DNA of 64,000 nucleotides from an uncultured Oscillospiraceae bacterium (GTDB lineage Bacteria > Bacillota > Clostridia > Oscillospirales > Oscillospiraceae), in assembly GCA_944382995.1 (NCBI GenBank), contig CALWOF010000001.1, positions 57,504-121,503 on the forward strand, written 5' to 3'. The notes under the pieces are model-generated. The model had not been told where the DNA came from, searched no databases, and saw only the letters and a list, made by a program, of their open reading frames with translations. Both the position numbers and the translations under genes were made by a program. Of this stretch, positions 1-64,000 are shown piece after piece (positions within the stretch are counted from its first letter, which is position 1; every line of letters starts with the position of its first letter).

Positions 1-276
1 GATGTTCTCCTCCCCGGCGGCCAGGGCGGCGTACTCCGCCGCCTCCGCCAGCTCCTGCGGCGTGCCCACATAGGCGCAGATCCTGTCCAGAAATGCCAGG
101 AAATCGCTCAGGTCCTCGGCGGAGCAGTCATACAGCCGGTCCGCCGGGCGGGGGAGACGCTTCCCCTGCCGGGCCGCGAACCGCTCCAGCAGCTCCCCCG
201 GCATGGTGGACTCCAGATGGACGTGGAGCTCCACCTTGGGCAGCCGGGTCAAAAACGCGGTCAGATCTTCCATCAT
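1..276 (-). CDS. add: Adenosine deaminase, N-terminal part (runs off the window)
   Basis: Purine salvage: hydrolytic deamination of adenosine to inosine in the cytoplasm. Only the first 92 codons are inside the window; the reading frame is open to base 1. Near the N-terminus the protein reads PKVELHVHLEST, the HxH zinc-binding motif of the amidohydrolase-type adenosine deaminases (usual family form KAELHVHLEG). Two adjacent ATGs are possible (276 and 273); an AGGAG lies just upstream and favours the second slightly. The catalytic HAGE and zinc-binding SLNSDD motifs would be in the missing part, so the assignment rests on the N-terminal motif only. The gene lies downstream of, and on the same strand as, the small membrane-anchored protein at 366-764. 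Confidence 0.8.
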   Translation of the reverse strand, partial: MMEDLTAFLTRLPKVELHVHLESTMPGELLERFAARQGKRLPRPADRLYDCSAEDLSDFLAFLDRICAYVGTPQELAEAAEYAALAAGEENI

Positions 277-320
277 CAACTCTCCTTTTTCTCCGGCACC
301 GCAGACGGTCCTGGACATAG

Positions 321-354
321 CGGCGCCCCGCGGCGTTCTGTCCGCGGGGCGCCG
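321..354. terminator. 13-bp stem hairpin between two minus-strand genes
   Basis: CGGCGCCCCGCGG at 321-333 pairs perfectly with 342-354 across an 8-nt loop. It sits right after the stop at 366 of the minus-strand gene, as a terminator would, but neither side has a U tract, so it may instead be a 3'-end stabiliser or a weak attenuator before add. Confidence 0.45.
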
Positions 355-365
355 ATGTTCTCTCC

Positions 366-764
366 TCACTCCGGCAGGAGGGCCTGCACCGCCTGAGCCA
401 GCGCCTCCCCATCCCGGATCGTGTAGCACCAGTCCGCATCCGCATAGGCGGCGTAGACGCCGTCAGCGGTGCAGAGGACGATGCGCCACGGCCCCTCCTC
501 CTGATGGAGGTTCACCTCGATCATCTCCGTATAGGTGTGCCGGGGCAGACCGCCCCGGGGAAGCAGACTCCGGGAGGCATCCTCCAGCATCTCCAGCAGC
601 TCGTCCTCATCCACCTGGGCGGAGACCTCCTGCCCCCGGCAGTACAGCGAGGTGAGGGTGTACTCCGCGTCCTCATCCAGCACCGGGACGGAAAGGGACC
701 ACACGGCCGCCGCCGCGGCGATGAGCAGCACCGCCGCGATCAGTATGACAATACTTCTGCGCAT
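366..764 (-). CDS. Small secreted or membrane-anchored hypothetical protein
   Basis: I do not recognise this family. The 132-residue product starts with MRRS followed by one strongly hydrophobic segment (about residues 4-25, rich in I, V, L and A), i.e. a signal-anchor, and then an acidic soluble domain of about 105 residues outside the membrane. The soluble part contains TLTSLYCRGQEV and AAYADADWCYTIRDG, which looks like a compact beta-rich fold with two cysteines that could form a disulfide. The start at 764 is chosen because AAAGGGGGCGG lies 6-8 nt upstream and because a good promoter ends just before it; a longer open frame to 884 has no ribosome site. It is the first gene of a minus-strand unit leading to add. 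Confidence 0.7.
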   Translation of the reverse strand: MRRSIVILIAAVLLIAAAAAVWSLSVPVLDEDAEYTLTSLYCRGQEVSAQVDEDELLEMLEDASRSLLPRGGLPRHTYTEMIEVNLHQEEGPWRIVLCTADGVYAAYADADWCYTIRDGEALAQAVQALLPE

Positions 765-785
765 ACAGCCGCCCCCTTTTTGTCT

Positions 786-815
786 ATTATATCCAACGTG
801 CTTCCCCTCTGTCAA
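786..815 (-). promoter_or_regulatory. Sigma-A promoter of the 366-764 gene
   Basis: On the minus strand TTGACA (815-810), an 18-nt spacer and TATAAT (791-786): both hexamers are perfect. The predicted start of transcription is about 20 nt before the ATG. Confidence 0.8.
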
Positions 816-840
816 GCCGGAAAAAACCGCAGCGGAAATC

Positions 841-857
841 GTTTTGCGCAAACGTTT
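841..857. promoter_or_regulatory. Palindromic AAACGTTT with flanking GTTTTGCGCAAAC, possible LacI-family operator
   Basis: GTTTTGCGCAAAC (841-853) overlaps AAACGTTT (850-857). Central CG palindromes of this kind are typical of LacI-family or CcpA operators. It lies about 55 bp upstream of the -35 of the transketolase promoter. The function is inferred from shape only. Confidence 0.3.
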
Positions 858-909
858 TCTGCCGCGTGTCGGCCCGGTCGGCAAACCTTTGTGAAAATGT
901 AAACCCCTA

Positions 910-939
910 TTGACGGGCCAGGGGAATCTGGGGTAAAAT
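910..939 (+). promoter_or_regulatory. Sigma-A promoter of the transketolase operon
   Basis: TTGACG (910-915), 18-nt spacer, TAAAAT (934-939). One mismatch from consensus in each hexamer. Transcription would start near 946, which leaves an unusually long leader of about 285 nt before the first gene. Confidence 0.7.
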
Positions 940-945
940 ATGAGA

Positions 946-1231
946 GAACAGAGTTCTGGTTTTGGTGATATTCTCCAATTTTAGGACACGATCCTGGCGG
1001 TTTTGCCAGGGGTCCTCTCCCTGCTGCATCTTTCTTGAAAAATTCCCGATAAAACTCTTTTCTTATGCCTCCGTTTGTGGTATTCTGAAACCGCAGAGGC
1101 GGTCTATGCGTTTCTGTGGACGTACACATATCAAGTTTTTCCCCTTGCGGCGGAAACGTTCTCTGGTGAACCCTTGCGGCGCGGGCTCCGCGCGGCGTGC
1201 AATTTCAGAAAAGGAAAGGAAGAAACACCCC
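946..1231 (+). other. Long untranslated leader of the transketolase operon
   Basis: No convincing gene is present. It holds a hairpin CCTGGC-ggtttt-GCCAGG flanked by complementary AGGAC/GTCCT (about 1002-1017) and a strong GC stem GCGCGG-gct-CCGCGC about 30 nt upstream of the ribosome site. I do not recognise a known riboswitch class. An attenuator-like role is possible, but no U-rich terminator is visible. Confidence 0.4.
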
Positions 1232-2065
1232 ATGAACGAGAAAAAATGCAAAGTTCTGGCGGCCCAGATCCGGCTGGAAACGCTGAAGGTCATCCACTCC
1301 CGGGGCTTCGGTCACGTGGGCGGGTCCATGGACCTGGCGGACCTGATGGCCGTCCTGTACGGGGAGGTCATGAAGTTCGATCCCAAGAATCCCCGCTGGG
1401 AGGACCGTGACTGGCTTGTCCTCTCCAAGGGCCATGCCGGCCCCGTGGCCTACGCCACCTTCGGCATCATGGGCTATTATCCGCTGGAGGAGGCCTATAC
1501 CCTCAACCATCCCCACACCAAGTTCCCCAGCCATACGGACCGGAAGCTGACTCCCGGCGTGGATCTGACCACCGGCTCTCTGGGCCAGGGTGTTTCCACC
1601 GCCACCGGCGCCGCCCTGGGCAACAAGATCGACGGCCGTGACAACCACGTCTTCTGCGTCATCGGCGACGGTGAGGCCGACGAGGGCCAGGTCTGGGAGG
1701 GCCTCCACTTCGCCTACGCCCACAAGCTGGACAACATCATCTATTTCATCGACAACAACGGCTATCAGCTGGACGGCCCCACCGACGACATCCTGGCCCA
1801 TGGGAGCCTGGCCAAGAAGGCGGAGGCCTTCGGCCTGTACACCCAGGAGATCGACGGCCACGACGTGACCGCCATCTACAACGCCATCCAGAATGCCTAC
1901 GCCAAGAAGGGCGTGCCCAGCTGCATCGTGCTGGACACCTGCAAGGGCAAGGGCGCCACGTTCGCCGAGCCCAAGCACGACCACTCCTCTCAGCCCAATG
2001 AAGAGCAGTGGGCCGAGGCGCTGGCCGCCGCTGAGAAGGCCTACGAAGACGCCAAGAACGCTTAA
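1232..2065 (+). CDS. Transketolase, N-terminal (thiamine-diphosphate-binding) subunit
   Basis: This is one half of a split transketolase of the non-oxidative pentose phosphate pathway, interconverting C5, C6, C3 and C4 sugar phosphates. The 277-residue product carries the family landmarks HSRGFGHVGGSMD (near residue 25), SKGHAGP, a GSLGQGVSTATGAALG loop and the thiamine-diphosphate/Mg motif GDGEADEGQVWEG followed about 25 residues later by DNNG. The size is right for an N-subunit (about 270-280 aa). AAGGAAAGGAAG lies 8-10 nt before the ATG at 1232; the longer frame from 962 is untranslated leader. The partner subunit follows after 14 nt, so the two are almost certainly made in equal amounts from one mRNA. 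Confidence 0.95.
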   Translation: MNEKKCKVLAAQIRLETLKVIHSRGFGHVGGSMDLADLMAVLYGEVMKFDPKNPRWEDRDWLVLSKGHAGPVAYATFGIMGYYPLEEAYTLNHPHTKFPSHTDRKLTPGVDLTTGSLGQGVSTATGAALGNKIDGRDNHVFCVIGDGEADEGQVWEGLHFAYAHKLDNIIYFIDNNGYQLDGPTDDILAHGSLAKKAEAFGLYTQEIDGHDVTAIYNAIQNAYAKKGVPSCIVLDTCKGKGATFAEPKHDHSSQPNEEQWAEALAAAEKAYEDAKNA

Positions 2066-2079
2066 GGAGGGTGAGAGCA

Positions 2080-3054
2080 ATGAATGTGAAACTGATCGGA
2101 AAGCATGAAAAGGATTCCCGGGCCTGCCGGGACGGTCTCGCTCTGACCTTGAACGAGATGATGGCGCAGGACAAGTCCATCTGCTATGTGGACTGCGACC
2201 TGATGGGCTGCATCAACACCAAGATGCTGCGGAAGAACTACCCCGACCGTGCCTTCGAGGCCGGCATCGCCGAGGCCAACGGCGCCGGCGTGTCCGCGGG
2301 CCTCGCCGCCACCGGCAAGAAGGTCTTTTTCCACTCCTTCGGCACCTTCTCCTCCCGTCGGTGCTATGACCAGATCTACATGTCCGCCGCCTATGCCGGG
2401 CTGACGGTCCATGTGTTGGGGTCCGACGCCGGCGTTACCGCCGCTTTCAACGGCGGCACCCACATGCCGCTGGAGGATGCGGCCATGTACCTGTCCATCC
2501 CCGAGACCACCGTGCTGGACGCGGCGGACTATGACCAGCTGGCGAGCATCACCCGGCAGCTGGTGAACATCGACAAGGGCGTCACCTACACCCGGTTCGT
2601 CCGCAAGGGCATCATCCAGGTGTACGGCGAGGGCAGCGAGTTTGAGATCGGCAAGGGCGTGGTGCTCCACGAGTCCGACAAGGACCAGGCCACCATCATC
2701 ACCTCCGGCATCATGGTGGACGAGTCCCTGAAGGCCTATGAGGCCCTGCAGGCGGAGGGCATCTCCGTCCGGGTCATCGACATGTTCACCTGGAAGCCCC
2801 TGGATGAGGAGCTGGTGGTCAAGGCCGCCAAGGAGACCGGCGCCATCGTCACCGCCGAGAACCACAACGTCACCTGCGGCCTGGGCTCCGTCGTGGCCAA
2901 CTGCCTGGTCAAGAACGCCCCCGCTGTGCAGGAGTTCGTGGGGGTCCAGGACCTGTTCGGTCAGGTCGGTCCCCAGGACTTCCTGATGGACGAGTACGGC
3001 CTGCGTGCCGCCAATATCGTGGCCGCCGTCAAGAAGGCCATCGCCCGCAAGTAA
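2080..3054 (+). CDS. Transketolase, C-terminal (pyrimidine-binding) subunit
   Basis: This is the second half of the split transketolase and forms the active site with the preceding subunit. It is 324 residues: a pyrimidine-binding domain with the catalytic-glutamate region DRAFEAGIAEANGAGVSAGLA (quoted in part), FHSFGTFSSRR and a substrate-contact segment GSDAGVTAAFNGGTHMPLED, then the C-terminal fold from about residue 200 (VRVIDMFTWKPLDEE). GGAGGGTGAGAGCA directly after the previous stop provides the ribosome site and supports the ATG at 2080 over a GTG at 2071. Split transketolases are common in Clostridia. The reaction is well supported, but the physiological substrate (sugar phosphate or deoxyxylulose-type) cannot be told from sequence alone. 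Confidence 0.93.
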   Translation: MNVKLIGKHEKDSRACRDGLALTLNEMMAQDKSICYVDCDLMGCINTKMLRKNYPDRAFEAGIAEANGAGVSAGLAATGKKVFFHSFGTFSSRRCYDQIYMSAAYAGLTVHVLGSDAGVTAAFNGGTHMPLEDAAMYLSIPETTVLDAADYDQLASITRQLVNIDKGVTYTRFVRKGIIQVYGEGSEFEIGKGVVLHESDKDQATIITSGIMVDESLKAYEALQAEGISVRVIDMFTWKPLDEELVVKAAKETGAIVTAENHNVTCGLGSVVANCLVKNAPAVQEFVGVQDLFGQVGPQDFLMDEYGLRAANIVAAVKKAIARK

Positions 3055-3129
3055 CTTCCGGATACCCGGCGGGGCCCCACCGGGCCCCGCCTGTATCGCC
3101 ATATTTCATTTGTAAAGGAGAAATGTACC

Positions 3130-4305
3130 ATGGACGCATTTTCTGCTTCCCTGATGGCGGACAAGAGAGAGATCATCTTTGCCCCGACGGTGTACAAGTT
3201 CCAGACCTTCGCCCAGATGGCGGAGGAGTTCAAGCTGAATGAGCGGGATGTGGTGCTGACCAACGAGTTCATCTACACCCCCTTCATGAAGGACCTTGGG
3301 CTGAAGTGCCACTATGTGTTCCAGGAGAAGTTCGGCGCCGGCGAGCCCAGCGAGGAAATGATCCAGGTCATGTACGACGCCATCCCCTACGACAGCTATG
3401 ACCGCGTCATCGCCGTGGGCGGCGGCGCCATCATGGACCTGTGCAAGCTGCTGGGCTGCAAGCGGCCCGACACGGTCCACAACCTGTACTTCAAGCGCTT
3501 CCCCGTGGTGCATGAGAAGGACGTCATCGCCATCCCCACCACCTGCGGCACCGGCTCTGAGTGCACCAACATCTCCGTGGCCATCGTCAAGGACGAGAAG
3601 GACGGCGTGCTCACCGGCGGCGAGACCAAGCTGGGCCTGGTGTCCGACGACATCATCCCCAACAAGGTGTGCCTGATCCCGGAGCTGCTCAAGACCCTGC
3701 CCTACAAGCCCTTCGCCTGCTCCGCCATCGACGCGCTGGTCCACGCCACCGAGTCCTTCCTGAGCCCCCACCGCAAGACCATGACCAGCGAGCTGTTCAG
3801 CGAGAAGGCCATGGACGTGATCCTCAAGGGCTTCAAGCTGATCGACGAGAAGGGCCAGGACGCCCGGTTCGAGTATATGGACCAGTTCGTCACCGCCTCC
3901 TTCTACGCCGGCATCGCCTTCCTGAAGGCCGGCTGCGGCCCGGTCCACGGCATGAGCTTCCCCCTGGGCGGCACCTATCACGTGCCCCACGGCGAGAGCA
4001 ACTACATGCTCTTCGGCGCCATCATGGACTACTATGACGAGCACAAGCCCGACGGCGAGATCATGCGCTTCAAGGAGCTGGTGGCCAAGATCCTGGGCTG
4101 CGACGTCAAGGACGCCATCCCCGAGATGAACGCTCTGCTGCAGCGCATCCTGCCCCTGCGCCCCCTGCGGGACTGCGGCTTCACCGAGGCCGACTTCAAG
4201 GCCTTCCCCCTGTCCGTGGAGGCCAACCAGCAGCGCCTGATGACCAACGCCTACTATCCCTTCGACCTGGAGTCCGAAGAGGCCATCTATCGCAAGTGCT
4301 ATTGA
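3130..4305 (+). CDS. 4-Hydroxybutyrate dehydrogenase (iron-type alcohol dehydrogenase)
   Basis: NAD(H)-dependent interconversion of succinate semialdehyde and 4-hydroxybutyrate, a step in succinate or 4-aminobutyrate routes to butyrate. The 391-residue protein resembles the Clostridium kluyveri 4-hydroxybutyrate dehydrogenase as I remember it, with the same landmarks: VLTNEFIYTPF, VFQEKFGAGEPSEEM, the nucleotide-binding VGGGAIMDLCK, PTTCGTGSE, and the metal ligands in SAIDALVHATE, GPVHGMSFPLG and YHVPHGESN. A clean AAAGGAG precedes the ATG. It lies 75 nt after the transketolase genes with no terminator between and ends at a strong terminator, so it is probably in their operon, which is an unusual pairing. 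Other Fe-ADH substrates remain possible. Confidence 0.82.
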   Translation: MDAFSASLMADKREIIFAPTVYKFQTFAQMAEEFKLNERDVVLTNEFIYTPFMKDLGLKCHYVFQEKFGAGEPSEEMIQVMYDAIPYDSYDRVIAVGGGAIMDLCKLLGCKRPDTVHNLYFKRFPVVHEKDVIAIPTTCGTGSECTNISVAIVKDEKDGVLTGGETKLGLVSDDIIPNKVCLIPELLKTLPYKPFACSAIDALVHATESFLSPHRKTMTSELFSEKAMDVILKGFKLIDEKGQDARFEYMDQFVTASFYAGIAFLKAGCGPVHGMSFPLGGTYHVPHGESNYMLFGAIMDYYDEHKPDGEIMRFKELVAKILGCDVKDAIPEMNALLQRILPLRPLRDCGFTEADFKAFPLSVEANQQRLMTNAYYPFDLESEEAIYRKCY

Positions 4306-4334
4306 TCCTCTCCCCTGAACGCCATCAGGGAACC

Positions 4335-4372
4335 AAAGAGACCGCTCCTTCCGGAGCGGTCTCTTTCCGTTT
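4335..4372 (+). terminator. Rho-independent terminator of the transketolase/4hbD operon
   Basis: AAAGAGACCGCTCC-tt-CCGGAGCGGTCTCTTT: a stem of at least 12 bp followed by a T-rich tail (4361-4373). Confidence 0.9.
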
Positions 4373-4385
4373 CTCCCCCCGGGCC

Positions 4386-4413
4386 TTGCAATCCGCCGGA
4401 AATGTGCTATACT
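4386..4413 (+). promoter_or_regulatory. Promoter of niaR
   Basis: TTGCAA (4386-4391), 16-nt spacer, TATACT (4408-4413). The next bases form a perfect palindrome at the expected +1 region. Confidence 0.65.
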
Positions 4414-4414
4414 G

Positions 4415-4426
4415 CTGTCATGACAG
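4415..4426. promoter_or_regulatory. Candidate NiaR auto-operator
   Basis: CTGTCATGACAG is a perfect 12-bp palindrome immediately downstream of the niaR -10 box. Its core TGTC-AT-GACA has the same architecture as the core TGTC-TT-GACA of the large palindrome upstream of the transporter gene, which suggests NiaR represses itself. Confidence 0.55.
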
Positions 4427-4441
4427 AGAGGAGGCGGTCCC

Positions 4442-4954
4442 ATGCGGGCAGAGGAACGGCGGCAGGCCATCCGTGAGATCCTGCGGACAGCAGAAAAGCC
4501 CGTCAGCGCCGCGGCGCTGGCAGCCCGGTTCTCCGTCAGCCGTCAGATTATCGTGGGGGACATCGCCCTGCTGCGGGCCGCCGGAGAGGCCATCTCCGCC
4601 ACCCCCCGGGGCTATGTGACGGAGCGGGCTCCGGCCGGCCTCGTTCGCCGGGTGGCGGTCCGGCACCGGGCGGAGCAGATGGGCGACGAGCTCAACGCCA
4701 TGGTGGACAACGGCTGCACGGTGCTGGACGTCATCGTGGAGCACCCGGTCTACGGCCAGCTGACAGGCCCCCTGCGCCTCTCCAGCCGGTATGACGTGAG
4801 CCAGTTCCTCGCCCGGTGCGGCCGGGCGGACGCCCGTCCCTTGTCGGAGCTCACGGAAGGGATCCACCTTCACACCCTCTCCTGCCCGGACGAGGCGGCC
4901 TACGAGCGGGTCTGCCAGACGCTCCGGCGGTTGGAGATCCTGCTGGAGGGCTGA
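4442..4954 (+). CDS. niaR: NiaR/YrxA-family niacin-responsive repressor
   Basis: Transcription factor that senses nicotinic acid and represses NAD-precursor genes. The 170-residue product has an N-terminal HTH_11 winged helix (residues 1-55, EERRQAIREILRTAEKPVSAAALAARF quoted in part) and a C-terminal 3H domain, with histidines in VEHPVYGQL, SSRYDVSQF context and GIHLHTLSCPD. Domain order and length match YrxA/NiaR. GGAGGCGGTCCC precedes the ATG. It is transcribed toward the EIIC-like transporter, which has its own promoter and a large palindromic operator 37-72 nt after the niaR stop. Self-regulation is likely from the palindrome at 4415-4426. Confidence 0.9.
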   Translation: MRAEERRQAIREILRTAEKPVSAAALAARFSVSRQIIVGDIALLRAAGEAISATPRGYVTERAPAGLVRRVAVRHRAEQMGDELNAMVDNGCTVLDVIVEHPVYGQLTGPLRLSSRYDVSQFLARCGRADARPLSELTEGIHLHTLSCPDEAAYERVCQTLRRLEILLEG

Positions 4955-4962
4955 AAAAGCAG

Positions 4963-4991
4963 TTGACAGACCGGGAATTTTCGAGTATGAT
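4963..4991 (+). promoter_or_regulatory. Strong sigma-A promoter of the EIIC-like transporter
   Basis: Perfect TTGACA (4963-4968), 17-nt spacer, TATGAT (4986-4991). The following palindrome covers the transcription start. Confidence 0.85.
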
Positions 4992-5026
4992 ACGGTTTAC
5001 AGGTGTCTTGACACTTGTAAACCGTA
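4991..5026. promoter_or_regulatory. NiaR-type operator: 17-bp inverted repeat
   Basis: TACGGTTTACAGGTGTC (4991-5007), TT, GACACTTGTAAACCGTA (5010-5026): 16 of 17 positions are complementary. It begins on the last base of the -10 box, so occupancy would block RNA polymerase. NiaR is encoded directly upstream. Confidence 0.75.
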
Positions 5027-5054
5027 TTTTACTCTACAGAAACAGGTGATCCCA

Positions 5055-6164
5055 ATGGAGAAGATCCAGGCCTTTCTGAGGCGCAAGAATATCGTGATCT
5101 CCGCACGGCGGTACGGCATCGACGCCCTGGGCGCCATGGCTCAGGGACTGTTCTGCTCCCTGCTGATCGGCACCATCCTCAACACCGTCGGCACCCAGTT
5201 CCACATCGGCTTTCTCACCGCCCAGCTCATCACCATCAACGGCGTGGGCTACACCATCGGCGGACTGGCGTCCTTTATGAGCGGGTCCGCCATGGCGGTG
5301 GCCATCGGCTACGCCCTCCAGGCGCCGCCCCTGGTGCTGTTCTCCCTGGTGACGGTGGGCTACGCCTGCAACGCCCTGGGCGGCGCCGGCGGACCGCTGG
5401 CAGTGCTGTTCGTGGCCATCATCGCCGCCGAGGTGGGAAAAGCCGTCAGCAAGGAGACGAAGGTGGACATCCTGGTGACGCCCATCGTCACCATCCTCGT
5501 CGGCGTGGGAGCCGCATGGGTCATCGCGCCCCCCATCGGCGGGGCGGCCAGCGCCTTCGGCCAGCTCATCATGCGGACCACGGAGCTGCAGCCCTTCTGG
5601 ATGGGGATGCTGGTGTCCGTGCTGGTGGGCATCGCCCTGACGCTGCCCATCTCCTCCGCCGCCATCTGCTCCGTGCTGGGGCTGACGGGCCTGGCAGGCG
5701 GTGCCGCCGTGGCCGGCTGCTGCGCCAACATGGTGGGCTTTGCCGTCCTCTCCTTCCGGGAGAACCGCTGGGGCGGGCTGGTGAGCCAGGGCATCGGCAC
5801 CTCCATGCTGCAGATGCCCAACATCGTGAAGAACCCCCGGATCTGGCTGCCGGCCATTTTGACCTCCGCTGTCACCGGTCCCCTGGCCACCTGCTTTTTC
5901 AAGCTGGAGATGAACGGAGACCCCATCAACGCCGGCATGGGCACCTGCGGCCTGTGCGGCCAGCTGGGGATCTGGACCGGCTGGGTGGCCCCCAGCGAAG
6001 CCGCTCTGGCCAACGGAGCCGCCGCCATCGCCCCCACCGCCTTTGACTGGGCGGGGCTGGTGCTGATCTCCTTCGTCCTCCCCGCTGTCCTCACCTGGGC
6101 CTTCGGCCTGTTCTTCCGGCGGATCGGCTGGATCCGCGAGGGAGACCTGACGCTGCCGCAGTGA
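5055..6164 (+). CDS. PTS_EIIC_2/PfoR-like multi-pass membrane transporter, candidate niacin-pathway uptake protein
   Basis: A 369-residue integral membrane protein with roughly ten hydrophobic segments. Glycine-rich stretches such as YTIGGLASFMSGSAMAVAIG and CNALGGAGGPLAVLFVAIIA, and the C-terminal GMGTCGLCGQLGIWTGW, resemble the EIIC-like membrane proteins grouped with perfringolysin regulator PfoR (Pfam PTS_EIIC_2). No EIIA or EIIB domain and no PTS genes are nearby, so phosphotransfer is unlikely. ATG 5055 follows AGGTGATCCC. The gene is a single-gene unit with its own strong promoter, a NiaR-type operator and a terminator. That placement implies transport of nicotinate, nicotinamide or a related NAD precursor; this is inference from regulation only. 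Confidence 0.75.
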   Translation: MEKIQAFLRRKNIVISARRYGIDALGAMAQGLFCSLLIGTILNTVGTQFHIGFLTAQLITINGVGYTIGGLASFMSGSAMAVAIGYALQAPPLVLFSLVTVGYACNALGGAGGPLAVLFVAIIAAEVGKAVSKETKVDILVTPIVTILVGVGAAWVIAPPIGGAASAFGQLIMRTTELQPFWMGMLVSVLVGIALTLPISSAAICSVLGLTGLAGGAAVAGCCANMVGFAVLSFRENRWGGLVSQGIGTSMLQMPNIVKNPRIWLPAILTSAVTGPLATCFFKLEMNGDPINAGMGTCGLCGQLGIWTGWVAPSEAALANGAAAIAPTAFDWAGLVLISFVLPAVLTWAFGLFFRRIGWIREGDLTLPQ

Positions 6165-6166
6165 GT

Positions 6167-6203
6167 AAAATACCCGGACCGCGATGCGGTCCGGGTATTT
6201 TTA
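6167..6203. terminator. Bidirectional terminator between convergent genes
   Basis: AAAATACCCGGACCGC-gat-GCGGTCCGGGTATTTTT: a 14-16 bp stem with A and T tracts on both sides, serving the transporter gene (plus) and the XRE gene (minus). Confidence 0.9.
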
Positions 6204-6211
6204 GATTTTGC

Positions 6212-6868
6212 TCATTTGTTCAGGCCAAGGAACAGGAGACAGCCGGAGAGGAACAGGGAGCCGTTCCGCATAACGGACAGTTCCATCATCAAATAATACC
6301 AGCCCCGCAGAAGCGGGTACACGGCATTCCCCAGCAGGGGCACCACCGCCCACAGGACGTAGTGGGCCAGGAGCAGCGCTCCCAGGACAACCAACATCTG
6401 CCGGAGCCACCTGGGCTGCAAGCGGATGTCCCCCCACAGAGAAATGGCGGCGGGCAGGAATACTCCCGCCGCGGTATATACAAAGAGCGCCCCGGTAATA
6501 CCGTAGACATAACTGGGCCAAAAGAGATATCCCTTTCTCAGCAGCTGCTCCGACAAATACGGTGCCAGCGTCAGCTCCAGCACGCACCAGACAAGAAACG
6601 CCAGAATACAGACGACGGCGCAGACGATGTACCGCCGCTGGAACCGGGTATAGGGCCGCTCCGCCTGCTCCGGGCCGTAGATCAGCTCCCGGACGTCGGC
6701 GTCCAGGGCCTCCGCCAGGGCAGTCAGGGTCTCGATGTCCGGCTGGGTCTTTCCGGTCTCCCAGGAGGAGACTGCCTGCCGGGTCACATGGAGCCGCTCC
6801 GCCAGGGCGTCCTGGGTCAGACCGGCCCGCTGTCGGAGGGCTTTCAGATTTTTCCCGACCGCGTTCAT
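6212..6868 (-). CDS. XRE-family regulator fused to a four-helix membrane domain
   Basis: A 218-residue protein. Residues 1-65 form a Cro/C1-type helix-turn-helix (RQRAGLTQDALAERLHVTRQ, then VSSWETGKTQPDIETL). The rest has about four hydrophobic segments (IVCAVVCILAFLVWCVLEL, VYGITGALFVYTAAGVFLPA, MLVVLGALLLAHYVLWAVVPL and a C-terminal one). Such membrane-tethered XRE proteins are frequent in gut Clostridia, but what they sense is not known. The start is supported by GGAGGTGGGGAC. It is convergent with the transporter gene and shares its terminator. No partner gene is evident. Confidence 0.85.
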   Translation of the reverse strand: MNAVGKNLKALRQRAGLTQDALAERLHVTRQAVSSWETGKTQPDIETLTALAEALDADVRELIYGPEQAERPYTRFQRRYIVCAVVCILAFLVWCVLELTLAPYLSEQLLRKGYLFWPSYVYGITGALFVYTAAGVFLPAAISLWGDIRLQPRWLRQMLVVLGALLLAHYVLWAVVPLLGNAVYPLLRGWYYLMMELSVMRNGSLFLSGCLLFLGLNK

Positions 6869-6887
6869 GTCCCCACCTCCTGAAGAC

Positions 6888-6917
6888 AGGATACCGCAAG
6901 AGCGCCGGGTCTGTCAC
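6888..6917 (-). promoter_or_regulatory. Promoter of the XRE membrane regulator
   Basis: Minus strand GTGACA (6917-6912), 18-nt spacer, TATCCT (6893-6888), ending about 20 nt before the start codon. Confidence 0.5.
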
Positions 6918-6953
6918 GCAAGGATCTGTTGCGGGCCGTGCTGTGCCGGCTTT

Positions 6954-7919
6954 TCACGCCAGCACGCCCACGCTGTGGTCCATCAGCTCCAGCTCCTGGA
7001 AGATGGCCGCCTCGGCGGCCTCATACTCCCCCGGCGTCCGGAACCGGCGCATGGGCCGGTTCAGCCGGTCCGGATCCCGGAACAGGTGGATCAGGTAGAA
7101 CCACACCTCCCGCATCCGCTGGGCGGCGGTGCCCGTCTGGCCGTAGAAGTCCTGGTAGGCCTGATACAGCTCCTGGGTGAAGGCCTGGAGCTCCGCTCTC
7201 GCGGCGGCAGGGCCGCCCCGGAGCTTCCGGAACAGGGCCGGGTCCGCCACGGCGCCCCGGCCGAGCATGGCCGCCTCCAGGTCCGGGAAGCGGTCCTCCA
7301 GGGCCCGGACGTTCTCCACCGTGTTCAGGTCCCCGTTGTAGCAGACGGGGTTTTTGCTGTTTTTCAGGGCCTCGGCGAACACGTCCAGGTGCAGCGGGCC
7401 CTTGTACTTCTCCGGCCGCACCCGGGCGTGGATGGTGAGACAGGCGATGGGATAGCGGTCAAAGATCTCCAGCAGCCGGGGGAACTCCTCCGGCGACTGA
7501 TAGCCCAGTCGGGTCTTGACGGACACCGGCAGACGCACCTTGGAGAATACCTGGTCGAAAAAGGCGTCCAGCTCCTCCGGATGGGCCAGGAAGCCGGAAC
7601 CCTTGCCCTTGGCGGTCACGGTGCCGGAGGGACAGCCCAGATTCAGGTTCACCTCGGTGTAGCCCATGTCCTCCAGCACCTCGGCCGCCCAGAGGAAGTC
7701 CGGCGCCAGCCGGGTCATCACCTGGGGCACCAGGGGCAGGTCCTCCGCCCCCTGCCGGGTGATCTCCCGCAGGTCCCGCTGGGTGACGATGCGGTGGTGG
7801 GTGGGGGAGAAAAAGGGCACGAAGATCCGGTCCGCTCCGCCGAAGCGGCGGGCCCACACCCGGCGGAACACAAAGCGGGTGATGCCGTCCAGGGGCGCGA
7901 AGTCCAGGCGGCGGATCAT
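6954..7919 (-). CDS. dus: tRNA-dihydrouridine synthase
   Basis: FMN/NADPH-dependent reduction of uridine to dihydrouridine in the tRNA D-loop. The 321-residue product shows the family landmarks: FAPLDGITRFVFRR at the N-terminus, NLNLGCPSGTVTAKGKGSG (the catalytic cysteine loop, normally NxGCP), VSVKTRLGY, LTIHARV and CYNGDLNT (FMN-binding barrel strands), and AMLGRGAVADPALF. ATG 7919 overlaps the TGA of the upstream ArsC/Spx-like gene (ATGA), so the two are translationally coupled. The N-terminal active-site sequence departs from the commonest DusB form, so I do not assign a DusA/B/C class. Confidence 0.93.
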   Translation of the reverse strand: MIRRLDFAPLDGITRFVFRRVWARRFGGADRIFVPFFSPTHHRIVTQRDLREITRQGAEDLPLVPQVMTRLAPDFLWAAEVLEDMGYTEVNLNLGCPSGTVTAKGKGSGFLAHPEELDAFFDQVFSKVRLPVSVKTRLGYQSPEEFPRLLEIFDRYPIACLTIHARVRPEKYKGPLHLDVFAEALKNSKNPVCYNGDLNTVENVRALEDRFPDLEAAMLGRGAVADPALFRKLRGGPAAARAELQAFTQELYQAYQDFYGQTGTAAQRMREVWFYLIHLFRDPDRLNRPMRRFRTPGEYEAAEAAIFQELELMDHSVGVLA

Positions 7920-8266
7920 CGCAGCGCTTCCTCCCACTCCGCCTGGCGGAAGCCCACCAGCACAAAGTCCTCCCCCGCCAGGATGGGCCGCTTCACCAGC
8001 ATCCCGTCGGTGGCCAGGAGGGAGAGCTGCGCCTCCTCATCCATATCCGGCAGCTTGTCCTTCAGGCCTAGGGCCTTGTACTGGAGGCCGCTGGTGTTGA
8101 AGAATTTCTTCAGAGGCAGGCCGCTCTTTTTCCAGAGCCCCCGCAGCTCGTCGGCGGTGGGATTTTCCAGCTTGATATCCCGGAGGTCATAGGCGACACC
8201 CCGGCTGTCCAGAAAGGCCTTTGCCTTCTGGCAGGTGGTGCATTTGGGATAGCAGAGAAACAGCAT
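7916..8266 (-). CDS. ArsC/Spx-family thioredoxin-fold protein
   Basis: A 116-residue single-domain protein with a redox CTTC motif at residues 9-12 (FLCYPKCTTCQKAKAFL) and the C-terminal signature DGMLVKRPILAG followed by VGFRQAEWEE, the typical ArsC-family end containing the conserved RP. The family includes arsenate reductases and the RNA-polymerase-binding stress regulator Spx. The CxxC with RPIL pattern fits the YffB/YusI-like branch, whose function is uncertain. No ars genes are nearby. It overlaps dus by 4 nt. GAGGACCCCATC supplies the ribosome site. Confidence 0.85.
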   Translation of the reverse strand: MLFLCYPKCTTCQKAKAFLDSRGVAYDLRDIKLENPTADELRGLWKKSGLPLKKFFNTSGLQYKALGLKDKLPDMDEEAQLSLLATDGMLVKRPILAGEDFVLVGFRQAEWEEALR

Positions 8267-8289
8267 GATGGGGTCCTCCTCTCGTTTTC

Positions 8290-8793
8290 TCAGTAGGAGC
8301 TGATCTCCAGGTTCTCGTCGTCATGGCCCTTCTCGATGGCCCGGATCTCCACAAAGTACTTCAGCTCCGGGCTCACCGCCACCTCTGCCCGGTCTCCGGC
8401 GCGGCGGCCCAGCAGCGCCTTCCCCACCGGGGACTCCTTGCTGATGAGCCCCTTCAGAGCGTCCTGCCGCAGGGTGGTGACGATCTGCAGGGTCATCTCC
8501 TGCTTTGCCATCTCGTTGAAGATGGTCACCTTGTCGAACAGGCCCACCCGGTCCCCCTGGTCCCGCACCTCGATGACTTTCGCGGTGCGGATCATCCGCT
8601 CCAGGTAGCGGATGCGGCTGTCGTTGCGGTTCTTGGCCTGCTTGGCGCACTTGTACTCGTAGTTCTCGCTGAGGTCGCCGAAGGCCCGGGCCGTCTGGAC
8701 CTCCTCGATCAGCTGGGGGCGAAGGACCCGTGTCCGGTAGTCGATCTCCTCCTGCATCTTTTTGATGTCCACCTCTGTCAGTTCGTCGTACAT
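8290..8793 (-). CDS. greA: GreA/GreB-family transcript cleavage factor
   Basis: Binds stalled RNA polymerase through the secondary channel and stimulates cleavage of backtracked RNA. The 167-residue protein has an N-terminal coiled coil with the tip motif FGDLSENYEY (family form GDLSENAEY, acidic residues kept) followed by a basic stretch, and a C-terminal FKBP-like domain with ISKESPVGKALLGRRAGD, the hallmark of Gre factors. AAGGAGCTTCCC precedes ATG 8793; the open frame further upstream has no start signal. It is the first gene of a minus-strand run with the ArsC-like gene and dus (gap 23 nt). Confidence 0.92.
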   Translation of the reverse strand: MYDELTEVDIKKMQEEIDYRTRVLRPQLIEEVQTARAFGDLSENYEYKCAKQAKNRNDSRIRYLERMIRTAKVIEVRDQGDRVGLFDKVTIFNEMAKQEMTLQIVTTLRQDALKGLISKESPVGKALLGRRAGDRAEVAVSPELKYFVEIRAIEKGHDDENLEISSY

Positions 8794-8837
8794 GGGAAGC
8801 TCCTTTCCGCGCCGCGCTTGGCGGCGCCGACAGCTTG

Positions 8838-8866
8838 ATTTTACCATGTCCCGCCGGGAAGCACAA
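8838..8866 (-). promoter_or_regulatory. Promoter of the greA unit
   Basis: Minus strand TTGTGC (8866-8861), 17-nt spacer, TAAAAT (8843-8838). Confidence 0.55.
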
Positions 8867-8934
8867 GCCCCGGCACCCCGCGCCTGTCCGGCGCATAGGA
8901 TGGAGCACCCCAAACATCAATGGAGGCTTTCAAG

Positions 8935-9165
8935 ATGGAAACAACCCCTTCCGCCGTCACCATGTGCGCGACGGTCCTGCAGGTGTGCCGGTGTGAGCTG
9001 TGCGTCTGCGACTGCGAGACCTGTCAGAAGGTCCTGGTCCATACCGACTGCGCCTGTCATTTCCGGGTGGGTCAGCAGGTGTGCATCACCTACAGCGGCG
9101 CCATGACCCGCAGCGACCCGCCCCAGATCACCGCCGAGAGCATCCGGCCCGTCCGGTGCTGCTGA
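8935..9165 (+). CDS. Cysteine-rich miniprotein of unknown function
   Basis: The 76-residue product has twelve cysteines, seven of them between residues 18 and 30 (CRCELCVCDCETC), then CAC at 39-41, C50 and a terminal CC. Spacing as CxC, CxxC and CxCxxC suggests binding of several zinc or other thiophilic metal ions, or a disulfide-rich fold; there is no signal peptide. The middle of the protein (VGQQVCITYSGAMTRSDPPQ) looks like a short beta-strand segment. ATG 8935 is preferred over ATG 8920 because GGAGG at 8922-8926 is correctly spaced for it. The gene is monocistronic, divergent from greA and followed by a hairpin. I do not recognise a named family. Confidence 0.75.
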   Translation: METTPSAVTMCATVLQVCRCELCVCDCETCQKVLVHTDCACHFRVGQQVCITYSGAMTRSDPPQITAESIRPVRCC

Positions 9166-9174
9166 GACAGAAAA

Positions 9175-9201
9175 CCGCCCGGAGGCAAGGCCTCCGGGCG
9201 G
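9175..9201. terminator. Hairpin between convergent genes
   Basis: CCGCCCGGAGGC-aag-GCCTCCGGGCGG, a perfect 12-bp stem; only weak T richness downstream on plus (CTCTGTCTTCCT). Confidence 0.7.
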
Positions 9202-9231
9202 CGCTCTGTCTTCCTCTGTGGGGCCAGGCCT

Positions 9232-10089
9232 TTACGGTCTGCACTGGCCGCAGGGCTCGTATCCCTCCGCCATCAGATCCTCCCGGCTGCCGGTCCAGGT
9301 CTCCTTGTTGGCATCGCTCATGGTGGCCACGCCGGCGCAGTCCGGGTAGTGGAACTTGCGGCTGCTGGTGTTGAGGATGTAGGTCGCATCGCCGTCCTCC
9401 GGCGGCGCAGCGCCCTCCTGCCAGCTCTCGCCGGTGGCGTAGTCGATGACGATGCCCGGCTGTACATTGTAGACGTAGACATTGAAGCACACGCCCTCTC
9501 CGCTGTCCTCCACGGACCAGGCCTCCATCTGGACGCCGGAGGCCACAAGATCCCGGTCCTCGAACACCGGCGTCACCCGGTAGAGGACGTGGTTCCCGGT
9601 CTCCCGGATGTAGTCCGCCGCCAGATTTTCAAAGGGCAGCATGCCGTCCACGTTCATATAGCGGGTGCCGGTGATGAGGTTCTCCTCGTTGGCGTTCTCC
9701 CCGGTGAGCTGGAAGCCGATCAGGTGGCAGCGGTTGTAGAGGTACTCCCCGTCATACTCCCGGTTGATCCACCCGGAGGGGGTGACGGAGCTGATGCTCT
9801 CCCGGTCCTCGGTGGGCATCAGATCCTGGCCGATGTTGGCACAGGCCGGGCCGCAGCGGCCCAGGGCGTCCAGGGGGCTATAGCTCTCAAAGGACACCGT
9901 GGAGGTCCGGTCCTCCTCCGTGAAATCCGGCTGGTTGCCGTTGATGACCACATAGGGATCTCCGGCGTAGGCGGGGATGTCCTCCATGGAGAAGGAGGTG
10001 ACGGTGCTCCCCGGCAGCTCCATGCAGCCAGAGAGGATCAAAGTCATCGACAGCAGTGCCGCTGTCAGGGAGATGCGCAGCTTGCTCAT
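9232..10089 (-). CDS. Lipoprotein DNA/RNA non-specific endonuclease
   Basis: Extracellular, membrane-tethered nuclease. The N-terminus is a lipoprotein signal with lipobox LSGC (residues 19-22). The central domain (about 40-215) is of the Endonuclease_NS type: YNRCHLIGFQLTGENANEEN followed by LITGTRYMN gives the His/Asn active-site region (the family is often DRGHL or YNRCHL) and metal-binding asparagines. The C-terminal 50 residues (YILNTSSRKFHYPDC, then EPCGQCRP) form an Ada-like cysteine module seen at the end of several clostridial secreted nucleases, probably zinc-binding. ATG 10089 overlaps the stop of the upstream gene (ATGA). It is probably used for nucleic acid scavenging. Confidence 0.9.
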   Translation of the reverse strand: MSKLRISLTAALLSMTLILSGCMELPGSTVTSFSMEDIPAYAGDPYVVINGNQPDFTEEDRTSTVSFESYSPLDALGRCGPACANIGQDLMPTEDRESISSVTPSGWINREYDGEYLYNRCHLIGFQLTGENANEENLITGTRYMNVDGMLPFENLAADYIRETGNHVLYRVTPVFEDRDLVASGVQMEAWSVEDSGEGVCFNVYVYNVQPGIVIDYATGESWQEGAAPPEDGDATYILNTSSRKFHYPDCAGVATMSDANKETWTGSREDLMAEGYEPCGQCRP

Positions 10090-10493
10090 GGGACATAGAC
10101 TTCCTTTGTGATGATCTTATGGGAGTATCCGGGGAACTCCTCCCGCCGCTCCAGGGTCCACCCCTCCAGGGACAGGTCCCAGAAGAGATCCGCCGGATAG
10201 GCCCGATCCCAGCGGTAGAGGATCACCCGCTCTACAGAGTTTACATAATCTTTCACAGACCGGTCCTCCACGAAACAGAAGTCCCCGGGCCCGGCCTTGT
10301 CCAGAAAGCCCTCGTCCACCCGCAGCCGCTCTCGCTGGATGTCGGTGAACTGGCGGGCCGACGCGCCGTCCATCCACAGGGCCGCCCGGCCGGCCTCCTT
10401 CAGCAGGTCCCACCGGACCAGCCGGTCCCTGCTCTGCCGGCGGTGATTGAAGGCCATACCGTTCCGGCCGTCCACGCAGGCCGCCAGGATCAT
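10086..10493 (-). CDS. Conserved hypothetical protein coupled to the nuclease
   Basis: A 135-residue soluble protein that I recognise only as a recurrent uncharacterised clostridial family with the N-terminal signature GRNGMAFNHRRQSRDRL. It has a compact alpha/beta look, with conserved-looking RQFTDIQ and ERVILYRWDRAYPAD segments and no catalytic motif I can name. Its stop overlaps the nuclease start, so the two are co-translated. A role in nucleic-acid metabolism or in control of the nuclease is possible but unsupported by motifs. GGAGATGGCCT lies upstream of ATG 10493. Confidence 0.75.
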   Translation of the reverse strand: MILAACVDGRNGMAFNHRRQSRDRLVRWDLLKEAGRAALWMDGASARQFTDIQRERLRVDEGFLDKAGPGDFCFVEDRSVKDYVNSVERVILYRWDRAYPADLFWDLSLEGWTLERREEFPGYSHKIITKEVYVP

Positions 10494-10611
10494 AGGCCAT
10501 CTCCTCCCTTCGCGTTCTTTCCCTCTACCATACCGAATTTTGACGAAAAACGCAAGCGCATTTTCAGCCCCCCTGCCGGGCGGCGGAGCGGCCGCCGGGT
10601 CCCGTCCGCGC

Positions 10612-10647
10612 AGAATGCCCGGCTCCGCTGCCGGAGCCGGGCATTCT
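10612..10647. terminator. Strong 16-bp hairpin downstream of the hydrogenase operon
   Basis: AGAATGCCCGGCTCCG-ctgc-CGGAGCCGGGCATTCT. Perfect stem between the hydA stop (10680) and the upstream end of the next minus gene; no T run on either strand, so termination or 3'-end protection is inferred. Confidence 0.55.
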
Positions 10648-10679
10648 GCAGAGGAGACGCGCGCCGTCTCTCTTGGGGA

Positions 10680-12386
10680 TCAGGCCTTGTCGGCCCGCTT
10701 GTATGCCACATGGAGCAGCTCGTGGGTGCGCCCCTTCAGCTGGTGAGACAGCAGCTCCACCGCGATGGGGTTCCGCTCGGACCGCTTGATGAGGGCAGTG
10801 CGGTCCGCCTCATAGAGGCCCTCCGCCCGCTGCTGCTTCACCGGGATCAGCCCGTAGGGCTGTCCGGCGCCGCCCACGCAGCCGGTCTTGCAGGTCATGA
10901 CCTCCACCAGGTCAAAGTACTCCCGGCCCTCCTCGATGTCTGTCAGCAGCTTTTCGGCGTTCACCAGGCCGTGGACCACGGCGATCCGCAGGGCCCGGTC
11001 GCCCACCGGCAGCGTCACTGCCCGGATGGTCTCGCTGCCCCGGATGCCGGAGAACTGGATGGCCTGAAGGGTGTTCTTGGACTTGTCCTCCACCACCCGG
11101 CGGGCCACGGCCTCCGCCACGCCGCCGGTGGTGCCGAAGATGGCGGCCGCGCCGGTGCCCATGCCGAAGGGCAGATCCGGAGACTCGCCCTCCAGCTCCG
11201 CGAAGCGGATGCCGGATTCCTTGATCATCATGATGATCTCCTGGGTGGTCAGCACCAGGTCCACGTCGGGCTTTCCGTCATGGCTGAACTCCGGCCGCTT
11301 GGCCTCCATCTTCTTGGCGGTGCAGGGCATGATGGCGATGTGATAGGTCGTCCGCCCGTCCTCTTCGTCCTTGGCCTTGTACTGGTCCTTCAGCACCGCC
11401 GCGAACATCTCCATGGGGGACTTGCAGGAGGAGATGTTCTTCAGGAAGTGGGGCCGCTCCTCCTCCACGTATTTCACCCACGCCGGACAGCAGCTGGTGA
11501 ACATGGGGAAAGGCCCGCCCTTCTTCAAACGATCCAGAAACTCGTCCGCTTCTTCCATCACCGTCAGGTCCGCGCCGAAGGTGGTGTCGTACACCTCGTC
11601 CGCGCCCATCATCTTCAGGGCGGATACCAGCTTGTTCAGGGAGTTGACGCCTGGCTCCAGGCCGAAGGCCTCGCCCACCGCCACCCGGACTGCCGGGGCG
11701 ATCTGGAACACCACCCGCTTCTTCGGGTCGTGGAGGGCCCGCCAGGCGGGGCCGATCTCATTGAGGATGGTGATGGCGCCGGTGGGACACGCGGCGGCAC
11801 ACTGGCCGCAGCTGATGCAGTTGGTGTCCGCCAGCTTCCGGTCAAAGGCCGGCATCACCCGCAGGTCGCTGCCCCGGTGGGCAAAATTCAGGATGCCCAT
11901 GCCCTGCATCTCCTCGCACACCCGGATGCAGTCGCCGCAGAGGATGCACTTGTTGGGGTCCCGGACCAGAGCCGGAGAGGACTCGTCCAGTTCATAGTGG
12001 GGGCGGGTATCCTGGAAACGGACATGCCGCACGCCGAACCGCAGCGCCAGCTCCTGCAGGCGGCAGCTGCCGCTCTTCTCGCAGGTGGTGCAGTCCCGGC
12101 AGTGGGACGAGAGCATCAGCTCCAGGATCATCCGCCGGTGCTTCAGGAGCTTTGCGGTGTTGGTGCGGATCACCATGCCGTCCCGGGGCTCCATGGAGCA
12201 GGAGGCGTCGATCTTGCCCTTCTCGTCCTCCACCACGCACATCCGGCACGCGCCGTAGACACTCAGTTCCGAATAGTAGCAGAAGGTGGGCATGTCGATG
12301 CCGGCCTTCCGGATCACAGCCAGGACGTTTTTCTCCCCGTCGAAGGGCACCCGCTGGCCGTCGATATACATGATTCCTTTTGCCAT
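10680..12386 (-). CDS. hydA: [FeFe] hydrogenase catalytic subunit (HydA/HndD type)
   Basis: Catalytic subunit of an electron-bifurcating NAD(P)H/ferredoxin hydrogenase. In order over 568 residues: 2Fe-2S domain (C36, C47, C50, C63), the His-ligated 4Fe-4S motif (HCRDCTTCEKSGSC, 95-108), two 4Fe-4S sets (147-157 and 190-200), then the H-cluster domain with L1 TSCCPAW (297-303), L2 MPCTAKK (353-359) and L3 MTCKTGC followed by VGGAGQP (497-510). The proton-transfer cysteine (second C of TSCCP) is present. L3 departs from the common MACxGGCxxGGGQP form but keeps both cysteines. GGAGGGGAAGACC precedes the ATG. Third gene of hydCBA, 13 nt after hydB. Confidence 0.95.
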   Translation of the reverse strand: MAKGIMYIDGQRVPFDGEKNVLAVIRKAGIDMPTFCYYSELSVYGACRMCVVEDEKGKIDASCSMEPRDGMVIRTNTAKLLKHRRMILELMLSSHCRDCTTCEKSGSCRLQELALRFGVRHVRFQDTRPHYELDESSPALVRDPNKCILCGDCIRVCEEMQGMGILNFAHRGSDLRVMPAFDRKLADTNCISCGQCAAACPTGAITILNEIGPAWRALHDPKKRVVFQIAPAVRVAVGEAFGLEPGVNSLNKLVSALKMMGADEVYDTTFGADLTVMEEADEFLDRLKKGGPFPMFTSCCPAWVKYVEEERPHFLKNISSCKSPMEMFAAVLKDQYKAKDEEDGRTTYHIAIMPCTAKKMEAKRPEFSHDGKPDVDLVLTTQEIIMMIKESGIRFAELEGESPDLPFGMGTGAAAIFGTTGGVAEAVARRVVEDKSKNTLQAIQFSGIRGSETIRAVTLPVGDRALRIAVVHGLVNAEKLLTDIEEGREYFDLVEVMTCKTGCVGGAGQPYGLIPVKQQRAEGLYEADRTALIKRSERNPIAVELLSHQLKGRTHELLHVAYKRADKA

Positions 12387-12399
12387 GGTCTTCCCCTCC

Positions 12400-14298
12400 T
12401 CACTTGCTGGCCGCGATGGCGCCGAACGGGCAGTTGCTCACGCAGGCGCCGCAGTTGATGCACTTCTCCGGATCGATGGTGTGGACCTGCTTGGGTGCGC
12501 CGGTGATGGCCTCCATAGGGCAGTTCTTCCGGCACTTTCCGCAGCCCTTGCACTTCTCCGGATCGATGGTGGGGTGGGGCTTCTCCCGATTGCAGATGGG
12601 GCAGTGGTGGTCCACCACATGGGCCAGGTATTCATCCCTGAAGTATTTCAGGGTGCTCTGGACGGGCTTGCAGGCGCTCTGGCCCAGGCCGCACAGGGCG
12701 GTCTTGCTGATGGTGTCCGCCAGCTCCTCCAGCAGGTCCAGGTCCTCCAGGGTGCCCTTGTTGGCGATGATCCGGTCCAGGATCTCCAGCATCCGCTTGG
12801 TGCCCTCCCGGCAGGGGACGCACTTGCCGCAGGACTCCTTCTGGGTGAACTCCATGAAGAAGCGGGCGGTCTCCACCATGCAGGTGTCCTCGTCCATGAC
12901 CACCAGGCCGCCGGAGCCGATCATGGCGCCGATGCTCTTCAGGCTGTCAAAGTCCAGGGGCAGGTCCAGGTGCTCCTTGCTGGCGGTGGTGGCGCCGCCG
13001 GAGGGGCCGCCGATCTGGACGGCCTTGAACTTCTTGCCGCCCCGGATGCCGCCGCCGATGTCAAAGACCACCTCCCGGATGGTGGTGCCCATGGGTACCT
13101 CGATGAGGCCGGTATTCACCACGTTGCCCGTCAGGGCGAAGGCCTTGGTGCCGGGGCTGGTCTTGGTGCCGATGCTCCGGTACCAGTCCACGCCCCGCCG
13201 GATGATCAGGGGCACATTGGCAAAGGTCTCCACGTTGTTGAGGACCGTGGGCTCCGCCCAGAGGCCGTGCTCGATGGTCCGGGGGGGCTTGACCCGGGGC
13301 ATGCCCCGGTTGCCCTCGATGGAGGCGGTGAGCGCGCTGCCCTCGCCGCAGACGAAGGCGCCGGCGCCCATATTCACATGGATGCGGAAGGAGAAATCCG
13401 TGCCCATGATGTGTTCGCCCAGCAGGCCGTACTCCTCCGCCTTGGCGATGGCCATTTTCAGCCGCTGCACTGCCAGGGGGTACTCCGCGCGGACGTAGAT
13501 ATACCCCTCGTCGCTGCCCACGGCCAGACCCGCGATCATCATGCCCTCCAGCACGCTGTGGGGGTTGCCCTCCATGATGGAGCGGTCCATGAACGCGCCG
13601 GGGTCGCCCTCGTCGCCGTTGCAGACGATGTACTTCTTGGGGGAGCTCTGCCGGCGTGCGCCGTCCCACTTCCGGCCGGCGGGGAATCCGCCGCCGCCCC
13701 GGCCCCGGAGGCCGGAGTCGATGATGTCCTTGCAGATCTCCTCATCGGTCATCTCGAAGAGCGCCTTCTCAAAGCCGGAATATCCGCCCTTGGCGATATA
13801 CTCCTCGATATCCTCGGCGTCACTGCTGCCGCAGTTCTCCAGCACCACCCGGTGCTGCTTCTTATAGAAGGGGATATCCGCCTGCCGGGGATAGGCCACC
13901 CCGTCCAGGTGGTACACCAGCCGGTCGATGATCTCCCCGCCCAGAACGGTCTTCTCCAGGATCTCATGGCAGTCCTCGGGCTTGACGTGGATGTACATGA
14001 CGCCCATGGGCTCGATGTGGACCAGGGGGCCCATCTCGCAGAAACCGTGGCAGCCGCTCATCTTCACGTGGAGGCTCTTCTCCTCGTCGGAATCATGCTT
14101 GAGGCCCACATAGACCTTCAGCCCACGCTGCTCGCACTCGCTCTTCAGATTGTCATAGATCTTCAGGGCGCCGCCGGCGATACAGCCGGTGCCGGCGCAG
14201 ATCAGCACGGAGGGCACCTGCGCGCTCTGCTTCAGGGCGTTCTCCGCGTTGGCCTGGAACACGTGGAAGCTCTCTCTCGTCAGCTTCGCATGTCTCAT
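12400..14298 (-). CDS. hydB: Hydrogenase NADH/FMN subunit (HydB, NuoF-like)
   Basis: Flavin subunit that exchanges electrons with NAD(P)H and is the proposed bifurcation site. The 632 residues comprise a thioredoxin-like 2Fe-2S domain (AGTGCIAGG to SGCHGFCEMG), a NuoF core with FMN/NADH motifs GLRGRGGGGFPAGRKW and VCNGDEGDPGAFMDR, the NuoF 4Fe-4S motif ESCGKCVPCREGTKRM, and a C-terminal two-cluster ferredoxin domain (CKGCGKCRKNCP and CINCGACVSNCP). This is the extended HydB architecture of bifurcating hydrogenases, not the shorter complex I NuoF. ATG 14298 overlaps the hydC stop (ATGA). Confidence 0.95.
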   Translation of the reverse strand: MRHAKLTRESFHVFQANAENALKQSAQVPSVLICAGTGCIAGGALKIYDNLKSECEQRGLKVYVGLKHDSDEEKSLHVKMSGCHGFCEMGPLVHIEPMGVMYIHVKPEDCHEILEKTVLGGEIIDRLVYHLDGVAYPRQADIPFYKKQHRVVLENCGSSDAEDIEEYIAKGGYSGFEKALFEMTDEEICKDIIDSGLRGRGGGGFPAGRKWDGARRQSSPKKYIVCNGDEGDPGAFMDRSIMEGNPHSVLEGMMIAGLAVGSDEGYIYVRAEYPLAVQRLKMAIAKAEEYGLLGEHIMGTDFSFRIHVNMGAGAFVCGEGSALTASIEGNRGMPRVKPPRTIEHGLWAEPTVLNNVETFANVPLIIRRGVDWYRSIGTKTSPGTKAFALTGNVVNTGLIEVPMGTTIREVVFDIGGGIRGGKKFKAVQIGGPSGGATTASKEHLDLPLDFDSLKSIGAMIGSGGLVVMDEDTCMVETARFFMEFTQKESCGKCVPCREGTKRMLEILDRIIANKGTLEDLDLLEELADTISKTALCGLGQSACKPVQSTLKYFRDEYLAHVVDHHCPICNREKPHPTIDPEKCKGCGKCRKNCPMEAITGAPKQVHTIDPEKCINCGACVSNCPFGAIAASK

Positions 14299-14774
14299 TT
14301 CGCCGCCTCCTTTCCGCGGATCTCCTCCACCAGGGCCACCGCGGCCTCCGGCGTCATCTTGGAGTGGACCTCTCCGTCAACGGTCATGACGGGGGCCAGG
14401 CCGCAGGCGCCCAGACACGCCACCGTCTCCAGGGTGAAGAGCCCGTCCGCCGACGTCTTGCGCTTGCCGGTGAGGCCCAGGGCATCCCGCAGCGCGTCAT
14501 AGATGGGCCCGGACTTGCGCACGTGGCAGGCCGTGCCCGTGCAGACCTTGATGATGTGGCGTCCCTTGGCCTCCAGCGAGAAATTCTCGTAGAAGGTGGC
14601 CACGCTGTAGACCTTCGCCGTGCTGATGCCCAGCTTCTCGGCGATGAGCGTCAGAGCTGCCTCGCTGAGGTACTTGTACTCGCCCTGGATCTCCTGCATA
14701 ATGGCGATCAGGTTGGACTGCTCGCAGCCGTAGGCGCTGATGATCTCCTCCGCTCTGTCCAGATTCTGCTCCAT
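14295..14774 (-). CDS. hydC: Hydrogenase NuoE-like subunit (HydC)
   Basis: A 159-residue 2Fe-2S subunit of the trimeric hydrogenase. N-terminal helical bundle, then the thioredoxin-like fold with the four cluster cysteines in VCTGTACHVRKSG and ETVACLGACGLAPV (NuoE pattern Cx4C...Cx3C). GVYSVATFYENFSL-type sequence (here KVYSVATFYENF) is the usual NuoE landmark. ATG 14774 is used, with GGGGAGAATTT upstream; the longer frame to 14789 lacks a site. First gene of the hydCBA operon. The gdhA terminator lies directly upstream, leaving almost no room for a separate promoter, so hyd expression may depend on readthrough or on a promoter hidden around 14850-14880. Confidence 0.93.
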   Translation of the reverse strand: MEQNLDRAEEIISAYGCEQSNLIAIMQEIQGEYKYLSEAALTLIAEKLGISTAKVYSVATFYENFSLEAKGRHIIKVCTGTACHVRKSGPIYDALRDALGLTGKRKTSADGLFTLETVACLGACGLAPVMTVDGEVHSKMTPEAAVALVEEIRGKEAAK

Positions 14775-14805
14775 AAATTCTCCCCTCATCTGTTGATGTT
14801 TCTAG

Positions 14806-14845
14806 CAAAAATGCGCGGGGACCGCACCACCGGCGGTTCCCGCGC
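14806..14845 (-). terminator. gdhA terminator between gdhA and hydC
   Basis: On the minus strand GCGCGGGAACCGC pairs with GCGGTCCCCGCGC (one G-U or mismatch) and is followed by ATTTTTGC. The stem lies about 60 nt after the gdhA stop and about 30 nt before the hydC start. Confidence 0.8.
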
Positions 14846-14907
14846 ATGTGTGCCCTTCAGGTCAGTGTCTATTTACGATATCGCCCGCGGCCGGCGGGCC
14901 GGCGCCC

Positions 14908-16257
14908 TCAGAAGACGCCCTGCTCCATCATGGCCTCGGCCACCCGCTTGAAGCCGGCGATGTTGGCGCCGGCCACCAGGTTGTACCCCAGGCCGTATTC
15001 TCTTGCCGCCTCCACGCTCATCTGGTAGATGGTGTCCATGATCTGGTGTAGCTGCCGGTCCACCTCCTCGGCGGTCCAGACCAGCCGCTCGCTGTTTTGG
15101 GCCATCTCCAGCGCGCTGGTGGCCACGCCGCCGGCGTTCACCGCCTTGCTGGGCGCCACGATCATCCCCGGCTGCTCCATCAGGAACTTCAGCGCGTCGT
15201 TGGTGGTGGGCATATTCGCCACCTCGATATAGTACTTCACATGGTTGGCCGCGATCCTCCGGGCCGACTCCATATGCACGTCGTTCTGCATGGCGGAGGG
15301 CATCATCACGTCCGCCTTCACGCCCCAGGGCTTCTCACCGGGGTAGAAGGGCACGCCGAACCTGTCCGCGTAGTCCTGCACCCGGTTCCGGCCGCTGGCG
15401 CGCATCTCCACCAGGTACGCGATCTTCTCATCCGTCACCACGCCGTCCGCGTCGTAGATGTACCCGTCCGGGCCGGACAGCGTCACCACCTTGGCCCCCA
15501 GCTCGCGCGCCTTGCGGCAGATGCCCCAGGTCACGTTGCCGAAGCCCGCGCAGGCGATGGTCTTGCCCGCGATCTCCTCACCCTCGTGTCTGAGGACGTT
15601 CTCCAGATAGTACACCGCGCCGAAGCCCGTGGCCTCCGGCCGGATCCGGCTGCCGCCGGAGGCAAAGCCCTTGCCGGTCAGCACGCCGTTCTCCCAGGCG
15701 CCCTTCAGCCGCCGGTACTCGCCGAAGAGATACCCGATCTCCCGGCCGCCCACGCCCATGTCGCCCGCGGGCACGTCGATGTCCGGCCCGATGTAGCGGT
15801 ACAGCGCCTGCATGTACGCCTGGCAGAAGCGCATGATCTCCGCCTCCGACTTCCCCGCCGGGTCGAAGTCCGCGCCGCCCTTGCCGCCGCCGATGGGCAG
15901 GCCCGTCAGGCTGTTCTTGAAGATCTGCTCGAACCCCAGGAATTTGATGATGCCCGGGTACACGTTGGCCTGGAACCGGATACCGCCCTTGTAGGGGCCC
16001 AGGGCGCCGTTGAACTGGCACCGCCAGCCGGTGTTGGTGTGCCACTGGCCCTGATCGTCCTCCCAGCAGACACGGAAGGTGAACATCCGCTCCGGCTCCA
16101 CCATGCGGCCCAGCAGGTCCACCTTCTCGTACTCCGGGTGCTTGTCGATCACCGGCTCCAGGGAGGTGAACACCTCCTCCACCGTCTGGACGAACTCCGG
16201 CTCATGGGCGTACTTCTTCTTCACGTTCTCGATCACACTGACAAGATAGGTGTTCAT
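14908..16257 (-). CDS. gdhA: Glutamate dehydrogenase, hexameric NADP type
   Basis: Interconverts glutamate with 2-oxoglutarate and ammonia. At 449 residues it has the size of class I hexameric enzymes. Landmarks: NTGWRCQFNGALGPYKGG (substrate pocket), SLTGLPIGGGKGGADFDP with the catalytic lysine, VPAGDMGVGGREIGYL, and the Rossmann motif AGFGNVTWG. The GFGNV...S signature and length fit NADP specificity, though cofactor use cannot be proved here. GGAGGATCGCGAGCC precedes ATG 16257. It lies upstream of the hydrogenase operon, which suits amino-acid fermentation in which glutamate oxidation supplies reductant disposed of as H2. A terminator separates the two. Confidence 0.95.
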   Translation of the reverse strand: MNTYLVSVIENVKKKYAHEPEFVQTVEEVFTSLEPVIDKHPEYEKVDLLGRMVEPERMFTFRVCWEDDQGQWHTNTGWRCQFNGALGPYKGGIRFQANVYPGIIKFLGFEQIFKNSLTGLPIGGGKGGADFDPAGKSEAEIMRFCQAYMQALYRYIGPDIDVPAGDMGVGGREIGYLFGEYRRLKGAWENGVLTGKGFASGGSRIRPEATGFGAVYYLENVLRHEGEEIAGKTIACAGFGNVTWGICRKARELGAKVVTLSGPDGYIYDADGVVTDEKIAYLVEMRASGRNRVQDYADRFGVPFYPGEKPWGVKADVMMPSAMQNDVHMESARRIAANHVKYYIEVANMPTTNDALKFLMEQPGMIVAPSKAVNAGGVATSALEMAQNSERLVWTAEEVDRQLHQIMDTIYQMSVEAAREYGLGYNLVAGANIAGFKRVAEAMMEQGVF

Positions 16258-16392
16258 GGCTCGCGATCCTCCTCTTTCCATCAGAGTCCTGTCAAAACCT
16301 CAAAACACATCCGCTGTCTCCCGCGCAGGCGGGGCCGGTCTTCTCCTGTGACGAACGCCTCTGTTTTCTTTTCCGCTCGTTTCTCTTCTATG

Positions 16393-16421
16393 ATTGTAGC
16401 AAAAAAAGGCCGTTTTGGGAA
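16393..16421 (-). promoter_or_regulatory. Candidate gdhA promoter
   Basis: Minus strand TTCCCA (16421-16416), 17-nt spacer containing a T run, TACAAT (16398-16393). The -10 is good and the -35 weak. It would give a leader of about 130 nt. The rest of the 16258-16630 gap holds the obgE promoter and nothing else I can name. Confidence 0.4.
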
Positions 16422-16553
16422 GTCCTGTTTTGGTGAAAAAAGTGGATTTCCGTTAAGATTTTTCCTGATATATCCAATTTGAGGGAGTCCGCCTCCGGCG
16501 GCCGGAGATTTTCGCCCCGGGATGCGCCCCGGAAACGGGTCTTCGGAACAGGC

Positions 16554-16582
16554 TTGACGTTCCAGATGCTTTTCGTTAGAAT
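16554..16582 (+). promoter_or_regulatory. Promoter of obgE
   Basis: TTGACG (16554-16559), 17-nt spacer, TAGAAT (16577-16582). Confidence 0.75.
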
Positions 16583-16630
16583 AGGTAAGAATGGACAAGC
16601 TCTATCTGATCATATGCGAGAGGTACGAAA

Positions 16631-17917
16631 ATGGCAGCTTCTTTTATCGATAAGGCCCGGATCTCCGTCCGGGCGGGCAACGGCGGCAACGGCGCCGTTG
16701 CCTTCCACCGGGAGAAATATGTGGCCGCCGGCGGCCCCGACGGCGGGGACGGCGGCCGGGGCGGCTCCATCATCCTGCAGGTGGACGACAACATGTCCAC
16801 CCTGATGGATTTCCGCTACAAGCGCAAGTATGTGGCCGGCAACGGCGCCGACGGCCAGGGGGGGCGGAAGTCCGGCAAGGACGGCCAGGATCTTGTCATC
16901 AAGGTCCCCCGGGGCACCCTGGTGCGGGATGCGGAGACCAATGAGATCATGCAGGACATGTCCGGCAGCGAGCCCTATGTGCTCTGCCGGGGCGGCCGGG
17001 GCGGCTGGGGGAACAGCCACTTCGCCACCCCCACCCGGCAGGTGCCCCGCTTCGCCAAGGGCGGCCTCCCCGGCGAGGCCCACGACGTCATCCTGGAGCT
17101 GAAGCTGCTGGCGGACGTGGGGCTGGTGGGCTTCCCCAACGTGGGCAAGTCCACATTGCTCTCCGTGGTGTCCAAGGCCCAGCCCAAGATCGCCAACTAC
17201 CACTTCACCACCCTGTTCCCCAACCTGGGCGTCGTGTGGGTGGAGGACGGCGTCAGCTTCGTCATGGCGGACATCCCCGGCATCATCGAGGGCGCCAGCG
17301 AGGGCGCCGGCCTGGGCCACGACTTCCTGCGGCATGTGGACCGGTGCCGGCTGCTGATCCATGTGGTGGATGTGTCCGGCAGCGAGGGCCGGGACCCGGT
17401 GGCGGACTTTGAGGCCATCAATGCCGAGCTCAGGCAGTACAGCCCGGAGCTGGCGGAGCGCCCCCAGATCGTGGCCGCCAACAAGGCGGATATCCTTCCG
17501 CCGGACTCCGACAATCTGGAGCGGCTGCGGGACCACGTGGAGGCCATGGGCTTCACGCTGGTGAAGCTCTCCGCCGCGGCCCACCAGGGCACGGCGGAGC
17601 TGGTGAAAAAGGCGGCGGAGATGCTCTCTGTCCTGCCCCCCGTCACGGTGTATGAGCCGGAGTATGTACCGAAAGCCCCCGTGGTGGACGCCTCCGCGCC
17701 GCTGGACATCCATCAGGAGGACGACGGCACCTGGATCGTGGAGAGCGCCTGGCTGCGGCAGGTGATGAGCAATGTGAACTTTGCCGACTACGAGAGCCGG
17801 ATGTGGTTCGACAAGGTCCTGCGGGACAACGGCTTTTTCCAGAAGCTGGAGGACGCGGGCATCCGGGACGGGGACACCGTGTCCCTGTACGACTTTGAGT
17901 TCGAATATCAGCGGTGA
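16631..17917 (+). CDS. obgE: Obg-family ribosome-assembly GTPase
   Basis: Essential GTPase for 50S assembly and stress control. Over 428 residues it has the glycine-rich Obg fold (1-158; repeats such as GNGGNGAVAFHREKYVAAGG, DGGDGGRGG), the G domain with G1 GFPNVGKST, G3 DIPGIIEGA and G4 NKAD, and a C-terminal OCT domain (about 350-428, ending in YDFEFEYQR). This is the full three-domain Firmicutes form. GAGAGG lies upstream of ATG 16631. Monocistronic, with its own promoter and terminator. The usual neighbours rpmA and rplU are absent. Confidence 0.97.
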   Translation: MAASFIDKARISVRAGNGGNGAVAFHREKYVAAGGPDGGDGGRGGSIILQVDDNMSTLMDFRYKRKYVAGNGADGQGGRKSGKDGQDLVIKVPRGTLVRDAETNEIMQDMSGSEPYVLCRGGRGGWGNSHFATPTRQVPRFAKGGLPGEAHDVILELKLLADVGLVGFPNVGKSTLLSVVSKAQPKIANYHFTTLFPNLGVVWVEDGVSFVMADIPGIIEGASEGAGLGHDFLRHVDRCRLLIHVVDVSGSEGRDPVADFEAINAELRQYSPELAERPQIVAANKADILPPDSDNLERLRDHVEAMGFTLVKLSAAAHQGTAELVKKAAEMLSVLPPVTVYEPEYVPKAPVVDASAPLDIHQEDDGTWIVESAWLRQVMSNVNFADYESRMWFDKVLRDNGFFQKLEDAGIRDGDTVSLYDFEFEYQR

Positions 17918-17925
17918 ATTATGAG

Positions 17926-17967
17926 CGGCGCCCCGCTCTGCTTTCGCAGAGCGGGGCGCCGTTTTTT
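17926..17967 (+). terminator. obgE terminator
   Basis: CGGCGCCCCGCTCTGC-tttc-GCAGAGCGGGGCGCCG followed by six T (17962-17967). Confidence 0.93.
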
Positions 17968-17974
17968 CGCGGTA

Positions 17975-18433
17975 TCAGAGCTGGGTCGGGTGGAACACAG
18001 GCACCTTCATCTTCGGGTCCATCCTGCGGCACATGTCCACCTGCTCGATGCGGCCGAGGACCAGGTCCGTGGTCGCCAGGACCAGGGAGCCGTAGCCCAG
18101 GTGCCCGCCGACGGTGCTGCCGTCGTTGCGGCTCAAGGTCACATGGACGTGGGGGCTGATGGTCCCGTCCTCATCATGGCAGACAATGCCGGAGATGGAG
18201 ACCAGCTCCAGGATCTCCTCCCGGATGATGGGGTCGCCGTAGGCAACGCGTCCGTCCGGGAAGCTGAGGGGATTGAAATACTCCGCACGGCGGAGGCTCC
18301 CCAAGCCGCTGATGATCACTCCGTTTTTCAGGTCGTACTTCCGGCAGGCCTCCTCGATCCCCTTCAGCACGTCGCTGTCCGGCTCCAGGCGAATCGTTAT
18401 GACCTCTGCCAGCGTTCCCTTTGCAGTCTCCAT
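17975..18433 (-). CDS. PPC/DUF296-domain protein
   Basis: The 152-residue product is almost entirely one PPC (DUF296) domain, a trimeric fold. The metal-site motif is PHVHVTLSRNDGSTVGGHL (19 residues), with the conserved HxH and a following GGHL; GVIISGLGSLRRAEYF is the conserved N-terminal strand pair. In plants the domain is joined to AT-hooks and binds DNA; stand-alone bacterial versions have no settled function, so DNA binding is not assumed. Convergent with obgE. GAGAGGAGCACACAAG precedes ATG 18433. It has no operon partners. Confidence 0.85.
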   Translation of the reverse strand: METAKGTLAEVITIRLEPDSDVLKGIEEACRKYDLKNGVIISGLGSLRRAEYFNPLSFPDGRVAYGDPIIREEILELVSISGIVCHDEDGTISPHVHVTLSRNDGSTVGGHLGYGSLVLATTDLVLGRIEQVDMCRRMDPKMKVPVFHPTQL

Positions 18434-18611
18434 CTTGTGTGCTCCTCTCTTCCGGCGGTCCTCTCCGCCATTTTGTTCTGCTCCAAGACTACACCTTTGC
18501 CGGTCTCCTGTCAACTGCCCGCCGCTCCGCGGCGCTTTGGCATATGCGGGGATTTTTCCATGAATTTTGCCTCTCTCTTTTGTGGTAATGTGCTAAAGTT
18601 TTTTTGAGGAC

Positions 18612-18641
18612 TTGACAGGAGGGCGGCGCCTGTTGTACACT
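18612..18641 (+). promoter_or_regulatory. Promoter of the Trp T-box/trpB2 unit
   Basis: TTGACA (18612-18617), 18-nt spacer, TACACT (18636-18641). Confidence 0.75.
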
Positions 18642-18647
18642 CAGCCC

Positions 18648-18950
18648 AAGTTCACAGCACAAACCGATGACGCGGACGAGTAAGCGGACGTCACCTCTCC
18701 AAGAGAGCTGCCGGCGGTGGGATGGCAGCAGAGGGGGCCCCGGCGAATGGACCGCGGAGGGCGGACTGAACGGAGAGCTCTCCCAGTAAGGACCGACGGG
18801 CTTTTCCCCCGTTACCAGGGAAAGACGTGTGACAGCACGTCGCCGAGAGGGCGAGAGATCGCCAAGTTGGGTGGCACCGCAGAAGTTTTCAGACTTTTGT
18901 CCCAAGGAACCATTGGAATGGGTCCTTGCGGGACGAAGGTCTTTTTTGTT
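18648..18950 (+). ncRNA. T-box riboswitch, tryptophan specifier
   Basis: tRNA-sensing leader. Stem I contains the AGAGAGCTGCCGGCGG-type AG-bulge region (about 18701-18716). The specifier loop reads GAA-TGG-ACC with TGG at 18748-18750, decoding tryptophan. The T-box sequence TGGGTGGCACCGCAG lies at about 18867-18882 and would pair with the uncharged tRNA end. The terminator hairpin (18899-18936, GTCCC..AAGGA..CCATT paired with AATGG..TCCTT..GGGAC) is followed by CTTTTTTG. When tRNA-Trp is uncharged, the downstream gene is expressed. Confidence 0.92.
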
Positions 18951-18988
18951 TCCCCCGGAGGGCCGCAGAACAGAAAGGAGCAAGCGCC

Positions 18989-20371
18989 ATGACATTCGAG
19001 AAGATCCCCTACAAGATCTACCTGACCGAGGATGAACTGCCGAAGTTCTGGTACAACGTGCGGGCGGACATGAAGACGAAGCCCGCCCCCCTGCTGAACC
19101 CCGCCACCGGCGAGCCCATGACCTTTGAGGACCTGCGTCCGGTGTTCTGCGACGAGCTGATCCGCCAGGAGCTGGACAATGACACCCGGGAGATCCCCAT
19201 CCCCCAGGACATCCGGGACTTCTACAAGATGTACCGCCCCGCGCCCCTGGTCCGGGCCTACTGCCTGGAGGAGAAGCTCCAGACCCCCGCCAAGATCTAC
19301 TACAAGTTCGAGGGCAACAACACCTCCGGCTCCCACAAGCTGAACTCCGCCATCGCCCAGGCCTTCTACGCCAAGCACCAGGGCCTGAAGGGCGTCACCA
19401 CCGAGACCGGCGCCGGCCAGTGGGGCACGGCCCTGTCCATGGCCTGCTCCTATCTGGATCTGGACTGCCAGGTCTACATGGTGAAGGTCAGCTACGAGCA
19501 GAAGCCCTTCCGCCGGGAGGTGATGAAGGTCTATGGCGCCTCCGTCACCCCCTCCCCCTCCGAGACTACCGCCGTGGGCCGGGCCATTTTGAAGGAGCAC
19601 CCCGGCACCACCGGCTCCCTGGGCTGCGCCATCTCCGAGGCGGTGGAGGCCGCCGCCAGCCAGCCCGGCTACCGCTACGTCCTGGGCAGCGTGCTGAACC
19701 AGGTGCTGCTGCACCAGTCCATCATCGGCCTGGAGGCCAAGGCGGCCCTGGACAAGTACAGCATCGTGCCGGACATCATCATCGGCTGCGCCGGCGGCGG
19801 CAGCAACCTGGGCGGCCTGATCTCCCCCTTCATGGGCGAGAAGCTCCGGGGCGAGCGGGACTACCAGTTCATCGCCGTGGAGCCCGCCTCCTGCCCCAGC
19901 TTCACCCGGGGCAGATTCGCCTATGACTTCTGCGACACCGGCAAGGTCTGCCCCCTGGCCAAGATGTACACCCTGGGCAGCAATTTCATCCCCTCCGCCA
20001 ATCACGCCGGCGGCCTGCGGTATCACGGCATGAGCCCCGTGCTCTCCGAGCTCTATCACCAGGGGCTGATGGAGGCCCGGGCGGTGGAGCAGACCAAGGT
20101 GTTTGAGGCGGCGGAGCAGTTCGCCCGGGTGGAGGGCATCCTGCCCGCGCCCGAATCCAGCCACGCCATCCGGGTGGCCATCGACGAGGCCATGAAGTGC
20201 AAGGAGACCGGCGAGGAAAAGACCATCCTCTTCGGCCTCACCGGCACCGGCTACTTCGACATGGTGGCCTATGAGAAGTTCCACAACGGCCAGATGACCG
20301 ACTACATCCCCACCGACGCCGAGCTGGAGGCCAGCTTCGCCCAGCTGCCCAAGGTGCCGGGTCAGGAGTGA
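18989..20371 (+). CDS. trpB: TrpB2-type tryptophan synthase beta chain
   Basis: PLP enzyme condensing indole with serine to give tryptophan. The 460-residue length and the N-terminal extension (EKIPYKIYLTEDELPKFWYN) are those of the TrpB2 subfamily, longer than the 400-residue TrpB1. The PLP lysine is in NTSGSHKLNSA, the catalytic region reads TTETGAGQWGTALS, and the phosphate-binding loop GCAGGGSNLGG. No trpA or other trp gene is in the window, and the gene stands alone under a Trp T-box, which suggests indole salvage. AAAGGAG precedes ATG 18989. Confidence 0.93.
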   Translation: MTFEKIPYKIYLTEDELPKFWYNVRADMKTKPAPLLNPATGEPMTFEDLRPVFCDELIRQELDNDTREIPIPQDIRDFYKMYRPAPLVRAYCLEEKLQTPAKIYYKFEGNNTSGSHKLNSAIAQAFYAKHQGLKGVTTETGAGQWGTALSMACSYLDLDCQVYMVKVSYEQKPFRREVMKVYGASVTPSPSETTAVGRAILKEHPGTTGSLGCAISEAVEAAASQPGYRYVLGSVLNQVLLHQSIIGLEAKAALDKYSIVPDIIIGCAGGGSNLGGLISPFMGEKLRGERDYQFIAVEPASCPSFTRGRFAYDFCDTGKVCPLAKMYTLGSNFIPSANHAGGLRYHGMSPVLSELYHQGLMEARAVEQTKVFEAAEQFARVEGILPAPESSHAIRVAIDEAMKCKETGEEKTILFGLTGTGYFDMVAYEKFHNGQMTDYIPTDAELEASFAQLPKVPGQE

Positions 20372-20383
20372 GCCAGCAGTTCA

Positions 20384-20418
20384 GACAGCGGAGGACGCTC
20401 AGCCCTCCGCTGTTTTTG
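20384..20418 (+). terminator. trpB2 terminator
   Basis: ACAGCGGAGG-10 nt loop-CCTCCGCTGT followed by TTTTG. Confidence 0.88.
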
Positions 20419-20497
20419 TCTTGTCCCGCCGCATATTTTGCGGTCAGTCTGCGCAAACTGGATCGGAACCATTTTGTCCAGACTGGAGGAATGTCTC

Positions 20498-21322
20498 ATG
20501 TCCAATCCCAACCGCCGGGGCGCCCTGGCCCTGGTATCCGCCTCCATGTGCCTGGTGCTGGCGGCCCTGTTCTCCCTCGGGGAGCCGGCCTCCCCCGCCC
20601 TCTCCGCCGCCGGGGAGGCCGCGGTGCCCGCCGCCGCCGACTGGGGGCTGTCCTTCCCCACGGAGGGGGAGTCCCCGGTGGGCAACGCCACGGCGGAGGA
20701 CCTGGCCCGATACGGCGCCTACTACCTGGGGGACACCAGCAAAAAGGTCCTGTATCTCACCTTTGACTGCGGATACGAGAACGGCCACACGGAGGCCATC
20801 CTGGACGCGCTGAAGAAGCACGATGCCCCCGCCGCCTTCTTTGTGGTGGGCCACATGGTGGAATCCGCCCCGGATATCGTCCGCCGCATGGCTGAGGAGG
20901 GCCACATCGTGGGCAACCACACCTTCCACCACCCGGACATGTCCGCCATATCGGACGTAGAGTCCTTCCGGAAGGAGCTGGAGGACCTGGAGACACTGTA
21001 CCAGGAGACCACCGGGCGGGAGCTGTCCAAATTCTACCGGCCGCCCCAGGGAAAGTACAGCGAGGAAAACCTGGCCCAGGCCCGGGAGCTAGGCTATACC
21101 ACGGTGTTCTGGAGCCTGGCCTATGTGGACTGGAACGTGGACGACCAGCCCACGGCGGAGGCGGCCTATGAAAAGCTGCTGCCCCGGGTCCACGACGGGG
21201 CCATCGTCCTGCTCCACTCCACCTCCTCCACCAACGCCGCCATTCTGGACGACCTGCTGACAAGGTGGGAGGAGATGGGCTACACCTTTGCCCCCCTGAC
21301 GGAGCTGCCGGGCCTGGCCTGA
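20498..21322 (+). CDS. pdaA: PdaA-like polysaccharide deacetylase
   Basis: Secreted peptidoglycan deacetylase of the kind that makes muramic delta-lactam in the spore cortex. It has an N-terminal signal or anchor (about residues 8-28), then a NodB domain: YLTFDCGYENG (PdaA form, where the usual second Asp is replaced), GNHTFHHPDM with the metal histidines, YRPPQGKYS and a C-terminal LLHSTSSTN. The order and the TFDxGYENG variant match PdaA rather than general chitin deacetylases. GGAGGAATGTCTC supports ATG 20498. 274 residues. It supports a spore-forming host. A small membrane protein gene follows on the same strand. Confidence 0.9.
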   Translation: MSNPNRRGALALVSASMCLVLAALFSLGEPASPALSAAGEAAVPAAADWGLSFPTEGESPVGNATAEDLARYGAYYLGDTSKKVLYLTFDCGYENGHTEAILDALKKHDAPAAFFVVGHMVESAPDIVRRMAEEGHIVGNHTFHHPDMSAISDVESFRKELEDLETLYQETTGRELSKFYRPPQGKYSEENLAQARELGYTTVFWSLAYVDWNVDDQPTAEAAYEKLLPRVHDGAIVLLHSTSSTNAAILDDLLTRWEEMGYTFAPLTELPGLA

Positions 21323-21396
21323 CAGGCTGTTGCTTTTGCCCTTGCCTCCCGCTGCCGGACATGGTAGGATGGATGGCAGAAAGGGGGCGGCGTCCC

Positions 21397-21957
21397 ATGC
21401 GGTATCTCTCCGGACAGAGACGGCTCGAGGCTGCGGAATCCTGTGTGATCTGGTTTTTTCTTTACTCGGTGCTGGGCTGGCTGTACGAGGTCTTTCTGGA
21501 GGTGGTGGTCTACCGCTGGGGGTTCACCAACCGGGGCGTGCTGTTCGGCCCCTACTGCCCCGTGTACGGCGTGGGGGCGCTGGTGTTCCTGCTGTGCTTC
21601 TCCCGTCTGATGGAAAAGCGGGAGCCCGCCTGGCTCCGCTGGGTGAAGCCGGTCCTGATCTTCCTGGGCTGCATGGCCGTGGCCACCGCCATCGAGCTGG
21701 CCACCAGCTACATCCTGGAGGCCATCACCGGCGCCTGGCCCTGGCAGACCTACCGGGACTACGCCATCAACTTTGAGGGACGCATCGCCCTCTCCCCCTC
21801 CGTCCGGTTCGGGCTGGGCGGGCTGCTGTTCCTCTATGTGCTCCAGCCCCTGTTCCGGCATCTGACGGGGAGCCTCTCCCCCCGGCTGCGGCGGGGCGCC
21901 GCCATCGCCGTGACGGCGGTGCTGGCCGCGGACTTCGCCGCGACACTGCTGCTGTGA
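21397..21957 (+). CDS. CmpB-like (DUF1113/PF06541) membrane protein
   Basis: The 186-residue integral membrane protein has about five hydrophobic segments. The N-terminal signature FLYSVLGWLYEVFLEVV and the following NRGVLFGPYCPVYGVGAL are typical of the family annotated as putative ABC-transporter permease or CmpB. No ATPase is nearby and the transport role is unproven. The start at ATG 21397 is chosen for AGAAAGGGGGCGGCGTCCC; two earlier in-frame ATGs (21361, 21373) lack such a site. It lies 75 nt after pdaA and could share its transcript. It ends at a bidirectional terminator. Confidence 0.82.
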   Translation: MRYLSGQRRLEAAESCVIWFFLYSVLGWLYEVFLEVVVYRWGFTNRGVLFGPYCPVYGVGALVFLLCFSRLMEKREPAWLRWVKPVLIFLGCMAVATAIELATSYILEAITGAWPWQTYRDYAINFEGRIALSPSVRFGLGGLLFLYVLQPLFRHLTGSLSPRLRRGAAIAVTAVLAADFAATLLL

Positions 21958-21972
21958 GCGGGAGATCCAGGC

Positions 21973-22009
21973 AAAAAACGAGGGCTGACAGCGTCAGCCC
22001 TCGTTTTGT
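21973..22009. terminator. Bidirectional terminator shared with the MntR-like gene
   Basis: AAAAAACGAGGGCTGAC-agc-GTCAGCCCTCGTTTTG. The minus-strand stop codon of the MntR-like gene (21994-21996) is inside the stem. Confidence 0.88.
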
Positions 22010-22380
22010 TCTTCCATCATCTTGTCCAGATATCTCTGAATACAGCGGTACGTCTCCTCGCTGAGGTCGTGCTCCACCTTGCAGGCGTCCTCCGACGCCA
22101 CCTCCGGGGAGACCCCCAGCAGCTCAAAGAGCTTCGAGAGGGTCTTGTGCCGGCCGTAGACCCGGCGGGCGATGGCCATGCCGCTCTCGTTGAGCGTGAT
22201 GCTGCCGTCGGCATCCATGTTGATATAGCCGTTCTCCCGCAGCTTTTTCATGGCAATGCTGACGCTGGGCTTGGAGTACCCCAGCTCGTTGACGATGTCG
22301 ATGGACCGTACCTGTCCCCGCCGCTGCTGAAGGACCAAAATGGACTCCAGATAGTCCTCGGCAGACTCGTGGATCACCAT
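21994..22380 (-). CDS. MntR/DtxR-family metal-dependent regulator
   Basis: The 128-residue repressor has an N-terminal winged helix (residues 1-65, DIVNELGYSKPSVSIAMKKL recognition helix) and a metal-binding dimerisation domain without the SH3 tail of DtxR. Ligand positions match manganese-type MntR: SAEDYLESI gives the Asp/Glu pair (D and E three apart), GRHKTL gives His, and EDACKVEHDLSEE gives Glu/Glu/His. It is therefore more likely Mn than Fe responsive. ATG 22380 has AAAGGGTG upstream; the long open frame further upstream runs through the tRNA gene and is spurious. No Mn transporter is adjacent. Confidence 0.85.
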   Translation of the reverse strand: MVIHESAEDYLESILVLQQRRGQVRSIDIVNELGYSKPSVSIAMKKLRENGYINMDADGSITLNESGMAIARRVYGRHKTLSKLFELLGVSPEVASEDACKVEHDLSEETYRCIQRYLDKMMEEQNEG

Positions 22381-22456
22381 AACCGGCACCCTTTCCGTAT
22401 GCTGGCGGCATGGGTGGACCCGCTGACCGCCGAACAAAATTTGTACGGCCGAGTAA

Positions 22457-22493
22457 TAAAAAAAGAGACGTGCTGAATCAGCACGTCTCTTTT
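22457..22493 (-). terminator. tRNA-Ala terminator
   Basis: On minus GAGACGTGCTGA-t-TCAGCACGTCTC followed by seven T. Directly abuts the tRNA 3' end. Confidence 0.9.
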
Positions 22494-22569
22494 TGGTGGA
22501 GATAAGCGGGATCGAACCGCTGACCTCTTGACTGCCAGTCAAGCGCTCTCCCAGCTGAGCTATACCCCC
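22494..22569 (-). tRNA. tRNA-Ala, anticodon GGC
   Basis: A 76-nt cloverleaf read on the minus strand: acceptor GGGGGTA with TATCTCC, D arm GCTCAGCTGGGAGAGC, anticodon stem CTTGA-CTGGCAG-TCAAG giving anticodon GGC, T arm with GTTCGATCC, encoded CCA. The acceptor third pair is G-U, the alanine identity element, which confirms the amino acid. It serves GCC (and GCU) codons, the main Ala codon of these genes. Confidence 0.96.
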
Positions 22570-22612
22570 AGGCCGTTCGTACCGTGCGAGTTTCGCGCTC
22601 GGAACAGTGATT

Positions 22613-22641
22613 AGTATAGCAAAGCAGAATGGAAATGTCAA
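22613..22641 (-). promoter_or_regulatory. Promoter of tRNA-Ala
   Basis: Minus strand TTGACA (22641-22636), 17-nt spacer, TATACT (22618-22613); near-consensus. Confidence 0.9.
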
Positions 22642-22715
22642 CACTAATTTTTTGTTTTTTCAGATTTTTTTCAGAGGGTGGAAACAGCGCCCGTCCCCCT
22701 CCGGCGGGGAGGCGC

Positions 22716-23399
22716 TCACGCTCTCCACCGGAGGCTCCGGAGCTCGTTCTTCTGCGCCGGTGTGATCCGGAAGCTCTCGACAGCCTTCTGGATGGTCTTG
22801 TTGTGGGTCCAGCGGTCCAGGCGCCGCTCCTCCAGATAGGGAAGCGCCGCGTCGTACTGCTTGGCCAGGGCGGTGGCGAAGTACCAGGCGACCATCATCC
22901 GCACATAGTACTCCTCCCGCCGCACCCCGGCGGCCAGAGCCAGATACGCCGGGCGGAATTCCCCGTCCAGATAGAACTGCATCAGCATCCCCAGGCCGAA
23001 GCGGACCGTGTAGGGCCCCTCGTCCCGGACCCAGCGGCGGATCTGCTCCGGCAGCTCCGCCGGGTGGCGCCGGAAGGCCCTCGGGCTCAGAAGGTCACAG
23101 GTGGCCCAGTTGTCCACATGGGGGAGGAAGCTCTCCAGCGCCGCCACTGCCGCCGCATAGTCCGGGAGGGCGGAAATCAGCAGGCCGTGGAGGTTGTTTT
23201 CCTCATAGTACCGGTGGGGCAGCTCCCTTAAAAACGTCTCCGCCTCCTGGGTCCCGGCCAGTTCCTTTGCCAGCTTCCGCAGGGCCGGCATCCGCACGCC
23301 GATGACCAGAGCCGGATCCATGGTGGGGATCAGCCTGCTCTGGAAGGCCTGATAGGCCGGGTCCCGCAGGGAAAAGAGGGTGTTTTGGATCTCTGTCAT
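22716..23399 (-). CDS. AlkD-like DNA alkylation repair protein (HEAT-repeat)
   Basis: A 227-residue all-helical protein of the AlkC/AlkD HEAT-repeat superfamily, which removes N3/N7-alkylated purines without base flipping. Landmarks are VIGVRMPALRKLAKEL (substrate groove), LPHRYYEENNLHG, VDNWATCDLLSPR (the conserved WxxxD region that positions the catalytic aspartate) and YYVRMMVAWYFATAL. It belongs to the shorter clostridial subgroup, often called DNA alkylation repair protein; catalysis on alkylated DNA is inferred. GGGGAACGTGCC precedes ATG 23399. The phosphodiesterase gene ends 15 nt upstream, so they share an mRNA. Confidence 0.87.
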   Translation of the reverse strand: MTEIQNTLFSLRDPAYQAFQSRLIPTMDPALVIGVRMPALRKLAKELAGTQEAETFLRELPHRYYEENNLHGLLISALPDYAAAVAALESFLPHVDNWATCDLLSPRAFRRHPAELPEQIRRWVRDEGPYTVRFGLGMLMQFYLDGEFRPAYLALAAGVRREEYYVRMMVAWYFATALAKQYDAALPYLEERRLDRWTHNKTIQKAVESFRITPAQKNELRSLRWRA

Positions 23400-23414
23400 G
23401 GCACGTTCCCCGGT

Positions 23415-23963
23415 TCAGCGCAGCTCGTCCCGCACATTGCCGTCCAGATCCAGCCACGTCACAGCGTCCTCTGTCATGCGCATGCAGCCGTGCCAGCTGC
23501 CGTCCTTGGGAATGGAGACGGAGCCGGGATTCAGATACCACACGCCGCCCGCCTGCCGCTTCACGGGCACGTGGAAATGGCCGTACACCACATACCCGGC
23601 GCCGCTCAGCAGATCGGCGGCAGGGGGCTCGTCGGCATTGTAGTGATGTCCGTGGGTCAGGAACACCCGGCGGCCGCACAGGTCCTCCACCCGGAAATCC
23701 GCCCCGATGGGGAAATCCAGCACCATCTGGTCCACCTCCGCATCGCAGTTGCCATGGACGCAGAGGATACGGTCCCTCCACCCGTTCAGCATGGCAAAGA
23801 CCGCCTTCGGGTCATAGCCCTCCGGCAGGTCGTTCCGGGGGCCGTGGTAGAGCAGGTCCCCCAGCAGCACCAGCCGGTCCGCGCCCTGCCGCTCCGCGAG
23901 GTCCAGCAGCTTCCGGCAGTACAGGGCGCTGCCGTGGATATCCGATGCGATCCAGATGTTCAT
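23415..23963 (-). CDS. YfcE/MJ0936-type metallophosphodiesterase
   Basis: A 182-residue calcineurin-like phosphoesterase. Metal motifs run in order: ASDIHGS, LLGDLLYHGPRND, VHGNCDAE, LTHGHHYN and VYGHFHVP; this set defines the YfcE class (Mn-dependent, active on phosphodiesters such as bis-pNPP in vitro). The physiological substrate is unknown. GGAGAGTGGAGCTT precedes ATG 23963; the longer frame has no site. It heads a two-gene unit with the AlkD-like gene. Confidence 0.92.
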   Translation of the reverse strand: MNIWIASDIHGSALYCRKLLDLAERQGADRLVLLGDLLYHGPRNDLPEGYDPKAVFAMLNGWRDRILCVHGNCDAEVDQMVLDFPIGADFRVEDLCGRRVFLTHGHHYNADEPPAADLLSGAGYVVYGHFHVPVKRQAGGVWYLNPGSVSIPKDGSWHGCMRMTEDAVTWLDLDGNVRDELR

Positions 23964-24021
23964 AAGCTCCACTCTCCTGTTCCGATCTGTCCCGGCCGGA
24001 CGGCCGGGCATATTTTTTCCC

Positions 24022-24051
24022 ATTGTACCACAGGACCCTCTCCGGGCACAA
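24022..24051 (-). promoter_or_regulatory. Promoter of the phosphodiesterase/AlkD unit
   Basis: Minus strand TTGTGC (24051-24046), 18-nt spacer, TACAAT (24027-24022). A GC hairpin (CCCGGCCGGACGGCCGGG) follows in the leader. Confidence 0.55.
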
Positions 24052-24063
24052 CGGTCCCTCCGC

Positions 24064-24098
24064 AAAAGCCAACGGGACGCAGCAGCCGCCGCGTCCCG
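24064..24098 (-). terminator. pepD terminator
   Basis: Minus strand CGGGACGC-10 nt-GCGTCCCG then GTTGGCTTTTG. Confidence 0.7.
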
Positions 24099-24107
24099 CC
24101 GGTGAGA

Positions 24108-25550
24108 TCACGCTCTGGACCGCCGCAGGACCTCCAGCAGGAACCGCCACACCCGCTCCACGGAGGCGATGTCCATCCGCTCCCGGGGGGTGTGGATCTC
24201 CGGCAGGTCCGGCCCGATGGACACGGCGTCCAGCCCCGGCAGCTTGCCCGCCAGGATGCCGCACTCCACCCCAGCGTGGATGGCCTCGATCTCCGGCGCG
24301 GCGCCGTACTGCTCCCAGAACACCTCGGTCATCAGATCCCGCAGCGGGGAGTCCTTCCGGTACTCCCAGGCAGGGTAGTCCCCGGAGACGGTCACCGTGC
24401 CCCCCAGCTGCTCCATCAGGCTGCGGAGCCGGCGGTGGAGCAGCTCCTTCTGGCTGCCCAGGGAGCTTCGGACGCAGAAGGTGGCCGTCAGGCGGTCCTC
24501 CTCCGCGGCGAGGATGCCCAGGTTCAGAGAGGTCTGCACCAGGCCGGGGATGTCCCGGCTCATGGCCTGGACGCCGTTCGGCAGGCAGGTGAGCATGCAG
24601 AGGACCTTCGCCGTGGTGTCCCCATCCATGGGCGTCCGGCCCGTCTCACAGGCCGCCGTCTCCACCCGGAGGCCGGGGTCCGCCCCGGCGTACTCCCGGG
24701 TGAGGTCCCCGGCTATTTTCTCCACGGCCCGGCGGGCGGCCGCCTCGTCGGAGACCGCGATCCGGGCCCTCGCCTCCGTGGGGATGGCGTTGTCCTTGCC
24801 GCCGCCGGAGATGTCCGCCAGCCGCAGCTCCGTCTCCAGCCCCACGGCCTGGAGCACCCGGCCCAGCGCCGTGCATGCGTTTGCCCTTCCCTTGTCGATC
24901 TCCGTGCCGGAGTGGCCTCCCGCCAGACCCCGGACCGTCACCTCCAGCGCCGTGCCATCAAAGGGGACGCGGCTCACCGGCAGGACGCATCGGGCCATGC
25001 TGCCGCCGGCGCAACTGACGGTGAAGATCCCCTCCGCCTCAGAGTCCAGGTTGATGAGCTTCCGGCCCCGGAGGGGCGAGACGTCCAGCGCCTCCGCTCC
25101 CAGCATGCCGATCTCCTCCTCCGTGGTGAACACCGCCTCCAGCCGGGGGTGGGGCAGCTGATCGTCGTCCAGCGCCGCCAGGGCCATGGCCACGGCGATG
25201 CCGTCGTCGCCGCCCAGGGTGGTGCCCTTCGCCCGGACGAAGCCGTCCTCCACATAGAGGTCCAGCCCCTCCTTCGCCATGTCCTTGCCGCAGCCGGGCT
25301 CCTTCTCGCAGACCATGTCCAGATGGCCCTGGAGGATGACGGGCTCCGCCGCCTCATAGCCGGGGGACGCCTCCTTGATGAGGATGACGTTGCCGGCCTT
25401 GTCCTGATGATATTCCAGGCCCCGCTCCTTCGCGAACGCCACGCACCAGTCGCTGACGGCCCCGCAGTTCCGGGACCCGTGGGGGATGGCGCACAGCGCC
25501 TCAAAAAACTGAAAGACCCGCCGGGGCTCCAGCCCCTCCAATACGCCCAT
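24108..25550 (-). CDS. pepD: Aminoacyl-histidine dipeptidase, M20C family
   Basis: Cytosolic dinuclear-zinc dipeptidase (Xaa-His and other dipeptides). At 480 residues it has the normal PepD length. Landmarks: the N-terminal FFEALCAIPHGSRN, metal ligands in LQGHLDMVCEK (HxD), TTLGGDDGIAVAMAL, the catalytic TTEEEIGMLGA, NLDSEAEG, and AGGHSGTEIDKGR (dimer-domain His). The final metal histidine is in DLPEIHTPRERM. GGAGAGGAGCGGTCATATG gives the start. Single gene with its own promoter and terminator. It fits a peptide-fermenting lifestyle. Confidence 0.95.
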   Translation of the reverse strand: MGVLEGLEPRRVFQFFEALCAIPHGSRNCGAVSDWCVAFAKERGLEYHQDKAGNVILIKEASPGYEAAEPVILQGHLDMVCEKEPGCGKDMAKEGLDLYVEDGFVRAKGTTLGGDDGIAVAMALAALDDDQLPHPRLEAVFTTEEEIGMLGAEALDVSPLRGRKLINLDSEAEGIFTVSCAGGSMARCVLPVSRVPFDGTALEVTVRGLAGGHSGTEIDKGRANACTALGRVLQAVGLETELRLADISGGGKDNAIPTEARARIAVSDEAAARRAVEKIAGDLTREYAGADPGLRVETAACETGRTPMDGDTTAKVLCMLTCLPNGVQAMSRDIPGLVQTSLNLGILAAEEDRLTATFCVRSSLGSQKELLHRRLRSLMEQLGGTVTVSGDYPAWEYRKDSPLRDLMTEVFWEQYGAAPEIEAIHAGVECGILAGKLPGLDAVSIGPDLPEIHTPRERMDIASVERVWRFLLEVLRRSRA

Positions 25551-25609
25551 ATGACCGCTCCTCTCCGGCGGCGGGGATCGCCGCCTGTGATATTCTGTAC
25601 AACGTCTGT

Positions 25610-25638
25610 AGTATATCCCATTCCGGGCGGCGGCGCAA
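25610..25638 (-). promoter_or_regulatory. Promoter of pepD
   Basis: Minus strand TTGCGC (25638-25633), 17-nt spacer, TATACT (25615-25610). Confidence 0.6.
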
Positions 25639-25648
25639 GGCGGCGGGG

Positions 25649-25682
25649 AAAAAACAGGAGCGCCGGCTTTTGCCGGCGCTCC
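25649..25682 (-). terminator. Terminator of the two-component operon
   Basis: Minus strand GGAGCGCCGGC-aaaa-GCCGGCGCTCC then TGTTTTTT, 10 nt after the kinase stop. Confidence 0.9.
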
Positions 25683-25691
25683 CGCGCTTCG

Positions 25692-27752
25692 TTATGAAAC
25701 GATTGGGAACCGCAGGACCACCTTGAAGAGGTCCCCGTCCACCGTCAGTTCCAGCGTCCCCCTCTGGAGCTCCGTCAGGCTCTTGGCGATGGAGAGACCC
25801 AGGCCGCTGCCCTCGCCGGTCCGGGCGGCATCTCCCCGGACGAACCGCTCCAGCAGCTCCTCCGCCGGGATGTCCAGAGGCGCCCGGGAGGTGTTCTTGA
25901 AGGAGATCACCGCCTGGCCCTCCGCCGCCTCCAGCGACAGGTACACCCGGGTGCCCCGCTGGGCGTACTTGCAGATGTTGTTCATCAGGTTGTCGAACAC
26001 CCGCCACAGCCGCCGGCCGTCCGCCAGGATGGTCACCGGGGTCTCCGGCTGCCGGGTCACCAGGTCCAGCCCGGCGTCCTTCAGCCGCTGCTCGTACTCC
26101 CCCGCTGCCTGGGTCAGCAGGACGCCGGGCTGGCAGGGGGCCAAATCCACCTCCAGGTTGCCGGTGGAGGCCTTGGACGCCTCCACCAGGTCCTCGATGA
26201 GCCGCTTCAACCGCTCCGACTGGCGGGTGAGGACGGCGGCGTACTCCGGGATCTTGTCGCTGTCCTTCGGCTCCTTGCCGATCAGGTCCGCGTAGTTGAT
26301 GATGGAGGTCAGGGGCGTCTTGATGTCGTGGGACACGTTGGTGATGAGCTCCGTCTTCATCCGCTCGCTGCGCATCCGCTGGTCCACCGCCGCCGCCATG
26401 CCCTGGGCGATGTGGTTCAGGTCCTCTCCGTGGGATTTGAAGTCCAGCACCATGCCCTTGGTGTCCACCTGATAGCTCAGGTCCCCGGCGGCCAGGGCCC
26501 GGCCCCCCAGCAGCAGCCTCCGGCACATGAGGGCCGCGGCCAATACCAGCAGGAACAGCAGGATCTTCTCCGCGATCCACAGGAGGACCAGCACCTCCGG
26601 CGCGTACCAGAACACGCCCAGGGAGAAGATCAGTCCCACCAGCTCCACAAAGACGAGGGCAAAAAACGCCGCCGCGGTCTTGCCCACCAGGGGGATGCCC
26701 CGGAGCAGCTCCGCCAGCCGGCAGCCGAAGCCCCGGAGGCCGCGGCCCAGCATTTTCAGGACCTTCCAGCACAGGCGGAGGGCCATGCAGACCAGGGTGT
26801 TCCGCCACCAGCCGCCCAGCTTGACCCGCAGGGCAAGGCTCATGCACCAGCCGGTGAACACCCCCGCCAGGGCGCCGGTCCCCAGGATCAGCGCCGCGAT
26901 CAGGGGCGGGCCGGAGAGCCACAGCTCCACCACCACTTCCACCCCTATGAACACGCCCAGGGCCACCGCCGCCGTCAGCAGGTCGAAGGGGAGCTTCGTC
27001 CCCCAGCCGGGGCGGACGCCGTCCGCGCCGGAGCGGTGCCCGGCGGCGCACAGCAGGAAAATGTAACACGCCACCGCCAGCAGCGCCGCCGCGGCCAGGA
27101 TGGCGTAGATCCAGTACCGGAGGGCGTAGGCGATGTCCGCCAGCCGGTTGGCCAGCTCATACTCGTCCTCGAAGGGGAATGCGTCGTCCAGCACCAGCTC
27201 CGCGGTGTAGGCGTTCTCCACCGCCTGGAGCGTCACTTCTCCATCGGTACCCTCTGCCTCCTGCGCCTCCCAATCACGCCAGTCATAGGTGACGGTAAAA
27301 CTCCAGAGGCTGTCGTAGGCGGCGTTTCCGGTGTGCCAGAGCTCTGTGCCGGTCCCGTCCCGGACCGCCGCGTAGGCGATGTTCCGGTTGGCGCAGAAGG
27401 CCTCCGCCTTCTCCAGCCTGTCTCTCCCCTCCCCGTCCGGGACCACCCAGGATATGAGGTTGTAGATGTCATTATAGGCGACGCCCTCAAGCAGCTCCCG
27501 TTTGAAGTCGTCCTCTGGGGTGATGTAAACGTCCGCGTTGTAGAACACCAGGGCCGCCAGGGTCCCGCCGCAGAGGGTCATGGCCATCACCATCAGCAGC
27601 AGGAAGGCCGTGACCTTGGCGGCGGTGCGCTCCGTCAGCTTTGTCTTCCGCTTCGGCGCCGGCGGGGTGTCCGTGGGAGGCTCCACGGCCTCCGTCACCA
27701 CCTGGGCGATCTCGTTTTCGATCTGTGTTCCGATCTGTTCGATGTCTTTCAT
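25692..27752 (-). CDS. Multi-pass sensor histidine kinase
   Basis: Signal-sensing half of a two-component system, 686 residues. A cytoplasmic N-tail (1-45), TM1 (47-70), an extracytoplasmic sensor of about 145 residues (71-215), then a run of about five more hydrophobic segments (216-236, 257-277, 283-303, 360-384, 389-410), a HAMP-like linker (about 413-460), HisKA with the phospho-acceptor H475 (NVSHDIKTP), and HATPase with the N box NLMNNICKYA (588-597) and G boxes (GSGLGLS, 648-654). The extra membrane helices between sensor and HAMP are more than usual. ATG 27752 overlaps the regulator stop (ATGA). The stimulus is unknown; no target gene is adjacent. Confidence 0.92.
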   Translation of the reverse strand: MKDIEQIGTQIENEIAQVVTEAVEPPTDTPPAPKRKTKLTERTAAKVTAFLLLMVMAMTLCGGTLAALVFYNADVYITPEDDFKRELLEGVAYNDIYNLISWVVPDGEGRDRLEKAEAFCANRNIAYAAVRDGTGTELWHTGNAAYDSLWSFTVTYDWRDWEAQEAEGTDGEVTLQAVENAYTAELVLDDAFPFEDEYELANRLADIAYALRYWIYAILAAAALLAVACYIFLLCAAGHRSGADGVRPGWGTKLPFDLLTAAVALGVFIGVEVVVELWLSGPPLIAALILGTGALAGVFTGWCMSLALRVKLGGWWRNTLVCMALRLCWKVLKMLGRGLRGFGCRLAELLRGIPLVGKTAAAFFALVFVELVGLIFSLGVFWYAPEVLVLLWIAEKILLFLLVLAAALMCRRLLLGGRALAAGDLSYQVDTKGMVLDFKSHGEDLNHIAQGMAAAVDQRMRSERMKTELITNVSHDIKTPLTSIINYADLIGKEPKDSDKIPEYAAVLTRQSERLKRLIEDLVEASKASTGNLEVDLAPCQPGVLLTQAAGEYEQRLKDAGLDLVTRQPETPVTILADGRRLWRVFDNLMNNICKYAQRGTRVYLSLEAAEGQAVISFKNTSRAPLDIPAEELLERFVRGDAARTGEGSGLGLSIAKSLTELQRGTLELTVDGDLFKVVLRFPIVS

Positions 27753-28447
27753 GTCCGCATCCCCTTTTCCAGCTTGTACCCCTGGCCCCAGACGACTTTC
27801 AAGTACCGGGGCTCCGCCGGGTCGATCTCGATCTTCTCCCGCAGGTGGCGGATGTGGACCGCCACCGTGTTCTCGCTGCCGAAGGGGGCGTCCCTCCACA
27901 CCCTCCGGTAGATCTCCCGGGGGGAGAACACCTGGCCCGGGTGCTCCATCAGCAGCTTCAGAATGTCGTACTCCGTGGGAGTCAGGGACACGGCGTCCCC
28001 GTCCACGGTGACGGCCTTCTCCCGGTCGTCCAGCTGGATGCCGCCCAGGGTCAGCACCTCCGGCCGGACGGTCCCGCCCCCCAGCTGGAAATACCGCCGC
28101 AGCTGGCTGCGGACCCGGGCCGCCACCTCCACGGGGTTGAAGGGCTTGGTCACATAGTCGTCCGCCCCCACGTTCAGCCCCAGGATCTTGTCCGTGTCCT
28201 CGCTCTTGGCGGTCAGAAGGATCACCGGCACGTTGCTCACCTGCCGGAGCTTCGCCAGGGCGGTGATGCCGTCCATCTCCGGCATCATGATGTCCAGCAG
28301 CACCAGATGGATGTCCTCCCGGTCCAGGATGTCCAGGGCTTCGGCGCCGGTGTGGGCCTCGAACAGGGTGTAGTTCGGGTCCGCCAGATAGATCTTCAGG
28401 GCGTTGACGATGTCCCGCTCGTCGTCGCAGATGAGAATGTTGTACAT
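27749..28447 (-). CDS. OmpR/PhoB-family response regulator
   Basis: Cognate regulator of the kinase that follows it. 232 residues: receiver domain with the acidic pair CDDE, phospho-acceptor D in LVLLDIMMP, T in LLTAKSED and K in YVTKPF; then a winged-helix effector domain (VSLTPTEYDILKLLMEHPGQ, ending in WGQGYKLEK). It is of the VanR/YycF-like branch common in Firmicutes. GGAGGGAGCCCC precedes the ATG. The upstream minus-strand sequence has TATGAT near 28471 but only a T run as a -35. Confidence 0.94.
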   Translation of the reverse strand: MYNILICDDERDIVNALKIYLADPNYTLFEAHTGAEALDILDREDIHLVLLDIMMPEMDGITALAKLRQVSNVPVILLTAKSEDTDKILGLNVGADDYVTKPFNPVEVAARVRSQLRRYFQLGGGTVRPEVLTLGGIQLDDREKAVTVDGDAVSLTPTEYDILKLLMEHPGQVFSPREIYRRVWRDAPFGSENTVAVHIRHLREKIEIDPAEPRYLKVVWGQGYKLEKGMRT

Positions 28448-28578
28448 GGGGCTCCCTCCTTGGTCTCTATCATACTGGGATGGGGTTTAACAAAAAAGGG
28501 GGCAAATCCTTAAGATTTGCTGAAGGCGGAAAATCTCTTTCATCATACCACAAACCCGGCACAGGGCAACTGGAAATA

Positions 28579-28610
28579 TGAAAACCGCCCGAGGGTCTCC
28601 CCTCGGGCGG
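28579..28610 (-). terminator. Terminator of the cysteine-desulfidase-family gene
   Basis: Minus strand CCGCCCGAGG-gga gacc loop-CCTCGGGCGG then TTTTCAT. Confidence 0.85.
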
Positions 28611-28633
28611 CTGCCGGTCATGTTCTGTTTTGC

Positions 28634-29917
28634 TTACGCCTGGGCGTCCTTCTTCATCATGATGTCCAGGATGGTCCTGTCGGTCTCCACCATGCCGGGG
28701 GTGCTGACCTGCCCCATGTTGCGGATGGCCTGCTCCGGCGTGGCGCCGCAGATGCCGTCCGTGGCCTGGAGGACCACGTCGCTCATGGCCAGCTGAGCGC
28801 ACATGATGGCGGCGTTGGTGGCGGTGGCCAGCTTCAGTGCGCAGCCGATCTTGCCGCCGTCGCAGATCATGCCGGTGAGGTTGCCGCTCATGTTGATGAT
28901 GGCCTTGCCGATCTGCTCGTCGGTGCCGCCCATCAGCCACACCATGGCGGCCGCGGCGGCGGTGGCGGCGGAGACGCCGCACCCGCAGGTGGCGGAGAGC
29001 TTGCCGGTGAAGATCTTGATGTATACATTCAGGGTGTGGGAGAAGGCCAGGGCCTTTTCCAGCTGCTCCTTGGAGGAGCCCAGGTGCCGCGCCAGCTCCA
29101 CCACCGGGATGATGGCGGTGATGCCGTGGTTGCCGCTGCCGGCGCTGCTCATGACGGCGTAGGGGCAGCCGCTCATGCGGCCCTCGGCGCTGGAGGCCAC
29201 CCGCAGCATGGTGTCCGCCGCGAAGCCCCGGCCCAGCAGGTCTGCCTTTTTCAGGGCGGTGGCGATGCCCACGCCCAGGGTGTGCTCCAGGCCGAAGTCA
29301 GCCAGCTTCTCATTCATGTCCATGCCGTCCAGCATGAAGGCCAGGTCCTCCTCGCCGCACTGGTCCACCAGGGCCCGGATCTCCGCCACCGTCATGGGGG
29401 CCAGCCGCTCGTGGAGGTCGTCCCCACCACCGGCGGCGTAGTCCTTTTTCACCAGCACGTCGTTGTTCCGCATGGTGAGGATGATGTTGGAGTGGGTGCC
29501 CCGGATCTCGCTGATGCCGATGCCGGCGGTGGTGATCACCTCCGCCCGGGCGTAGAGCGCCGTCTCGTCCTGCTTGATCATCACCACCACATGGCGGTCC
29601 TCCACCAGTTTGATGGACGCGTCGCTGATCTCCGGGGTGATGTCCTCCAGCAGCTGGAGGCTCTTCTCCGGGTTCCGGAGGCAGGCGCCCAGGGCGGCGG
29701 CGTACTTGAGGCCCACCCGGGAGAAGCCGGGGATACCCACGCTCATGCCGTTTTTGTAGATGCCGGGGTTCACCTCCACCTTGACGGAGACGATGTCGCC
29801 GCCGATGGCGTGGCTGGCGTCGGCAGTGGCCAGGGCCACGCACACCGGCTCCGTGCAGCCCAGGGCGGGGACGACCTCCTGATGCAGCAGGGTCAGCAGT
29901 TCTTCTTTCGTGATCAT
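28634..29917 (-). CDS. CyuA/UPF0597-family L-cysteine desulfidase (serine dehydratase-like)
   Basis: Predicted Fe-S enzyme breaking L-cysteine to pyruvate, ammonia and sulfide; the family (CyuA, YhaM, CdsB) is related to the alpha chain of Fe-S serine dehydratases, so serine is an alternative substrate. 427 residues; cluster or active-site cysteines are in [13 protein letters not shown] (near residue 20), [31 protein letters not shown] and [14 protein letters not shown], all characteristic of the family. AAGGAGCTTTCCC precedes ATG 29917. It is divergent from the sigma-54 activator gene and preceded by a consensus -24/-12 promoter, so it is very probably controlled by that activator. Confidence 0.9.
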
Positions 29918-29981
29918 GGGAAAGCTCCTTTCTTCACCGTACAGATAAGCAGTGTCCGTATTTCCTTCCGCAATGGTATTA

Positions 29982-29997
29982 AGCAATTCCCGTGCCA
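29982..29997 (-). promoter_or_regulatory. Sigma-54 promoter of the cysteine desulfidase gene
   Basis: Minus strand TGGCACG (29997-29991), GGAA, TTGCT (29986-29982): a full match to the -24/-12 consensus TGGCACGnnnnTTGCW. It lies 64-80 nt before the start codon. Confidence 0.93.
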
Positions 29998-30018
29998 ACT
30001 ATTTTCCCCAACGGCCTC

Positions 30019-30047
30019 TTGCAAATCCGGTAAAAGTGTGTGAAAAT
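30019..30047 (+). promoter_or_regulatory. Possible sigma-A promoter of the activator gene
   Basis: TTGCAA (30019-30024), 17-nt spacer, GAAAAT (30042-30047). Weak -10. An AAATTGGTCAAACAG segment (30057-30071) just downstream is a candidate activator site. Confidence 0.4.
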
Positions 30048-30081
30048 GGTTAAAGAAATTGGTCAAACAGGAGGACGCCCC

Positions 30082-32127
30082 ATGGAAAGAAAGACCATCT
30101 CCGTTATCGCTTTGGATCCCCGGGCTGCCCGGTCCTATGGCCGGGACGTGGAGAGCCTGTTCGGCGACGTGGCGGACATCTCCGTGTTCTCTGTCCGGGA
30201 CGGGACCGCCATGGGCGCCCTGCCCCGGGCGGACCTGTTCGTGGCCTCCACAGACGCCTACGGCTCCCCGGAGGAGCTGACCCGCCACGTGCCCATCGAC
30301 AGCCAGACCATGGCCATCGAGGTCTCCTTCCGCTGGGAGGAGCTGCGGCGGCTGAAGGCCCTGCCCGCCGGCAGCCGGGTGCTGTTCGTCAACATGACGG
30401 AGACCATGGCCCGGGAGGCCATCGCCCAGCTGGAGCAGTTCGGCGTCACCCAGGTCCGCTGGATCCCCTTCTACCCCGGGGCGGAGCTTCCGCCGGACGT
30501 CCGCATCGCCGTGACGCCGGACGAGATGCGCTATGTGCCGGAGGGGATCGAGACCAAGATCGACATCGGCCAGCGGGCCTGCACCTCCGGCATGATGATC
30601 GAGATCGCCCTGCGGCTGGGGCTAGAGCACCTGCTGGAGACGGAGAAGTTCCGGACCTATTTCCAGTCCATCGCCACCAGCAACTACAGCTTTGACCAGA
30701 TGTTCGCCCGGTCCATCCGGCTGGAGAGCCAGTTCCATATTTTAATGGAGACGCTGGAGGACGGCGTGGTGGGCGTCAATGAGAAGGGGGAGGTCTTCGC
30801 CTGCAACCGCAACGCCGAGGAGATCACCCGCACCAGCGCGGACCTGGTGGTGGGCAAGCCCGCCTCCCAGGTGTTCCCCTACATCCCCTTCTCCAAGTGC
30901 CTCCAGGAACGGGAGCGGCTGCCCGCCAAGATCACCCGGCTCAACGGCATCAACGTCAGCGTGGAGGTGGTGCCGGTGATGCGCCAGAGCACCTGTATCG
31001 GCGCCTTTGCCATCCTCCAGCGGTTCAACGAGGTGGAGGCCCGCCAGAGCCAGCTGCGGGGACAGCTGCTGCGGAAGGGCTACCGGGCCAAATACGGCTT
31101 TGAGGATGTGATCGGCACGTCGGAGGCCATCCGGCACACCAAGGAGGTCCTCCGGCGGATGGCCGCCAGCGAGAGCCCCATCCTGCTGATGGGCCAGACC
31201 GGCACCGGCAAGGAGCTGTTCGCCCACGCGGTCCATCGGGCCTCCCGCCGGAAGGACGGCCCCTTCGTGGCCATCAACGTGGCGGCCTTTCCGGAGAACC
31301 TGCTGGAGAGCGAGCTCTTCGGCTACGAGGAGGGGGCCTTCACCGGCGCCAAAAAGGGCGGCCGGCTGGGCCTGATGGAGATCGCCCACCGGGGCACGCT
31401 GTTTCTGGACGAGGTGGAGGGCATGAGCCCCGCCCTCCAGGTGAAGCTGCTGCGGGTCCTCCAGGAGCGGGAGATCATGCGGGTGGGCGGCACCAGCATC
31501 ATCCCCATTGACGTGCGGATCGTGGCCGCCACCAACGAGGACCTGGAGCGCCGGGTGGAACAGGGCACCTTCCGCCGGGACCTGTACTACCGGCTCAACA
31601 CCCTGCCGGTGGCCATCCCGCCCCTGTCGGAGCGGGGAGATGACCTGTTTTTGATGATGGAGCAGTTTCAGCGGGAGCTGGGCGGCAGCTTCCGCCTCTC
31701 CCCCCAGGTCCGGGAGTTTCTCAAATCCTATGCCTGGCCCGGCAATATCCGGGAGCTGCGGAACGTGGTGGAGTACTTCCTCTACACCGGCCACGACCCC
31801 ATCACCGTGGAGGACCTGCCCCCCACGGTGTTCCGGCAGGCAGACCGCCCCGCCCCCGGGCCGGTGCCGGCGGAGCTGCCGCCGGACGCCGACGCCTTCC
31901 GCTTTGTGCTGGAGCAGCTGTATCTGGCCTCGGAGTCCCATTGCTCCCTGGGCCGGGACCGGCTGCTGCAGCTGGCCAAAGAGTCCTTTATCCCCACCTC
32001 CCAGCAGGAGATCCGGTCCATCCTGTCCCGGATGGCGGAGCGGGGCCTGGTGCGGGTCACCCGGGGCCGGGGCGGCAGTCAGCTGACCGCGGAGGGCCGC
32101 CGGCTGTACGAAACTGGTCAATTTTAA
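30082..32127 (+). CDS. Sigma-54-dependent activator with PAS and winged-helix domains
   Basis: Enhancer-binding protein, 681 residues. A novel-looking N-terminal sensory region (1-200, alpha/beta, PrpR-N or response-regulator-like in pattern), PAS domain (about 213-310), AAA+ domain with Walker A GQTGTGKE (371-378), the sigma-54 contact loop GAFTGA (418-423), Walker B FLDEVE (441-446) and arginine finger region FRRDLYYRL (497-505). The C-terminus (about 605-675) is not the usual Fis helix-turn-helix but reads as a winged helix ([20 protein letters not shown]). AGGAGGACGCCCC precedes ATG 30082. It sits between two sigma-54 promoters facing outward, which makes both flanks its likely targets. 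Similar in arrangement to the CdsR activator of a cysteine desulfidase gene in Clostridioides difficile, as I recall it. Confidence 0.92.
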
Positions 32128-32191
32128 AATATAGGCAACCAATAAAACCAATTTATCCCGCTCTGTCTGACCACGTTCCCGCGGAGCACGC

Positions 32192-32237
32192 CTCCGGGCA
32201 GCCCTGGCGTTTTGCCGAAACTGCCCGGAGCTTTTTG
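32192..32237 (+). terminator. Terminator of the activator gene
   Basis: CTCCGGGCAG (32192-32201), 19-nt loop, CTGCCCGGAG (32221-32230), then CTTTTTG. Separates the activator from the operon downstream. Confidence 0.75.
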
Positions 32238-32304
32238 TGAGAAATTCCGATTTCCGCCATCCCGGACCGTTCCACAGGCTGTTTTCCGGCTGCATCGCTG
32301 TTTT

Positions 32305-32320
32305 TGGCACGACTTTTGCT
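32305..32320 (+). promoter_or_regulatory. Sigma-54 promoter of the sulfur-amino-acid operon
   Basis: TGGCACG (32305-32311), ACTT, TTGCT (32316-32320): full match to the -24/-12 consensus, same as the divergent copy at 29982-29997. About 40 nt of leader remain before the first gene. Confidence 0.95.
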
Positions 32321-32370
32321 TGAATAAACAGGTGAAAGCGCCGCAAATGCCGCAGAAAGGACGGATGACT

Positions 32371-33540
32371 ATGACCTATCAGTTCGACACCATCGTGGAC
32401 CGCTCCAACAACCACTCCGCCAAATACGACGAGCGGAAGAAGAAGTTCGGCACCGACGACGTGATCCCTCTGTGGATCGCGGATATGGACTTCCGGACCG
32501 CCCAGCCCATCATCGACGCACTGAAGGCCCGGGCCGAGGAGGGCATCTGGGGCTATACCGCCCGGCCGGACAGCTACTTCGAGGCCATCCGCGGCTGGCA
32601 GAAGCGCCGCAACGGCTGGGACATCGATCCCTCCCTCATGAGCTTCAGCCTGGGCGTGGTGCAGACCATCTCCGCCTGCGTGAAGCTGTTCACCCCGGAG
32701 GGGGGCAGCGTCCTGATCCAGACGCCGGTGTACTCCGAGTTCTATGACATGACCGAGGCCTGGAACCGCAGGGTCCTGGAGAATCAGTTCGTGGAGAAGG
32801 GCGGCAAGTGGTCCGTGGACTGGGCCGATTTCGAGGAAAAGCTGAAGGAGGCGGACCTGTTCATCCTCTGCTCCCCCCACAATCCCCTGGGGATCGTGTG
32901 GACGGAGGAGGAGCTGCGCCGGATGATGGAGCTGTGCCTGCAGTACCATGTGCCGGTGGTCTCCGACGAGATCCACTCCGATCTGATCTTCCACGGCAGG
33001 AAGCACATCCCCACCGCCTCCCTGTCCCCGGAGATCGCCGCCAACGTCATCACCGGCATCTCCGGCACCAAGACCTTCAATCTGGCGGGCCTCCAGGCCA
33101 GCACCGTGGTGTTCCCCAACGCGCACAGGAAGCAGGTGTTCGACCACTACTGGCAGTGCATGGACATCCACCGGAACAACGCTTTCTCCCTCACTGCCAT
33201 GGAGGCGGCCTTCAACCACGGCGAGGAGTGGCTGGAGCAGCTGCTGCCCTATCTCTCCGACAACTTCGACTTTGTTGTGGACTACTGCGAAAAGCACATC
33301 CCGAAGATCAAGACCTACGCCCCGGACGCCACCTATCTCATGTGGCTGGACTGCCGGGAACTGGGGATGACCAACGAGGAGCTCCATGACTTCATGATCC
33401 AGAAGGCCAAGCTGGGCCTCAACGACGGCTGCTCCTTCGGCCGCAGCCTCACCGGCTATATGCGCCTGAACGCCGCCTGCCCCCGGGCCACCCTGGAAAA
33501 GGCCCTGCGGCAGCTGGAGGCCGCGGTCAACAGTCTGTGA
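32371..33540 (+). CDS. patB: PatB/MalY-type cystathionine beta-lyase (C-S lyase)
   Basis: PLP enzyme of the aminotransferase class I fold that cleaves cystathionine, cystine or cysteine to pyruvate, ammonia and a thiol or sulfide. 389 residues. Typical MalY/PatB start (FDTIVDRSNNHSAKYD), FWIADMDF-like motif PLWIADMDFRTA, LCSPHNPLGIVW, VSDEIHSDLIF (PLP-contacting Asp/Tyr region) and SGTKTFNLAGLQAS containing the PLP lysine. ATG 32371 is preferred to ATG 32365 because AAAGG at 32356-32360 is then 10 nt away. First gene of a sigma-54-driven operon with a symporter, RidA and a thioredoxin-fold miniprotein. Confidence 0.9.
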   Translation: MTYQFDTIVDRSNNHSAKYDERKKKFGTDDVIPLWIADMDFRTAQPIIDALKARAEEGIWGYTARPDSYFEAIRGWQKRRNGWDIDPSLMSFSLGVVQTISACVKLFTPEGGSVLIQTPVYSEFYDMTEAWNRRVLENQFVEKGGKWSVDWADFEEKLKEADLFILCSPHNPLGIVWTEEELRRMMELCLQYHVPVVSDEIHSDLIFHGRKHIPTASLSPEIAANVITGISGTKTFNLAGLQASTVVFPNAHRKQVFDHYWQCMDIHRNNAFSLTAMEAAFNHGEEWLEQLLPYLSDNFDFVVDYCEKHIPKIKTYAPDATYLMWLDCRELGMTNEELHDFMIQKAKLGLNDGCSFGRSLTGYMRLNAACPRATLEKALRQLEAAVNSL

Positions 33541-33609
33541 CAGGTTTTCCCCGCTGTCCCTTCACAACAGCCGACAACTGAAATGAGAGACGAGAAAAGG
33601 AGAAATGAA

Positions 33610-34872
33610 ATGGCTACACTGGAAAAGAAGAGCTTCTGGCAGCAGTACGGCAGTCTGATCCTGATCCTGGGCGGCATCATCATCGGCGCACTGATCGGCG
33701 CCTTCGCCCCCTCGGTGGGCACCACCATCAAGCCCATCGGCGACATCTTTTTGAACCTGCTGTTCACCATCGTGGTGCCCCTGGTGTTTGTGTCCATCGC
33801 CTCCGCCGTGGGCAGCATGGCCAACATGAAGCGCCTGGGCAAGATCCTGGGCTCCACCATCGGCACCTTCATCTTCACCGGCCTCATCGCCGCGGCCTGC
33901 GTGCTGATCTGGGTCAACCTGTTCAGCCCCTCCGCCGGCACCAACATCGACATGACCGTCACCGAGGCCGGCGAGGCAAAGACCGCCGCCGAGCTGCTGG
34001 TGAGCTCTCTGACGGTGTCTGACTTCTCCGACCTGTGGGACAAGTCCAACATGCTGCCCCTGATCATCTTCGCCATCATCTTCGGCTTCTGCGTGTCCGC
34101 CTGCGGCGGTGACGAGAGCCCCATGGGCAAGCTGCTGAACAACCTGAACGACATCATCATGAAGTTCGTAGGCGTCATCATGTTCGTCGCCCCCCTGGGC
34201 CTGGGCGCCTACTTCGCCAACCTGGTGGCCACCTACGGTCCCGAGATCGTGGGCGACTACGGCCGGTCCATGCTGGTGTACTACCCCCTGTGCGCGCTGT
34301 ACTTCATCATCTTCTTCCCCCTGTACGCCTTCCTGGCCGGCGGCAAGCAGGGCGTGAAGGTCATGTTCAAGCACATCTTCCGGCCCGCCATCACCGCCTT
34401 CGCCACCCAGTCCTCCGCCGCCACCATCCCGGTGAACAAGGAGTCCTGCGACTCCATCGGCGTGCCCGAGGACGTCAGCGACCTGGTGCTGCCCATGGGC
34501 TGCACCATGCACATGGATGGCTCCGTTCTCAGCTCCATCGTGAAGATCGCCTTCCTGTACGGCATCTTCGATATGCAGTTCACCGGTGTGGAGACCTATG
34601 CCATGGCCATCATCGTGGCGATCCTGTCCGCCTTCGTGCTGTCCGGCGCTCCCGGCGGCGGCCTGGTGGGCGAGATGCTGATCGTCTCCATGTTCAACTT
34701 CCCCGCCGAGGCCTTCCCCATCATCGCCACCCTGGGCTTCATCTTCGACCCCGCCGCCACCTGCCTGAACTCCTCCGGCGACACCATCGCCTCCATGATG
34801 GTCACCCGGATCGTGGAGGGCAAGGACTGGCTGGTGAAGGCCATGGCCGCCAAAAAGGCGGAGCAGGCCTGA
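33610..34872 (+). CDS. SDF-family sodium:amino-acid or dicarboxylate symporter
   Basis: A 420-residue secondary transporter of the DAACS/SDF fold. Landmarks are the serine-rich re-entrant loop TQSSAATIPVN, MGCTMHMDGS (TM7 sodium/substrate region, usual NMDG replaced by HMDG) and LSGAPGGG (second hairpin). About eight membrane helices. Members transport glutamate, aspartate, serine/threonine or cystine (TcyP). In this operon cystine, cysteine or a related amino acid is the most likely substrate, but the specificity is inference from context. AAAAGGAG is 7 nt before ATG 33610, ruling out the earlier ATG at 33583. 69 nt after the lyase gene. Confidence 0.9.
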   Translation: MATLEKKSFWQQYGSLILILGGIIIGALIGAFAPSVGTTIKPIGDIFLNLLFTIVVPLVFVSIASAVGSMANMKRLGKILGSTIGTFIFTGLIAAACVLIWVNLFSPSAGTNIDMTVTEAGEAKTAAELLVSSLTVSDFSDLWDKSNMLPLIIFAIIFGFCVSACGGDESPMGKLLNNLNDIIMKFVGVIMFVAPLGLGAYFANLVATYGPEIVGDYGRSMLVYYPLCALYFIIFFPLYAFLAGGKQGVKVMFKHIFRPAITAFATQSSAATIPVNKESCDSIGVPEDVSDLVLPMGCTMHMDGSVLSSIVKIAFLYGIFDMQFTGVETYAMAIIVAILSAFVLSGAPGGGLVGEMLIVSMFNFPAEAFPIIATLGFIFDPAATCLNSSGDTIASMMVTRIVEGKDWLVKAMAAKKAEQA

Positions 34873-34943
34873 TCCCCTCTTGCCATCCGACGCGTTTTGA
34901 TTTAGAATAGGAAATAGAAAATTACTGAAAAGGAGTGTTTCCC

Positions 34944-35312
34944 ATGAATGTCATCGAGACCAAGAACGCCCCCGGTGCCATCGGTCCCTACTCCCAGGGC
35001 TACGCCTTCGGCGACCTGGTGATCACCTCCGGCCAGATCCCCGTGGACCCCGCCACCGGTGAGATCCCCGAGGGCATCTCCGCTCAGGCGGAGCAGAGCT
35101 GCAAGAACGTGGGCGCCATCCTGGAGGCCGCCGGCACCGGCTTTGACAAGGTCGTCAAGACCACCTGCTTCCTGGCGGACATGGGCGACTTTGCCGCCTT
35201 CAACGAGGTGTACGCCAAATTCTTCACCTCCAAGCCCGCCCGGTCCTGCGTGGCCGTGAAGGCACTGCCCAAGGGCGTGCTCTGCGAGATCGAGGCCATC
35301 GCGCTGAAATAA
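34944..35312 (+). CDS. ridA: RidA enamine/imine deaminase
   Basis: Hydrolyses reactive enamines such as 2-aminoacrylate that PLP lyases and serine/cysteine dehydratases release. 122 residues, the typical single-domain YjgF fold: NAPGAIGPYSQGYAFGDLV at the N-terminus, TSGQIPVDPATGEIP, and the catalytic arginine in PARSCVAVKALPKGV (RxxxxV pattern). AAAGGAGTGTTTCCC precedes ATG 34944. Its place directly behind a C-S lyase gene is functionally coherent: it would remove the 2-aminoacrylate that lyase and desulfidase generate. Confidence 0.95.
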   Translation: MNVIETKNAPGAIGPYSQGYAFGDLVITSGQIPVDPATGEIPEGISAQAEQSCKNVGAILEAAGTGFDKVVKTTCFLADMGDFAAFNEVYAKFFTSKPARSCVAVKALPKGVLCEIEAIALK

Positions 35313-35324
35313 GGGAGGCACCGG

Positions 35325-35576
35325 ATGAAGGTCACCGTCATCGGCAGCCACCTGTGCCCCGACACCCTGTATGCCCTCAACAGGCTCAGCGAGGCTCATG
35401 CGGAGATCGAATTCAAAAATCTCTCCGCCAGCCTGCCGGACCTGAAGGCGTATCTGGCCCTGCGGGACAGCGACCCCCACTACGAGGCCGTGAAGAAGAA
35501 CGGCGGCATCGGCATCCCCGCCTTCGTCCTGGAGGACGGCACCGTCACCCTGGACCTGGCGGACGTGCTGAAATAA
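35325..35576 (+). CDS. Glutaredoxin-like thioredoxin-fold miniprotein (CPDT)
   Basis: The 83-residue protein begins MKVTVIGSHLCPDT, i.e. a beta-strand followed by a CPxT active-site turn (C11) in which the second cysteine of CPYC is replaced by Thr, then a helix; the cis-proline region IGIPAFVLEDG matches the glutaredoxin/NrdH glutathione-site pattern. It is therefore a monothiol glutaredoxin-like protein. It ends the operon, 12 nt after ridA, preceded by AAGGGAGGCACCGG. In a sulfur-amino-acid operon it might reduce cystine, carry persulfide, or recycle a thiol; none is demonstrated. Confidence 0.82.
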   Translation: MKVTVIGSHLCPDTLYALNRLSEAHAEIEFKNLSASLPDLKAYLALRDSDPHYEAVKKNGGIGIPAFVLEDGTVTLDLADVLK

Positions 35577-35587
35577 GCAAACGCAGA

Positions 35588-35625
35588 AACACCCCGGCGG
35601 ACCGCGGTCCGCCGGGGTGTTTTGT
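35588..35625 (+). terminator. Terminator of the sulfur-amino-acid operon
   Basis: AACACCCCGGCGGACC-gc-GGTCCGCCGGGGTGTT then TTGTTC; a stem of about 16 bp that also faces the convergent DUF2812 operon. Confidence 0.92.
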
Positions 35626-35629
35626 TCAT

Positions 35630-36865
35630 TCAGCCGGAGAGCAGGGCGGCGAAATAGCCGGTCCGCGTCCGCAGGTCCGCGGAGCCGGTGTACCAAATGG
35701 ACAGGACCCGGTTTCCCTGCCGAAGCACGGCAAACTGTTCGGGTGCGCCTGTTCCATCGGTCTCCTCCGCCCACCAGAAGCCGTCCAGGCCCTGGGCCTC
35801 TATGGGCTCCAGCGGCAGCTCCGGCCGGCTGTCCAGAAAGCCGGCCCGGTTCTCTGTCAGCTCTGCGGTCAAGGTCCGGGCCAATCCGTCTGTCAGCATA
35901 CGGTAATATGCGGTCTGGAGAAAAACCTGCTCCCCGCCGGACAGCTCCGCAAACTGGCGGGCGGCGTACATCCGGGGGCACAGCTCCATGAACTTGGTGC
36001 GGCAGCTCCAGAACTCCGTGTGCTCCGCCCCCTCCAGCTGAGCCAGATCCACGTACACCACGCCGCTGTCCGGATCGTAGTAGCTGTCCCCCGCGTCCCA
36101 GCCGCCGGAGAGACTGCTGCCGTGCATGTTCCGGAATCCTCCCACCAGACGGGCCGATATAACGAATATAACGCAGGCCAGCAGGATCCGGGCCAACCAC
36201 AGCTGGCGGCGGTAGGGCCTGGGCCGCTCCTGAGGGATCCCCGCCCGCAGCCGCCTCAGCAGGCAGACCATGCTGCGGATCTGGCAGGCTATCTGCACTA
36301 GCCCAAGGACACACAGCCCGGCGACCGCCAGGATCTGTCCCGGCACACACTCCCGCACTGTGTCCAGCAACGGCGTGTCAGTCATCCCGGGCAGCCATGC
36401 CCACAGGGCCAGAAAGGCCGCCAGCAGCAGGACGGTGAGCACACAATCCCACGCCATGCGCCGCTTCAGATAGCCGTAGCCCAGCTCCTGGACCACTGGG
36501 TCTGTGTCCAGCTCCGGGGCGGACGGGTCGTCGCACCGCCAGATGTGGAAGAGATTCTCCAGGGTGCACACATACTCCCAGCCCAGGGCGCCGTACAAGT
36601 CCCGCACCTCCTCCGCGGGCCGCTCCTTCTTCTTTCCCACCGGCTGCATCCGGTAGCGGACCTGTGCGGGTTCTCCCCGCTGAAAGATCCCTCTCCAGCC
36701 GGCCATGCCGGTGAGATGCCACCCCTGAGCCGCCTGATCCTCCAGCCACGACTCATTGGCCGCCGTGTCGTAGATATTGGCCGGCCGGATCTCCCGGCAG
36801 GTATCCTCGCCGCTGCCGCCGGGCGGTGCCGGCGACGCAGAATTTCGGGACGTTTCCTTTTCCAT
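35630..36865 (-). CDS. DUF2812-type membrane protein, paralog 3
   Basis: A 411-residue protein, last of three tandem paralogs. The N-terminal soluble part has the shared core ANESWLEDQAAQGWHLTGMAG, RYRMQPVGKKKERPAEEVRDLYGALGWEYVCTLENLFHIWR (quoted in parts below 20: LGWEYVCTLENLFHIWR) and DTDPVVQELGYGYLKRR; then two hydrophobic pairs (about 140-200) and a large C-terminal exposed domain (about 245-411) found in all three copies. It has a longer N-terminal extension than the other two. Family function is unknown; these proteins commonly follow PadR regulators in Firmicutes. AGGAGGGTGCGCC precedes the ATG; 15 nt after paralog 2. Confidence 0.8.
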   Translation of the reverse strand: MEKETSRNSASPAPPGGSGEDTCREIRPANIYDTAANESWLEDQAAQGWHLTGMAGWRGIFQRGEPAQVRYRMQPVGKKKERPAEEVRDLYGALGWEYVCTLENLFHIWRCDDPSAPELDTDPVVQELGYGYLKRRMAWDCVLTVLLLAAFLALWAWLPGMTDTPLLDTVRECVPGQILAVAGLCVLGLVQIACQIRSMVCLLRRLRAGIPQERPRPYRRQLWLARILLACVIFVISARLVGGFRNMHGSSLSGGWDAGDSYYDPDSGVVYVDLAQLEGAEHTEFWSCRTKFMELCPRMYAARQFAELSGGEQVFLQTAYYRMLTDGLARTLTAELTENRAGFLDSRPELPLEPIEAQGLDGFWWAEETDGTGAPEQFAVLRQGNRVLSIWYTGSADLRTRTGYFAALLSG

Positions 36866-36880
36866 GGCGCACCCTCCTCT

Positions 36881-37996
36881 CTACTGGAACTCCGCCAGGA
36901 CGGCGGCGTATTGGGGCAGCAGGTCCGTCAGCGGCGCATCCGTCTCCGCCTCCACGCTCCACACCTGGTCCCCCAGCCGGAGCAGAAGATACTGATTGCC
37001 GTTCACCGTCGTCCCGGTCCAGACCTCGTCCAGGCCGGGATATTCCGTTTCCGTGGGGGCGTATTCGTCCCCGTACTCCGCCAGGATGCTTTCCACCAGG
37101 TTGTCCGCCAGCCATGGGAAGCGGAGACGGTAATACCGGGCCTCGCTGTACCGGTAGTACCGCCGCCCCTCCGTATGGTCCTCTATGGTCCACCACTGTT
37201 CGCTGGTGAGCCAGTTCTCCTGGGGGCTGGCCCAGGCTTCCCCGTTTTGGGACACCGCCACATAGGGCACCGGTTCGAAAACGTCCTCCATCTGCTGAAA
37301 TGTCCGGCGGCCGGTGTGGGCCCCGTGGCACCATGCGGCGATGATGTAGAGCACCCACAGCAGGTCGATCACCAGGGCCAAGAAGCATGCTAGCCTGTAG
37401 GGCCGCCGGCGGGGGGCCTCCACGCCGGCCCGCATGGTCCGTAAGGCCTGCCGCAGGACGCAGGTCTGCCATCGGGCCATCTTGCCAACTGCCCAAAAAA
37501 AGCCCACACTCGCCGCCAGATACCACAGGGGCAGCCAGCTCCCCACCAGATGTGCCAGGTACGTCTCCCCAGAAAAGTATAGGGTAAAGGCGATGAGCCC
37601 CACGAAGACTGCCAAGATCCCCCAACCGAGATACCTGCTGATCTTCTCCTGCCGGGAGAGCTGGTCGTAGGCTCTTGCCTCCGTCTCCGGGTCTGTGTGG
37701 AGCTCCGGAGCCTCCGGGTCGTCGCACCGCCACAGGTGCATGGTCTTTCCGATGGTGTCCACGTACTCCCAGCCCAGAGAACGGTAGGTTTCCCGGCGTT
37801 CCTGGTCCGGGACCTCCCCCTTTTTGCCGGCGGGCTCCAGCCGGTAGCGGACGGTCTTTGGCAATCTCCATTCAAAGGACGCCAGAAAGAAAAACCGCCA
37901 GCTGGGGACGTAAAACCAGCCCTTGGCCGCCAGGTCCTCCAGCCGGGCCTGCCAGGCGGCCACGTCCTCCACATACCCCGGCATCAGCTTGACCAT
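36881..37996 (-). CDS. DUF2812-type membrane protein, paralog 2
   Basis: A 371-residue paralog. It shares with its neighbours the N-terminal block LEDLAAKGWFYVPSWRFFF, SLGWEYVDTIGKTMHLWRCD and ELHTDPETEARAYDQL, the basic linker VLRQALRTMRAGVEAPRRRPYR between two membrane regions, and the extracytoplasmic C-terminal domain ending in LLPQYAAVLAEFQ, a tail also found at the end of paralog 1 (FAAVLAEFQ). About four membrane segments. Function unknown. The start ATG 37996 has GAGAGGGGGAAGCACC upstream. 21 nt after paralog 1; one operon with padR. Confidence 0.8.
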   Translation of the reverse strand: MVKLMPGYVEDVAAWQARLEDLAAKGWFYVPSWRFFFLASFEWRLPKTVRYRLEPAGKKGEVPDQERRETYRSLGWEYVDTIGKTMHLWRCDDPEAPELHTDPETEARAYDQLSRQEKISRYLGWGILAVFVGLIAFTLYFSGETYLAHLVGSWLPLWYLAASVGFFWAVGKMARWQTCVLRQALRTMRAGVEAPRRRPYRLACFLALVIDLLWVLYIIAAWCHGAHTGRRTFQQMEDVFEPVPYVAVSQNGEAWASPQENWLTSEQWWTIEDHTEGRRYYRYSEARYYRLRFPWLADNLVESILAEYGDEYAPTETEYPGLDEVWTGTTVNGNQYLLLRLGDQVWSVEAETDAPLTDLLPQYAAVLAEFQ

Positions 37997-38017
37997 GGTG
38001 CTTCCCCCTCTCTCTTT

Positions 38018-39148
38018 CTATTGAAACTCCGCCAGGACGGCGGCGAAGCCGTCCAGGTGATCCGTCAGGTCCCGGTCTGTCCGCACCCGCTCCGCCAGCA
38101 CCGTCCGGCCCAGCCGGCCGGCGAAACACTGGTTCTCTCCCGCACCGATGACCACCGCCTCGTCAAAGCGGCTGTCCGCCACCTGCCGGACCTCCGCGTC
38201 GGGCCAGCTGTCCAGAAAGGTGTCCACCCGCTCCTGATACAGGATCTCCGCCAGCGGCTCCAGCGCCACCCGGTCCAGCCCGGCCCACAGGGACGCCTGA
38301 CCGTCCCAGCGGAACTGATCGATCTCCCTGTGGTCCGTCAGCAGGCTGTTGACGCTCTCACAGCGATGGATGTCCATGTCCAGCGTTGCAGTCTCCGGGG
38401 CCAGCACCTCCAGGGCCACATAGGGCAGGGGCTCCGGCGCGTCGGCGAGATCCATCTCCTGCCGGCCCACGACGACAAATGCCAGGAATGCCGCCAGCAA
38501 CACGATCATGCCCCAGGTGACGATCTCGTGGCGCAGGGTCCGCCGGACGGCCTTCCCCGTGTCGCCCCGCGCCGGGGGCACCCCCGCCGCCAGACGGCGC
38601 TTCAGCCGCGTCACGCCCCGCACATGGCGGACGATATCCCAGAGGGCCTGCCCGACCCACCAGAGGGCGAACAGCCACACCGCCCACATGCCCATCAGGA
38701 ACCGCTCCACCGGCCGGCCGCCTCCGCTCCACAGGTCATCGAACTGGAGAAACAGCCACAGGGCCAGCAGGGGGAGGCACAGCAGCGTCCGCCGGATCGT
38801 CCGCCGCAGCAGCTTCTCCCAGGCCCAGGCCTGGGTGGCGGGATCCGTGTACAGGTCCGGGGCCGTGGGGTCGAAGCAGTAGTAGACCAGATAGTCCCCC
38901 AGGGGACAGGCCCGGCGCCAGCCCATGCCGGCATACAGCTCGTCCGCCTCCTCCTGCTCTGTCTGGGTCCGCTGGCCCTGGGGGTCCAGCCGCACCCGGC
39001 AGGCACAGGGCTTCATCCGCTCAAACAGCGGGAAGGTGCCCCACTTCATCAGGATCCAGCCCCGGACTGCCCGTTCCTCCAGCCAAGCCTCGACGGTGCC
39101 CACGTCCCACAAGTCCATGGGTGCCAGAAAGCGCCTGTGGTCTTTCAC
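38018..39148 (-). CDS. DUF2812-type membrane protein, paralog 1
   Basis: A 376-residue paralog, directly after padR. It starts with GTG at 39148, overlapping the padR stop (GTGA), with GGAGGGAGCTGCC upstream; the much longer open frame on this strand is spurious. Core: VEAWLEERAVRGWILMKWG, AGMGWRRACPLGDYLVYY and DLYTDPATQAWAWEKLLRR, membrane segments near 150-200 and 245-265, then the exposed C-terminal domain ending in HLDGFAAVLAEFQ. Translational coupling to the regulator suggests the proteins are the regulated product, perhaps a sensor or stress module of the envelope; no activity is known. Confidence 0.8.
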   Translation of the reverse strand: MKDHRRFLAPMDLWDVGTVEAWLEERAVRGWILMKWGTFPLFERMKPCACRVRLDPQGQRTQTEQEEADELYAGMGWRRACPLGDYLVYYCFDPTAPDLYTDPATQAWAWEKLLRRTIRRTLLCLPLLALWLFLQFDDLWSGGGRPVERFLMGMWAVWLFALWWVGQALWDIVRHVRGVTRLKRRLAAGVPPARGDTGKAVRRTLRHEIVTWGMIVLLAAFLAFVVVGRQEMDLADAPEPLPYVALEVLAPETATLDMDIHRCESVNSLLTDHREIDQFRWDGQASLWAGLDRVALEPLAEILYQERVDTFLDSWPDAEVRQVADSRFDEAVVIGAGENQCFAGRLGRTVLAERVRTDRDLTDHLDGFAAVLAEFQ

Positions 39149-39501
39149 GGCAGCTCCCTCCTCTCTGTGCCAGGCAGCGCCCGCTCCGCCGCCCGCTCCT
39201 CCCGCTCGCCGTCTCCCACGCACAATCGCAAGCGGGAGAGCTCCTGCCGGAACAGGGCCCGGCCCCGGTCCGTGATGGCGTAGGTCCGCTTCCGGCCCTC
39301 CACCGCCGTCTCCCGGATCAGCCCCTCCTCCTGGAATTTGGCCAGGATGGTATACAGGGTCCCCGGCCCCAGGGGGACCCGGCCGGCGGTGGCATCGTCC
39401 ACGTACTCCACGATCTCCGTGCCGCACCGCTCCTGCCGCAGCAGGCTCAGCAGGACGTAGAACATGCTCTCCGTCAGCACCTTCAGCGGCTCCTTCGCCA
39501 C
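39145..39501 (-). CDS. PadR-family transcriptional repressor
   Basis: The 118-residue regulator has an N-terminal PadR winged helix: MFYVLLSLLRQERCGTEIVE, then PLGPGTLYTILAKFQEEGLI and the wing EGRKRTYAITDRGRALF, followed by a short C-terminal helix for dimerisation (PadR-s2 type). It heads the operon with three DUF2812 proteins. Two identical-arm inverted repeats, ATATCG-N5-CGATAT, lie in its promoter (39526-39542 and 39560-39576), one exactly filling the -35/-10 spacer, so autorepression is very likely. The inducing ligand is unknown. Confidence 0.93.
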   Translation of the reverse strand: MAKEPLKVLTESMFYVLLSLLRQERCGTEIVEYVDDATAGRVPLGPGTLYTILAKFQEEGLIRETAVEGRKRTYAITDRGRALFRQELSRLRLCVGDGEREERAAERALPGTERRELP

Positions 39502-39525
39502 GGTCTCCCCTCCTCTCTCCGCTCA

Positions 39526-39542
39526 ATATCGTTACACGATAT
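39526..39542. promoter_or_regulatory. PadR operator, downstream copy
   Basis: ATATCGTTACACGATAT: 6-bp arms identical to the promoter copy, lying just downstream of the -10 box, covering the transcription start. Confidence 0.7.
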
Positions 39543-39553
39543 CCTCTGATCCC

Positions 39554-39582
39554 ACTATAATATCGTCTTTCGATATTGTCAA
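39554..39582 (-). promoter_or_regulatory. PadR operon promoter with an operator filling the spacer
   Basis: Minus strand TTGACA (39582-39577), TATAGT (39559-39554). The 17-nt spacer (39560-39576) is itself the palindrome ATATCG-AAAGA-CGATAT. Confidence 0.88.
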
Positions 39583-39691
39583 GGGGATGTCTGCTTTTCC
39601 CTGAAATGACAGGATTTGAGGGTTGCGGAGGGACGGCGGACTCCTGTATGCTGTTGTGTGTCAATACACACCCAGAAAGGACATCAAAACC

Positions 39692-40489
39692 ATGAAACGA
39701 AAACTTTTCTGCGGCCTGCTGGCCGCGCTGGTGCTCTCCGCCGGGACGGTCCGGGCGGCACCCTCCGGCCGGGTGGTGGCCGTCCAGGTGGACGGCACCA
39801 TGCTCCGGACCGGCGTCAGCTATCTGGACAAGGGCGTTACATACGTGCCCCTGCGGGGCCTGCTGGACGCCTTCGGCGGCTGGTCTGTCTGGTGGGACAG
39901 CGGGGAGAGGACGGCGGAGGCCGCCTCCGATTCCCACCGCGTCTCCGCCGACCCGGCGGCGGACACCGTGACCGTCAACGGCCGGACCTACAGCGGCAAG
40001 GTGTTCGTGGAGCGGGGCCGCACCTACGTGCCCCTGCGCACCACCGTCACCGCCCTGGGGGGCGGCATCGCCTGGGACCCCTATCTGGGGGGCGCGGCGG
40101 TGACCTCCCCCGGGGCGGAGCACGACGCGGCGGACCTCTACTGGCTCAGCCGCATCATCAGCGCCGAGAGCCGGGGCGAGACCATGGAGGGTCAGATCGC
40201 CGTGGGCAATGTGGTGCTCAACCGGGTGGCGGCAGAGGAGTTCCCTGACACCATCCCCGATGTGATCTTTGACCGCAAGCACGACGTGCAGTTCACCCCG
40301 GTCTCCAACGGCACGGTGTATCTGCGCCCCGCGGCAGCGTCCGTGGAGGCGGCGAAGCGGGCCCTGGATGGGGAGAATGTGGTGGGCGAAGCCAAATACT
40401 TCTACGCCCCCGCCCTGTCCCAGGGGGTGTGGATCAACGCCAATCGGACGTATCACATGACCATCGGCTGCCACCGTTTCTACCTGTAA
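39692..40489 (+). CDS. SleB-like cell-wall hydrolase with copper-amine-oxidase-N repeats
   Basis: Secreted 265-residue protein. Signal peptide (residues 1-22, LFCGLLAALVLSAGTVRA), two stalk-type repeats of the copper-amine-oxidase N-terminal (wall-binding) kind (GVTYVPLRGLLDAFGG and GRTYVPLRTTVTALGG), then a Hydrolase_2/SleB catalytic domain: IISAESRGETMEGQIAVGNV with the predicted catalytic glutamate, NRVAAEEFPDTIPDVIF, and the C-terminal GCHRFYL. SleB enzymes are lytic transglycosylases of spore cortex. A promoter-like TTGCGG-18-TATGCT lies at 39623-39652. AGAAAGGACATC is upstream of the ATG. Divergent from the PadR operon. Confidence 0.9.
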   Translation: MKRKLFCGLLAALVLSAGTVRAAPSGRVVAVQVDGTMLRTGVSYLDKGVTYVPLRGLLDAFGGWSVWWDSGERTAEAASDSHRVSADPAADTVTVNGRTYSGKVFVERGRTYVPLRTTVTALGGGIAWDPYLGGAAVTSPGAEHDAADLYWLSRIISAESRGETMEGQIAVGNVVLNRVAAEEFPDTIPDVIFDRKHDVQFTPVSNGTVYLRPAAASVEAAKRALDGENVVGEAKYFYAPALSQGVWINANRTYHMTIGCHRFYL

Positions 40490-40518
40490 TTGACTTTTTC
40501 CCGCCGGGGGGCTAAAAT
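40490..40518 (+). promoter_or_regulatory. Promoter of the TIGR04255-like gene
   Basis: TTGACT (40490-40495, overlapping the previous stop codon), 17-nt spacer, TAAAAT (40513-40518). Confidence 0.75.
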
Positions 40519-40548
40519 AGGGTCATCATGTGACAAAGGAGCATGTAT

Positions 40549-41343
40549 ATGCTGTTTTCCGATCATCCCAGGACCCACTACCGCAATGCCCCGGCCCGCG
40601 AGGTCATCTGCCAGCTGCGGTTCCCGTCCATCCTCACCATCAACGCCGCGGAGCCCGCCGACTTTCAGGAGGCCATCCGCGGGGAGTTCCCCCAGTACGC
40701 CCGCCGGCAGGACGCCGCCCCGCCCCGCATCACCGGTCTGGGCGGTCCCAACGTCAAGGTGGAACAGCAGCCCCCGGTGACCAACCACAACTTCATCTCC
40801 GAGGACAACCAGTGGAAGCTGAACCTCACCAAGGACTTCATCGCCCTGTCCACCCTGCACTACTCCGGGTGGGAGGAGTTCGCCCGCCACCTGGACAAGC
40901 CCCTGGCGGCCTTCATCCGGCTGTATAAGCCGGCGTATTTCCAGCGAGTGGGCCTGCGGTACGTGAACGTGTTCTCCCGGGCCCGGCTGGGGCTGGAGGA
41001 CGCCGGCTGGGCGGAGCTGTTCGCCCCCGCCTACACCGCGCCTCTTCGGGAGGCGGACGTGGAGGAGGATCGCTTTCTGAACTGCTCCTGCGACCTGACG
41101 GTGAAGCTGGACTCCAGCTGCCAAGCCAAGGTCCACGCCGGCCCCGGCGTCCTGAAGCAGCGGACCCCCGGCGCCCCCCAGGACCCGGAGGTGAAGTTCA
41201 TCCTGGACATGGACCTGTCCATGTCCGGCAACACCCCCTGTACCCTGGCCGCCGGTGCGCTGGAGACCCTCCACGGCCACTCCACCCGCCTGTTTGAGGG
41301 GGCCATCACGGAGAAGCTCCGGGAGGCCCTGGACCCCGCGTGA
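40549..41343 (+). CDS. TIGR04255-like protein of unknown function
   Basis: The 264-residue soluble protein resembles the sporadically distributed TIGR04255 group: N-terminal APAREVICQLRFP, a middle NWKLNLTKDFIALST-type segment (here QWKLNLTKDFIALST), VGLRYVNVFSR, and the C-terminal LHGHSTRLFEGAITEKLREAL. Such proteins are patchy among bacteria and have no known activity. ATG 40549 is chosen since AAAGGAG at 40535-40541 is 7 nt away, against 1 nt for ATG 40543. Monocistronic, with its own promoter and a terminator shared with cysK. Confidence 0.75.
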   Translation: MLFSDHPRTHYRNAPAREVICQLRFPSILTINAAEPADFQEAIRGEFPQYARRQDAAPPRITGLGGPNVKVEQQPPVTNHNFISEDNQWKLNLTKDFIALSTLHYSGWEEFARHLDKPLAAFIRLYKPAYFQRVGLRYVNVFSRARLGLEDAGWAELFAPAYTAPLREADVEEDRFLNCSCDLTVKLDSSCQAKVHAGPGVLKQRTPGAPQDPEVKFILDMDLSMSGNTPCTLAAGALETLHGHSTRLFEGAITEKLREALDPA

Positions 41344-41362
41344 TCCGGGCGGAGATCCCCGC

Positions 41363-41406
41363 AAAAAAGCACCGGGAGACAATCGCTTGTCTCCCGGTGC
41401 TTTTCT
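41363..41406. terminator. Bidirectional terminator, TIGR04255-like gene and cysK
   Basis: AAAAGCACCGGGAGAC-8 nt-GTCTCCCGGTGCTTTT with A and T tracts on both sides. Confidence 0.9.
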
Positions 41407-41414
41407 GTCCGGCT

Positions 41415-42344
41415 TCAGTTCTGGAACATGGGGGTGGAGAGATACCGCTCGCCGCTGTCCGGCAGCAGGGCCACGATGGTCTTGCCCTGGTTCTCCGGCC
41501 GCTTTGCCAGCTCCGCCGCCGCCCACACGGCGGCGCCGGAGGTGATGCCAACCAGAATGCCCTCGGTCCGGGCCAGCTCCCGGCCGGCGGCGTAGGCGTC
41601 CGCGTCCGTGACGGTGAGGATCTCGTCGATGACGGAGCGGTCCAGGTTCTCCGGCACGAAGTTGGCCCCGATGCCCTGGAGGCCGTGGGGCCCCGCATGG
41701 CCCTCCGTCAGCAGGGGCGAGGAGGCAGGCTCAAAGGCCACGATCTGTACCGCCGGGTCCTTCGCCTTCAGATACCGGCCCGTGCCGGTGACGGTGCCGC
41801 CGGTGCCGGCGCCGGCCACGAAGATGTCCACCTTTCCCTCCGTGTCCGCCCAGATCTCCGGGCCGGTGGTGGCCTCGTGAGCCGCCGGGTTGGCGGGATT
41901 CTCGAACTGGCCGGCGATGATGCTGCCGGGAATGCTCCGGCGGAGCTCCTCCGCCTTGGCCACGGACCCGGCCATGCCCTCGGCGCCAGGCGTCAGGACG
42001 ATCTCCGCCCCGTAGGCGGCGATGAGGGCCCGGCGCTCTACGCTCATGGTGTCCGGCATGGTGAGGATCACCCGGTAGCCCCTGGCGGCAGCCACGGCAG
42101 CCAGACCGATGCCGGTGTTGCCGGAGGTGGGCTCGATGATGGTGCCGCCGGGGGCCAGGCGGCCCGCCGCCTCCGCCTCAGCGATCATGCGGGCGGCCAC
42201 CCGGTCCTTGGCGCTGCCGGCGGGGTTCATGCACTCCAGCTTGGCCAGCACCGTGGCCTGGAGGCCGTGGGTTCTCTCGTAATTGCACAGCTCCAGCAGG
42301 GGCGTGCGGCCGATCAGTTCCGTGACGCTGTGATAGATGGGCAT
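41415..42344 (-). CDS. cysK: Cysteine synthase (O-acetylserine sulfhydrylase A)
   Basis: PLP enzyme making cysteine from O-acetylserine and sulfide. 309 residues. PLP lysine in NPAGSAKDRVA, substrate loop EPTSGNTGIGLA, PLP-phosphate loop GAGTGGTVTGTG, and the C-terminal GITSGAA region. The gene is alone with its own promoter; no cysE is seen in the window. It is the biosynthetic counterpart of the sigma-54 cysteine-catabolic genes about 6 kb away. GGAGGGATCACT precedes ATG 42344. Confidence 0.95.
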   Translation of the reverse strand: MPIYHSVTELIGRTPLLELCNYERTHGLQATVLAKLECMNPAGSAKDRVAARMIAEAEAAGRLAPGGTIIEPTSGNTGIGLAAVAAARGYRVILTMPDTMSVERRALIAAYGAEIVLTPGAEGMAGSVAKAEELRRSIPGSIIAGQFENPANPAAHEATTGPEIWADTEGKVDIFVAGAGTGGTVTGTGRYLKAKDPAVQIVAFEPASSPLLTEGHAGPHGLQGIGANFVPENLDRSVIDEILTVTDADAYAAGRELARTEGILVGITSGAAVWAAAELAKRPENQGKTIVALLPDSGERYLSTPMFQN

Positions 42345-42374
42345 AGTGATCCCTCCGTTCTTCAGGATAGCTCT

Positions 42375-42403
42375 ATCATACACCCGCCGGCGGCCCTTTG
42401 CAA
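42375..42403 (-). promoter_or_regulatory. cysK promoter
   Basis: Minus strand TTGCAA (42403-42398), 17-nt spacer, TATGAT (42380-42375). Confidence 0.75.
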
Positions 42404-42478
42404 CCGGAAGGCGGGGCAACCAAAACATACACCGGGGTCGTCGAAGATCACATAGCGGACGAGCTGCAAATAACAGGA

Positions 42479-42510
42479 GAGGACCGCCTTCCGGCGGTCC
42501 TCCGTTTTTT
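42479..42510. terminator. Hairpin after the rsiV-like gene
   Basis: GAGGACCGCC-ttcc-GGCGGTCCTC. The T run (TTTTTT) is on the plus strand, where no gene ends; on minus, the direction of the rsiV-like gene, only TCCTGTTATTT follows. It is assigned to that gene with reserve. Confidence 0.5.
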
Positions 42511-42527
42511 GTTCAGTCCGCCGCTGT

Positions 42528-43367
42528 TCAGCCCTCCACGGGGATCTCCACGATTCCGGCGGCGCCGGCGGCAATGGCGTACTCAGGGAACACCAGCGTC
42601 ACAGAGCCGTCCTGGTTCATATAGAAGGCGGTGGTGTCATCCACGGTGGTGAAGCCGCCCTGTTCCGGGGTGAAGAACAGCCCGGAGGTGTCCTGGTCAA
42701 TATAGGCCTGGACGGCGGTGTTGCAGATGTTGACCCAGTCCTCACCCAGCACGTCCGCCAGGGTGATGTCCTTGTCATTGGCGATGTCCAGGTTGTAGCA
42801 GTACCGCTGCTGCTGGGCGCTGACCCAGCACTCCGCGAAATCCACCACAAAAGAGACCGCGGTGTCAGTCTGGGATTTGATCTCATAGTCGACGATCACA
42901 TCCATCTCCCGGTCGCCCCACTGCTCCTCAGTGCCGCCGGTGGCAAAGAATGCCTCCTTGTAGGCGTCCCAGTCCGCCTTTGCCTGGGCCAGGTGGGCAT
43001 CCACCCGCTCCTGGATCTGGGCGTTGACCGCCTCGCTGACGGCGCTGTCGGCCTCCACCTCGGGAACGGACACATCGTAGTCGATGCCGTCCTTCACCTC
43101 GTCGTAGCTGCGGACCGTCAGGATCTGGAACAGACCGCCCAGCACCGGGACGTCTCCAGCCGCAGCTGCAAAGGTGGGGGACAGATTCAGCCCGCCCAGG
43201 ACCACCACAAAGCATGCGGCCGCGGCTCCCAGCGTGCGGCGGAGGGCATGCCCGCCGGCCCGGCTCCGGGTCTTTCCCCGGCGGATGCCCGCCAGGACAT
43301 GGTCGTTCAGCTCCTCAGGGATGGGGGTGGATTCGTACTGGTCTCTCGCGCTCTTGAATTCGTTCAT
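42528..43367 (-). CDS. RsiV-like anti-sigma factor (DUF3298)
   Basis: A 279-residue single-pass membrane protein. The cytoplasmic N-terminus (1-42) would bind the sigma factor; TM about 43-66 (LGAAAACFVVVLGGLNLSPT); the outside domain (about 75-279) has the DUF4163/DUF3298 layout of RsiV (YDVSVPEVEADSAVSEAVNAQ, NLDIANDKDITLADVLGED, FPEYAIAAGAAGIVEIPV). RsiV in Bacillus subtilis binds lysozyme and is then cut to free SigV, so a lysozyme or envelope-damage signal is plausible here. ATG 43367 overlaps the sigma gene stop (ATGA). Confidence 0.87.
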   Translation of the reverse strand: MNEFKSARDQYESTPIPEELNDHVLAGIRRGKTRSRAGGHALRRTLGAAAACFVVVLGGLNLSPTFAAAAGDVPVLGGLFQILTVRSYDEVKDGIDYDVSVPEVEADSAVSEAVNAQIQERVDAHLAQAKADWDAYKEAFFATGGTEEQWGDREMDVIVDYEIKSQTDTAVSFVVDFAECWVSAQQQRYCYNLDIANDKDITLADVLGEDWVNICNTAVQAYIDQDTSGLFFTPEQGGFTTVDDTTAFYMNQDGSVTLVFPEYAIAAGAAGIVEIPVEG

Positions 43368-43852
43368 AGCTCTTCTCCTTCCAAAGATACCCGCAATTTT
43401 TTCAGTCCTGTGTAAAGTCTGGTCTTGACGGTGTTGAGGTTGCAGCCGGTGACGAGGCTGATCTCCTTCAGAGACAGGTCCTCGTAAAACCGCAGCCGGA
43501 TGATGGTGGCCACCTCCGGCGGCAGCGCGTCCACCCGCTGGGCCAGAGTGCCGTCCGCCGGGAGAGGGTCTTCATAGCTCCCCGCGTCCAGCGCCTCCGG
43601 CGGCACCAGAGTCACCCGCTTCCGCTGGCGGAGACGGTCCATGCACACGTTGACCAGGATGTGATAGAACCAGGCGCGCAGGGCCTCCGGATCTTTCAGC
43701 TCTCTCTGCTTTTCCAGTGCCCTGCAGACAGCGGTCTGTACCGCGTCCAGGGCCTCTTCCCTGTCTTTCAGATAGCTGTAGGCCAGCCGGTAGAACCGCG
43801 CCTGATCCGTCACCAGGTAGTCGGTCAGCTGCTTTTCCAAATTGCGAAACAC
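43364..43852 (-). CDS. ECF sigma factor (SigV-like)
   Basis: A 162-residue extracytoplasmic-function sigma factor. Region 2: ARFYRLAYSYLKDREEALDAV and AWFYHILVNVCMDRLR. Region 4: RVDALPPEVATIIRLRFYED and LSLKEISLVTGCNLNTVKTRL. GTG 43852 is taken as the start: AAAGGA lies 10 nt upstream and an ECF-type promoter ends just before it, whereas the GTG at 43897 lies inside that promoter. It is co-translated with the RsiV-like anti-sigma gene, the classic arrangement in which the pair is autoregulated. Confidence 0.9.
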   Translation of the reverse strand: MFRNLEKQLTDYLVTDQARFYRLAYSYLKDREEALDAVQTAVCRALEKQRELKDPEALRAWFYHILVNVCMDRLRQRKRVTLVPPEALDAGSYEDPLPADGTLAQRVDALPPEVATIIRLRFYEDLSLKEISLVTGCNLNTVKTRLYTGLKKLRVSLEGEEL

Positions 43853-43885
43853 GTCTTCAGGGTCCTTTCTTTGCGTTCTGTATGA

Positions 43886-43913
43886 TAGACGCAGCACACA
43901 GGGAAAAAGTTTG
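43886..43913 (-). promoter_or_regulatory. ECF-type autoregulatory promoter
   Basis: Minus strand CAAAC (43913-43909) with a T-rich start of the spacer, 17 nt, CGTCTA (43891-43886). Resembles the AAC/CGTC signature of SigW/SigV-type promoters. Directly upstream of the sigma gene. Confidence 0.6.
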
Positions 43914-43947
43914 GAGGAAGGAGAAGGTTTTTCGGAATTTTTGCCCG

Positions 43948-43978
43948 TGAAAAAGAGGCCGGTCTCCCGGCCTCTTTT
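43948..43978 (-). terminator. Terminator of the export operon
   Basis: Minus strand AAAAGAGGCCGG-gaga-CCGGCCTCTTTTTC, 13 nt after the permease stop. Confidence 0.88.
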
Positions 43979-43990
43979 CCGCCGCTCTGT

Positions 43991-45214
43991 TCAGTCGTAC
44001 CGCAGGGCGTCGATGGGATTGAGCTTGGCGGCCTTGTTGGCCGGCAGGTATCCGAAGAGGATGCCCACCGCCACGGACACGCCGAAGGCCACGCCGATGC
44101 CGCCCACCGTGGGGACGGCCACGAAGCCGTCGTTCCCGGTGCCCAGCACCAGGGCGATGACGTTGGTGAGCACGTTGGCCATGATGATGCCCAGCACGAT
44201 GCCGATGGCCCCGCCGATGGCGGAGGTGGTGCCGGCCTCGATGATGAACTGGCTGCGGATATCCCGGCACTTGGCGCCCAGGGACTTGCGGATGCCGATC
44301 TCCCGCGTCCGCTCCGTGACGGACACCAGCATGATGTTCATGATGCCGATGCCGCCCACCAGCAGACTGATGGCCGCGATGAGGATCAGGATCATCATCA
44401 GGGTGTCCAGCATGGAGTCCATGGCGTCCATCATCTCCGCAGAGGTCATGACCATGTAGGCGTCCGAGGTCTGATAGACATCCATCAGGCGGTTTTCCAC
44501 GATGCCCTTGGCCGCGGTGGAGGTGTCCCGGTCCGTGGCGGTCATCATGTACGTGTCGCCGTACCCGCCTCCCAGCCGCTGGGCGTTGGCGTAGGGGATG
44601 TAGACCACATCGTCGCCGCTGCCCTCCGTGTTGTCGCCGCTCTCCTCCAGGACGCCCACCACGGTGTAGGGCACGCCGCTGATGGAGATGGTCTGCCCCA
44701 GGGGGTCCCCCTGAAAGGCATACTCCGCCAGGAACGAGCCGACGACGCACACGTTCTGATGGCGCGCCACATCCACGTAGCGGAGGAAGCGTCCCTCCTC
44801 CAGGCCGGCTCCCTGCATGGTCTTGCCGGTCTCGTCCCGGTAGAAGTCCTCGCTGACGCCATAGACGCTGGTGCGCTCAAAGTCCTCCGTCCCCTGGCGG
44901 ACCTTGGCGGAGGCGGTGACGTAGGGACTGACGCCGGAGAGATACTGGGGATACTTCTCCACCAGGGCGTACATATCGTCCGCGTCCACGCTCCGGGTGC
45001 TGTCCTCGCCCAGGCCGTAGATCATCACCTGCACCAGATTGGAGCCCAGCTGCTCGAACTGTGCGTTCATGTAGTTCTGCATGCCGTTGCCCAGGCTGGT
45101 GATGATGATGACCGCCGCCACGCCGATGATGATGCCCAGCATAGTCAGCAGGGCCCGCATCTTGCTGAGCATCAGGGATTTGATGGCCAGCTTGAAGGAC
45201 TGGGTGAAGTTCAT
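43991..45214 (-). CDS. MacB-like ABC transporter permease
   Basis: A 407-residue permease with the MacB/FtsX topology: TM1 near residues 20-42 (LLTMLGIIIGVAAVIIITSL), a large extracytoplasmic domain (about 45-275), then three helices near 283-310 (LLVGGIGIMNIMLVSVTER is the family signature), 328-360 and 368-398, ending NKAAKLNPIDALRYD. It forms a MacAB-type exporter with the ATPase and adaptor genes upstream; in Gram-positives such systems export peptides or drugs. Start overlaps the ATPase stop (ATGA). Confidence 0.93.
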   Translation of the reverse strand: MNFTQSFKLAIKSLMLSKMRALLTMLGIIIGVAAVIIITSLGNGMQNYMNAQFEQLGSNLVQVMIYGLGEDSTRSVDADDMYALVEKYPQYLSGVSPYVTASAKVRQGTEDFERTSVYGVSEDFYRDETGKTMQGAGLEEGRFLRYVDVARHQNVCVVGSFLAEYAFQGDPLGQTISISGVPYTVVGVLEESGDNTEGSGDDVVYIPYANAQRLGGGYGDTYMMTATDRDTSTAAKGIVENRLMDVYQTSDAYMVMTSAEMMDAMDSMLDTLMMILILIAAISLLVGGIGIMNIMLVSVTERTREIGIRKSLGAKCRDIRSQFIIEAGTTSAIGGAIGIVLGIIMANVLTNVIALVLGTGNDGFVAVPTVGGIGVAFGVSVAVGILFGYLPANKAAKLNPIDALRYD

Positions 45215-45954
45215 GCCCGCGCCTCCTCTCCCGCCTCATCCTCCTGGGGCTGGACCACCGCCTGGGGATCGTCCGCAGCCCCGTCATAGATGATCCGGCC
45301 GTCCTGAAGGCGGACAATGCGCTTGGCCTTCACGGCGATGGAGTTGTCGTGGGTGATGAGGACCACGGTGTCCCCCTCCCGATTCAGCTGCTGGAGGAAC
45401 CGCAGCACCTCCCGGCCGGTCCGGGAATCCAGGGCGCCGGTGGGCTCATCCGCCAGGATCACCGAGGGCTTGCCCGCCAGGGCCCGGGCGATGGACACCC
45501 GCTGCTGCTGCCCGCCGGAGAGCTGGCTGGGCAGATTCTTCCGCTTGTCCGCCAGGCCCACCCGCTGGAGAGACTGGATGGCCCGCTCGTGGCGCTCCTC
45601 CGCGGAGATGCCCGCGTACAGCAGCGGCAGCTCCACGTTCTCCTGCACCGTCAGCTTGGGGATCAGGTTGTACTGCTGGAAGATGAAGCCCAGCATCTTG
45701 TTGCGGATCTCCGCCTGCTGGTCGTCCTCCATGGTGGACACATCGATGCCGCCCAGATGGTAGCTGCCGGAGGTGGGGACGTCCAGGCAGCCGATGATGT
45801 TCATGGCCGTGGATTTTCCGGAGCCGGAGGAACCCACGATGGCCACGAACTCCCCCTGGTCCACCGTCAGGTCGATCCCGTCCAGAGCGTGGACCGTCTC
45901 GTCGCCCATCTGATAGATCTTATACACATTTTTCAGTTCGATGAGATGCCCCAT
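45211..45954 (-). CDS. MacB-type ABC transporter ATPase
   Basis: A 247-residue nucleotide-binding protein of the LolD/MacB class: Walker [11 protein letters not shown] loop [17 protein letters not shown], signature LSGGQQQRV, Walker [13 protein letters not shown], and the H-loop LITHD. It powers the exporter formed with the MacB-like permease downstream (4-nt overlap) and the adaptor upstream (4-nt gap). The short acidic tail after residue 225 is not conserved in the family. Confidence 0.96.
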
Positions 45955-45958
45955 GGGC

Positions 45959-47605
45959 TCAGCCTCCCATCATCAGATCCATCAGCGTGGAGGCCTGGTT
46001 GTTGATGAGGACGATGTCCCCCTCCTCCAGACCGCCGGTGACCTCGATGTACTCGTCGTCATTGCGGCCCAGGGTGACCTCCCGGGTCTCCAGCTTTGTG
46101 ACGTCCACCACAGCGGTGCCCGCATCGTTGAGGGCTCCGGGGCCGGGGACCGTCACGGTGTTGCCCCGGTCCACCGCGTCCACGGGGATGCACAGGGCGT
46201 TGGGGATCTCCTCGCCGATGATCTGGGCGGAGACATTCATGCCGGGCTTCAGGTCGCCGTAGTCCTCGATGACAACGGTCACCGGGTAGTTGGTGAAGCC
46301 GTTGGCGGTGGTGCCGTTGATGCTGACCTTGTCCACCACGCCCTCAAAGGTCTGGCCCTCCAGGGCGTCGGCGGTGATCTCCACTCTCTGGCCCACCTCC
46401 ACCTTGCCGATGTCCAGCTCCGCCACGGCCATCTCCAGCTTCAGGTAGCTCAGGTCGTAGATCACGGCCAGGGTGCCGGAGGAGGCTCCGTCCACCTTGT
46501 CGCCGGCCTTGAAGCTCTTCTCGATCACTGTGCCGGCGATGGGGGATTTGATGTTGTAGTCATCCACCGTATCGGAGGCCGTTCCGGCGGAGAGCTGGGC
46601 GGACTGGAGGTTCAGCCGGGCGTTTTCGATCTGGTCCCGGATGGTCTCGGACTCCACGGTGCACAGCACCTCTCCCTTGGAGACGGTGCTTCCGGCCAGC
46701 TTGGCAAAGCCGTTCACCGTGCCGGAGCCGGAGGCGTAAACGACGGAAGAGGCGGGCATGGACACCGCAGCCTGACCGTAGCTGGTGTAGTTGCCGATGA
46801 CGGCGGAGGCAGTGTAGGCATCGGAGACGGCGCCGGGGTTGTTCAGCCGCACCCGCACGGAAACCGAGGGCTTGCCGTTGCTGGTGATGGCGGTGGAGTT
46901 GGACACGCTGGTCACCGTGCCCGCCTGGGACCCGGCGTAGCCGTCCACGAACACGGTGGCGGTCTGCCCCACATAGAAGTCCGTGGGAGCGGCGAAGGGG
47001 AACAGGAAGTCGATGGACAGCTCCGTGCTGGCCACGATCCGCGCAAGCTCCGTCCCGGCGTTGACGCTGTCGCCGTTGTGGACGTAGACCTCGCTGATGG
47101 TGCCGGAGAGGGTGGCGGTGGGATGCAGGGCCTCCTGGGCCTGCTGATAGCTCAGCTGCGCCTGCTGCACGGAGATCTGTGCCCGGTCCATGGAGTCCTG
47201 GGCGTCGCTGCTGTCCATGGCGTAAAGGAGCGTATCCTTGGTCACCAGATCCCCCTCCTCAAAGGGGGCGCTGACGATATCGCCGGAGAGCAGGGTGGTG
47301 ACATTGTAGGAATCCGCCGGCTGCAGCGTGGCGGTGCCGGAGACGCTGACCGTCAGGTCCTGCCGCTGAGCGGAGGCCACCAGATAGCTGCCGCTGAGCT
47401 GGCTGTTGACGTTCTTCGTCAGGCTGGACACGCAGCCCGCCACAATGGCGATCACCACCGCCAGAGGGATCAGGATCTTCAGCCAGCGCTTCTTTTTTCT
47501 GCTGTCCCAGTTTTTCAGAGAGAATCTCCGTTTTTTCTCCGGCTCCCCGCTCTCCGGCGTGCCGGAGGTCTCGGTGGGAGCCTCATTCATCCATTCAGTT
47601 TCCAT
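45959..47605 (-). CDS. Periplasmic-adaptor-like (HlyD/MacA) efflux protein
   Basis: A 548-residue membrane-fusion-type protein. Cytoplasmic basic N-terminus, TM about 43-63 (ILIPLAVVIAIVAGCVSS), then the barrel-sandwich/lipoyl halves (SGTATLQPADSYNVTTLLSG and SPIAGTVIEKSFKAGDKV), a coiled-coil hairpin (about 135-160) and beta-barrel domains. Longer than Gram-negative MacA because of an insertion between about residues 170 and 290 that contains a second lipoyl-like unit. AAGGAGACTGTAT precedes the ATG; 11-nt overlap with the TetR gene. Confidence 0.9.
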   Translation of the reverse strand: METEWMNEAPTETSGTPESGEPEKKRRFSLKNWDSRKKKRWLKILIPLAVVIAIVAGCVSSLTKNVNSQLSGSYLVASAQRQDLTVSVSGTATLQPADSYNVTTLLSGDIVSAPFEEGDLVTKDTLLYAMDSSDAQDSMDRAQISVQQAQLSYQQAQEALHPTATLSGTISEVYVHNGDSVNAGTELARIVASTELSIDFLFPFAAPTDFYVGQTATVFVDGYAGSQAGTVTSVSNSTAITSNGKPSVSVRVRLNNPGAVSDAYTASAVIGNYTSYGQAAVSMPASSVVYASGSGTVNGFAKLAGSTVSKGEVLCTVESETIRDQIENARLNLQSAQLSAGTASDTVDDYNIKSPIAGTVIEKSFKAGDKVDGASSGTLAVIYDLSYLKLEMAVAELDIGKVEVGQRVEITADALEGQTFEGVVDKVSINGTTANGFTNYPVTVVIEDYGDLKPGMNVSAQIIGEEIPNALCIPVDAVDRGNTVTVPGPGALNDAGTAVVDVTKLETREVTLGRNDDEYIEVTGGLEEGDIVLINNQASTLMDLMMGG

Positions 47606-48245
47606 ATACAGTCTCCTTGTCCACAGTCTCGGCGGCGGACTTCGCGCCCATGCCGCGCTTGAAGATATCCAGCATGTTCTCCAGCTGTTCCCTGGTGGCG
47701 GGATCCCCGCCGTTCTGCAGGCCGGAATAGATCATTGGGGCGACGACCACCAGCAGTGCGCTCAGGACGTCTCCCAGGTCCCGCTCCCGCCGCAGATCCA
47801 GCAGATCCGGATTCACGGCTCCGCCCAGCCGCTGGAAGAGCGCCTCGGAATCGAGCATCTCCAGCAGGCCGTTTTTCTGCATCCCGCTGTTGCAGCGGAT
47901 GATCTCCGTCATGGCGCCGATCTCGCCCATGTGCTGCTCCCGGCATTTTTCCTGCACGTAGTCGTACAGATCCATCAGCGCCCGGAAAAGATCTCCCCGG
48001 CTGCGGAGCAGGCACTCCTCCAGCAGCATGAACAGCTGGTCCACATAGCCCTTGAGGAGGTAGCGGAACAGGTCCTCCTTGTCGGTGAAATACATGTAGA
48101 AGCTGCCCCGGGGGATCCCCGCCTCCTTGATGATCTGATTGATAGACGCCTCGTTGAAGGGCCTGCGGGTAAATTCCCGGGTGGCCGCCTCCAGCAGCTT
48201 TTCCTGCTTCTCCGCCGGCAGGTTCAGAAAGGTACTGCTCGGCAC
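47595..48245 (-). CDS. TetR-family repressor of the export operon
   Basis: A 216-residue regulator: TetR_N helix-turn-helix at residues 12-58 (LLEAATREFTRRPFNEASIN, then EAGIPRGSFYMYFTDKEDLF), followed by a helical ligand domain of ordinary size. Start is GTG 48245 with GAGAGGATGAGG upstream. First gene of the four-gene operon tetR-adaptor-ATPase-permease. The promoter is embedded in a 13-bp inverted repeat, consistent with autorepression of the whole operon until a substrate of the exporter is bound. Confidence 0.92.
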   Translation of the reverse strand: MPSSTFLNLPAEKQEKLLEAATREFTRRPFNEASINQIIKEAGIPRGSFYMYFTDKEDLFRYLLKGYVDQLFMLLEECLLRSRGDLFRALMDLYDYVQEKCREQHMGEIGAMTEIIRCNSGMQKNGLLEMLDSEALFQRLGGAVNPDLLDLRRERDLGDVLSALLVVVAPMIYSGLQNGGDPATREQLENMLDIFKRGMGAKSAAETVDKETVYGN

Positions 48246-48326
48246 ACCGCCTCATCCTCTCTTAAACGAAATGGAGGGTCCGGTTTCCTCAGCGCGCCCT
48301 CTTTTTCCAAAGGGCGGAAAAGAAAC

Positions 48327-48372
48327 ATGACAACCTGTCGCCTATCATAGCTGACAAGTTGTCATATTGCAA
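48327..48372 (-). promoter_or_regulatory. TetR operon promoter nested in its operator
   Basis: Operator arms ATGACAACCTGTC (48327-48339) and GACAAGTTGTCAT (48353-48365), one mismatch, 13-nt centre. Minus-strand promoter TTGCAA (48372-48367), 17-nt spacer, TATGAT (48349-48344): the right arm fills the spacer and the -10 box is in the centre. Confidence 0.82.
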
Positions 48373-48400
48373 GGGGGAACCAACAATGTTCACAAATCTT

Positions 48401-49087
48401 TCACACAGTCTCCGGTTCTTCATACAGCGGCCGGAGCCGCTGGTAGGACTGGGGCCGGTAGGTGACGGAGGCGATCCGCCGGCCGGAGATGCCGTACCTC
48501 GGGGAATAGCCGAAGAGGTCGACGTACCGGTCCAGATCGTCCCGCTCCGCCGCCATGGCCGAGAGCAGCAGCGCGGCAGCCCGGGCGTCATCCACAGCCC
48601 GGTGGCTGTTCACCGCCCGGTCCTCCAGGCCGTAGGCGGCGATGGCGTCGCAGAGCTTGTGGGGGTAGTCCCGCCGGTCCCGGTACACCGTGAGCACGTC
48701 CAGAAAGCGGGGCGGGCGCAGGGCGTCCGCCCGGCCGAAGGGCCGCAGGAAATGGTAGAGGAAGTTCAGGTCGAACTGGGCGTTGTAGGCCGCCAGCAGT
48801 GTCCGCTCCCCCGTCCCCAGCAGGGCGCAGAAGGCGGCGCAGGCGTCGGCCTTCTCCGCGCCCTCCCGCTCCAGCTGCTCCGGCGTGATACCAGTGAGCT
48901 GGGTGATGAAGGGCGGCAGCCTCCGGCCCGGGGTGAGGCGGATCAGCAGATCCATGCTCTCCGCCTCCCCGGCGGTGGTGTAGGCCGCCGCCCCGATCTC
49001 GATGATCTCGTCCCGGCCGAAGTCGATGCCGGTGGTCTCTGTGTCGAATACCACGAGCCGGTCGAACCGGCCCCAAAGGCTCTCCAT
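48401..49087 (-). CDS. DEDDh 3'-5' exonuclease (PolC/DnaQ epsilon-like)
   Basis: A 228-residue stand-alone exonuclease domain. Exo I VVFDTETTGID, Exo II LAAYNAQFDLNFL and Exo III AVNSHRAVDDARAAALLL carry the DEDDh residues. The N-terminal half resembles the proofreading domain of PolC; the last 35 residues (about 195-228, GYSPRYGISGRRIASVTYRP) are an extra tail with no match that I know. ATG 49087 has GAGAGGACC upstream and replaces a longer frame from 49117. No polymerase gene is nearby. Confidence 0.9.
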   Translation of the reverse strand: MESLWGRFDRLVVFDTETTGIDFGRDEIIEIGAAAYTTAGEAESMDLLIRLTPGRRLPPFITQLTGITPEQLEREGAEKADACAAFCALLGTGERTLLAAYNAQFDLNFLYHFLRPFGRADALRPPRFLDVLTVYRDRRDYPHKLCDAIAAYGLEDRAVNSHRAVDDARAAALLLSAMAAERDDLDRYVDLFGYSPRYGISGRRIASVTYRPQSYQRLRPLYEEPETV

Positions 49088-49167
49088 CCCGATGGTCCTC
49101 TCCTCTCTGTCCCGCATCGGTAAAACGGGCGGACGGTCCGGTCAGCGGCCGTCCGCCCAAAAACGTC

Positions 49168-49500
49168 TCAGAACACCACGGTCAGCAGCATCTTGAACCG
49201 CTCCTGGCCGTACACCGCATGGGGAACCCGGGCGGGCATCACCAGGCTCTGGCCCTGGGTCAGCGTGTGGACCGTCCCGCCCACGGTGAAGCGGCCGGTG
49301 CCCTCCAGCACCGTCACCATGGCGTCTCCGCCGGAGGCGTGGGTGCTGATCTCCTCCCCCTTTTCAAAGGCGAAGAGGGTGACGCTGACGTGTTCGTTCT
49401 GGGCCAGGGTGCGGCTGACCACCTGCCCCTCCTGATAGGGCACCAGGTCCCGCAGGTCCACCGGCTCCCCCTTGGGGATATTCTTCATGGGTCCTTCCAT
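49168..49500 (-). CDS. Small cupin protein
   Basis: A 110-residue single-domain cupin: motif 1 is GEEISTHASGGDAMVTVLEG (G(X)5HXH-like, here HASGGDA with Glu-to-Asp change) and motif 2 is QSLVMPARVPHAVYG. Such proteins bind a metal or small ligand; similar ones are linked to cytoplasmic redox or stress roles, but no reaction is established. ATG 49500 follows AAGGAGCGATGTGTG; ATG 49488 is an alternative. Followed by the exonuclease gene 80 nt downstream. Confidence 0.85.
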   Translation of the reverse strand: MEGPMKNIPKGEPVDLRDLVPYQEGQVVSRTLAQNEHVSVTLFAFEKGEEISTHASGGDAMVTVLEGTGRFTVGGTVHTLTQGQSLVMPARVPHAVYGQERFKMLLTVVF

Positions 49501-49589
49501 CACACATCGCTCCTTATCTCGGTTTTCTCCATTGTGCCACAGTTCGGAGCGACGGTCTGTTGTTTTTCCAACAGACCGGGCGCCGTTCT

Positions 49590-49810
49590 TCACCCCCAGA
49601 TGCTCTTTCGAATGACTCGGTACAGGAGGACCATGACTGCCAGGACCCCGAGCCAGATCACTCCGTCAACGGCGAGTACGAATTTCAGCGGCCAGCCGGT
49701 CATGGAATTTCCGGCAATGGCGCCGATGACGTCTCTCACCGCCAGACAGAGCCAAAGCAGTCCGCCGCAGGCCCAGGCAATGTCAAAGATGTGTTTTTCG
49801 CATTCTTCAT
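49590..49810 (-). pseudogene. Frameshifted small two-helix membrane protein
   Basis: From ATG 49810 (GGAGAGGGGCAGCGGC upstream) the frame reads MKNAKNTS and soon stops, but if one A is added to the A5 run at 49794-49798 it becomes a continuous 73-residue protein: MKNAKKHIFDIAWACGGLLW at the start, a second helix around VLAVDGVIWLGVLAVMVLLY, then a basic C-terminus RVIRKSIWG and a stop at 49590-49592. Two clear transmembrane helices argue it is or was a real gene. Causes: a homopolymer sequencing error, a recent mutation, or a slippery-site frameshift. It is the second gene after the monooxygenase-fold gene. Confidence 0.6.
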
Positions 49811-49833
49811 GCCGCTGCCCCTCTCCGCGCCGC

Positions 49834-50118
49834 TCACCAGTCGAACTTGTCGATCTCCACGTTTTCGCAGAACTGGGCCTTCAGCGCCTGGAGCTTTGCG
49901 AAGATCTCCGTCTGGCAGTGGGCCTGCTGGAGTTCCGGGGTGGTCCAGCTCTCCACCAGCAGCAGATCGTCCGGGGCCTCGGCGGCGAAGAAGTAGTCGT
50001 ACTTTCGGTTGCCCTCCTCCTGCAAGGAGTTTGCCCGGACGCCCAGAGCGCACAGAGCCTGATAAAAGGCCTCCCGCTGGCCGGGCTTGCAGTGATAGGT
50101 GACATTCCAGGTTAACAT
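49834..50118 (-). CDS. Antibiotic-biosynthesis-monooxygenase-fold (ABM) protein
   Basis: A 94-residue dimeric ferredoxin-like fold protein: LTWNVTYHCKPGQREAFYQA (first strand and helix), YDYFFAAEAPDDLLLVESW (central strands) and the C-terminal helix QTEIFAKLQALKAQF. The ABM group covers quinol monooxygenases, haem-degrading enzymes and the AI-2 protein LsrG; this one is like the small YgiN/putative-quinol type but lacks any distinctive catalytic residue that I can assign. AAGGAGATAATTT precedes the ATG; 16 nt after the pseudouridine synthase reading frame ends upstream. Confidence 0.85.
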   Translation of the reverse strand: MLTWNVTYHCKPGQREAFYQALCALGVRANSLQEEGNRKYDYFFAAEAPDDLLLVESWTTPELQQAHCQTEIFAKLQALKAQFCENVEIDKFDW

Positions 50119-50142
50119 AAATTATCTCCTTCCGATTTATAG

Positions 50143-51066
50143 TCAATTTCTCTCGCTTGCACGATCAGCACCCGGCAAAAGCTCTGGTACCAGCCGGGCC
50201 ATGTCATCCGGGATGGGGGCGGTCAGGGACAGATGCTCTCCGGTCACCGGGTGGTCCAGCTCCAGCGCATAGGCGTGGAGGGCCGGCCGGGGGATCAGGT
50301 CCGGGTCCTCTTTTCCGTACAGCCAGTCCCCCGCCAGGGGGCAGCCGATGGATGTCATGTGGAGGCGGAGCTGGTGGGTCCGCCCCGTCTCCGGCCGCAG
50401 CCGCAGGAGGGACAGGCCGTTCTCCGTCCCCAGCACCTGATAATGGGTGACCGCCCGGGCGCCGTCCGGCCGGACGCACCGGCCCACCACGGAATCGGGA
50501 CGGCGGCCGATGGGGGCGTCGATGGTGCCGGATACCGGCTCCGGGCGGCCCACGCAGACGGCCCGGTACTCCCGGTTAAATCGCTCCGTGTGGAGGGCGT
50601 ACCGGAGCCGGTCGTGGATGTAGCCGCTCTTGGCCACCACCATGAGGCCGGTGGTGCCCTTGTCCAGCCGGTTCACCGGGTGGAACAGAAAGTCCGTGCC
50701 CCGCTGCCAGGCCAGGGCTCCCGCCACGGTGGGAGTGTCCGGCAGGAAGTTGGAGGCGTGGGCCGTCATGCCGGCGGGCTTGTTCACCACCAGCAGGTGC
50801 GCGTCCTCCCAGACGATGGGCAGGGGCCAGGGCCCCGGCGTGGGCCGGACCCGGGGCTCCCGGCGGTCGCCGGTCTCCGCCTCCACCACGTCGCCGGCGC
50901 GGACGCGGTCCACCGTCCGGGCGTGGGCCCCGTTGACCCGGATGCCGTTCTCCGTCCGGGTCAGCCGGGCGATGCCGTGGGTCGAGACGTGGAGGACCGA
51001 TTTTAGGATGTGCCGGACGGTGGAGCCGTCCTGGTCCGGCGTGACGGTGGCGCGGATGGTGGGCAA
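50143..51066 (-). CDS. RluA-family pseudouridine synthase
   Basis: Isomerises uridine to pseudouridine in rRNA or tRNA. 307 residues: an N-terminal S4-like RNA-binding segment (about 10-65, VRHILKSVLHVSTHGIARL), then the RluA catalytic domain with VVNKPAGMTAHAS, the catalytic aspartate in NRLDKGTTGLMVVAKS, and RPETGRTHQLRLHM. ATG is absent at the conserved start; TTG 51066, 10 nt after AGGGAGG, fits the expected N-terminus and is favoured over the long frame to 51123. RNA target unknown. The noncoding element starts just upstream. Confidence 0.9.
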   Translation of the reverse strand: MPTIRATVTPDQDGSTVRHILKSVLHVSTHGIARLTRTENGIRVNGAHARTVDRVRAGDVVEAETGDRREPRVRPTPGPWPLPIVWEDAHLLVVNKPAGMTAHASNFLPDTPTVAGALAWQRGTDFLFHPVNRLDKGTTGLMVVAKSGYIHDRLRYALHTERFNREYRAVCVGRPEPVSGTIDAPIGRRPDSVVGRCVRPDGARAVTHYQVLGTENGLSLLRLRPETGRTHQLRLHMTSIGCPLAGDWLYGKEDPDLIPRPALHAYALELDHPVTGEHLSLTAPIPDDMARLVPELLPGADRASERN

Positions 51067-51170
51067 AGTGGAGACACCTCCCTTTTGGGGAATGTGGGGC
51101 GATCCCGTATCGGGCCGCCCCATTGGGCGGGGAATTCAGCCGCGTTGGCGGCTTGTCCCAATGCACCCCC

Positions 51171-51667
51171 CATTTTCTTTTTGAAACATCAAAAAGAAAA
51201 TGCGCCGTGCACGGTGGAAAAGAAAAAATGTTCGGCGGGTCGGTCCGCATATATGCGGACCTCCTGCCGCCGGCGGGGGAAGGTTGGCGCTCCCTCGCGG
51301 CAGTCAGGGACGGAAACGCGCTGCCCTTGGGGTCATCCAAGCCCGGGGAAGTTCCGGATACCTTCCGCTCCGCTTTCCGCTGCCGCTCACGCTCCCGCGA
51401 AGAACCAGCCAGCGGCAGCGGAAAGAGGAGCAGCGGCCATGCGTTGACCGCCCCGGTGAGGTCAACACCCACAGTCGCGGCGCAAGGCCGGGGAAAATGA
51501 GCGGTCCGGCGCGAGCCGGCAGAAGACCGGAGGTTTTGCCGGCATCGACTCGGGAGACCCCCGTCCGCGCGGAGGGCCACTGCACCGGAGCGCGGCAAAA
51601 AAGCGGCCTTTTCTTTTGGACCGTCCACGGCCCATTTTCTTTTCCACAAGACGGAAAAGAAAATGGG
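51171..51667. repeat. 497-bp noncoding element with hairpin-bearing inverted ends
   Basis: The left end is a hairpin (CATTTTCTTTTTGA, loop AACA, TCAAAAAGAAAATG; 51171-51202). The right end is another (CCCATTTTCTTTTCC, 7-nt loop, GGAAAAGAAAATGGG; 51631-51667). Internal to each, 51196-51226 and the inverted 51609-51639 match at 27 of 31 bases. Inside are further perfect inverted repeats: CTTTCCGCTGCCGCT (51373-51387) with 51411-51425, GTTGACC (51443) with GGTCAAC (51460), and GTCCGCAT-at-ATGCGGAC (51243-51260). No plausible coding frame. It looks like a MITE-type element or a large structured RNA. Confidence 0.6.
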
Positions 51668-51680
51668 GGGTGGAATGGAC

Positions 51681-51725
51681 CGGCTATCATCATAGCCGAA
51701 TCCCCCGGGCGGCAGGTTGCCGCCC
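51681..51725. repeat. Two small hairpins next to the element
   Basis: CGGCTAT/ATAGCCG (51681-51698) and GGGCGGCA-ggt-TGCCGCCC (51707-51725). The second resembles the short GC palindromes repeated in intergenic DNA of related genomes, but copy number cannot be judged from this window. Confidence 0.45.
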
Positions 51726-51772
51726 CTACACCTCTCCGAAGGAGTGCCCCCGGCGGGAGCCGGTTTGGGAGA

Positions 51773-52303
51773 TCACGCCTCCCACTCCCCCTTGTGGGCC
51801 TCCCACCACGCCGGGAACGCCGGGTCTTTCGGGGAGAGGGTGGGGGTGATATGTCTGCTAATCCTGGTTGTGTCGTTCCGTTCTTTGCTGAATGGGATGT
51901 TGATGGGCCATTCAGATGTTGCTCCCAAATATAATAATTTTAGGATATGCGCCTGCTCTCGTGTCCAGTTATTCCCCAAATATGTTTTGGAAAAACTTTC
52001 TATTGATTGATCTACCGTAGAATGTGTCTCTGCATGAACAGAATAAAGTTGGCCATAGAGATATTCTATACTCCGTTTGTTTTTGAGCAACAAATCTTTA
52101 TCAAAATGAATGGGAACATCTTCATTTCCACCATATCCCATATTGATTAGAAACAACTGTGCTCTGGCAATCGACATTGTATCCTTTTTCGCCAAGCACC
52201 GATTGAAGATGGCCTGGACATTGGCCTCGGTCAGTTCCAGTGGGTGAAATCCGTCCTCTTTGTGTTCATCGTTGTATTTTTTTAGCTTGTCTTTCAGACC
52301 CAC
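51773..52303 (-). CDS. AT-rich gene of unknown function
   Basis: A 176-residue protein that I do not recognise. Soluble, helix-rich; N-terminus KDKLKKYNDEHKEDGFHPLE, a middle with TMSIARAQLFLINMGYGGNE and VHAETHSTVDQSIESFSKTY, and a proline/tryptophan-rich tail (DPAFPAWWEAHKGEWEA). The body is about 40 % GC against about 65 % in the surroundings, and uses A/T-ending codons freely. Only the last 25 codons are GC-rich, as is the flanking element. This points to horizontal acquisition with a 3' end captured from local DNA. GTG 52303 follows GGGAGGGGGC. Confidence 0.65.
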   Translation of the reverse strand: MGLKDKLKKYNDEHKEDGFHPLELTEANVQAIFNRCLAKKDTMSIARAQLFLINMGYGGNEDVPIHFDKDLLLKNKRSIEYLYGQLYSVHAETHSTVDQSIESFSKTYLGNNWTREQAHILKLLYLGATSEWPINIPFSKERNDTTRISRHITPTLSPKDPAFPAWWEAHKGEWEA

Positions 52304-52396
52304 AACACAAGCCCCCTCCCGCGCCGGAACGGCGCTGATTTTTCCCTTTCATCCTACCATATCTCCCCACCCGTTGCAAGGCCGGGGCGGGGCGGG

Positions 52397-52425
52397 TTGA
52401 AAAACGCGGCGGGAGGCGGTATAAT
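52397..52425 (+). promoter_or_regulatory. Promoter of the ABC-F gene
   Basis: TTGAAA (52397-52402), 17-nt spacer, perfect TATAAT (52420-52425). Confidence 0.85.
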
Positions 52426-52460
52426 CTGACTCAGACTTTTACCATCCAGGAGGAACCTCC

Positions 52461-54245
52461 ATGCTCTTATCCGCGGAACATCTCTCCATCAACTTCGGCA
52501 GCCGCCAGCTGCTGGACGACGTGAGCTTCTACCTCAACGAGGGGGACAAGGTGGGCGTCATCGGCATCAACGGCACCGGCAAGTCCACCTTTTTGAAGGT
52601 GCTCTCCGGCGTCACGGAGCCGGACGGGGGCACCATCTCCCGGAACCCCAACGTCCAGATCAGCCTCCTCTCCCAGAACCCGGTGATGGACGAGAACGCC
52701 ACCGTGCTGGAGCAGGTGTTCCTCCACTTCCCCGCCGAATTCCGGGCGCTGAACGAGTACGAGGCCAAGGCCATGCTGAACCGGCTGGGCATCACGGACT
52801 TCGCCCAGAAGGTAGGCACCCTCTCCGGCGGCCAGCGGAAGCGGGTGGCCCTGGCGGCGGCCCTGATCCACCCGGCGGACGTGCTGATCCTGGACGAGCC
52901 CACCAACCACCTGGACAGCGAGATGGTGGCCTGGCTGGAGGACTGGCTCCGCCGGTTCAAGGGCGGCCTGGTGATGGTGACCCACGACCGGTATTTTCTC
53001 GAGCGGGTGGTGAACCACATCACGGAGCTCTCCCGTGGGAAGCTGTACCACTATGAGGCCAACTACTCCAAGTACCTGGAGCTGCGGGAGCAGCGGCAGG
53101 AGATGGCGGAGGCCAGCGAGCGCAAGCGCCAGTCCATCCTCCGGGTGGAGCGGGAGTGGATCATGCGGGGCTGCCGGGCCCGGACCACGAAATCCAGGGA
53201 GCGCATCCAGCGGTATGAGGCCCTGCTGAATCAGGACGCGCCGGAGACGGACGAGGCGGTGCAGATGGCGGCGGCCTCCAGCCGCCTGGGGAAGAAGATC
53301 ATCGAGCTGCGGGACGTGTCCAAGTCCTTTGACGGCCGGCCCATCGTCAGCCGCTTCTCCTACAATCTGCTGCGGAATGACCGGATCGGCATCGTGGGCC
53401 GGAATGGCGCCGGCAAGTCCACCCTGCTCCACCTGATCGCCGGCGAACTGGCGCCGGACAGCGGCGCGGTGGACATGGGCGCCACGGTGAAGATCGGCCA
53501 CTTCTCCCAGGAGGGCCGGGAGCTGGACCTGAACCAGCGGGTCTACGACTTCATCCACGACATCGCTGACGAGGTAAGGACCGACGAGGGCACCTTCTCC
53601 GCCAACCAGATGATGGAGCGGTTCCTGTTCCCCGGCGACCTGCAGTCGGTGCCCATCGGGCGGCTCTCCGGCGGGGAGCGGCGGCGGCTGTACCTGCTGT
53701 CCGTGCTGATGGAGGCCCCCAATGTCCTGCTGCTGGACGAGCCCACCAACGACCTGGACGTGACCACCCTCTCCATCCTGGAGGACTATCTCCAGAGCTT
53801 CCCCGGCCCCATCCTGGCGGTGTCCCATGACAGATTCTTCCTGGACAAGCTGGCGGAGTCCATCTTCGAGGTCCGGGGAGACGGGGAGATCCGCCGCTAT
53901 ACCGGCAACTGGACGGACTGGCAGGCCAAGCGCCGGGAGGAGGACGTCCCTGCGCCCAGAGCGGAAAGACAGAAGGCCGCCCCGGTGGAGCGGCCAAGGG
54001 AGCGGAAGCCGAAGTTTACCTATAAGGAACAGCGGGAGTTCGAGACCATCGATGATGACCTGGCCAGATTGGAGGCGGACATCGCCGCCTGCCAGGCGGC
54101 GCAGGAGACCTGCGGCAGCGACTATGTGAAGCTCCAGGAGCTCCAGGCCCGGCAGGCGGAGCTGGAGGCGGCCCTGGAGGAAAAGACGGAGCGGTGGGTG
54201 TACCTGAACGAGCTGAAGGAGCAGATCGACGCCCAGAACGGGTGA
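52461..54245 (+). CDS. ABC-F ATPase (Uup-like)
   Basis: Soluble twin-ABC translation factor that acts on the ribosome. 594 residues: ABC1 (Walker A GINGTGKST, signature LSGGQRKRV, Walker B LILDEPTNHLD), the P-site tRNA-interaction linker (about 205-270, rich in R, K and E), ABC2 (GRNGAGKST, LSGGERRRL, LLLDEPTNDLD), and a charged coiled-coil C-terminal extension (about 495-594) like that of Uup, which binds DNA or rRNA. Both Walker sets are intact. The tail length favours Uup over antibiotic-resistance ABC-F proteins. AGGAGGAACCTCC precedes the ATG. Confidence 0.94.
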   Translation: MLLSAEHLSINFGSRQLLDDVSFYLNEGDKVGVIGINGTGKSTFLKVLSGVTEPDGGTISRNPNVQISLLSQNPVMDENATVLEQVFLHFPAEFRALNEYEAKAMLNRLGITDFAQKVGTLSGGQRKRVALAAALIHPADVLILDEPTNHLDSEMVAWLEDWLRRFKGGLVMVTHDRYFLERVVNHITELSRGKLYHYEANYSKYLELREQRQEMAEASERKRQSILRVEREWIMRGCRARTTKSRERIQRYEALLNQDAPETDEAVQMAAASSRLGKKIIELRDVSKSFDGRPIVSRFSYNLLRNDRIGIVGRNGAGKSTLLHLIAGELAPDSGAVDMGATVKIGHFSQEGRELDLNQRVYDFIHDIADEVRTDEGTFSANQMMERFLFPGDLQSVPIGRLSGGERRRLYLLSVLMEAPNVLLLDEPTNDLDVTTLSILEDYLQSFPGPILAVSHDRFFLDKLAESIFEVRGDGEIRRYTGNWTDWQAKRREEDVPAPRAERQKAAPVERPRERKPKFTYKEQREFETIDDDLARLEADIAACQAAQETCGSDYVKLQELQARQAELEAALEEKTERWVYLNELKEQIDAQNG

Positions 54246-54269
54246 ACCGCCCGGATATGCAGGACAGAT

Positions 54270-54307
54270 AGGTCCCCCTCTGCGGATGAGCCCGCAGAGG
54301 GGGACCT
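54270..54307. terminator. Hairpin between convergent genes
   Basis: AGGTCCCCCTCTGCGG-atgag-CCGCAGAGGGGGACCT, a stem of about 15 bp; T tract weak on both strands. Confidence 0.75.
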
Positions 54308-54323
54308 TCTCATGGCATCGCGT

Positions 54324-55079
54324 TCAGACGGCGCCGTATCTCTGCGCCAGACGGTAGAGGATCACCGCCAGCTGCCGCCGGGTGACGGGCTGGTCCAGCA
54401 TCAGGTCCCCCTGGGCATTGCCCCGGAGGACACCCAGCCCCACCAGCCAGGCCACGGCGGCGTCCGCCTCCTCCTGATAGGGAGTCTCCTCCCCGGGCGG
54501 CTCCGACCAGGGGATGCCCAGGTATTCCAGGATGCCTCTGGCCTCGGCCTCCGCCAGCTTCTGGCGGTAGGAGGCCTTTCCCAGCAGGGCCGCCTCCTCC
54601 CGGTTGGTGTGAAAGCCGTTCTCCGTCAGCACCGCCGGGGCCACGGTGTGGCGGAGCACATACAGCTCCGGGTCGTAGACGATGGGCGTGGACCGCACGG
54701 CGATGCCCGCCGCCCGGACCTGCTGGAGCAGGTCCTCGGCCGCCCGCTGCCGGTCGCCGCCGGGACCATAGATATAGACGCTCCAGCCCCTGGCGTCCGA
54801 CCACCCGCTGCCGCCGGCGGCGTTGGAGTGGATGCTGACGAACAGGTCCAGGTCCGGGATGCTGTTGGCGATCTCGCACCGTTTCGCCAGACTCACCGCC
54901 TCGCCGCCGGTGCGGGTCAGGGTGACGGCCACGCCCCGGTCGGTCAGCAGCTTCTCCAGCCGCCTGGCCATATCCAGGGTGAACTCGTGCTCGTAATAGG
55001 ACCCGTCGGGGCTCTTGTTGGCCTCGTTTCCGGCGTCGTGGCCCGGGTCCAGGCAGACGCGCTTGATCTTCTCGCTCAA
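54324..55079 (-). CDS. N-acetylmuramoyl-L-alanine amidase (Amidase_3) with SLH-like tail
   Basis: Cleaves the amide between MurNAc and the peptide stem. 251 residues: the zinc ligands are in VCLDPGHDAGNEANK (His), HEFTLDMARRLE (Glu), FVSIHSNAAG (His) and the catalytic glutamate in VLTENGFHTN. C-terminal 50 residues (EEADAAVAWLVGLGVLRGNA) resemble one SLH/S-layer-homology unit used for wall attachment. No signal peptide is visible from the chosen start, TTG 55079 (GGAGGGGACGCCA upstream), so release may be by another route such as mother-cell lysis. Confidence 0.88.
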   Translation of the reverse strand: MSEKIKRVCLDPGHDAGNEANKSPDGSYYEHEFTLDMARRLEKLLTDRGVAVTLTRTGGEAVSLAKRCEIANSIPDLDLFVSIHSNAAGGSGWSDARGWSVYIYGPGGDRQRAAEDLLQQVRAAGIAVRSTPIVYDPELYVLRHTVAPAVLTENGFHTNREEAALLGKASYRQKLAEAEARGILEYLGIPWSEPPGEETPYQEEADAAVAWLVGLGVLRGNAQGDLMLDQPVTRRQLAVILYRLAQRYGAV

Positions 55080-55165
55080 TGGCGTCCCCTCCCTTGTTCC
55101 GATGTGGGGGAGGCGCTGCCTCCCCTCCATCCTATGGGGCCGGCCCGCCGTCTGCCACCGCCGGG

Positions 55166-55206
55166 CAAAAAAAGCGGCGCCCCGCCGGAAATGGCAGGGC
55201 GCCGCA
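55166..55206 (-). terminator. Terminator of the ECF S-component gene
   Basis: Minus strand GCGGCGCC, 17-nt loop, GGCGCCGC then TTTTTTT. Confidence 0.8.
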
Positions 55207-55217
55207 GACAGTACAGG

Positions 55218-55787
55218 TCAGCTCCGGGCGGTCCGGGCGTCCGCCTTCTCCCGGCGGAAGTGGACCATGCCGGTGCGGTCCAGGGCCACCATCAGGGCCG
55301 GGATGAACACCAGCTGGAGGATGATGCCGGGGACGGCGTCCAGCAGCGCGCCGGAGAGGAACAGCTCCCAGGTGAAGGGCACCTGGGCCACGCCGGTCAT
55401 GACGACCCGCACGGCGGCCCAGACCAGCCGGCCGCCCACCATCGCGATGATCAGGGAGCGGTACAGGGCCACCACGCACTGCCAGCGGGAGCGGCTGTAC
55501 AGAAAGCCGGCGATGGCGCCGTAAGCGGCCAGCTCAAAGGCCATGGCCACCGCCGTCACCAGCGGAGGCATGCCAAAAAGGGACATCCGCATCAGGGGCA
55601 TGATGAAGCCCACCGCCGCGCCGTACTGCCAGCCGCAGAGCAGGCCGCAGAGCAGGGCGGGGATGTGCATAGGCAGCAGCATGCCGCCGATCTGGGGGAT
55701 CTGCCCGGTGAAAAAGGGCAGCACCATACCAAGGGCCAGGAACAGGGCGGCGAGGACAAGGGTGTGGATCTGTCTGCTGTGTCTCAT
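55218..55787 (-). CDS. ECF transporter S component (PanT-like)
   Basis: Membrane substrate-binding subunit of a vitamin transporter. 189 residues and about six hydrophobic segments. The N-terminus ALFLALGMVLPFFTGQ and the following LPMHIPALLCGLLCGWQYG, MPLMRMSLFGMPPLVTAVAM are the sequence pattern I associate with the pantothenate (PanT)-type S components. No ECF ATPases or T component are near, so it would use a shared (group II) energising module elsewhere. The substrate is a family guess. AAGGAG lies 11 nt before ATG 55787, with a structured leader. Confidence 0.83.
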   Translation of the reverse strand: MRHSRQIHTLVLAALFLALGMVLPFFTGQIPQIGGMLLPMHIPALLCGLLCGWQYGAAVGFIMPLMRMSLFGMPPLVTAVAMAFELAAYGAIAGFLYSRSRWQCVVALYRSLIIAMVGGRLVWAAVRVVMTGVAQVPFTWELFLSGALLDAVPGIILQLVFIPALMVALDRTGMVHFRREKADARTARS

Positions 55788-55823
55788 GGGGAACGATACT
55801 CCTTCTCAAAAAGTCTCTTCGCC

Positions 55824-55855
55824 GCGCCTTCTGGCGCCGCACCAGCCTTCTGGCT
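55824..55855 (-). promoter_or_regulatory. Twin AGAA-loop hairpins in the ECF S leader
   Basis: On minus AGCC-agaa-GGCT (55855-55844) and GCGCC-agaa-GGCGC (55837-55824), both with the same loop, about 35-60 nt before the start codon. Not a riboswitch class I know; no promoter was located with confidence in 55856-55929. Confidence 0.4.
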
Positions 55856-55929
55856 TTTCGTTGGGAGTTTTTCAGGGATAGGCCGTCAATGCCGGCCTTC
55901 AGCCGGCGGTCCTGCGGTCCGCTCCGCAG

Positions 55930-56979
55930 TCAGAAAAAGGCGGTGGTGTCGACCACCAGCTCCGCCACCCGCTCCGTGCCGCACCGGCGGAAGTACCGCT
56001 CCTCCATGGGGATCCAGCGGCTCTGGTAGGCGGGGAAGTGCCCGCCCTCCCGCCGCTCCAGGCGGCGGCGCTGCTCCTCCGGATCGCAGGTGAGGAAGAT
56101 CCGCAGGTCATACCGGGCGGCGAGGAGCGGGTGCTGGGAGTAGCTGCCCTCCACCACCGTCAGAGGGCGGGCCGGCAGGACCGTCTCCCGCCCCATGCGG
56201 CCATTCTGGCAGTCGTAGGCGCGGCAGCGGACGGGCTCCCCCGCCCCCGCGGGCACCAGCACCTCCCGGAGGAACCGGGCCAGGTCCATATTCCCGCCGG
56301 GGATGCTCTCCCAGTCCCGGTCCCGCTGGCCCGGGGGCAGGTAGTAGTCGTCCATATGGACCACATTGCAGGGAAACAGCGCACCGATCAGACTTCCCAG
56401 TCCGCTCTTGCCGCTGCCGCAGCGGCCGTCCACCGCCACCACCGCCGGCACGCCGCGGGCCGCCAGCCGGGCGATCCGCAGCAGCGCCGGGAAGTACCCG
56501 CCGCAGGCGGCCGAGAGGACCCGGTAGTGGGGGGCGTAGGCCTCCCGGTACCGGGCGGAGTGATGGACCGCCGGACAGCCCCGGTCCCGGTACGCGGCCA
56601 GATACTCCGCCATCCCGGGCAGGCCCGCCGTCTCCAGAACAGCCAGGTCCTCCGCCAGGAGCGCCTCCGATCCCCGGAAGTCCCGGGTCGTCAGGCAGAA
56701 CAGGTCCGCCAGCAGCGGCGCGGCCAGCGTCAGGTCATCCGTCCCCGCCAGATACAGGCGGCACAGGCCGTTCCCGATGTCCTCCGGCGGCCGGGCGCCG
56801 CAGTCGGCGGGAATGCTCCCCCACTCCGCCAGCAGCGCCCGGAGGGCGGCCCTCCGGTCCGGAGCCCCGTGGCCCGGACCCAGGGCGCTCTGGTAGGCCA
56901 GCTTCACGCAGTCCCGGGGCTCCATCAGGGGATAGCGGGCCAGGTGGTCGTCCAGGATCTGTGAAAACGCTCTGTGCAT
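55930..56979 (-). CDS. P-loop kinase (uridine-kinase-like) with an unknown N-terminal domain
   Basis: A 349-residue two-domain protein. Residues 1-165 form an uncharacterised helical domain (FSQILDDHLARYPLMEPRDC ... YREAYAPHYRVL). Residues 170-349 are a nucleoside- or pantothenate-kinase-type P-loop domain: Walker A AVDGRCGSGKSGLG, the acidic VVHMDDYYLPPGQRD, a lid with DPEEQRRRLERR, and VVEGSYSQHPLLAARYDLRI. The substrate is not predictable; the family is annotated as uridine kinase. GGGGAGGTCCAC precedes ATG 56979. It has a consensus promoter with a palindrome at the transcription start, so it is regulated. Confidence 0.83.
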   Translation of the reverse strand: MHRAFSQILDDHLARYPLMEPRDCVKLAYQSALGPGHGAPDRRAALRALLAEWGSIPADCGARPPEDIGNGLCRLYLAGTDDLTLAAPLLADLFCLTTRDFRGSEALLAEDLAVLETAGLPGMAEYLAAYRDRGCPAVHHSARYREAYAPHYRVLSAACGGYFPALLRIARLAARGVPAVVAVDGRCGSGKSGLGSLIGALFPCNVVHMDDYYLPPGQRDRDWESIPGGNMDLARFLREVLVPAGAGEPVRCRAYDCQNGRMGRETVLPARPLTVVEGSYSQHPLLAARYDLRIFLTCDPEEQRRRLERREGGHFPAYQSRWIPMEERYFRRCGTERVAELVVDTTAFF

Positions 56980-57099
56980 GTGGACCTCCCCTCTGTTTGG
57001 CCGCGGCTCCCACCGGGCCGTGATCTCCCGGCGGCAGGATGGCGCCGCCGCATATCGCTCCGTCCCGGCGGCTTCTGTCGCTCTGGGGGAGACCGTATA

Positions 57100-57114
57100 T
57101 TGACATCGTGTCAA
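57100..57114. promoter_or_regulatory. Perfect palindrome at the kinase transcription start
   Basis: TTGACA-TCG-TGTCAA, a 6-bp-arm palindrome that covers about +2 to +16 of the minus transcript predicted to start near 57116. Candidate repressor site; the regulator is not encoded next to it. Confidence 0.6.
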
Positions 57115-57122
57115 CAACAGTC

Positions 57123-57151
57123 ATTATACGCTGGGCGCGGGGTGCTGTCAA
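57123..57151 (-). promoter_or_regulatory. Strong promoter of the kinase gene
   Basis: Minus strand TTGACA (57151-57146), 17-nt spacer, TATAAT (57128-57123): both hexamers perfect. Confidence 0.92.
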
Positions 57152-57181
57152 TTCATTTTTCCCGCAGGTCTCCGCCTGCGC

Positions 57182-57210
57182 TTGACTTTTCTCCCTGCAT
57201 CCGCCACAAT
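57182..57210 (+). promoter_or_regulatory. Promoter of the isomerase gene
   Basis: TTGACT (57182-57187), 17-nt spacer, CACAAT (57205-57210). Confidence 0.55.
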
Positions 57211-57257
57211 GGTCAGAGAAAATACCCCGCCGTTGACGGCCGGAAAGGATGGGAACC

Positions 57258-58043
57258 ATGAAATTCCTCAGATCTGTCTGCATCGAGTCCATGTACCGGG
57301 AGCTCCCTTTTATGGAGCGGTTCCAAGCCGCCGGGGACGACGGCTTTGAATTCGTGGAGTTTTGGAGCTGGACGGACAAGGACCTGGATGCCGTGAGATC
57401 CGCGGCGGCGGACGCCGGCGTCATCATCTCCGGCTTCAACGGGGATGCGGAGCTGTCCCTCATCGACCCGGCCCAGCATCAGGCGTATCTGGACTTTCTC
57501 AGGCGGTCCGTGGATGCGGCGCTGAAGGTGGGTGCCCGCTCCCTCACCATCCACTCCAACGGCCTGGGCGAGGGCGGCCGGGTGATCAGCAGCTATCCGG
57601 AGCTCTCGGACACTGTGAAGCTGTGCGCCATGTTCGACACCCTCCGCGCCTGCGCGGAGCTGGCTGAGGCATCCGGCATCCAGATGAATTTGGAGCCCCT
57701 GAACACCACCACGGACCATGCGGGCAACTTCCTCACCACCACCCGGACGGCGGCGGAGCTGACCCGGCTGATTGGCTCTCCCAGGCTGAAGGTCCTCTAC
57801 GACGTGTACCACATGCAGCTCAACGAGGGGAGCCTGTGCGACAACATCCGGGCCTATGGCGACCAGTTCGGCCACATCCACGTGGCGGACGCCCCCGGCC
57901 GCCACGAGCCCGGCACCGGCGAGATCCGCTTTTCCGCCGTGCTCCGCTGCCTGGAGGAGATCGGCTACGCCGGACTCATCGGCTTTGAGCTGTTTCCCGC
58001 CGCCTCCACGGCGCAGGCAGTGCGGGCCATCCGGGCCCTGTAA
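57258..58043 (+). CDS. Sugar-phosphate isomerase/epimerase, hydroxypyruvate-isomerase-like
   Basis: A 261-residue xylose-isomerase-type TIM barrel. Metal and substrate motifs: FVEFWSWTDKDL (strand 2), SLTIHSNGLGEGG, MNLEPLNTTTDH (Glu ligand), KVLYDVYHMQLNEG (Asp, His), FGHIHVADAPGRHEPGTGEI (18+ residues; His, Asp, Arg) and FELFP (final Glu). The HVADxPGRHEPGTGEI pattern is that of hydroxypyruvate isomerase (hyi) and related tagatose-type epimerases. The true substrate is uncertain. ATG 57258 follows GGAAAGG; the earlier ATG 57249 is too close to that site. Divergent from the kinase gene. Confidence 0.88.
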   Translation: MKFLRSVCIESMYRELPFMERFQAAGDDGFEFVEFWSWTDKDLDAVRSAAADAGVIISGFNGDAELSLIDPAQHQAYLDFLRRSVDAALKVGARSLTIHSNGLGEGGRVISSYPELSDTVKLCAMFDTLRACAELAEASGIQMNLEPLNTTTDHAGNFLTTTRTAAELTRLIGSPRLKVLYDVYHMQLNEGSLCDNIRAYGDQFGHIHVADAPGRHEPGTGEIRFSAVLRCLEEIGYAGLIGFELFPAASTAQAVRAIRAL

Positions 58044-58059
58044 AACCGGAGGATCAAAA

Positions 58060-58097
58060 GAAGGACAGCCGGGGAGAACCCTCGGCTGTCCTTTTTG
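58060..58097. terminator. Terminator between the isomerase and UvrA-like genes
   Basis: AAGGACAGCCGGGG-agaa-CCCTCGGCTGTCCTTTTTG, with A residues upstream (AAAAG) so it may work both ways. Confidence 0.85.
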
Positions 58098-58111
58098 CAT
58101 ACTCACCATGC

Positions 58112-60610
58112 TCATCGCAGGAAGCGGCCGGTGACGCTGTTGGGGTTTTCCGCCACCTGTTCCACCGTGCCGGCGGCCACGATGCGGCCCCCGGCCTCGC
58201 CCCCGCCGGGGCCCATGTCGATGAGATAGTCCGCCGAGCGGATCACGTCCAGGTCGTGCTCGATGACCACCACGGTGGCCCCCTGCTCCACCAGGGTCTG
58301 GAACACCCCCAGCAGCGTCACCACATCCAGGGGATGGAGGCCGATGGTGGGCTCGTCAAAGACGAATACCGTGTCCTCCTGCCCCCGGCCCATCTCGCTG
58401 GCCAGTTTGAGCCGCTGGGCCTCGCCGCCGGAGAGGGTGGGGGTGGCCTCCCCCAGGGTGAGATACCCAAGGCCCAGCTGGTCCAGCACCTCCAGCCGCT
58501 GCCGGACCAGCTTCCAGTCGGCGCAGGCGTCCAGCGCGGAGCGCACGTCCATGGCCATGAGCTCCGGCAGGGTGAAGGCCGCCCCGGAGCGGGTCACCAC
58601 CCGCACCCGCTCCGCGTCCCGGCCGTACCGGCTGCCCCGGCAGTCGGGGCAGGGGATGTCCACATCGGGAAGGAACTGCACGTCCAGGCTGATCTGGCCG
58701 GTGCCGTCGCAGGTGGGGCAGCGGAGCTTTCCCGTGTTGTAGGAGAAGTCCCCGGCCTTGAATCCCAGGGCCTTGGCCTGAGGACTGCGGGCATAGATCT
58801 TCCGCAGCTCGTCGTGGACATTGGCATACGTCGCCACCGTGGAGCGCACGTTGATGCCGATGGGCGTGGCGTCGATGAGCTTCACCCGCCCGATGCCCGG
58901 GGCGGACACGTCCAGCACGTGGGCGGGCAGGGGCTGCTTCTGGATCGCCGCCTCCAGGGCGGGGACCAGGCTCTCCAGGATCAGCGTGGTCTTGCCGGAG
59001 CCGGAGACGCCCGTGACCACCGTCAGCCGACCCTTGGGGATGTCCGCCTCCAGGGGCTTCACCGTGTGGATGGCGCCGGTGGACAGGTGGATGGTCCCCA
59101 AGTCGAAGAGCTCTCCCCAGGGGCACCGGGGGCGGTCCGGCCTGGGGGCGTCTTGTCTCAGGAAGGGCCCGATGCGGGAGGCGGGGTCCTCCGCCAGCTC
59201 CTCCACCGTCCCCTGGGCCAGCACCCGGCCGCCGTCGGCCCCGGCGCCGGGGCCCATCTCCACGATATAGTCCGCGTGGGAGAGGACCTGGGTGTCGTGG
59301 TCCACCAGGAGGACCGAGTTGCCGTCGGAGACCAGGTCGTCCATCACCGCCGTCAGCCCCCGGAGGTTGGCCGGGTGGAGGCCGATGGAGGGCTCGTCCA
59401 GCACGTAGAGGACGCCGGTGGTGCGGTTGCGCACCGCCCGGGCCAGCTGCATCCGCTGCCGCTCCCCGGTGGACAGGGTGGCCGCCGCCCGGTCCAGGGT
59501 CAGATAGCCCAGCCCCAGGTCCATGAGCCGCCTGGCCGCCCCCTGGAAGGCCTCGCAGATGCTCGCGGCCATGGGGCGCATCTCCTCCGGCAGGGAGGCG
59601 GGCACGCCCTCCACCCAGGTGGCCAGGTCGGAGAGGGTCATCCGGCAGGCCTCGTCCAGGCCGACGCCCCGGAGGCGCGGGGCACGGGCGGCCTCGCAGA
59701 GGCGGGCGCCGCCGCAGCGGGGGCACAGGTCCTCCTTCAGGAATTTCTCCACCCGCTTCATACCCTTCTCGTCCTTCACCTTGGAGAGGGCGTTCTCCAC
59801 CGTGTACACGGCGGAGAAGTAGGTGAAGTCCAGCTCCGCCACGTCGTTGGAGTTTTTGGCGTGATAGAGGATGTGCTTCTTCACCGCCGGGCCGTCGTAG
59901 ACGATGTGCTTCTCCTCGTCGGTGAGTTCCCGGAAGGGCACGTCGGTGCGGACTCCCATGCTGCGGCACACGTCGGTCATCAGGGACCACATGAGGGTGT
60001 TCCAGGGGGCCACCGCCCCCTGGTCGATGGTGAGGGAGTCGTCTGGCACCAGGGTGGACCGGTCCACGGTGCGCACCACGCCGGTGCCGGAGCAGACGGG
60101 ACAGGCCCCCTGGCTGTTGAAGGACAGCTCCTCGGCGGAGGGGGCGTAAAACGTCTCTCCGCACACCGGGCAGGTCAGGGCCTGCCCCGCCGCCACCGCC
60201 AGGGACGGCTCCAGATAGTGGCCGTTGGGGCAGCGGTGGCTGGCCAGACGGGAGAACATGAGCCGCAGGGAGTTCAGCAGCTCCGTCCCGGTGCCGAAGG
60301 TGCTGCGGATGCCGGGCACGCCGGGCCGCTGGTGGAGGGCCAGGGCGGCGGGGACGTAGCGCACCTCCTCCACGTCCGCCCGACCGGCCTGGGTCATGCG
60401 CCTTCTCGTGTAGGTGGACAATGACTCCAGATACCGCCGGGAGCCCTCGGCGTACAGCACCCCCAGGGCCAGGGAGGACTTACCGGAGCCGGACACCCCG
60501 GCGATGCCCACGATCCGGTCCAGGGGGATGTCCACGTCGATGTTCTTCAGATTGTGTACCCGGGCCCCCCGGACCTGGATGGCCCGGGGGGCGTCTGTAT
60601 TCTCGCGCAT
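58112..60610 (-). CDS. UvrA-like ABC ATPase (short, class II type)
   Basis: An 832-residue UvrA homolog, about 100 residues shorter than canonical UvrA. It has two ABC modules: Walker A GVSGSGKSSLAL and GVSGSGKTTLIL, signatures LSTGERQRM and LSGGEAQRL, Walker B VLDEPSIGLHPAN and FDEPTIGLHPLD. Zinc modules are CPVCGETF with CPVCSGTG, CPRCGGARL, and CPTCDGTGQ with CPDCRG. Lacking the full UvrB-interaction region, it fits the UvrA2/DrrC subgroup tied to drug or DNA-intercalator tolerance, not core excision repair. GAAAGGAGACAGGCGCC precedes the ATG. Confidence 0.88.
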   Translation of the reverse strand: MRENTDAPRAIQVRGARVHNLKNIDVDIPLDRIVGIAGVSGSGKSSLALGVLYAEGSRRYLESLSTYTRRRMTQAGRADVEEVRYVPAALALHQRPGVPGIRSTFGTGTELLNSLRLMFSRLASHRCPNGHYLEPSLAVAAGQALTCPVCGETFYAPSAEELSFNSQGACPVCSGTGVVRTVDRSTLVPDDSLTIDQGAVAPWNTLMWSLMTDVCRSMGVRTDVPFRELTDEEKHIVYDGPAVKKHILYHAKNSNDVAELDFTYFSAVYTVENALSKVKDEKGMKRVEKFLKEDLCPRCGGARLCEAARAPRLRGVGLDEACRMTLSDLATWVEGVPASLPEEMRPMAASICEAFQGAARRLMDLGLGYLTLDRAAATLSTGERQRMQLARAVRNRTTGVLYVLDEPSIGLHPANLRGLTAVMDDLVSDGNSVLLVDHDTQVLSHADYIVEMGPGAGADGGRVLAQGTVEELAEDPASRIGPFLRQDAPRPDRPRCPWGELFDLGTIHLSTGAIHTVKPLEADIPKGRLTVVTGVSGSGKTTLILESLVPALEAAIQKQPLPAHVLDVSAPGIGRVKLIDATPIGINVRSTVATYANVHDELRKIYARSPQAKALGFKAGDFSYNTGKLRCPTCDGTGQISLDVQFLPDVDIPCPDCRGSRYGRDAERVRVVTRSGAAFTLPELMAMDVRSALDACADWKLVRQRLEVLDQLGLGYLTLGEATPTLSGGEAQRLKLASEMGRGQEDTVFVFDEPTIGLHPLDVVTLLGVFQTLVEQGATVVVIEHDLDVIRSADYLIDMGPGGGEAGGRIVAAGTVEQVAENPNSVTGRFLR

Positions 60611-60633
60611 GGCGCCTGTCTCCTTTCGTGAGC

Positions 60634-60669
60634 GGGAAAGAGGGCCCCCATAACCATGAGGGCCCTCCG
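60634..60669 (-). terminator. leuS terminator
   Basis: Minus strand GAGGGCCC-12 nt-GGGCCCTC then TTTCCC. Confidence 0.75.
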
Positions 60670-60726
60670 GATATATTCACATCGGGGCCTGCCGATCAGG
60701 TCCACCCGCCGTCTCCCGGCGCAGTT

Positions 60727-63156
60727 TTACTTCGCCGGCTTTACGATGAGATTGACCAGCCGGTTCTTCACCAGGATGGTCTTGACGATCTGCATGCCCT
60801 CGACGGCCTTCTGGACCTTCTCCACTGCCAGGGCGGCGTCCACCACGGCCTTCTCCTCGCTGTCGGTGGGCATGGTGACGGTGCCCTTCAGCTTGCCGTT
60901 CACCTGGACGGCCATCTCCACCGCGGAGGCCACGGTCTTGCTCTCGTCCGCCACGGGCCACTCCGCCTGGCAGCACATCTTCCCCGTCTGAGCGGCGAAG
61001 CCCAGGGTCTCCCACAGCTCCTCGGTGATGTGGGGGGCGAAGGGATTCAGTAGCAGGAGCAGGTACTTCAGGTCGCCCCGGGTGCAGCCGTTGGCAGAGA
61101 GCTCGTTCACCATGGTCATCATGGCGGCGATGGCGGTGTTCATCTTCAGGGAGTCGATGTCCTCCGTCACCTTCTTGATGGTCTTGTGGATGATGGCCTC
61201 GTTGGCGGGGGTCACGTCATAGCTGTCGGAGGCGCTCTCAGCCAGGTTCCACACACGGTCCAGGAACCGCTTGGAGCCCTTCACCGCGTCGTTGGACCAG
61301 GTGGCGGCCTTCTCGAAGTCGCCGATGAACATGATATACAGGCGCATGGTGTCGGCGCCGTACTGGTCCACGATGTCGTTGGGGTTCACCACGTTGCCCC
61401 GGGACTTGGACATCTTCTCGCCGCCCTCGCCCAGGATCATGCCGTGGCTGGTGCGCTTGGCATAGGGCTCCTTGGTGGGCACCACGCCGATGTCATAGAG
61501 GAACTTGTGCCAGAACCGGGAGTAGAGCAGGTGGAGCGTGGTGTGCTCCATGCCGCCGTTGTACCAGTCCACGGGAGACCAGTAGTCCAGAGCCTCCTTG
61601 CTTGCCAGGGCCTTGTCGTTGTGGGGGTCCATATACCGCAGGAAGTACCAGCTGGAGCCGGCCCACTGGGGCATGGTGTCGGTCTCACGCTGGGCGGGGC
61701 CGCCGCACTTGGGGCAGGTGGTGTTCACCCAGTCGGTCATCTTGGACAGGGGGCTCTCGCCGGTGTCGGTGACCTCGTAGGAGTCCACCTCCGGCAGCAG
61801 CAGGGGCAGCTGGTCCTCCGGCAGGGGGACCCAGCCGCACTTGGGGCAGTTCACCAGGGGGATGGGCTCGCCCCAGTACCGCTGGCGGCTGAACACCCAG
61901 TCCCGGAGCTTGAAGTTGGTCTTGGGCCGGCCGATGCCCTGCTCCGTGACCCACTTCTTCATGGCGGGGATAGCCTCTTTGACCGTCATGCCGTTCAGGA
62001 AGCCGGAGTTCACCATGATGCCGGTGTCGTCCTTGAGGGTGAAGGCCTCACGGGTCACGTCGCCGCCCTTGACAACCTCTACGATAGGCAGGCCGAACTT
62101 GGTGGCGAACTCCCAGTCGCGCTGGTCGTGGCCCGGCACGCCCATGACGATGCCGGTGCCGTAGCCCATCAGCACGTAGTCGGAGACGAACAGGGGCACC
62201 TGCTTGCCGCTGGCGGGGTTCACCGCCTCGATGCCCTCCAGCCGGACGCCGGTCTTCTCCTTGTTCAGTTCGCCCCGCTCAAAGTCGGACTTGTGGGCGG
62301 CCTCCTCGATATAGGCGGCCACATCGTCCCAGTTCTTGATCTGGTCCTTCCACTGCTGGAGGTAGGGGTGCTCCGGGGAGATGACCATGTAGGTCACGCC
62401 GAAGAGGGTGTCACACCGGGTGGTGTAGACAGTCAGCTTGTCGCCGTTGGTGGCGGTGAAGTCCACCTCCGTGCCCTCGGACCGGCCGATCCAGTTGCGC
62501 TGCTGGATCTTCACCCGCTCGATGAAGTCCAGGTCGTCCAGATCGTCGATGAGTCGGTCGGCGTACTTGGTGATGGCCAGCATCCACTGGCTCTTCTCCT
62601 TGCGGATGACCTCGCCGCCGCACCGCTCGCACACGCCGTCCACGACCTCCTCATTGGCCAGGACGATCTTGCAGCTGGTGCACCAGTTGACGGGCATGGA
62701 GGCCTTGTAGGCCAGGCCGTGCTTGAACATCTGCAGGAAGATCCACTGGGTCCACTTGTAGTAGCTGGGGTCGGTGGTGTTGACCTCCCGGTCCCAGTCG
62801 AAGGAGTAGCCCAGCATGTGCAGCTGCTTGCGGAAGTTCTCGATGTTGTCGTGGGTCACCTTGGCGGGGTGGATGTGGTGCTGGACGGCGTAGTTCTCCG
62901 TGGGCAGGCCGAAGGCGTCGTACCCGATGGGGAACAGGACGTTGTAGCCCTGCATCCGCTTCTTCCGGCAGATGATGTCCATGGCGGTGAAGGGCCGGGC
63001 GTGGCCCACGTGGAGCCCCTGGCCGGAGGGGTAGGGGAACTCGATGAGGCCGAAGAACTTCTCCCGGGTCTTGTCGCCGGTGACGGCGGCGAAGGGCTTC
63101 TCCTCCAGCCACTTCTTCTGCCACTTCTTCTCAATGGCGGTGAAATCGTACTTCAT
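60727..63156 (-). CDS. leuS: Leucyl-tRNA synthetase
   Basis: Class I synthetase charging tRNA-Leu, 809 residues, the usual bacterial length. The HIGH-type motif is in [17 protein letters not shown], the editing (CP1) domain spans about residues 220-410 with its threonine-rich [14 protein letters not shown], and the KMSKS motif reads [15 protein letters not shown]. The C-terminal anticodon-binding and tRNA-contact domain ends in [21 protein letters not shown] precedes the ATG. Expression is controlled by the T-box leader upstream. Confidence 0.97.
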
Positions 63157-63212
63157 GCTATTTCTCCTTCATTCTTTGGGAATGGGGTTTCCGGTCTTTG
63201 CGGGGCAGGATA

Positions 63213-63471
63213 GAAAAAGCCCCTGGCCGGGATACGGCCAGGGGCGTAAAAACTACGCGGTACCACCCTGTTCCGCCAGCCGTTTCCAGCTGGCGCTCAG
63301 CGGCCCGGAGGGCCTGGGCCGGTAACGGGGCCTGTCCGTCCCGCCCTACTGCGCGTTTCAGGCGGGAGACTCCGGGAGCAGTCATCCGCGAAGGTCCCCC
63401 ACCGGCTCACAGCGGCCGCCGGCTCTCTGGAGGCGGGACAGTTCGCCTTTCTTCCCATCAAAGTCGCTAAC
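63213..63471 (-). ncRNA. T-box riboswitch upstream of leuS, leucine specifier
   Basis: Read on minus: the AGAGAGCCGGCGGCC-type AG-bulge segment, specifier region TGA-CTG-CTC with CTG (63381-63379) decoding leucine, T-box sequence AGGGTGGTACCGCG (about 63269-63256), and terminator GCCCCTGGCCGTATCCCGGC (first 20 nt) closing with CAGGGGC then TTTTTC at 63245-63213. Uncharged tRNA-Leu pairing with the T-box would block the terminator and allow leuS synthesis. The specifier call rests on alignment with the Trp leader in this window. Confidence 0.88.
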
Positions 63472-63477
63472 GGGTTT

Positions 63478-63506
63478 ATTTTATGTGGCTTTGCCCGTTT
63501 TGTCAA
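63478..63506 (-). promoter_or_regulatory. Promoter of the leuS T-box unit
   Basis: Minus strand TTGACA (63506-63501), 17-nt spacer, TAAAAT (63483-63478). Confidence 0.88.
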
Positions 63507-63564
63507 GGAAAAAAGCGCACAAACTTCCCGAAACTCCAGAATTCTCACAAATATTCATGCAGCG

Positions 63565-64000
63565 TCACATATTCTCCGGGATCACAGTGCCGTCCGGGCT
63601 GTACCAGGTGACGTCGTTCGTCATGTTGGCCTCGTACCAGGCGTCAAATTCCGCCTCGCTGACCTCCTGCCCGTTCAATTTACAGCGGTCCAGCACCTTC
63701 TCCCCCAGCTCTTCATTCCAAAACCGGCCGTCGTGGAAGGACAGCTGGTGGTAGTAGCTGACGTCCGCCCCGCCGGACCCCATGTAGATGCCGCTTTTCT
63801 GGAGAAACATCAGCCAGCGGGCGAAAAAGGACGTGCCATAGATTACACCATCCTCCCGGTGGAATACCAGGTAATTATACCCCTTGTCCTGGAGCAGCAG
63901 CACCAGCTCCGGCTCCTCATCGTCCACGATGTCCGCCACTGCCAGCCGGTCCAGGGTCAGCGTCTCCGGCGGGTCTTCCGCCTCATCATCGCCCCAGTAC
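63565..64000 (-). CDS. Unknown protein, C-terminal part (runs off the window)
   Basis: The frame is open to the window edge; about 145 codons are visible (complete at the C-terminus, stop at 63565). Sequence is acidic and aromatic-rich: VDDEEPELVLLLQDKGYNYLV (21-residue stretch, key part ELVLLLQDKGYNYLV), VIYGTSFFARWLMFLQKSG, DVSYYHQLSFHDGRFWNEEL and EAEFDAWYEANMTNDV. No transmembrane segment in this part and no motif I recognise. The upstream GTG at 63939 is internal to the frame and has no ribosome site, so the start is outside the window. Faces the leuS promoter region downstream. Confidence 0.65.
   Translation of the reverse strand, partial: YWGDDEAEDPPETLTLDRLAVADIVDDEEPELVLLLQDKGYNYLVFHREDGVIYGTSFFARWLMFLQKSGIYMGSGGADVSYYHQLSFHDGRFWNEELGEKVLDRCKLNGQEVSEAEFDAWYEANMTNDVTWYSPDGTVIPENM

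What the first reader, a model, noticed from the sequence alone, without database searches (positions are those of the whole stretch)
4386..6203. EIIC/PfoR-like transporter under NiaR control: candidate new NAD-precursor transporter
A 17-bp, 16/17-matched inverted repeat with core TGTC-TT-GACA overlaps the -10/+1 of a strong promoter in front of a PTS_EIIC_2-like protein, with niaR directly upstream. The niaR promoter carries a smaller palindrome with core TGTC-AT-GACA. Known NiaR targets include NiaP, NiaX and NiaY transporters; I do not know of an EIIC-type member. The genes for EIIA and EIIB are absent, so it would not be an ordinary sugar PTS.
Basis: partly seen in the sequence, partly recalled or inferred. 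Interest (0 to 1): 0.75.

Follow-up and report, generated by a model that had tools for sequence, protein, structure and literature searches.

The report
Vitamin B3 importer with PTS-like fold
A probable gut bacterium that appears to lack the usual first steps of making NAD carries a membrane protein, of a family labelled in databases as sugar transporters, that is very probably its vitamin B3 (nicotinate) importer and is controlled by the vitamin-sensing repressor encoded next to it.

Summary
Window 4991-5026 is a 16/17-matched inverted repeat on TGTC-TT-GACA, overlapping a TTGACA-17-TATGAT promoter, between niaR (4442-4954; HTH_11 + 3H) and a PTS_EIIC_2 gene (5055-6164). TGTCWWGACA lies upstream of 63 of 78 close orthologues, against 8 in 596,607 other bases. 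Across the class, a matrix built from published NiaR sites finds a site upstream of 31 of 46 family loci in genomes with niaR and 0 of 60 in genomes without (p 9e-16; tree-corrected p 0.008). Homologues sit beside pncB, after nadB-nadC, and beside a nicotinate dehydrogenase-type enzyme, once next to an enamidase. NadA was found in 0 of 37 genomes of the genus. The model resembles glucose-superfamily EIIC without a conserved histidine. Best reading: a PTS-independent nicotinate importer under NiaR. It may be the uncharacterised, previously predicted 'NiaY', whose protein family I could not establish. Transport, binding and PTS independence are untested. Interest 0.5.

The parts
4386..4413 (+). 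niaR promoter: TTGCAA - 16 bp - TATACT
4415..4426 (+). palindrome CTGTCATGACAG at the niaR start site; candidate autoregulatory NiaR site
   Evidence: exact TGTCWWGACA core in the best site upstream of niaR in 28 of 75 loci examined, 34 of 75 above their shuffles (locus sets overlap)
4442..4954 (+). niaR: niacin-responsive repressor (HTH_11 + 3H domain), 170 aa
   Evidence: Pfam 3H 114.8 bits and HTH_11 53.6 bits; PDB 9ebr and 7cv0 (both named NiaR) and 1j5y (named 'biotin repressor family'), E 2e-40 to 7e-33
4963..4991 (+). promoter of the EIIC gene: TTGACA - 17 bp - TATGAT
4991..5026 (+). NiaR operator: 17-bp arms, 16/17 matched, spacer TT; 22-bp operator TACAGGTGTCTTGACACTTGTA at 4998-5019, core TGTCTTGACA at 5004-5013
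5055..6164 (+). EIIC-like membrane protein (PF13303), 369 aa; predicted nicotinate importer. A GTG at 5046 is a possible alternative start
6167..6201 (+). intrinsic terminator-like hairpin after the EIIC gene
   Evidence: 1 found; 0.9 +/- 0.9 in shuffles

Best explanation
The locus is a small vitamin B3 acquisition unit. NiaR with bound niacin sits on the operator that covers the -10/+1 region of the EIIC promoter (and on a smaller site at its own promoter) and blocks transcription; when niacin is scarce it lets go and the EIIC-like protein is made. That protein is an importer of the glucose-superfamily EIIC fold that works without EIIA/EIIB phosphorylation and brings nicotinate into a cell that appears to lack the de novo route (no NadA found) but has nicotinate phosphoribosyltransferase (PncB). 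Shown by computation: gene identities, operator, its coupling to niaR across the class, neighbours of homologues, model fold. Inferred: repression by niacin (from studied NiaR proteins), direction and substrate of transport, transport mechanism, independence from the PTS.
Confidence: 0.85

Rival explanations
1. It is the already predicted NiaY family (one of three NiaR-regulated candidate niacin transporters, with NiaP and NiaX): same mechanism, not new.
For: NiaY is described as NiaR-linked, in five genomes of Bacilli and Clostridia (passages). PF13303 recurs next to niaR in Clostridia here. In the wider phylum a fully canonical type I site precedes it in L356 and a near-canonical one in L354 (60 loci scored, 6 with score at least 10; niaR was not searched in these genomes); their gene order suggests Bacillaceae by my recall of ytpP/ytpQ synteny. 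Recalled, not from a call: SEED names a nicotinate-regulated transporter after B. halodurans BH3254.
Against: No passage I saw gives NiaY's protein family; the founding paper is not held and BH3254 gave no paper.
Confidence: 0.7
2. An ordinary sugar PTS permease whose EIIA/EIIB are encoded elsewhere; the NiaR site is incidental.
For: EIIC-like fold; HPr in 57 of 60 relatives including this genome; public annotation calls a 70%-identical homologue 'PTS sugar transporter subunit IIC', and that one lies one gene away from a fructose EIIC-HPr-EI cluster.
Against: Recurrent neighbours are niacin genes; no His column above 40% in 58 core sequences; operator tracks niaR.
Confidence: 0.04
3. It carries another NAD precursor (nicotinamide, quinolinate or nicotinamide riboside) rather than nicotinate.
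For: NiaR regulons also hold other precursor genes such as pnuC (PMC5343564, passages). A S. sobrinus study takes NiaY to carry both nicotinate and nicotinamide (PMC12735969, passage).
Against: Nicotinate dehydrogenase-type enzymes and pncB, which act on nicotinate, are the recurrent neighbours.
Confidence: 0.08
4. It is a PfoR-type membrane regulator and not a transporter.
For: The PfoR/'toxin regulator' label of the family (recalled).
Against: EIIC-like fold over 293-310 of 369 residues; the only Pfam match is PTS_EIIC_2.
Confidence: 0.02

Closest known systems
NiaR (YrxA) niacin-responsive repressors and their type I operator (TGT-N4-ACA)
   Same: Domains, sequence and operator core; TGTCTTGACA is identical to the core in the B. 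halodurans EMSA oligo (PMC7713382 passage) and in the pneumococcal nadC R1 site (PMC5343564 passage; mutating R1 had no effect there, R2 was the functional site)
   Different: The symmetric arms here extend to 17 bp, beyond the published 22-bp sites
NiaX, NiaP and NiaY, NiaR-regulated niacin transporters
   Same: Regulation, niacin link
   Different: NiaP (MFS) and NiaX (ECF-type) are other folds (recalled). NiaY's family is not stated in the passages I saw and it may be this very family
Glucose-superfamily EIIC permeases (bcMalT, PtsG, bcChbC)
   Different: 10-15% identity in the structural alignments, no conserved His, no EIIA/EIIB gene beside it, vitamin rather than sugar neighbours of homologues
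Nicotinate fermentation cluster of Eubacterium barkeri
   Different: There it would feed catabolism, here NAD synthesis

Membership tests
NiaR regulator | HTH_11 + 3H domains, homology to solved NiaR | tested here: met
NiaR regulator | binds type I operator with niacin as co-repressor | not testable with these tools
   site present; binding not measurable
PF13303 PTS_EIIC_2 | profile match above gathering score | tested here: met
   295 vs 28.9 bits
Glucose-superfamily EIIC fold | whole-length structural match | tested here: met
Sugar PTS permease | EIIA and EIIB encoded with EIIC | tested here: not met
   flanking genes are niaR, Fe-ADH, HTH_3, Dus; EIIA/EIIB elsewhere in the genome were not searched; HPr is present
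Sugar PTS permease | conserved His/Glu of the sugar site | tested here: inconclusive
   no His column above 40% in 58 core rows; Glu126 is 93% conserved, but nothing was superposed on the known sugar site
NiaR regulon | NiaR operator conserved upstream and dependent on niaR | tested here: met
NiaY | homology to the NiaY proteins of the 2008 regulon paper | not testable with these tools
   paper not held, no NiaY sequence available
Niacin transporter | measured uptake | not testable with these tools
   needs an assay

The most novel reading that the evidence does not exclude
PF13303, named 'PTS sugar transporter subunit IIC' in public annotation, is in its main clade a family of PTS-independent nicotinate importers: an EIIC fold re-used for a vitamin, serving NAD salvage in many Clostridia and nicotinate catabolism in a few. 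A distant subfamily beside PanE-type and 2-hydroxyacid dehydrogenases would carry other monocarboxylates.
Probability: 0.6. Interest if true: 0.65.

Novelty: new member of a known kind. Interest (0 to 1): 0.5.

Why it matters
B3 transporters of the known families were confidently found in only 25% of B3-auxotrophic genomes of a human gut collection (PMC6593275, passage). This family is present in 96 of 178 NadA-lacking class genomes examined, and the annotated members that I looked at are labelled PTS (sugar) transporter subunit IIC, so correct naming would change predictions of which bacteria take up vitamin B3. It would also be an EIIC-fold protein carrying a vitamin rather than a sugar without its phosphorylation partners.

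Tried and rejected
Chance palindrome: rejected by conservation and by the niaR-dependence test. Another near-match in the own genome, GTGTCTTGACAA at C2:68183 (L115), lies about 140 bp before a glutamine synthetase-like ORF (by eye); it may be a plain -35 TTGACA and I do not count it. NiaR control of pncB: of 12 same-genus pncB loci, 3 exceed their shuffles (L383 and L384 with a TGACAAGACA core, L382 barely and without a core); a fourth has a perfect core but does not exceed its shuffles (L379); the own genome has no site. NCBIfam gave no family for niaR or EIIC; PDB sequence search gave nothing for EIIC. Homologues on E. eligens, Photobacterium and Fusobacterium replicons had no site upstream and none of the six plasmid loci had niaR or pncB in the fetched stretch by tblastn (that tblastn printed no row at all, not even for the EIIC query, so it may have failed and I give it no weight); in Acetoanaerobium a low-scoring TGACAAGACA-type sequence (10.7) lies about 80 bp before the start used. 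NiaX and NiaP were not searched in the own genome.

Literature: PF13303/PTS_EIIC_2/COG3641 found one paper, on fructooligosaccharides (listing only); the PfoR search was swamped by the enzyme PFOR and tells nothing; BH3254 gave none; niacin + PTS sugar transporter subunit + NiaR gave none. NiaY searches listed 40 of 334 and 40 of 160 papers, mostly noise; NiaY with niacin gave 6 papers, of which I saw passages of four (PMC5343564, PMC6593275, PMC7713382, PMC12735969) and only the listing of two (PMC6018154, PMC8400222). I also saw passages of PMC6837493 and PMC12934955, which do not name this family.

Rows dropped: one search used 106 loci, not every PF13303 place: the rest were not fetched, two (L204, L299) were not found by tblastn with the window protein, two (L185, L238) had under 60 bp upstream. 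In two of the 106 (L212, L266) the gene start was misread (protein of 0 and 12 residues); they are one positive and one negative, both in niaR+ genomes. The matrix threshold (10) was one of five tried (8, 10, 11, 12, 14); all gave p below 1e-8; at threshold 8, 8 of 60 niaR-less loci score. Against the maximum of 30 mononucleotide shuffles the counts are 31 of 46 and 3 of 60 (p 3e-12). One search used the 80 best of 461 matches, not deduplicated; 78 had enough upstream DNA. The tree test of niaR against NadA was not significant (median p 0.22).

Full report
What is there. The window holds, in order, an iron-containing alcohol dehydrogenase (3130-4305), niaR (4442-4954), an inverted repeat (4991-5026), a PF13303 membrane protein gene (5055-6164) and a terminator-like hairpin (6167-6201). 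NiaR has HTH_11 and 3H domains; of the three PDB sequences it matches, 9ebr and 7cv0 are named NiaR and 1j5y 'biotin repressor family' (that 1j5y is the T. maritima NiaR is recalled). The membrane protein matches PTS_EIIC_2 at 295 bits (cut-off 28.9), with one such match in the 1.94-Mb, 76%-complete assembly.

The operator. The repeat has 17-bp arms with one mismatch around TT, and overlaps a TTGACA-17-TATGAT promoter. The window has several long inverted repeats, so symmetry alone proves little. The core TGTCTTGACA is the same as in the B. halodurans EMSA oligo (PMC7713382, passages) and in the pneumococcal nadC R1 site (PMC5343564, passages; in that paper mutating R1 changed nothing and R2 was the functional site). 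I built a 22-bp matrix only from those published sites. Of the 80 named-genome loci kept (73-95% identity; the best 80 of 461, not deduplicated), 78 had enough upstream DNA; TGTCWWGACA was present in 63 of 78, against 8 occurrences in 596,607 bp of the rest of the loci. It was present in 25 of 25 loci with niaR directly upstream and in 38 of 53 loci without, so it is not a by-product of synteny with niaR.

The test that matters. If the site is NiaR's, it should be found only where NiaR exists. Of 293 class genomes, 131 have the family above cut-off and 99 have a 3H-domain gene. Among 106 loci examined, the site (score at least 10) preceded the family gene in 31 of 46 loci from genomes with 3H and in 0 of 60 from genomes without (Fisher p 9e-16). 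Judged against each locus's own shuffles it is 31 of 46 and 3 of 60. Genomes are related, so I repeated it on a quick tree of 113 proteins: of 14 independent contrasts in niaR, the operator changed the same way in 8.2, the other way in 0, not at all in 5.8 (median p 0.008). Fifteen loci in niaR+ genomes lack a clear site; three of these are distant paralogues at 26-29% identity (L232, L233, L300), others may use diverged sites.

Substrate. Several lines point to nicotinate. (a) niaR is the upstream neighbour in 12 of 167 class, order and phylum loci, 11 on the same strand and one divergent. (b) pncB, nicotinate phosphoribosyltransferase, is near the gene in L046, L049 and L077 (3 of 78 named loci; in L077 it ends 13 bp before the EIIC start) and in L087, L223 and L340 (3 of 167); L340's neighbour was checked by Pfam, the others by tblastn or BLAST clustering. 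(c) In L334 the gene abuts or overlaps the end of nadC (TIGR00078, 344 bits, cut-off 198), which follows a nadB-like ORF (433 bits to TIGR00551, just below its cut-off of 453; the ORF I used is cut at its start); L327 and L328 have the same layout by ORF pattern only. (d) In L295, L335, L338 and L345 the two upstream genes are a molybdopterin hydroxylase split into about 420-445 and 328-330 residues. Only one was compared with the PDB: the smaller subunit of L374 (the same gene as in L335) matches the medium subunit of nicotinate dehydrogenase 3hrd at 338 bits, next best 153. The wider regions L374 and L377 hold further enzymes that fit the nicotinate fermentation pathway by family (PrpF-type, aconitase-type, PrpB-type; mostly below equivalog cut-offs, and their place in the pathway is recalled). 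In L377 the gene lies between the ndhM-like gene and a protein that matches enamidase 2vun over all 386 residues (823 bits), with 2-hydroxymethylglutarate dehydrogenase 3cky at 615 bits in the same cluster. That copy of the membrane protein is 63% identical to the window's (L295). (e) NadA was found in 0 of 37 genomes of the genus, while 32 of 37 have the family. Among the other 23 genomes of that search, 1 of 7 with NadA and 13 of 16 without have the family. In the class the trend is weaker but in the same direction: 35 of 131 family-bearing and 80 of 162 other genomes have NadA (p 1e-4, not corrected for relatedness). pncB is present in this genome (E 1e-167).

Mechanism proposed. NiaR with niacin blocks the EIIC promoter by sitting on -10/+1; at low niacin the importer is made. 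A perfect 12-bp palindrome at the niaR start suggests autoregulation; the same core is upstream of niaR in part of the relatives (28 of 75 loci with an exact core, overlapping locus sets). Shown: anatomy, conservation, niaR-dependence, neighbours of homologues, model fold. Inferred: niacin response, transport, substrate, energy coupling.

What is known. Three niacin transporter families are named in the NiaR literature: NiaP, NiaX and NiaY (passages in PMC5343564, PMC6593275, PMC7713382). NiaY is described as present in five genomes of Bacilli and Clostridia; no passage I saw gives its protein family, and the founding paper is not held. I think it probable (about 0.7) that NiaY is this family, because PF13303 is what recurs beside niaR and behind NiaR sites here, also with a canonical site in L356 and a near-canonical one in L354 outside the class. 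If so, the prediction is old and what is added is the fold, the breadth, the niaR-dependence test and the link to nicotinate catabolism. The annotated members I looked at are called 'PTS (sugar) transporter subunit IIC'.

Limits. Many named loci are MAGs. Locus sets overlap between some counts, as stated. No experiment was possible.

Noticed in passing
L307 2156-4157, L308 2041-4044, L310 2025-4026 (plasmids of Lactococcus lactis, Enterococcus faecium, E. faecalis): A distant PF13303 subfamily forms a pair with a PanE/ApbA-type reductase on lactic acid bacteria plasmids; in Ligilactobacillus salivarius (L309) the divergent neighbour is a D-2-hydroxyacid dehydrogenase, and in L233 a dehydrogenase of that kind by eye. 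It looks like a carboxylate (2-hydroxy/2-oxo acid) transporter. 232 plasmid records matched the L307 protein, 226 of them over at least 80% of it.
   Followed up: partly
   Followed up: partly
L115 1496-1517 (own genome C2:68183): NiaR-like sequence GTGTCTTGACAA about 140 bp before a glutamine synthetase-like ORF; possibly only a -35 element.
   Followed up: partly
window 1235-4305: Transketolase encoded as two separate halves (about 1235-2065 and 2071-3054) followed by an iron-containing alcohol dehydrogenase that matches no NCBIfam equivalog above its cut-off.
   Followed up: no
L175, L177, L190, L193, L196, L199, L226, L227, L229, L230, L231: Variant operator with TGACAAGACA in place of TGTCAAGACA upstream of the PF13303 gene, in most of these with niaR adjacent; perhaps a diverged NiaR specificity.
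   Followed up: no
L302 (Eubacterium eligens megaplasmid): A 70%-identical homologue without operator lies one gene (peptide deformylase) away from a fructose EIIC-HPr-EI cluster on the 627-kb plasmid; perhaps coincidence of position, unexplained.
   Followed up: no
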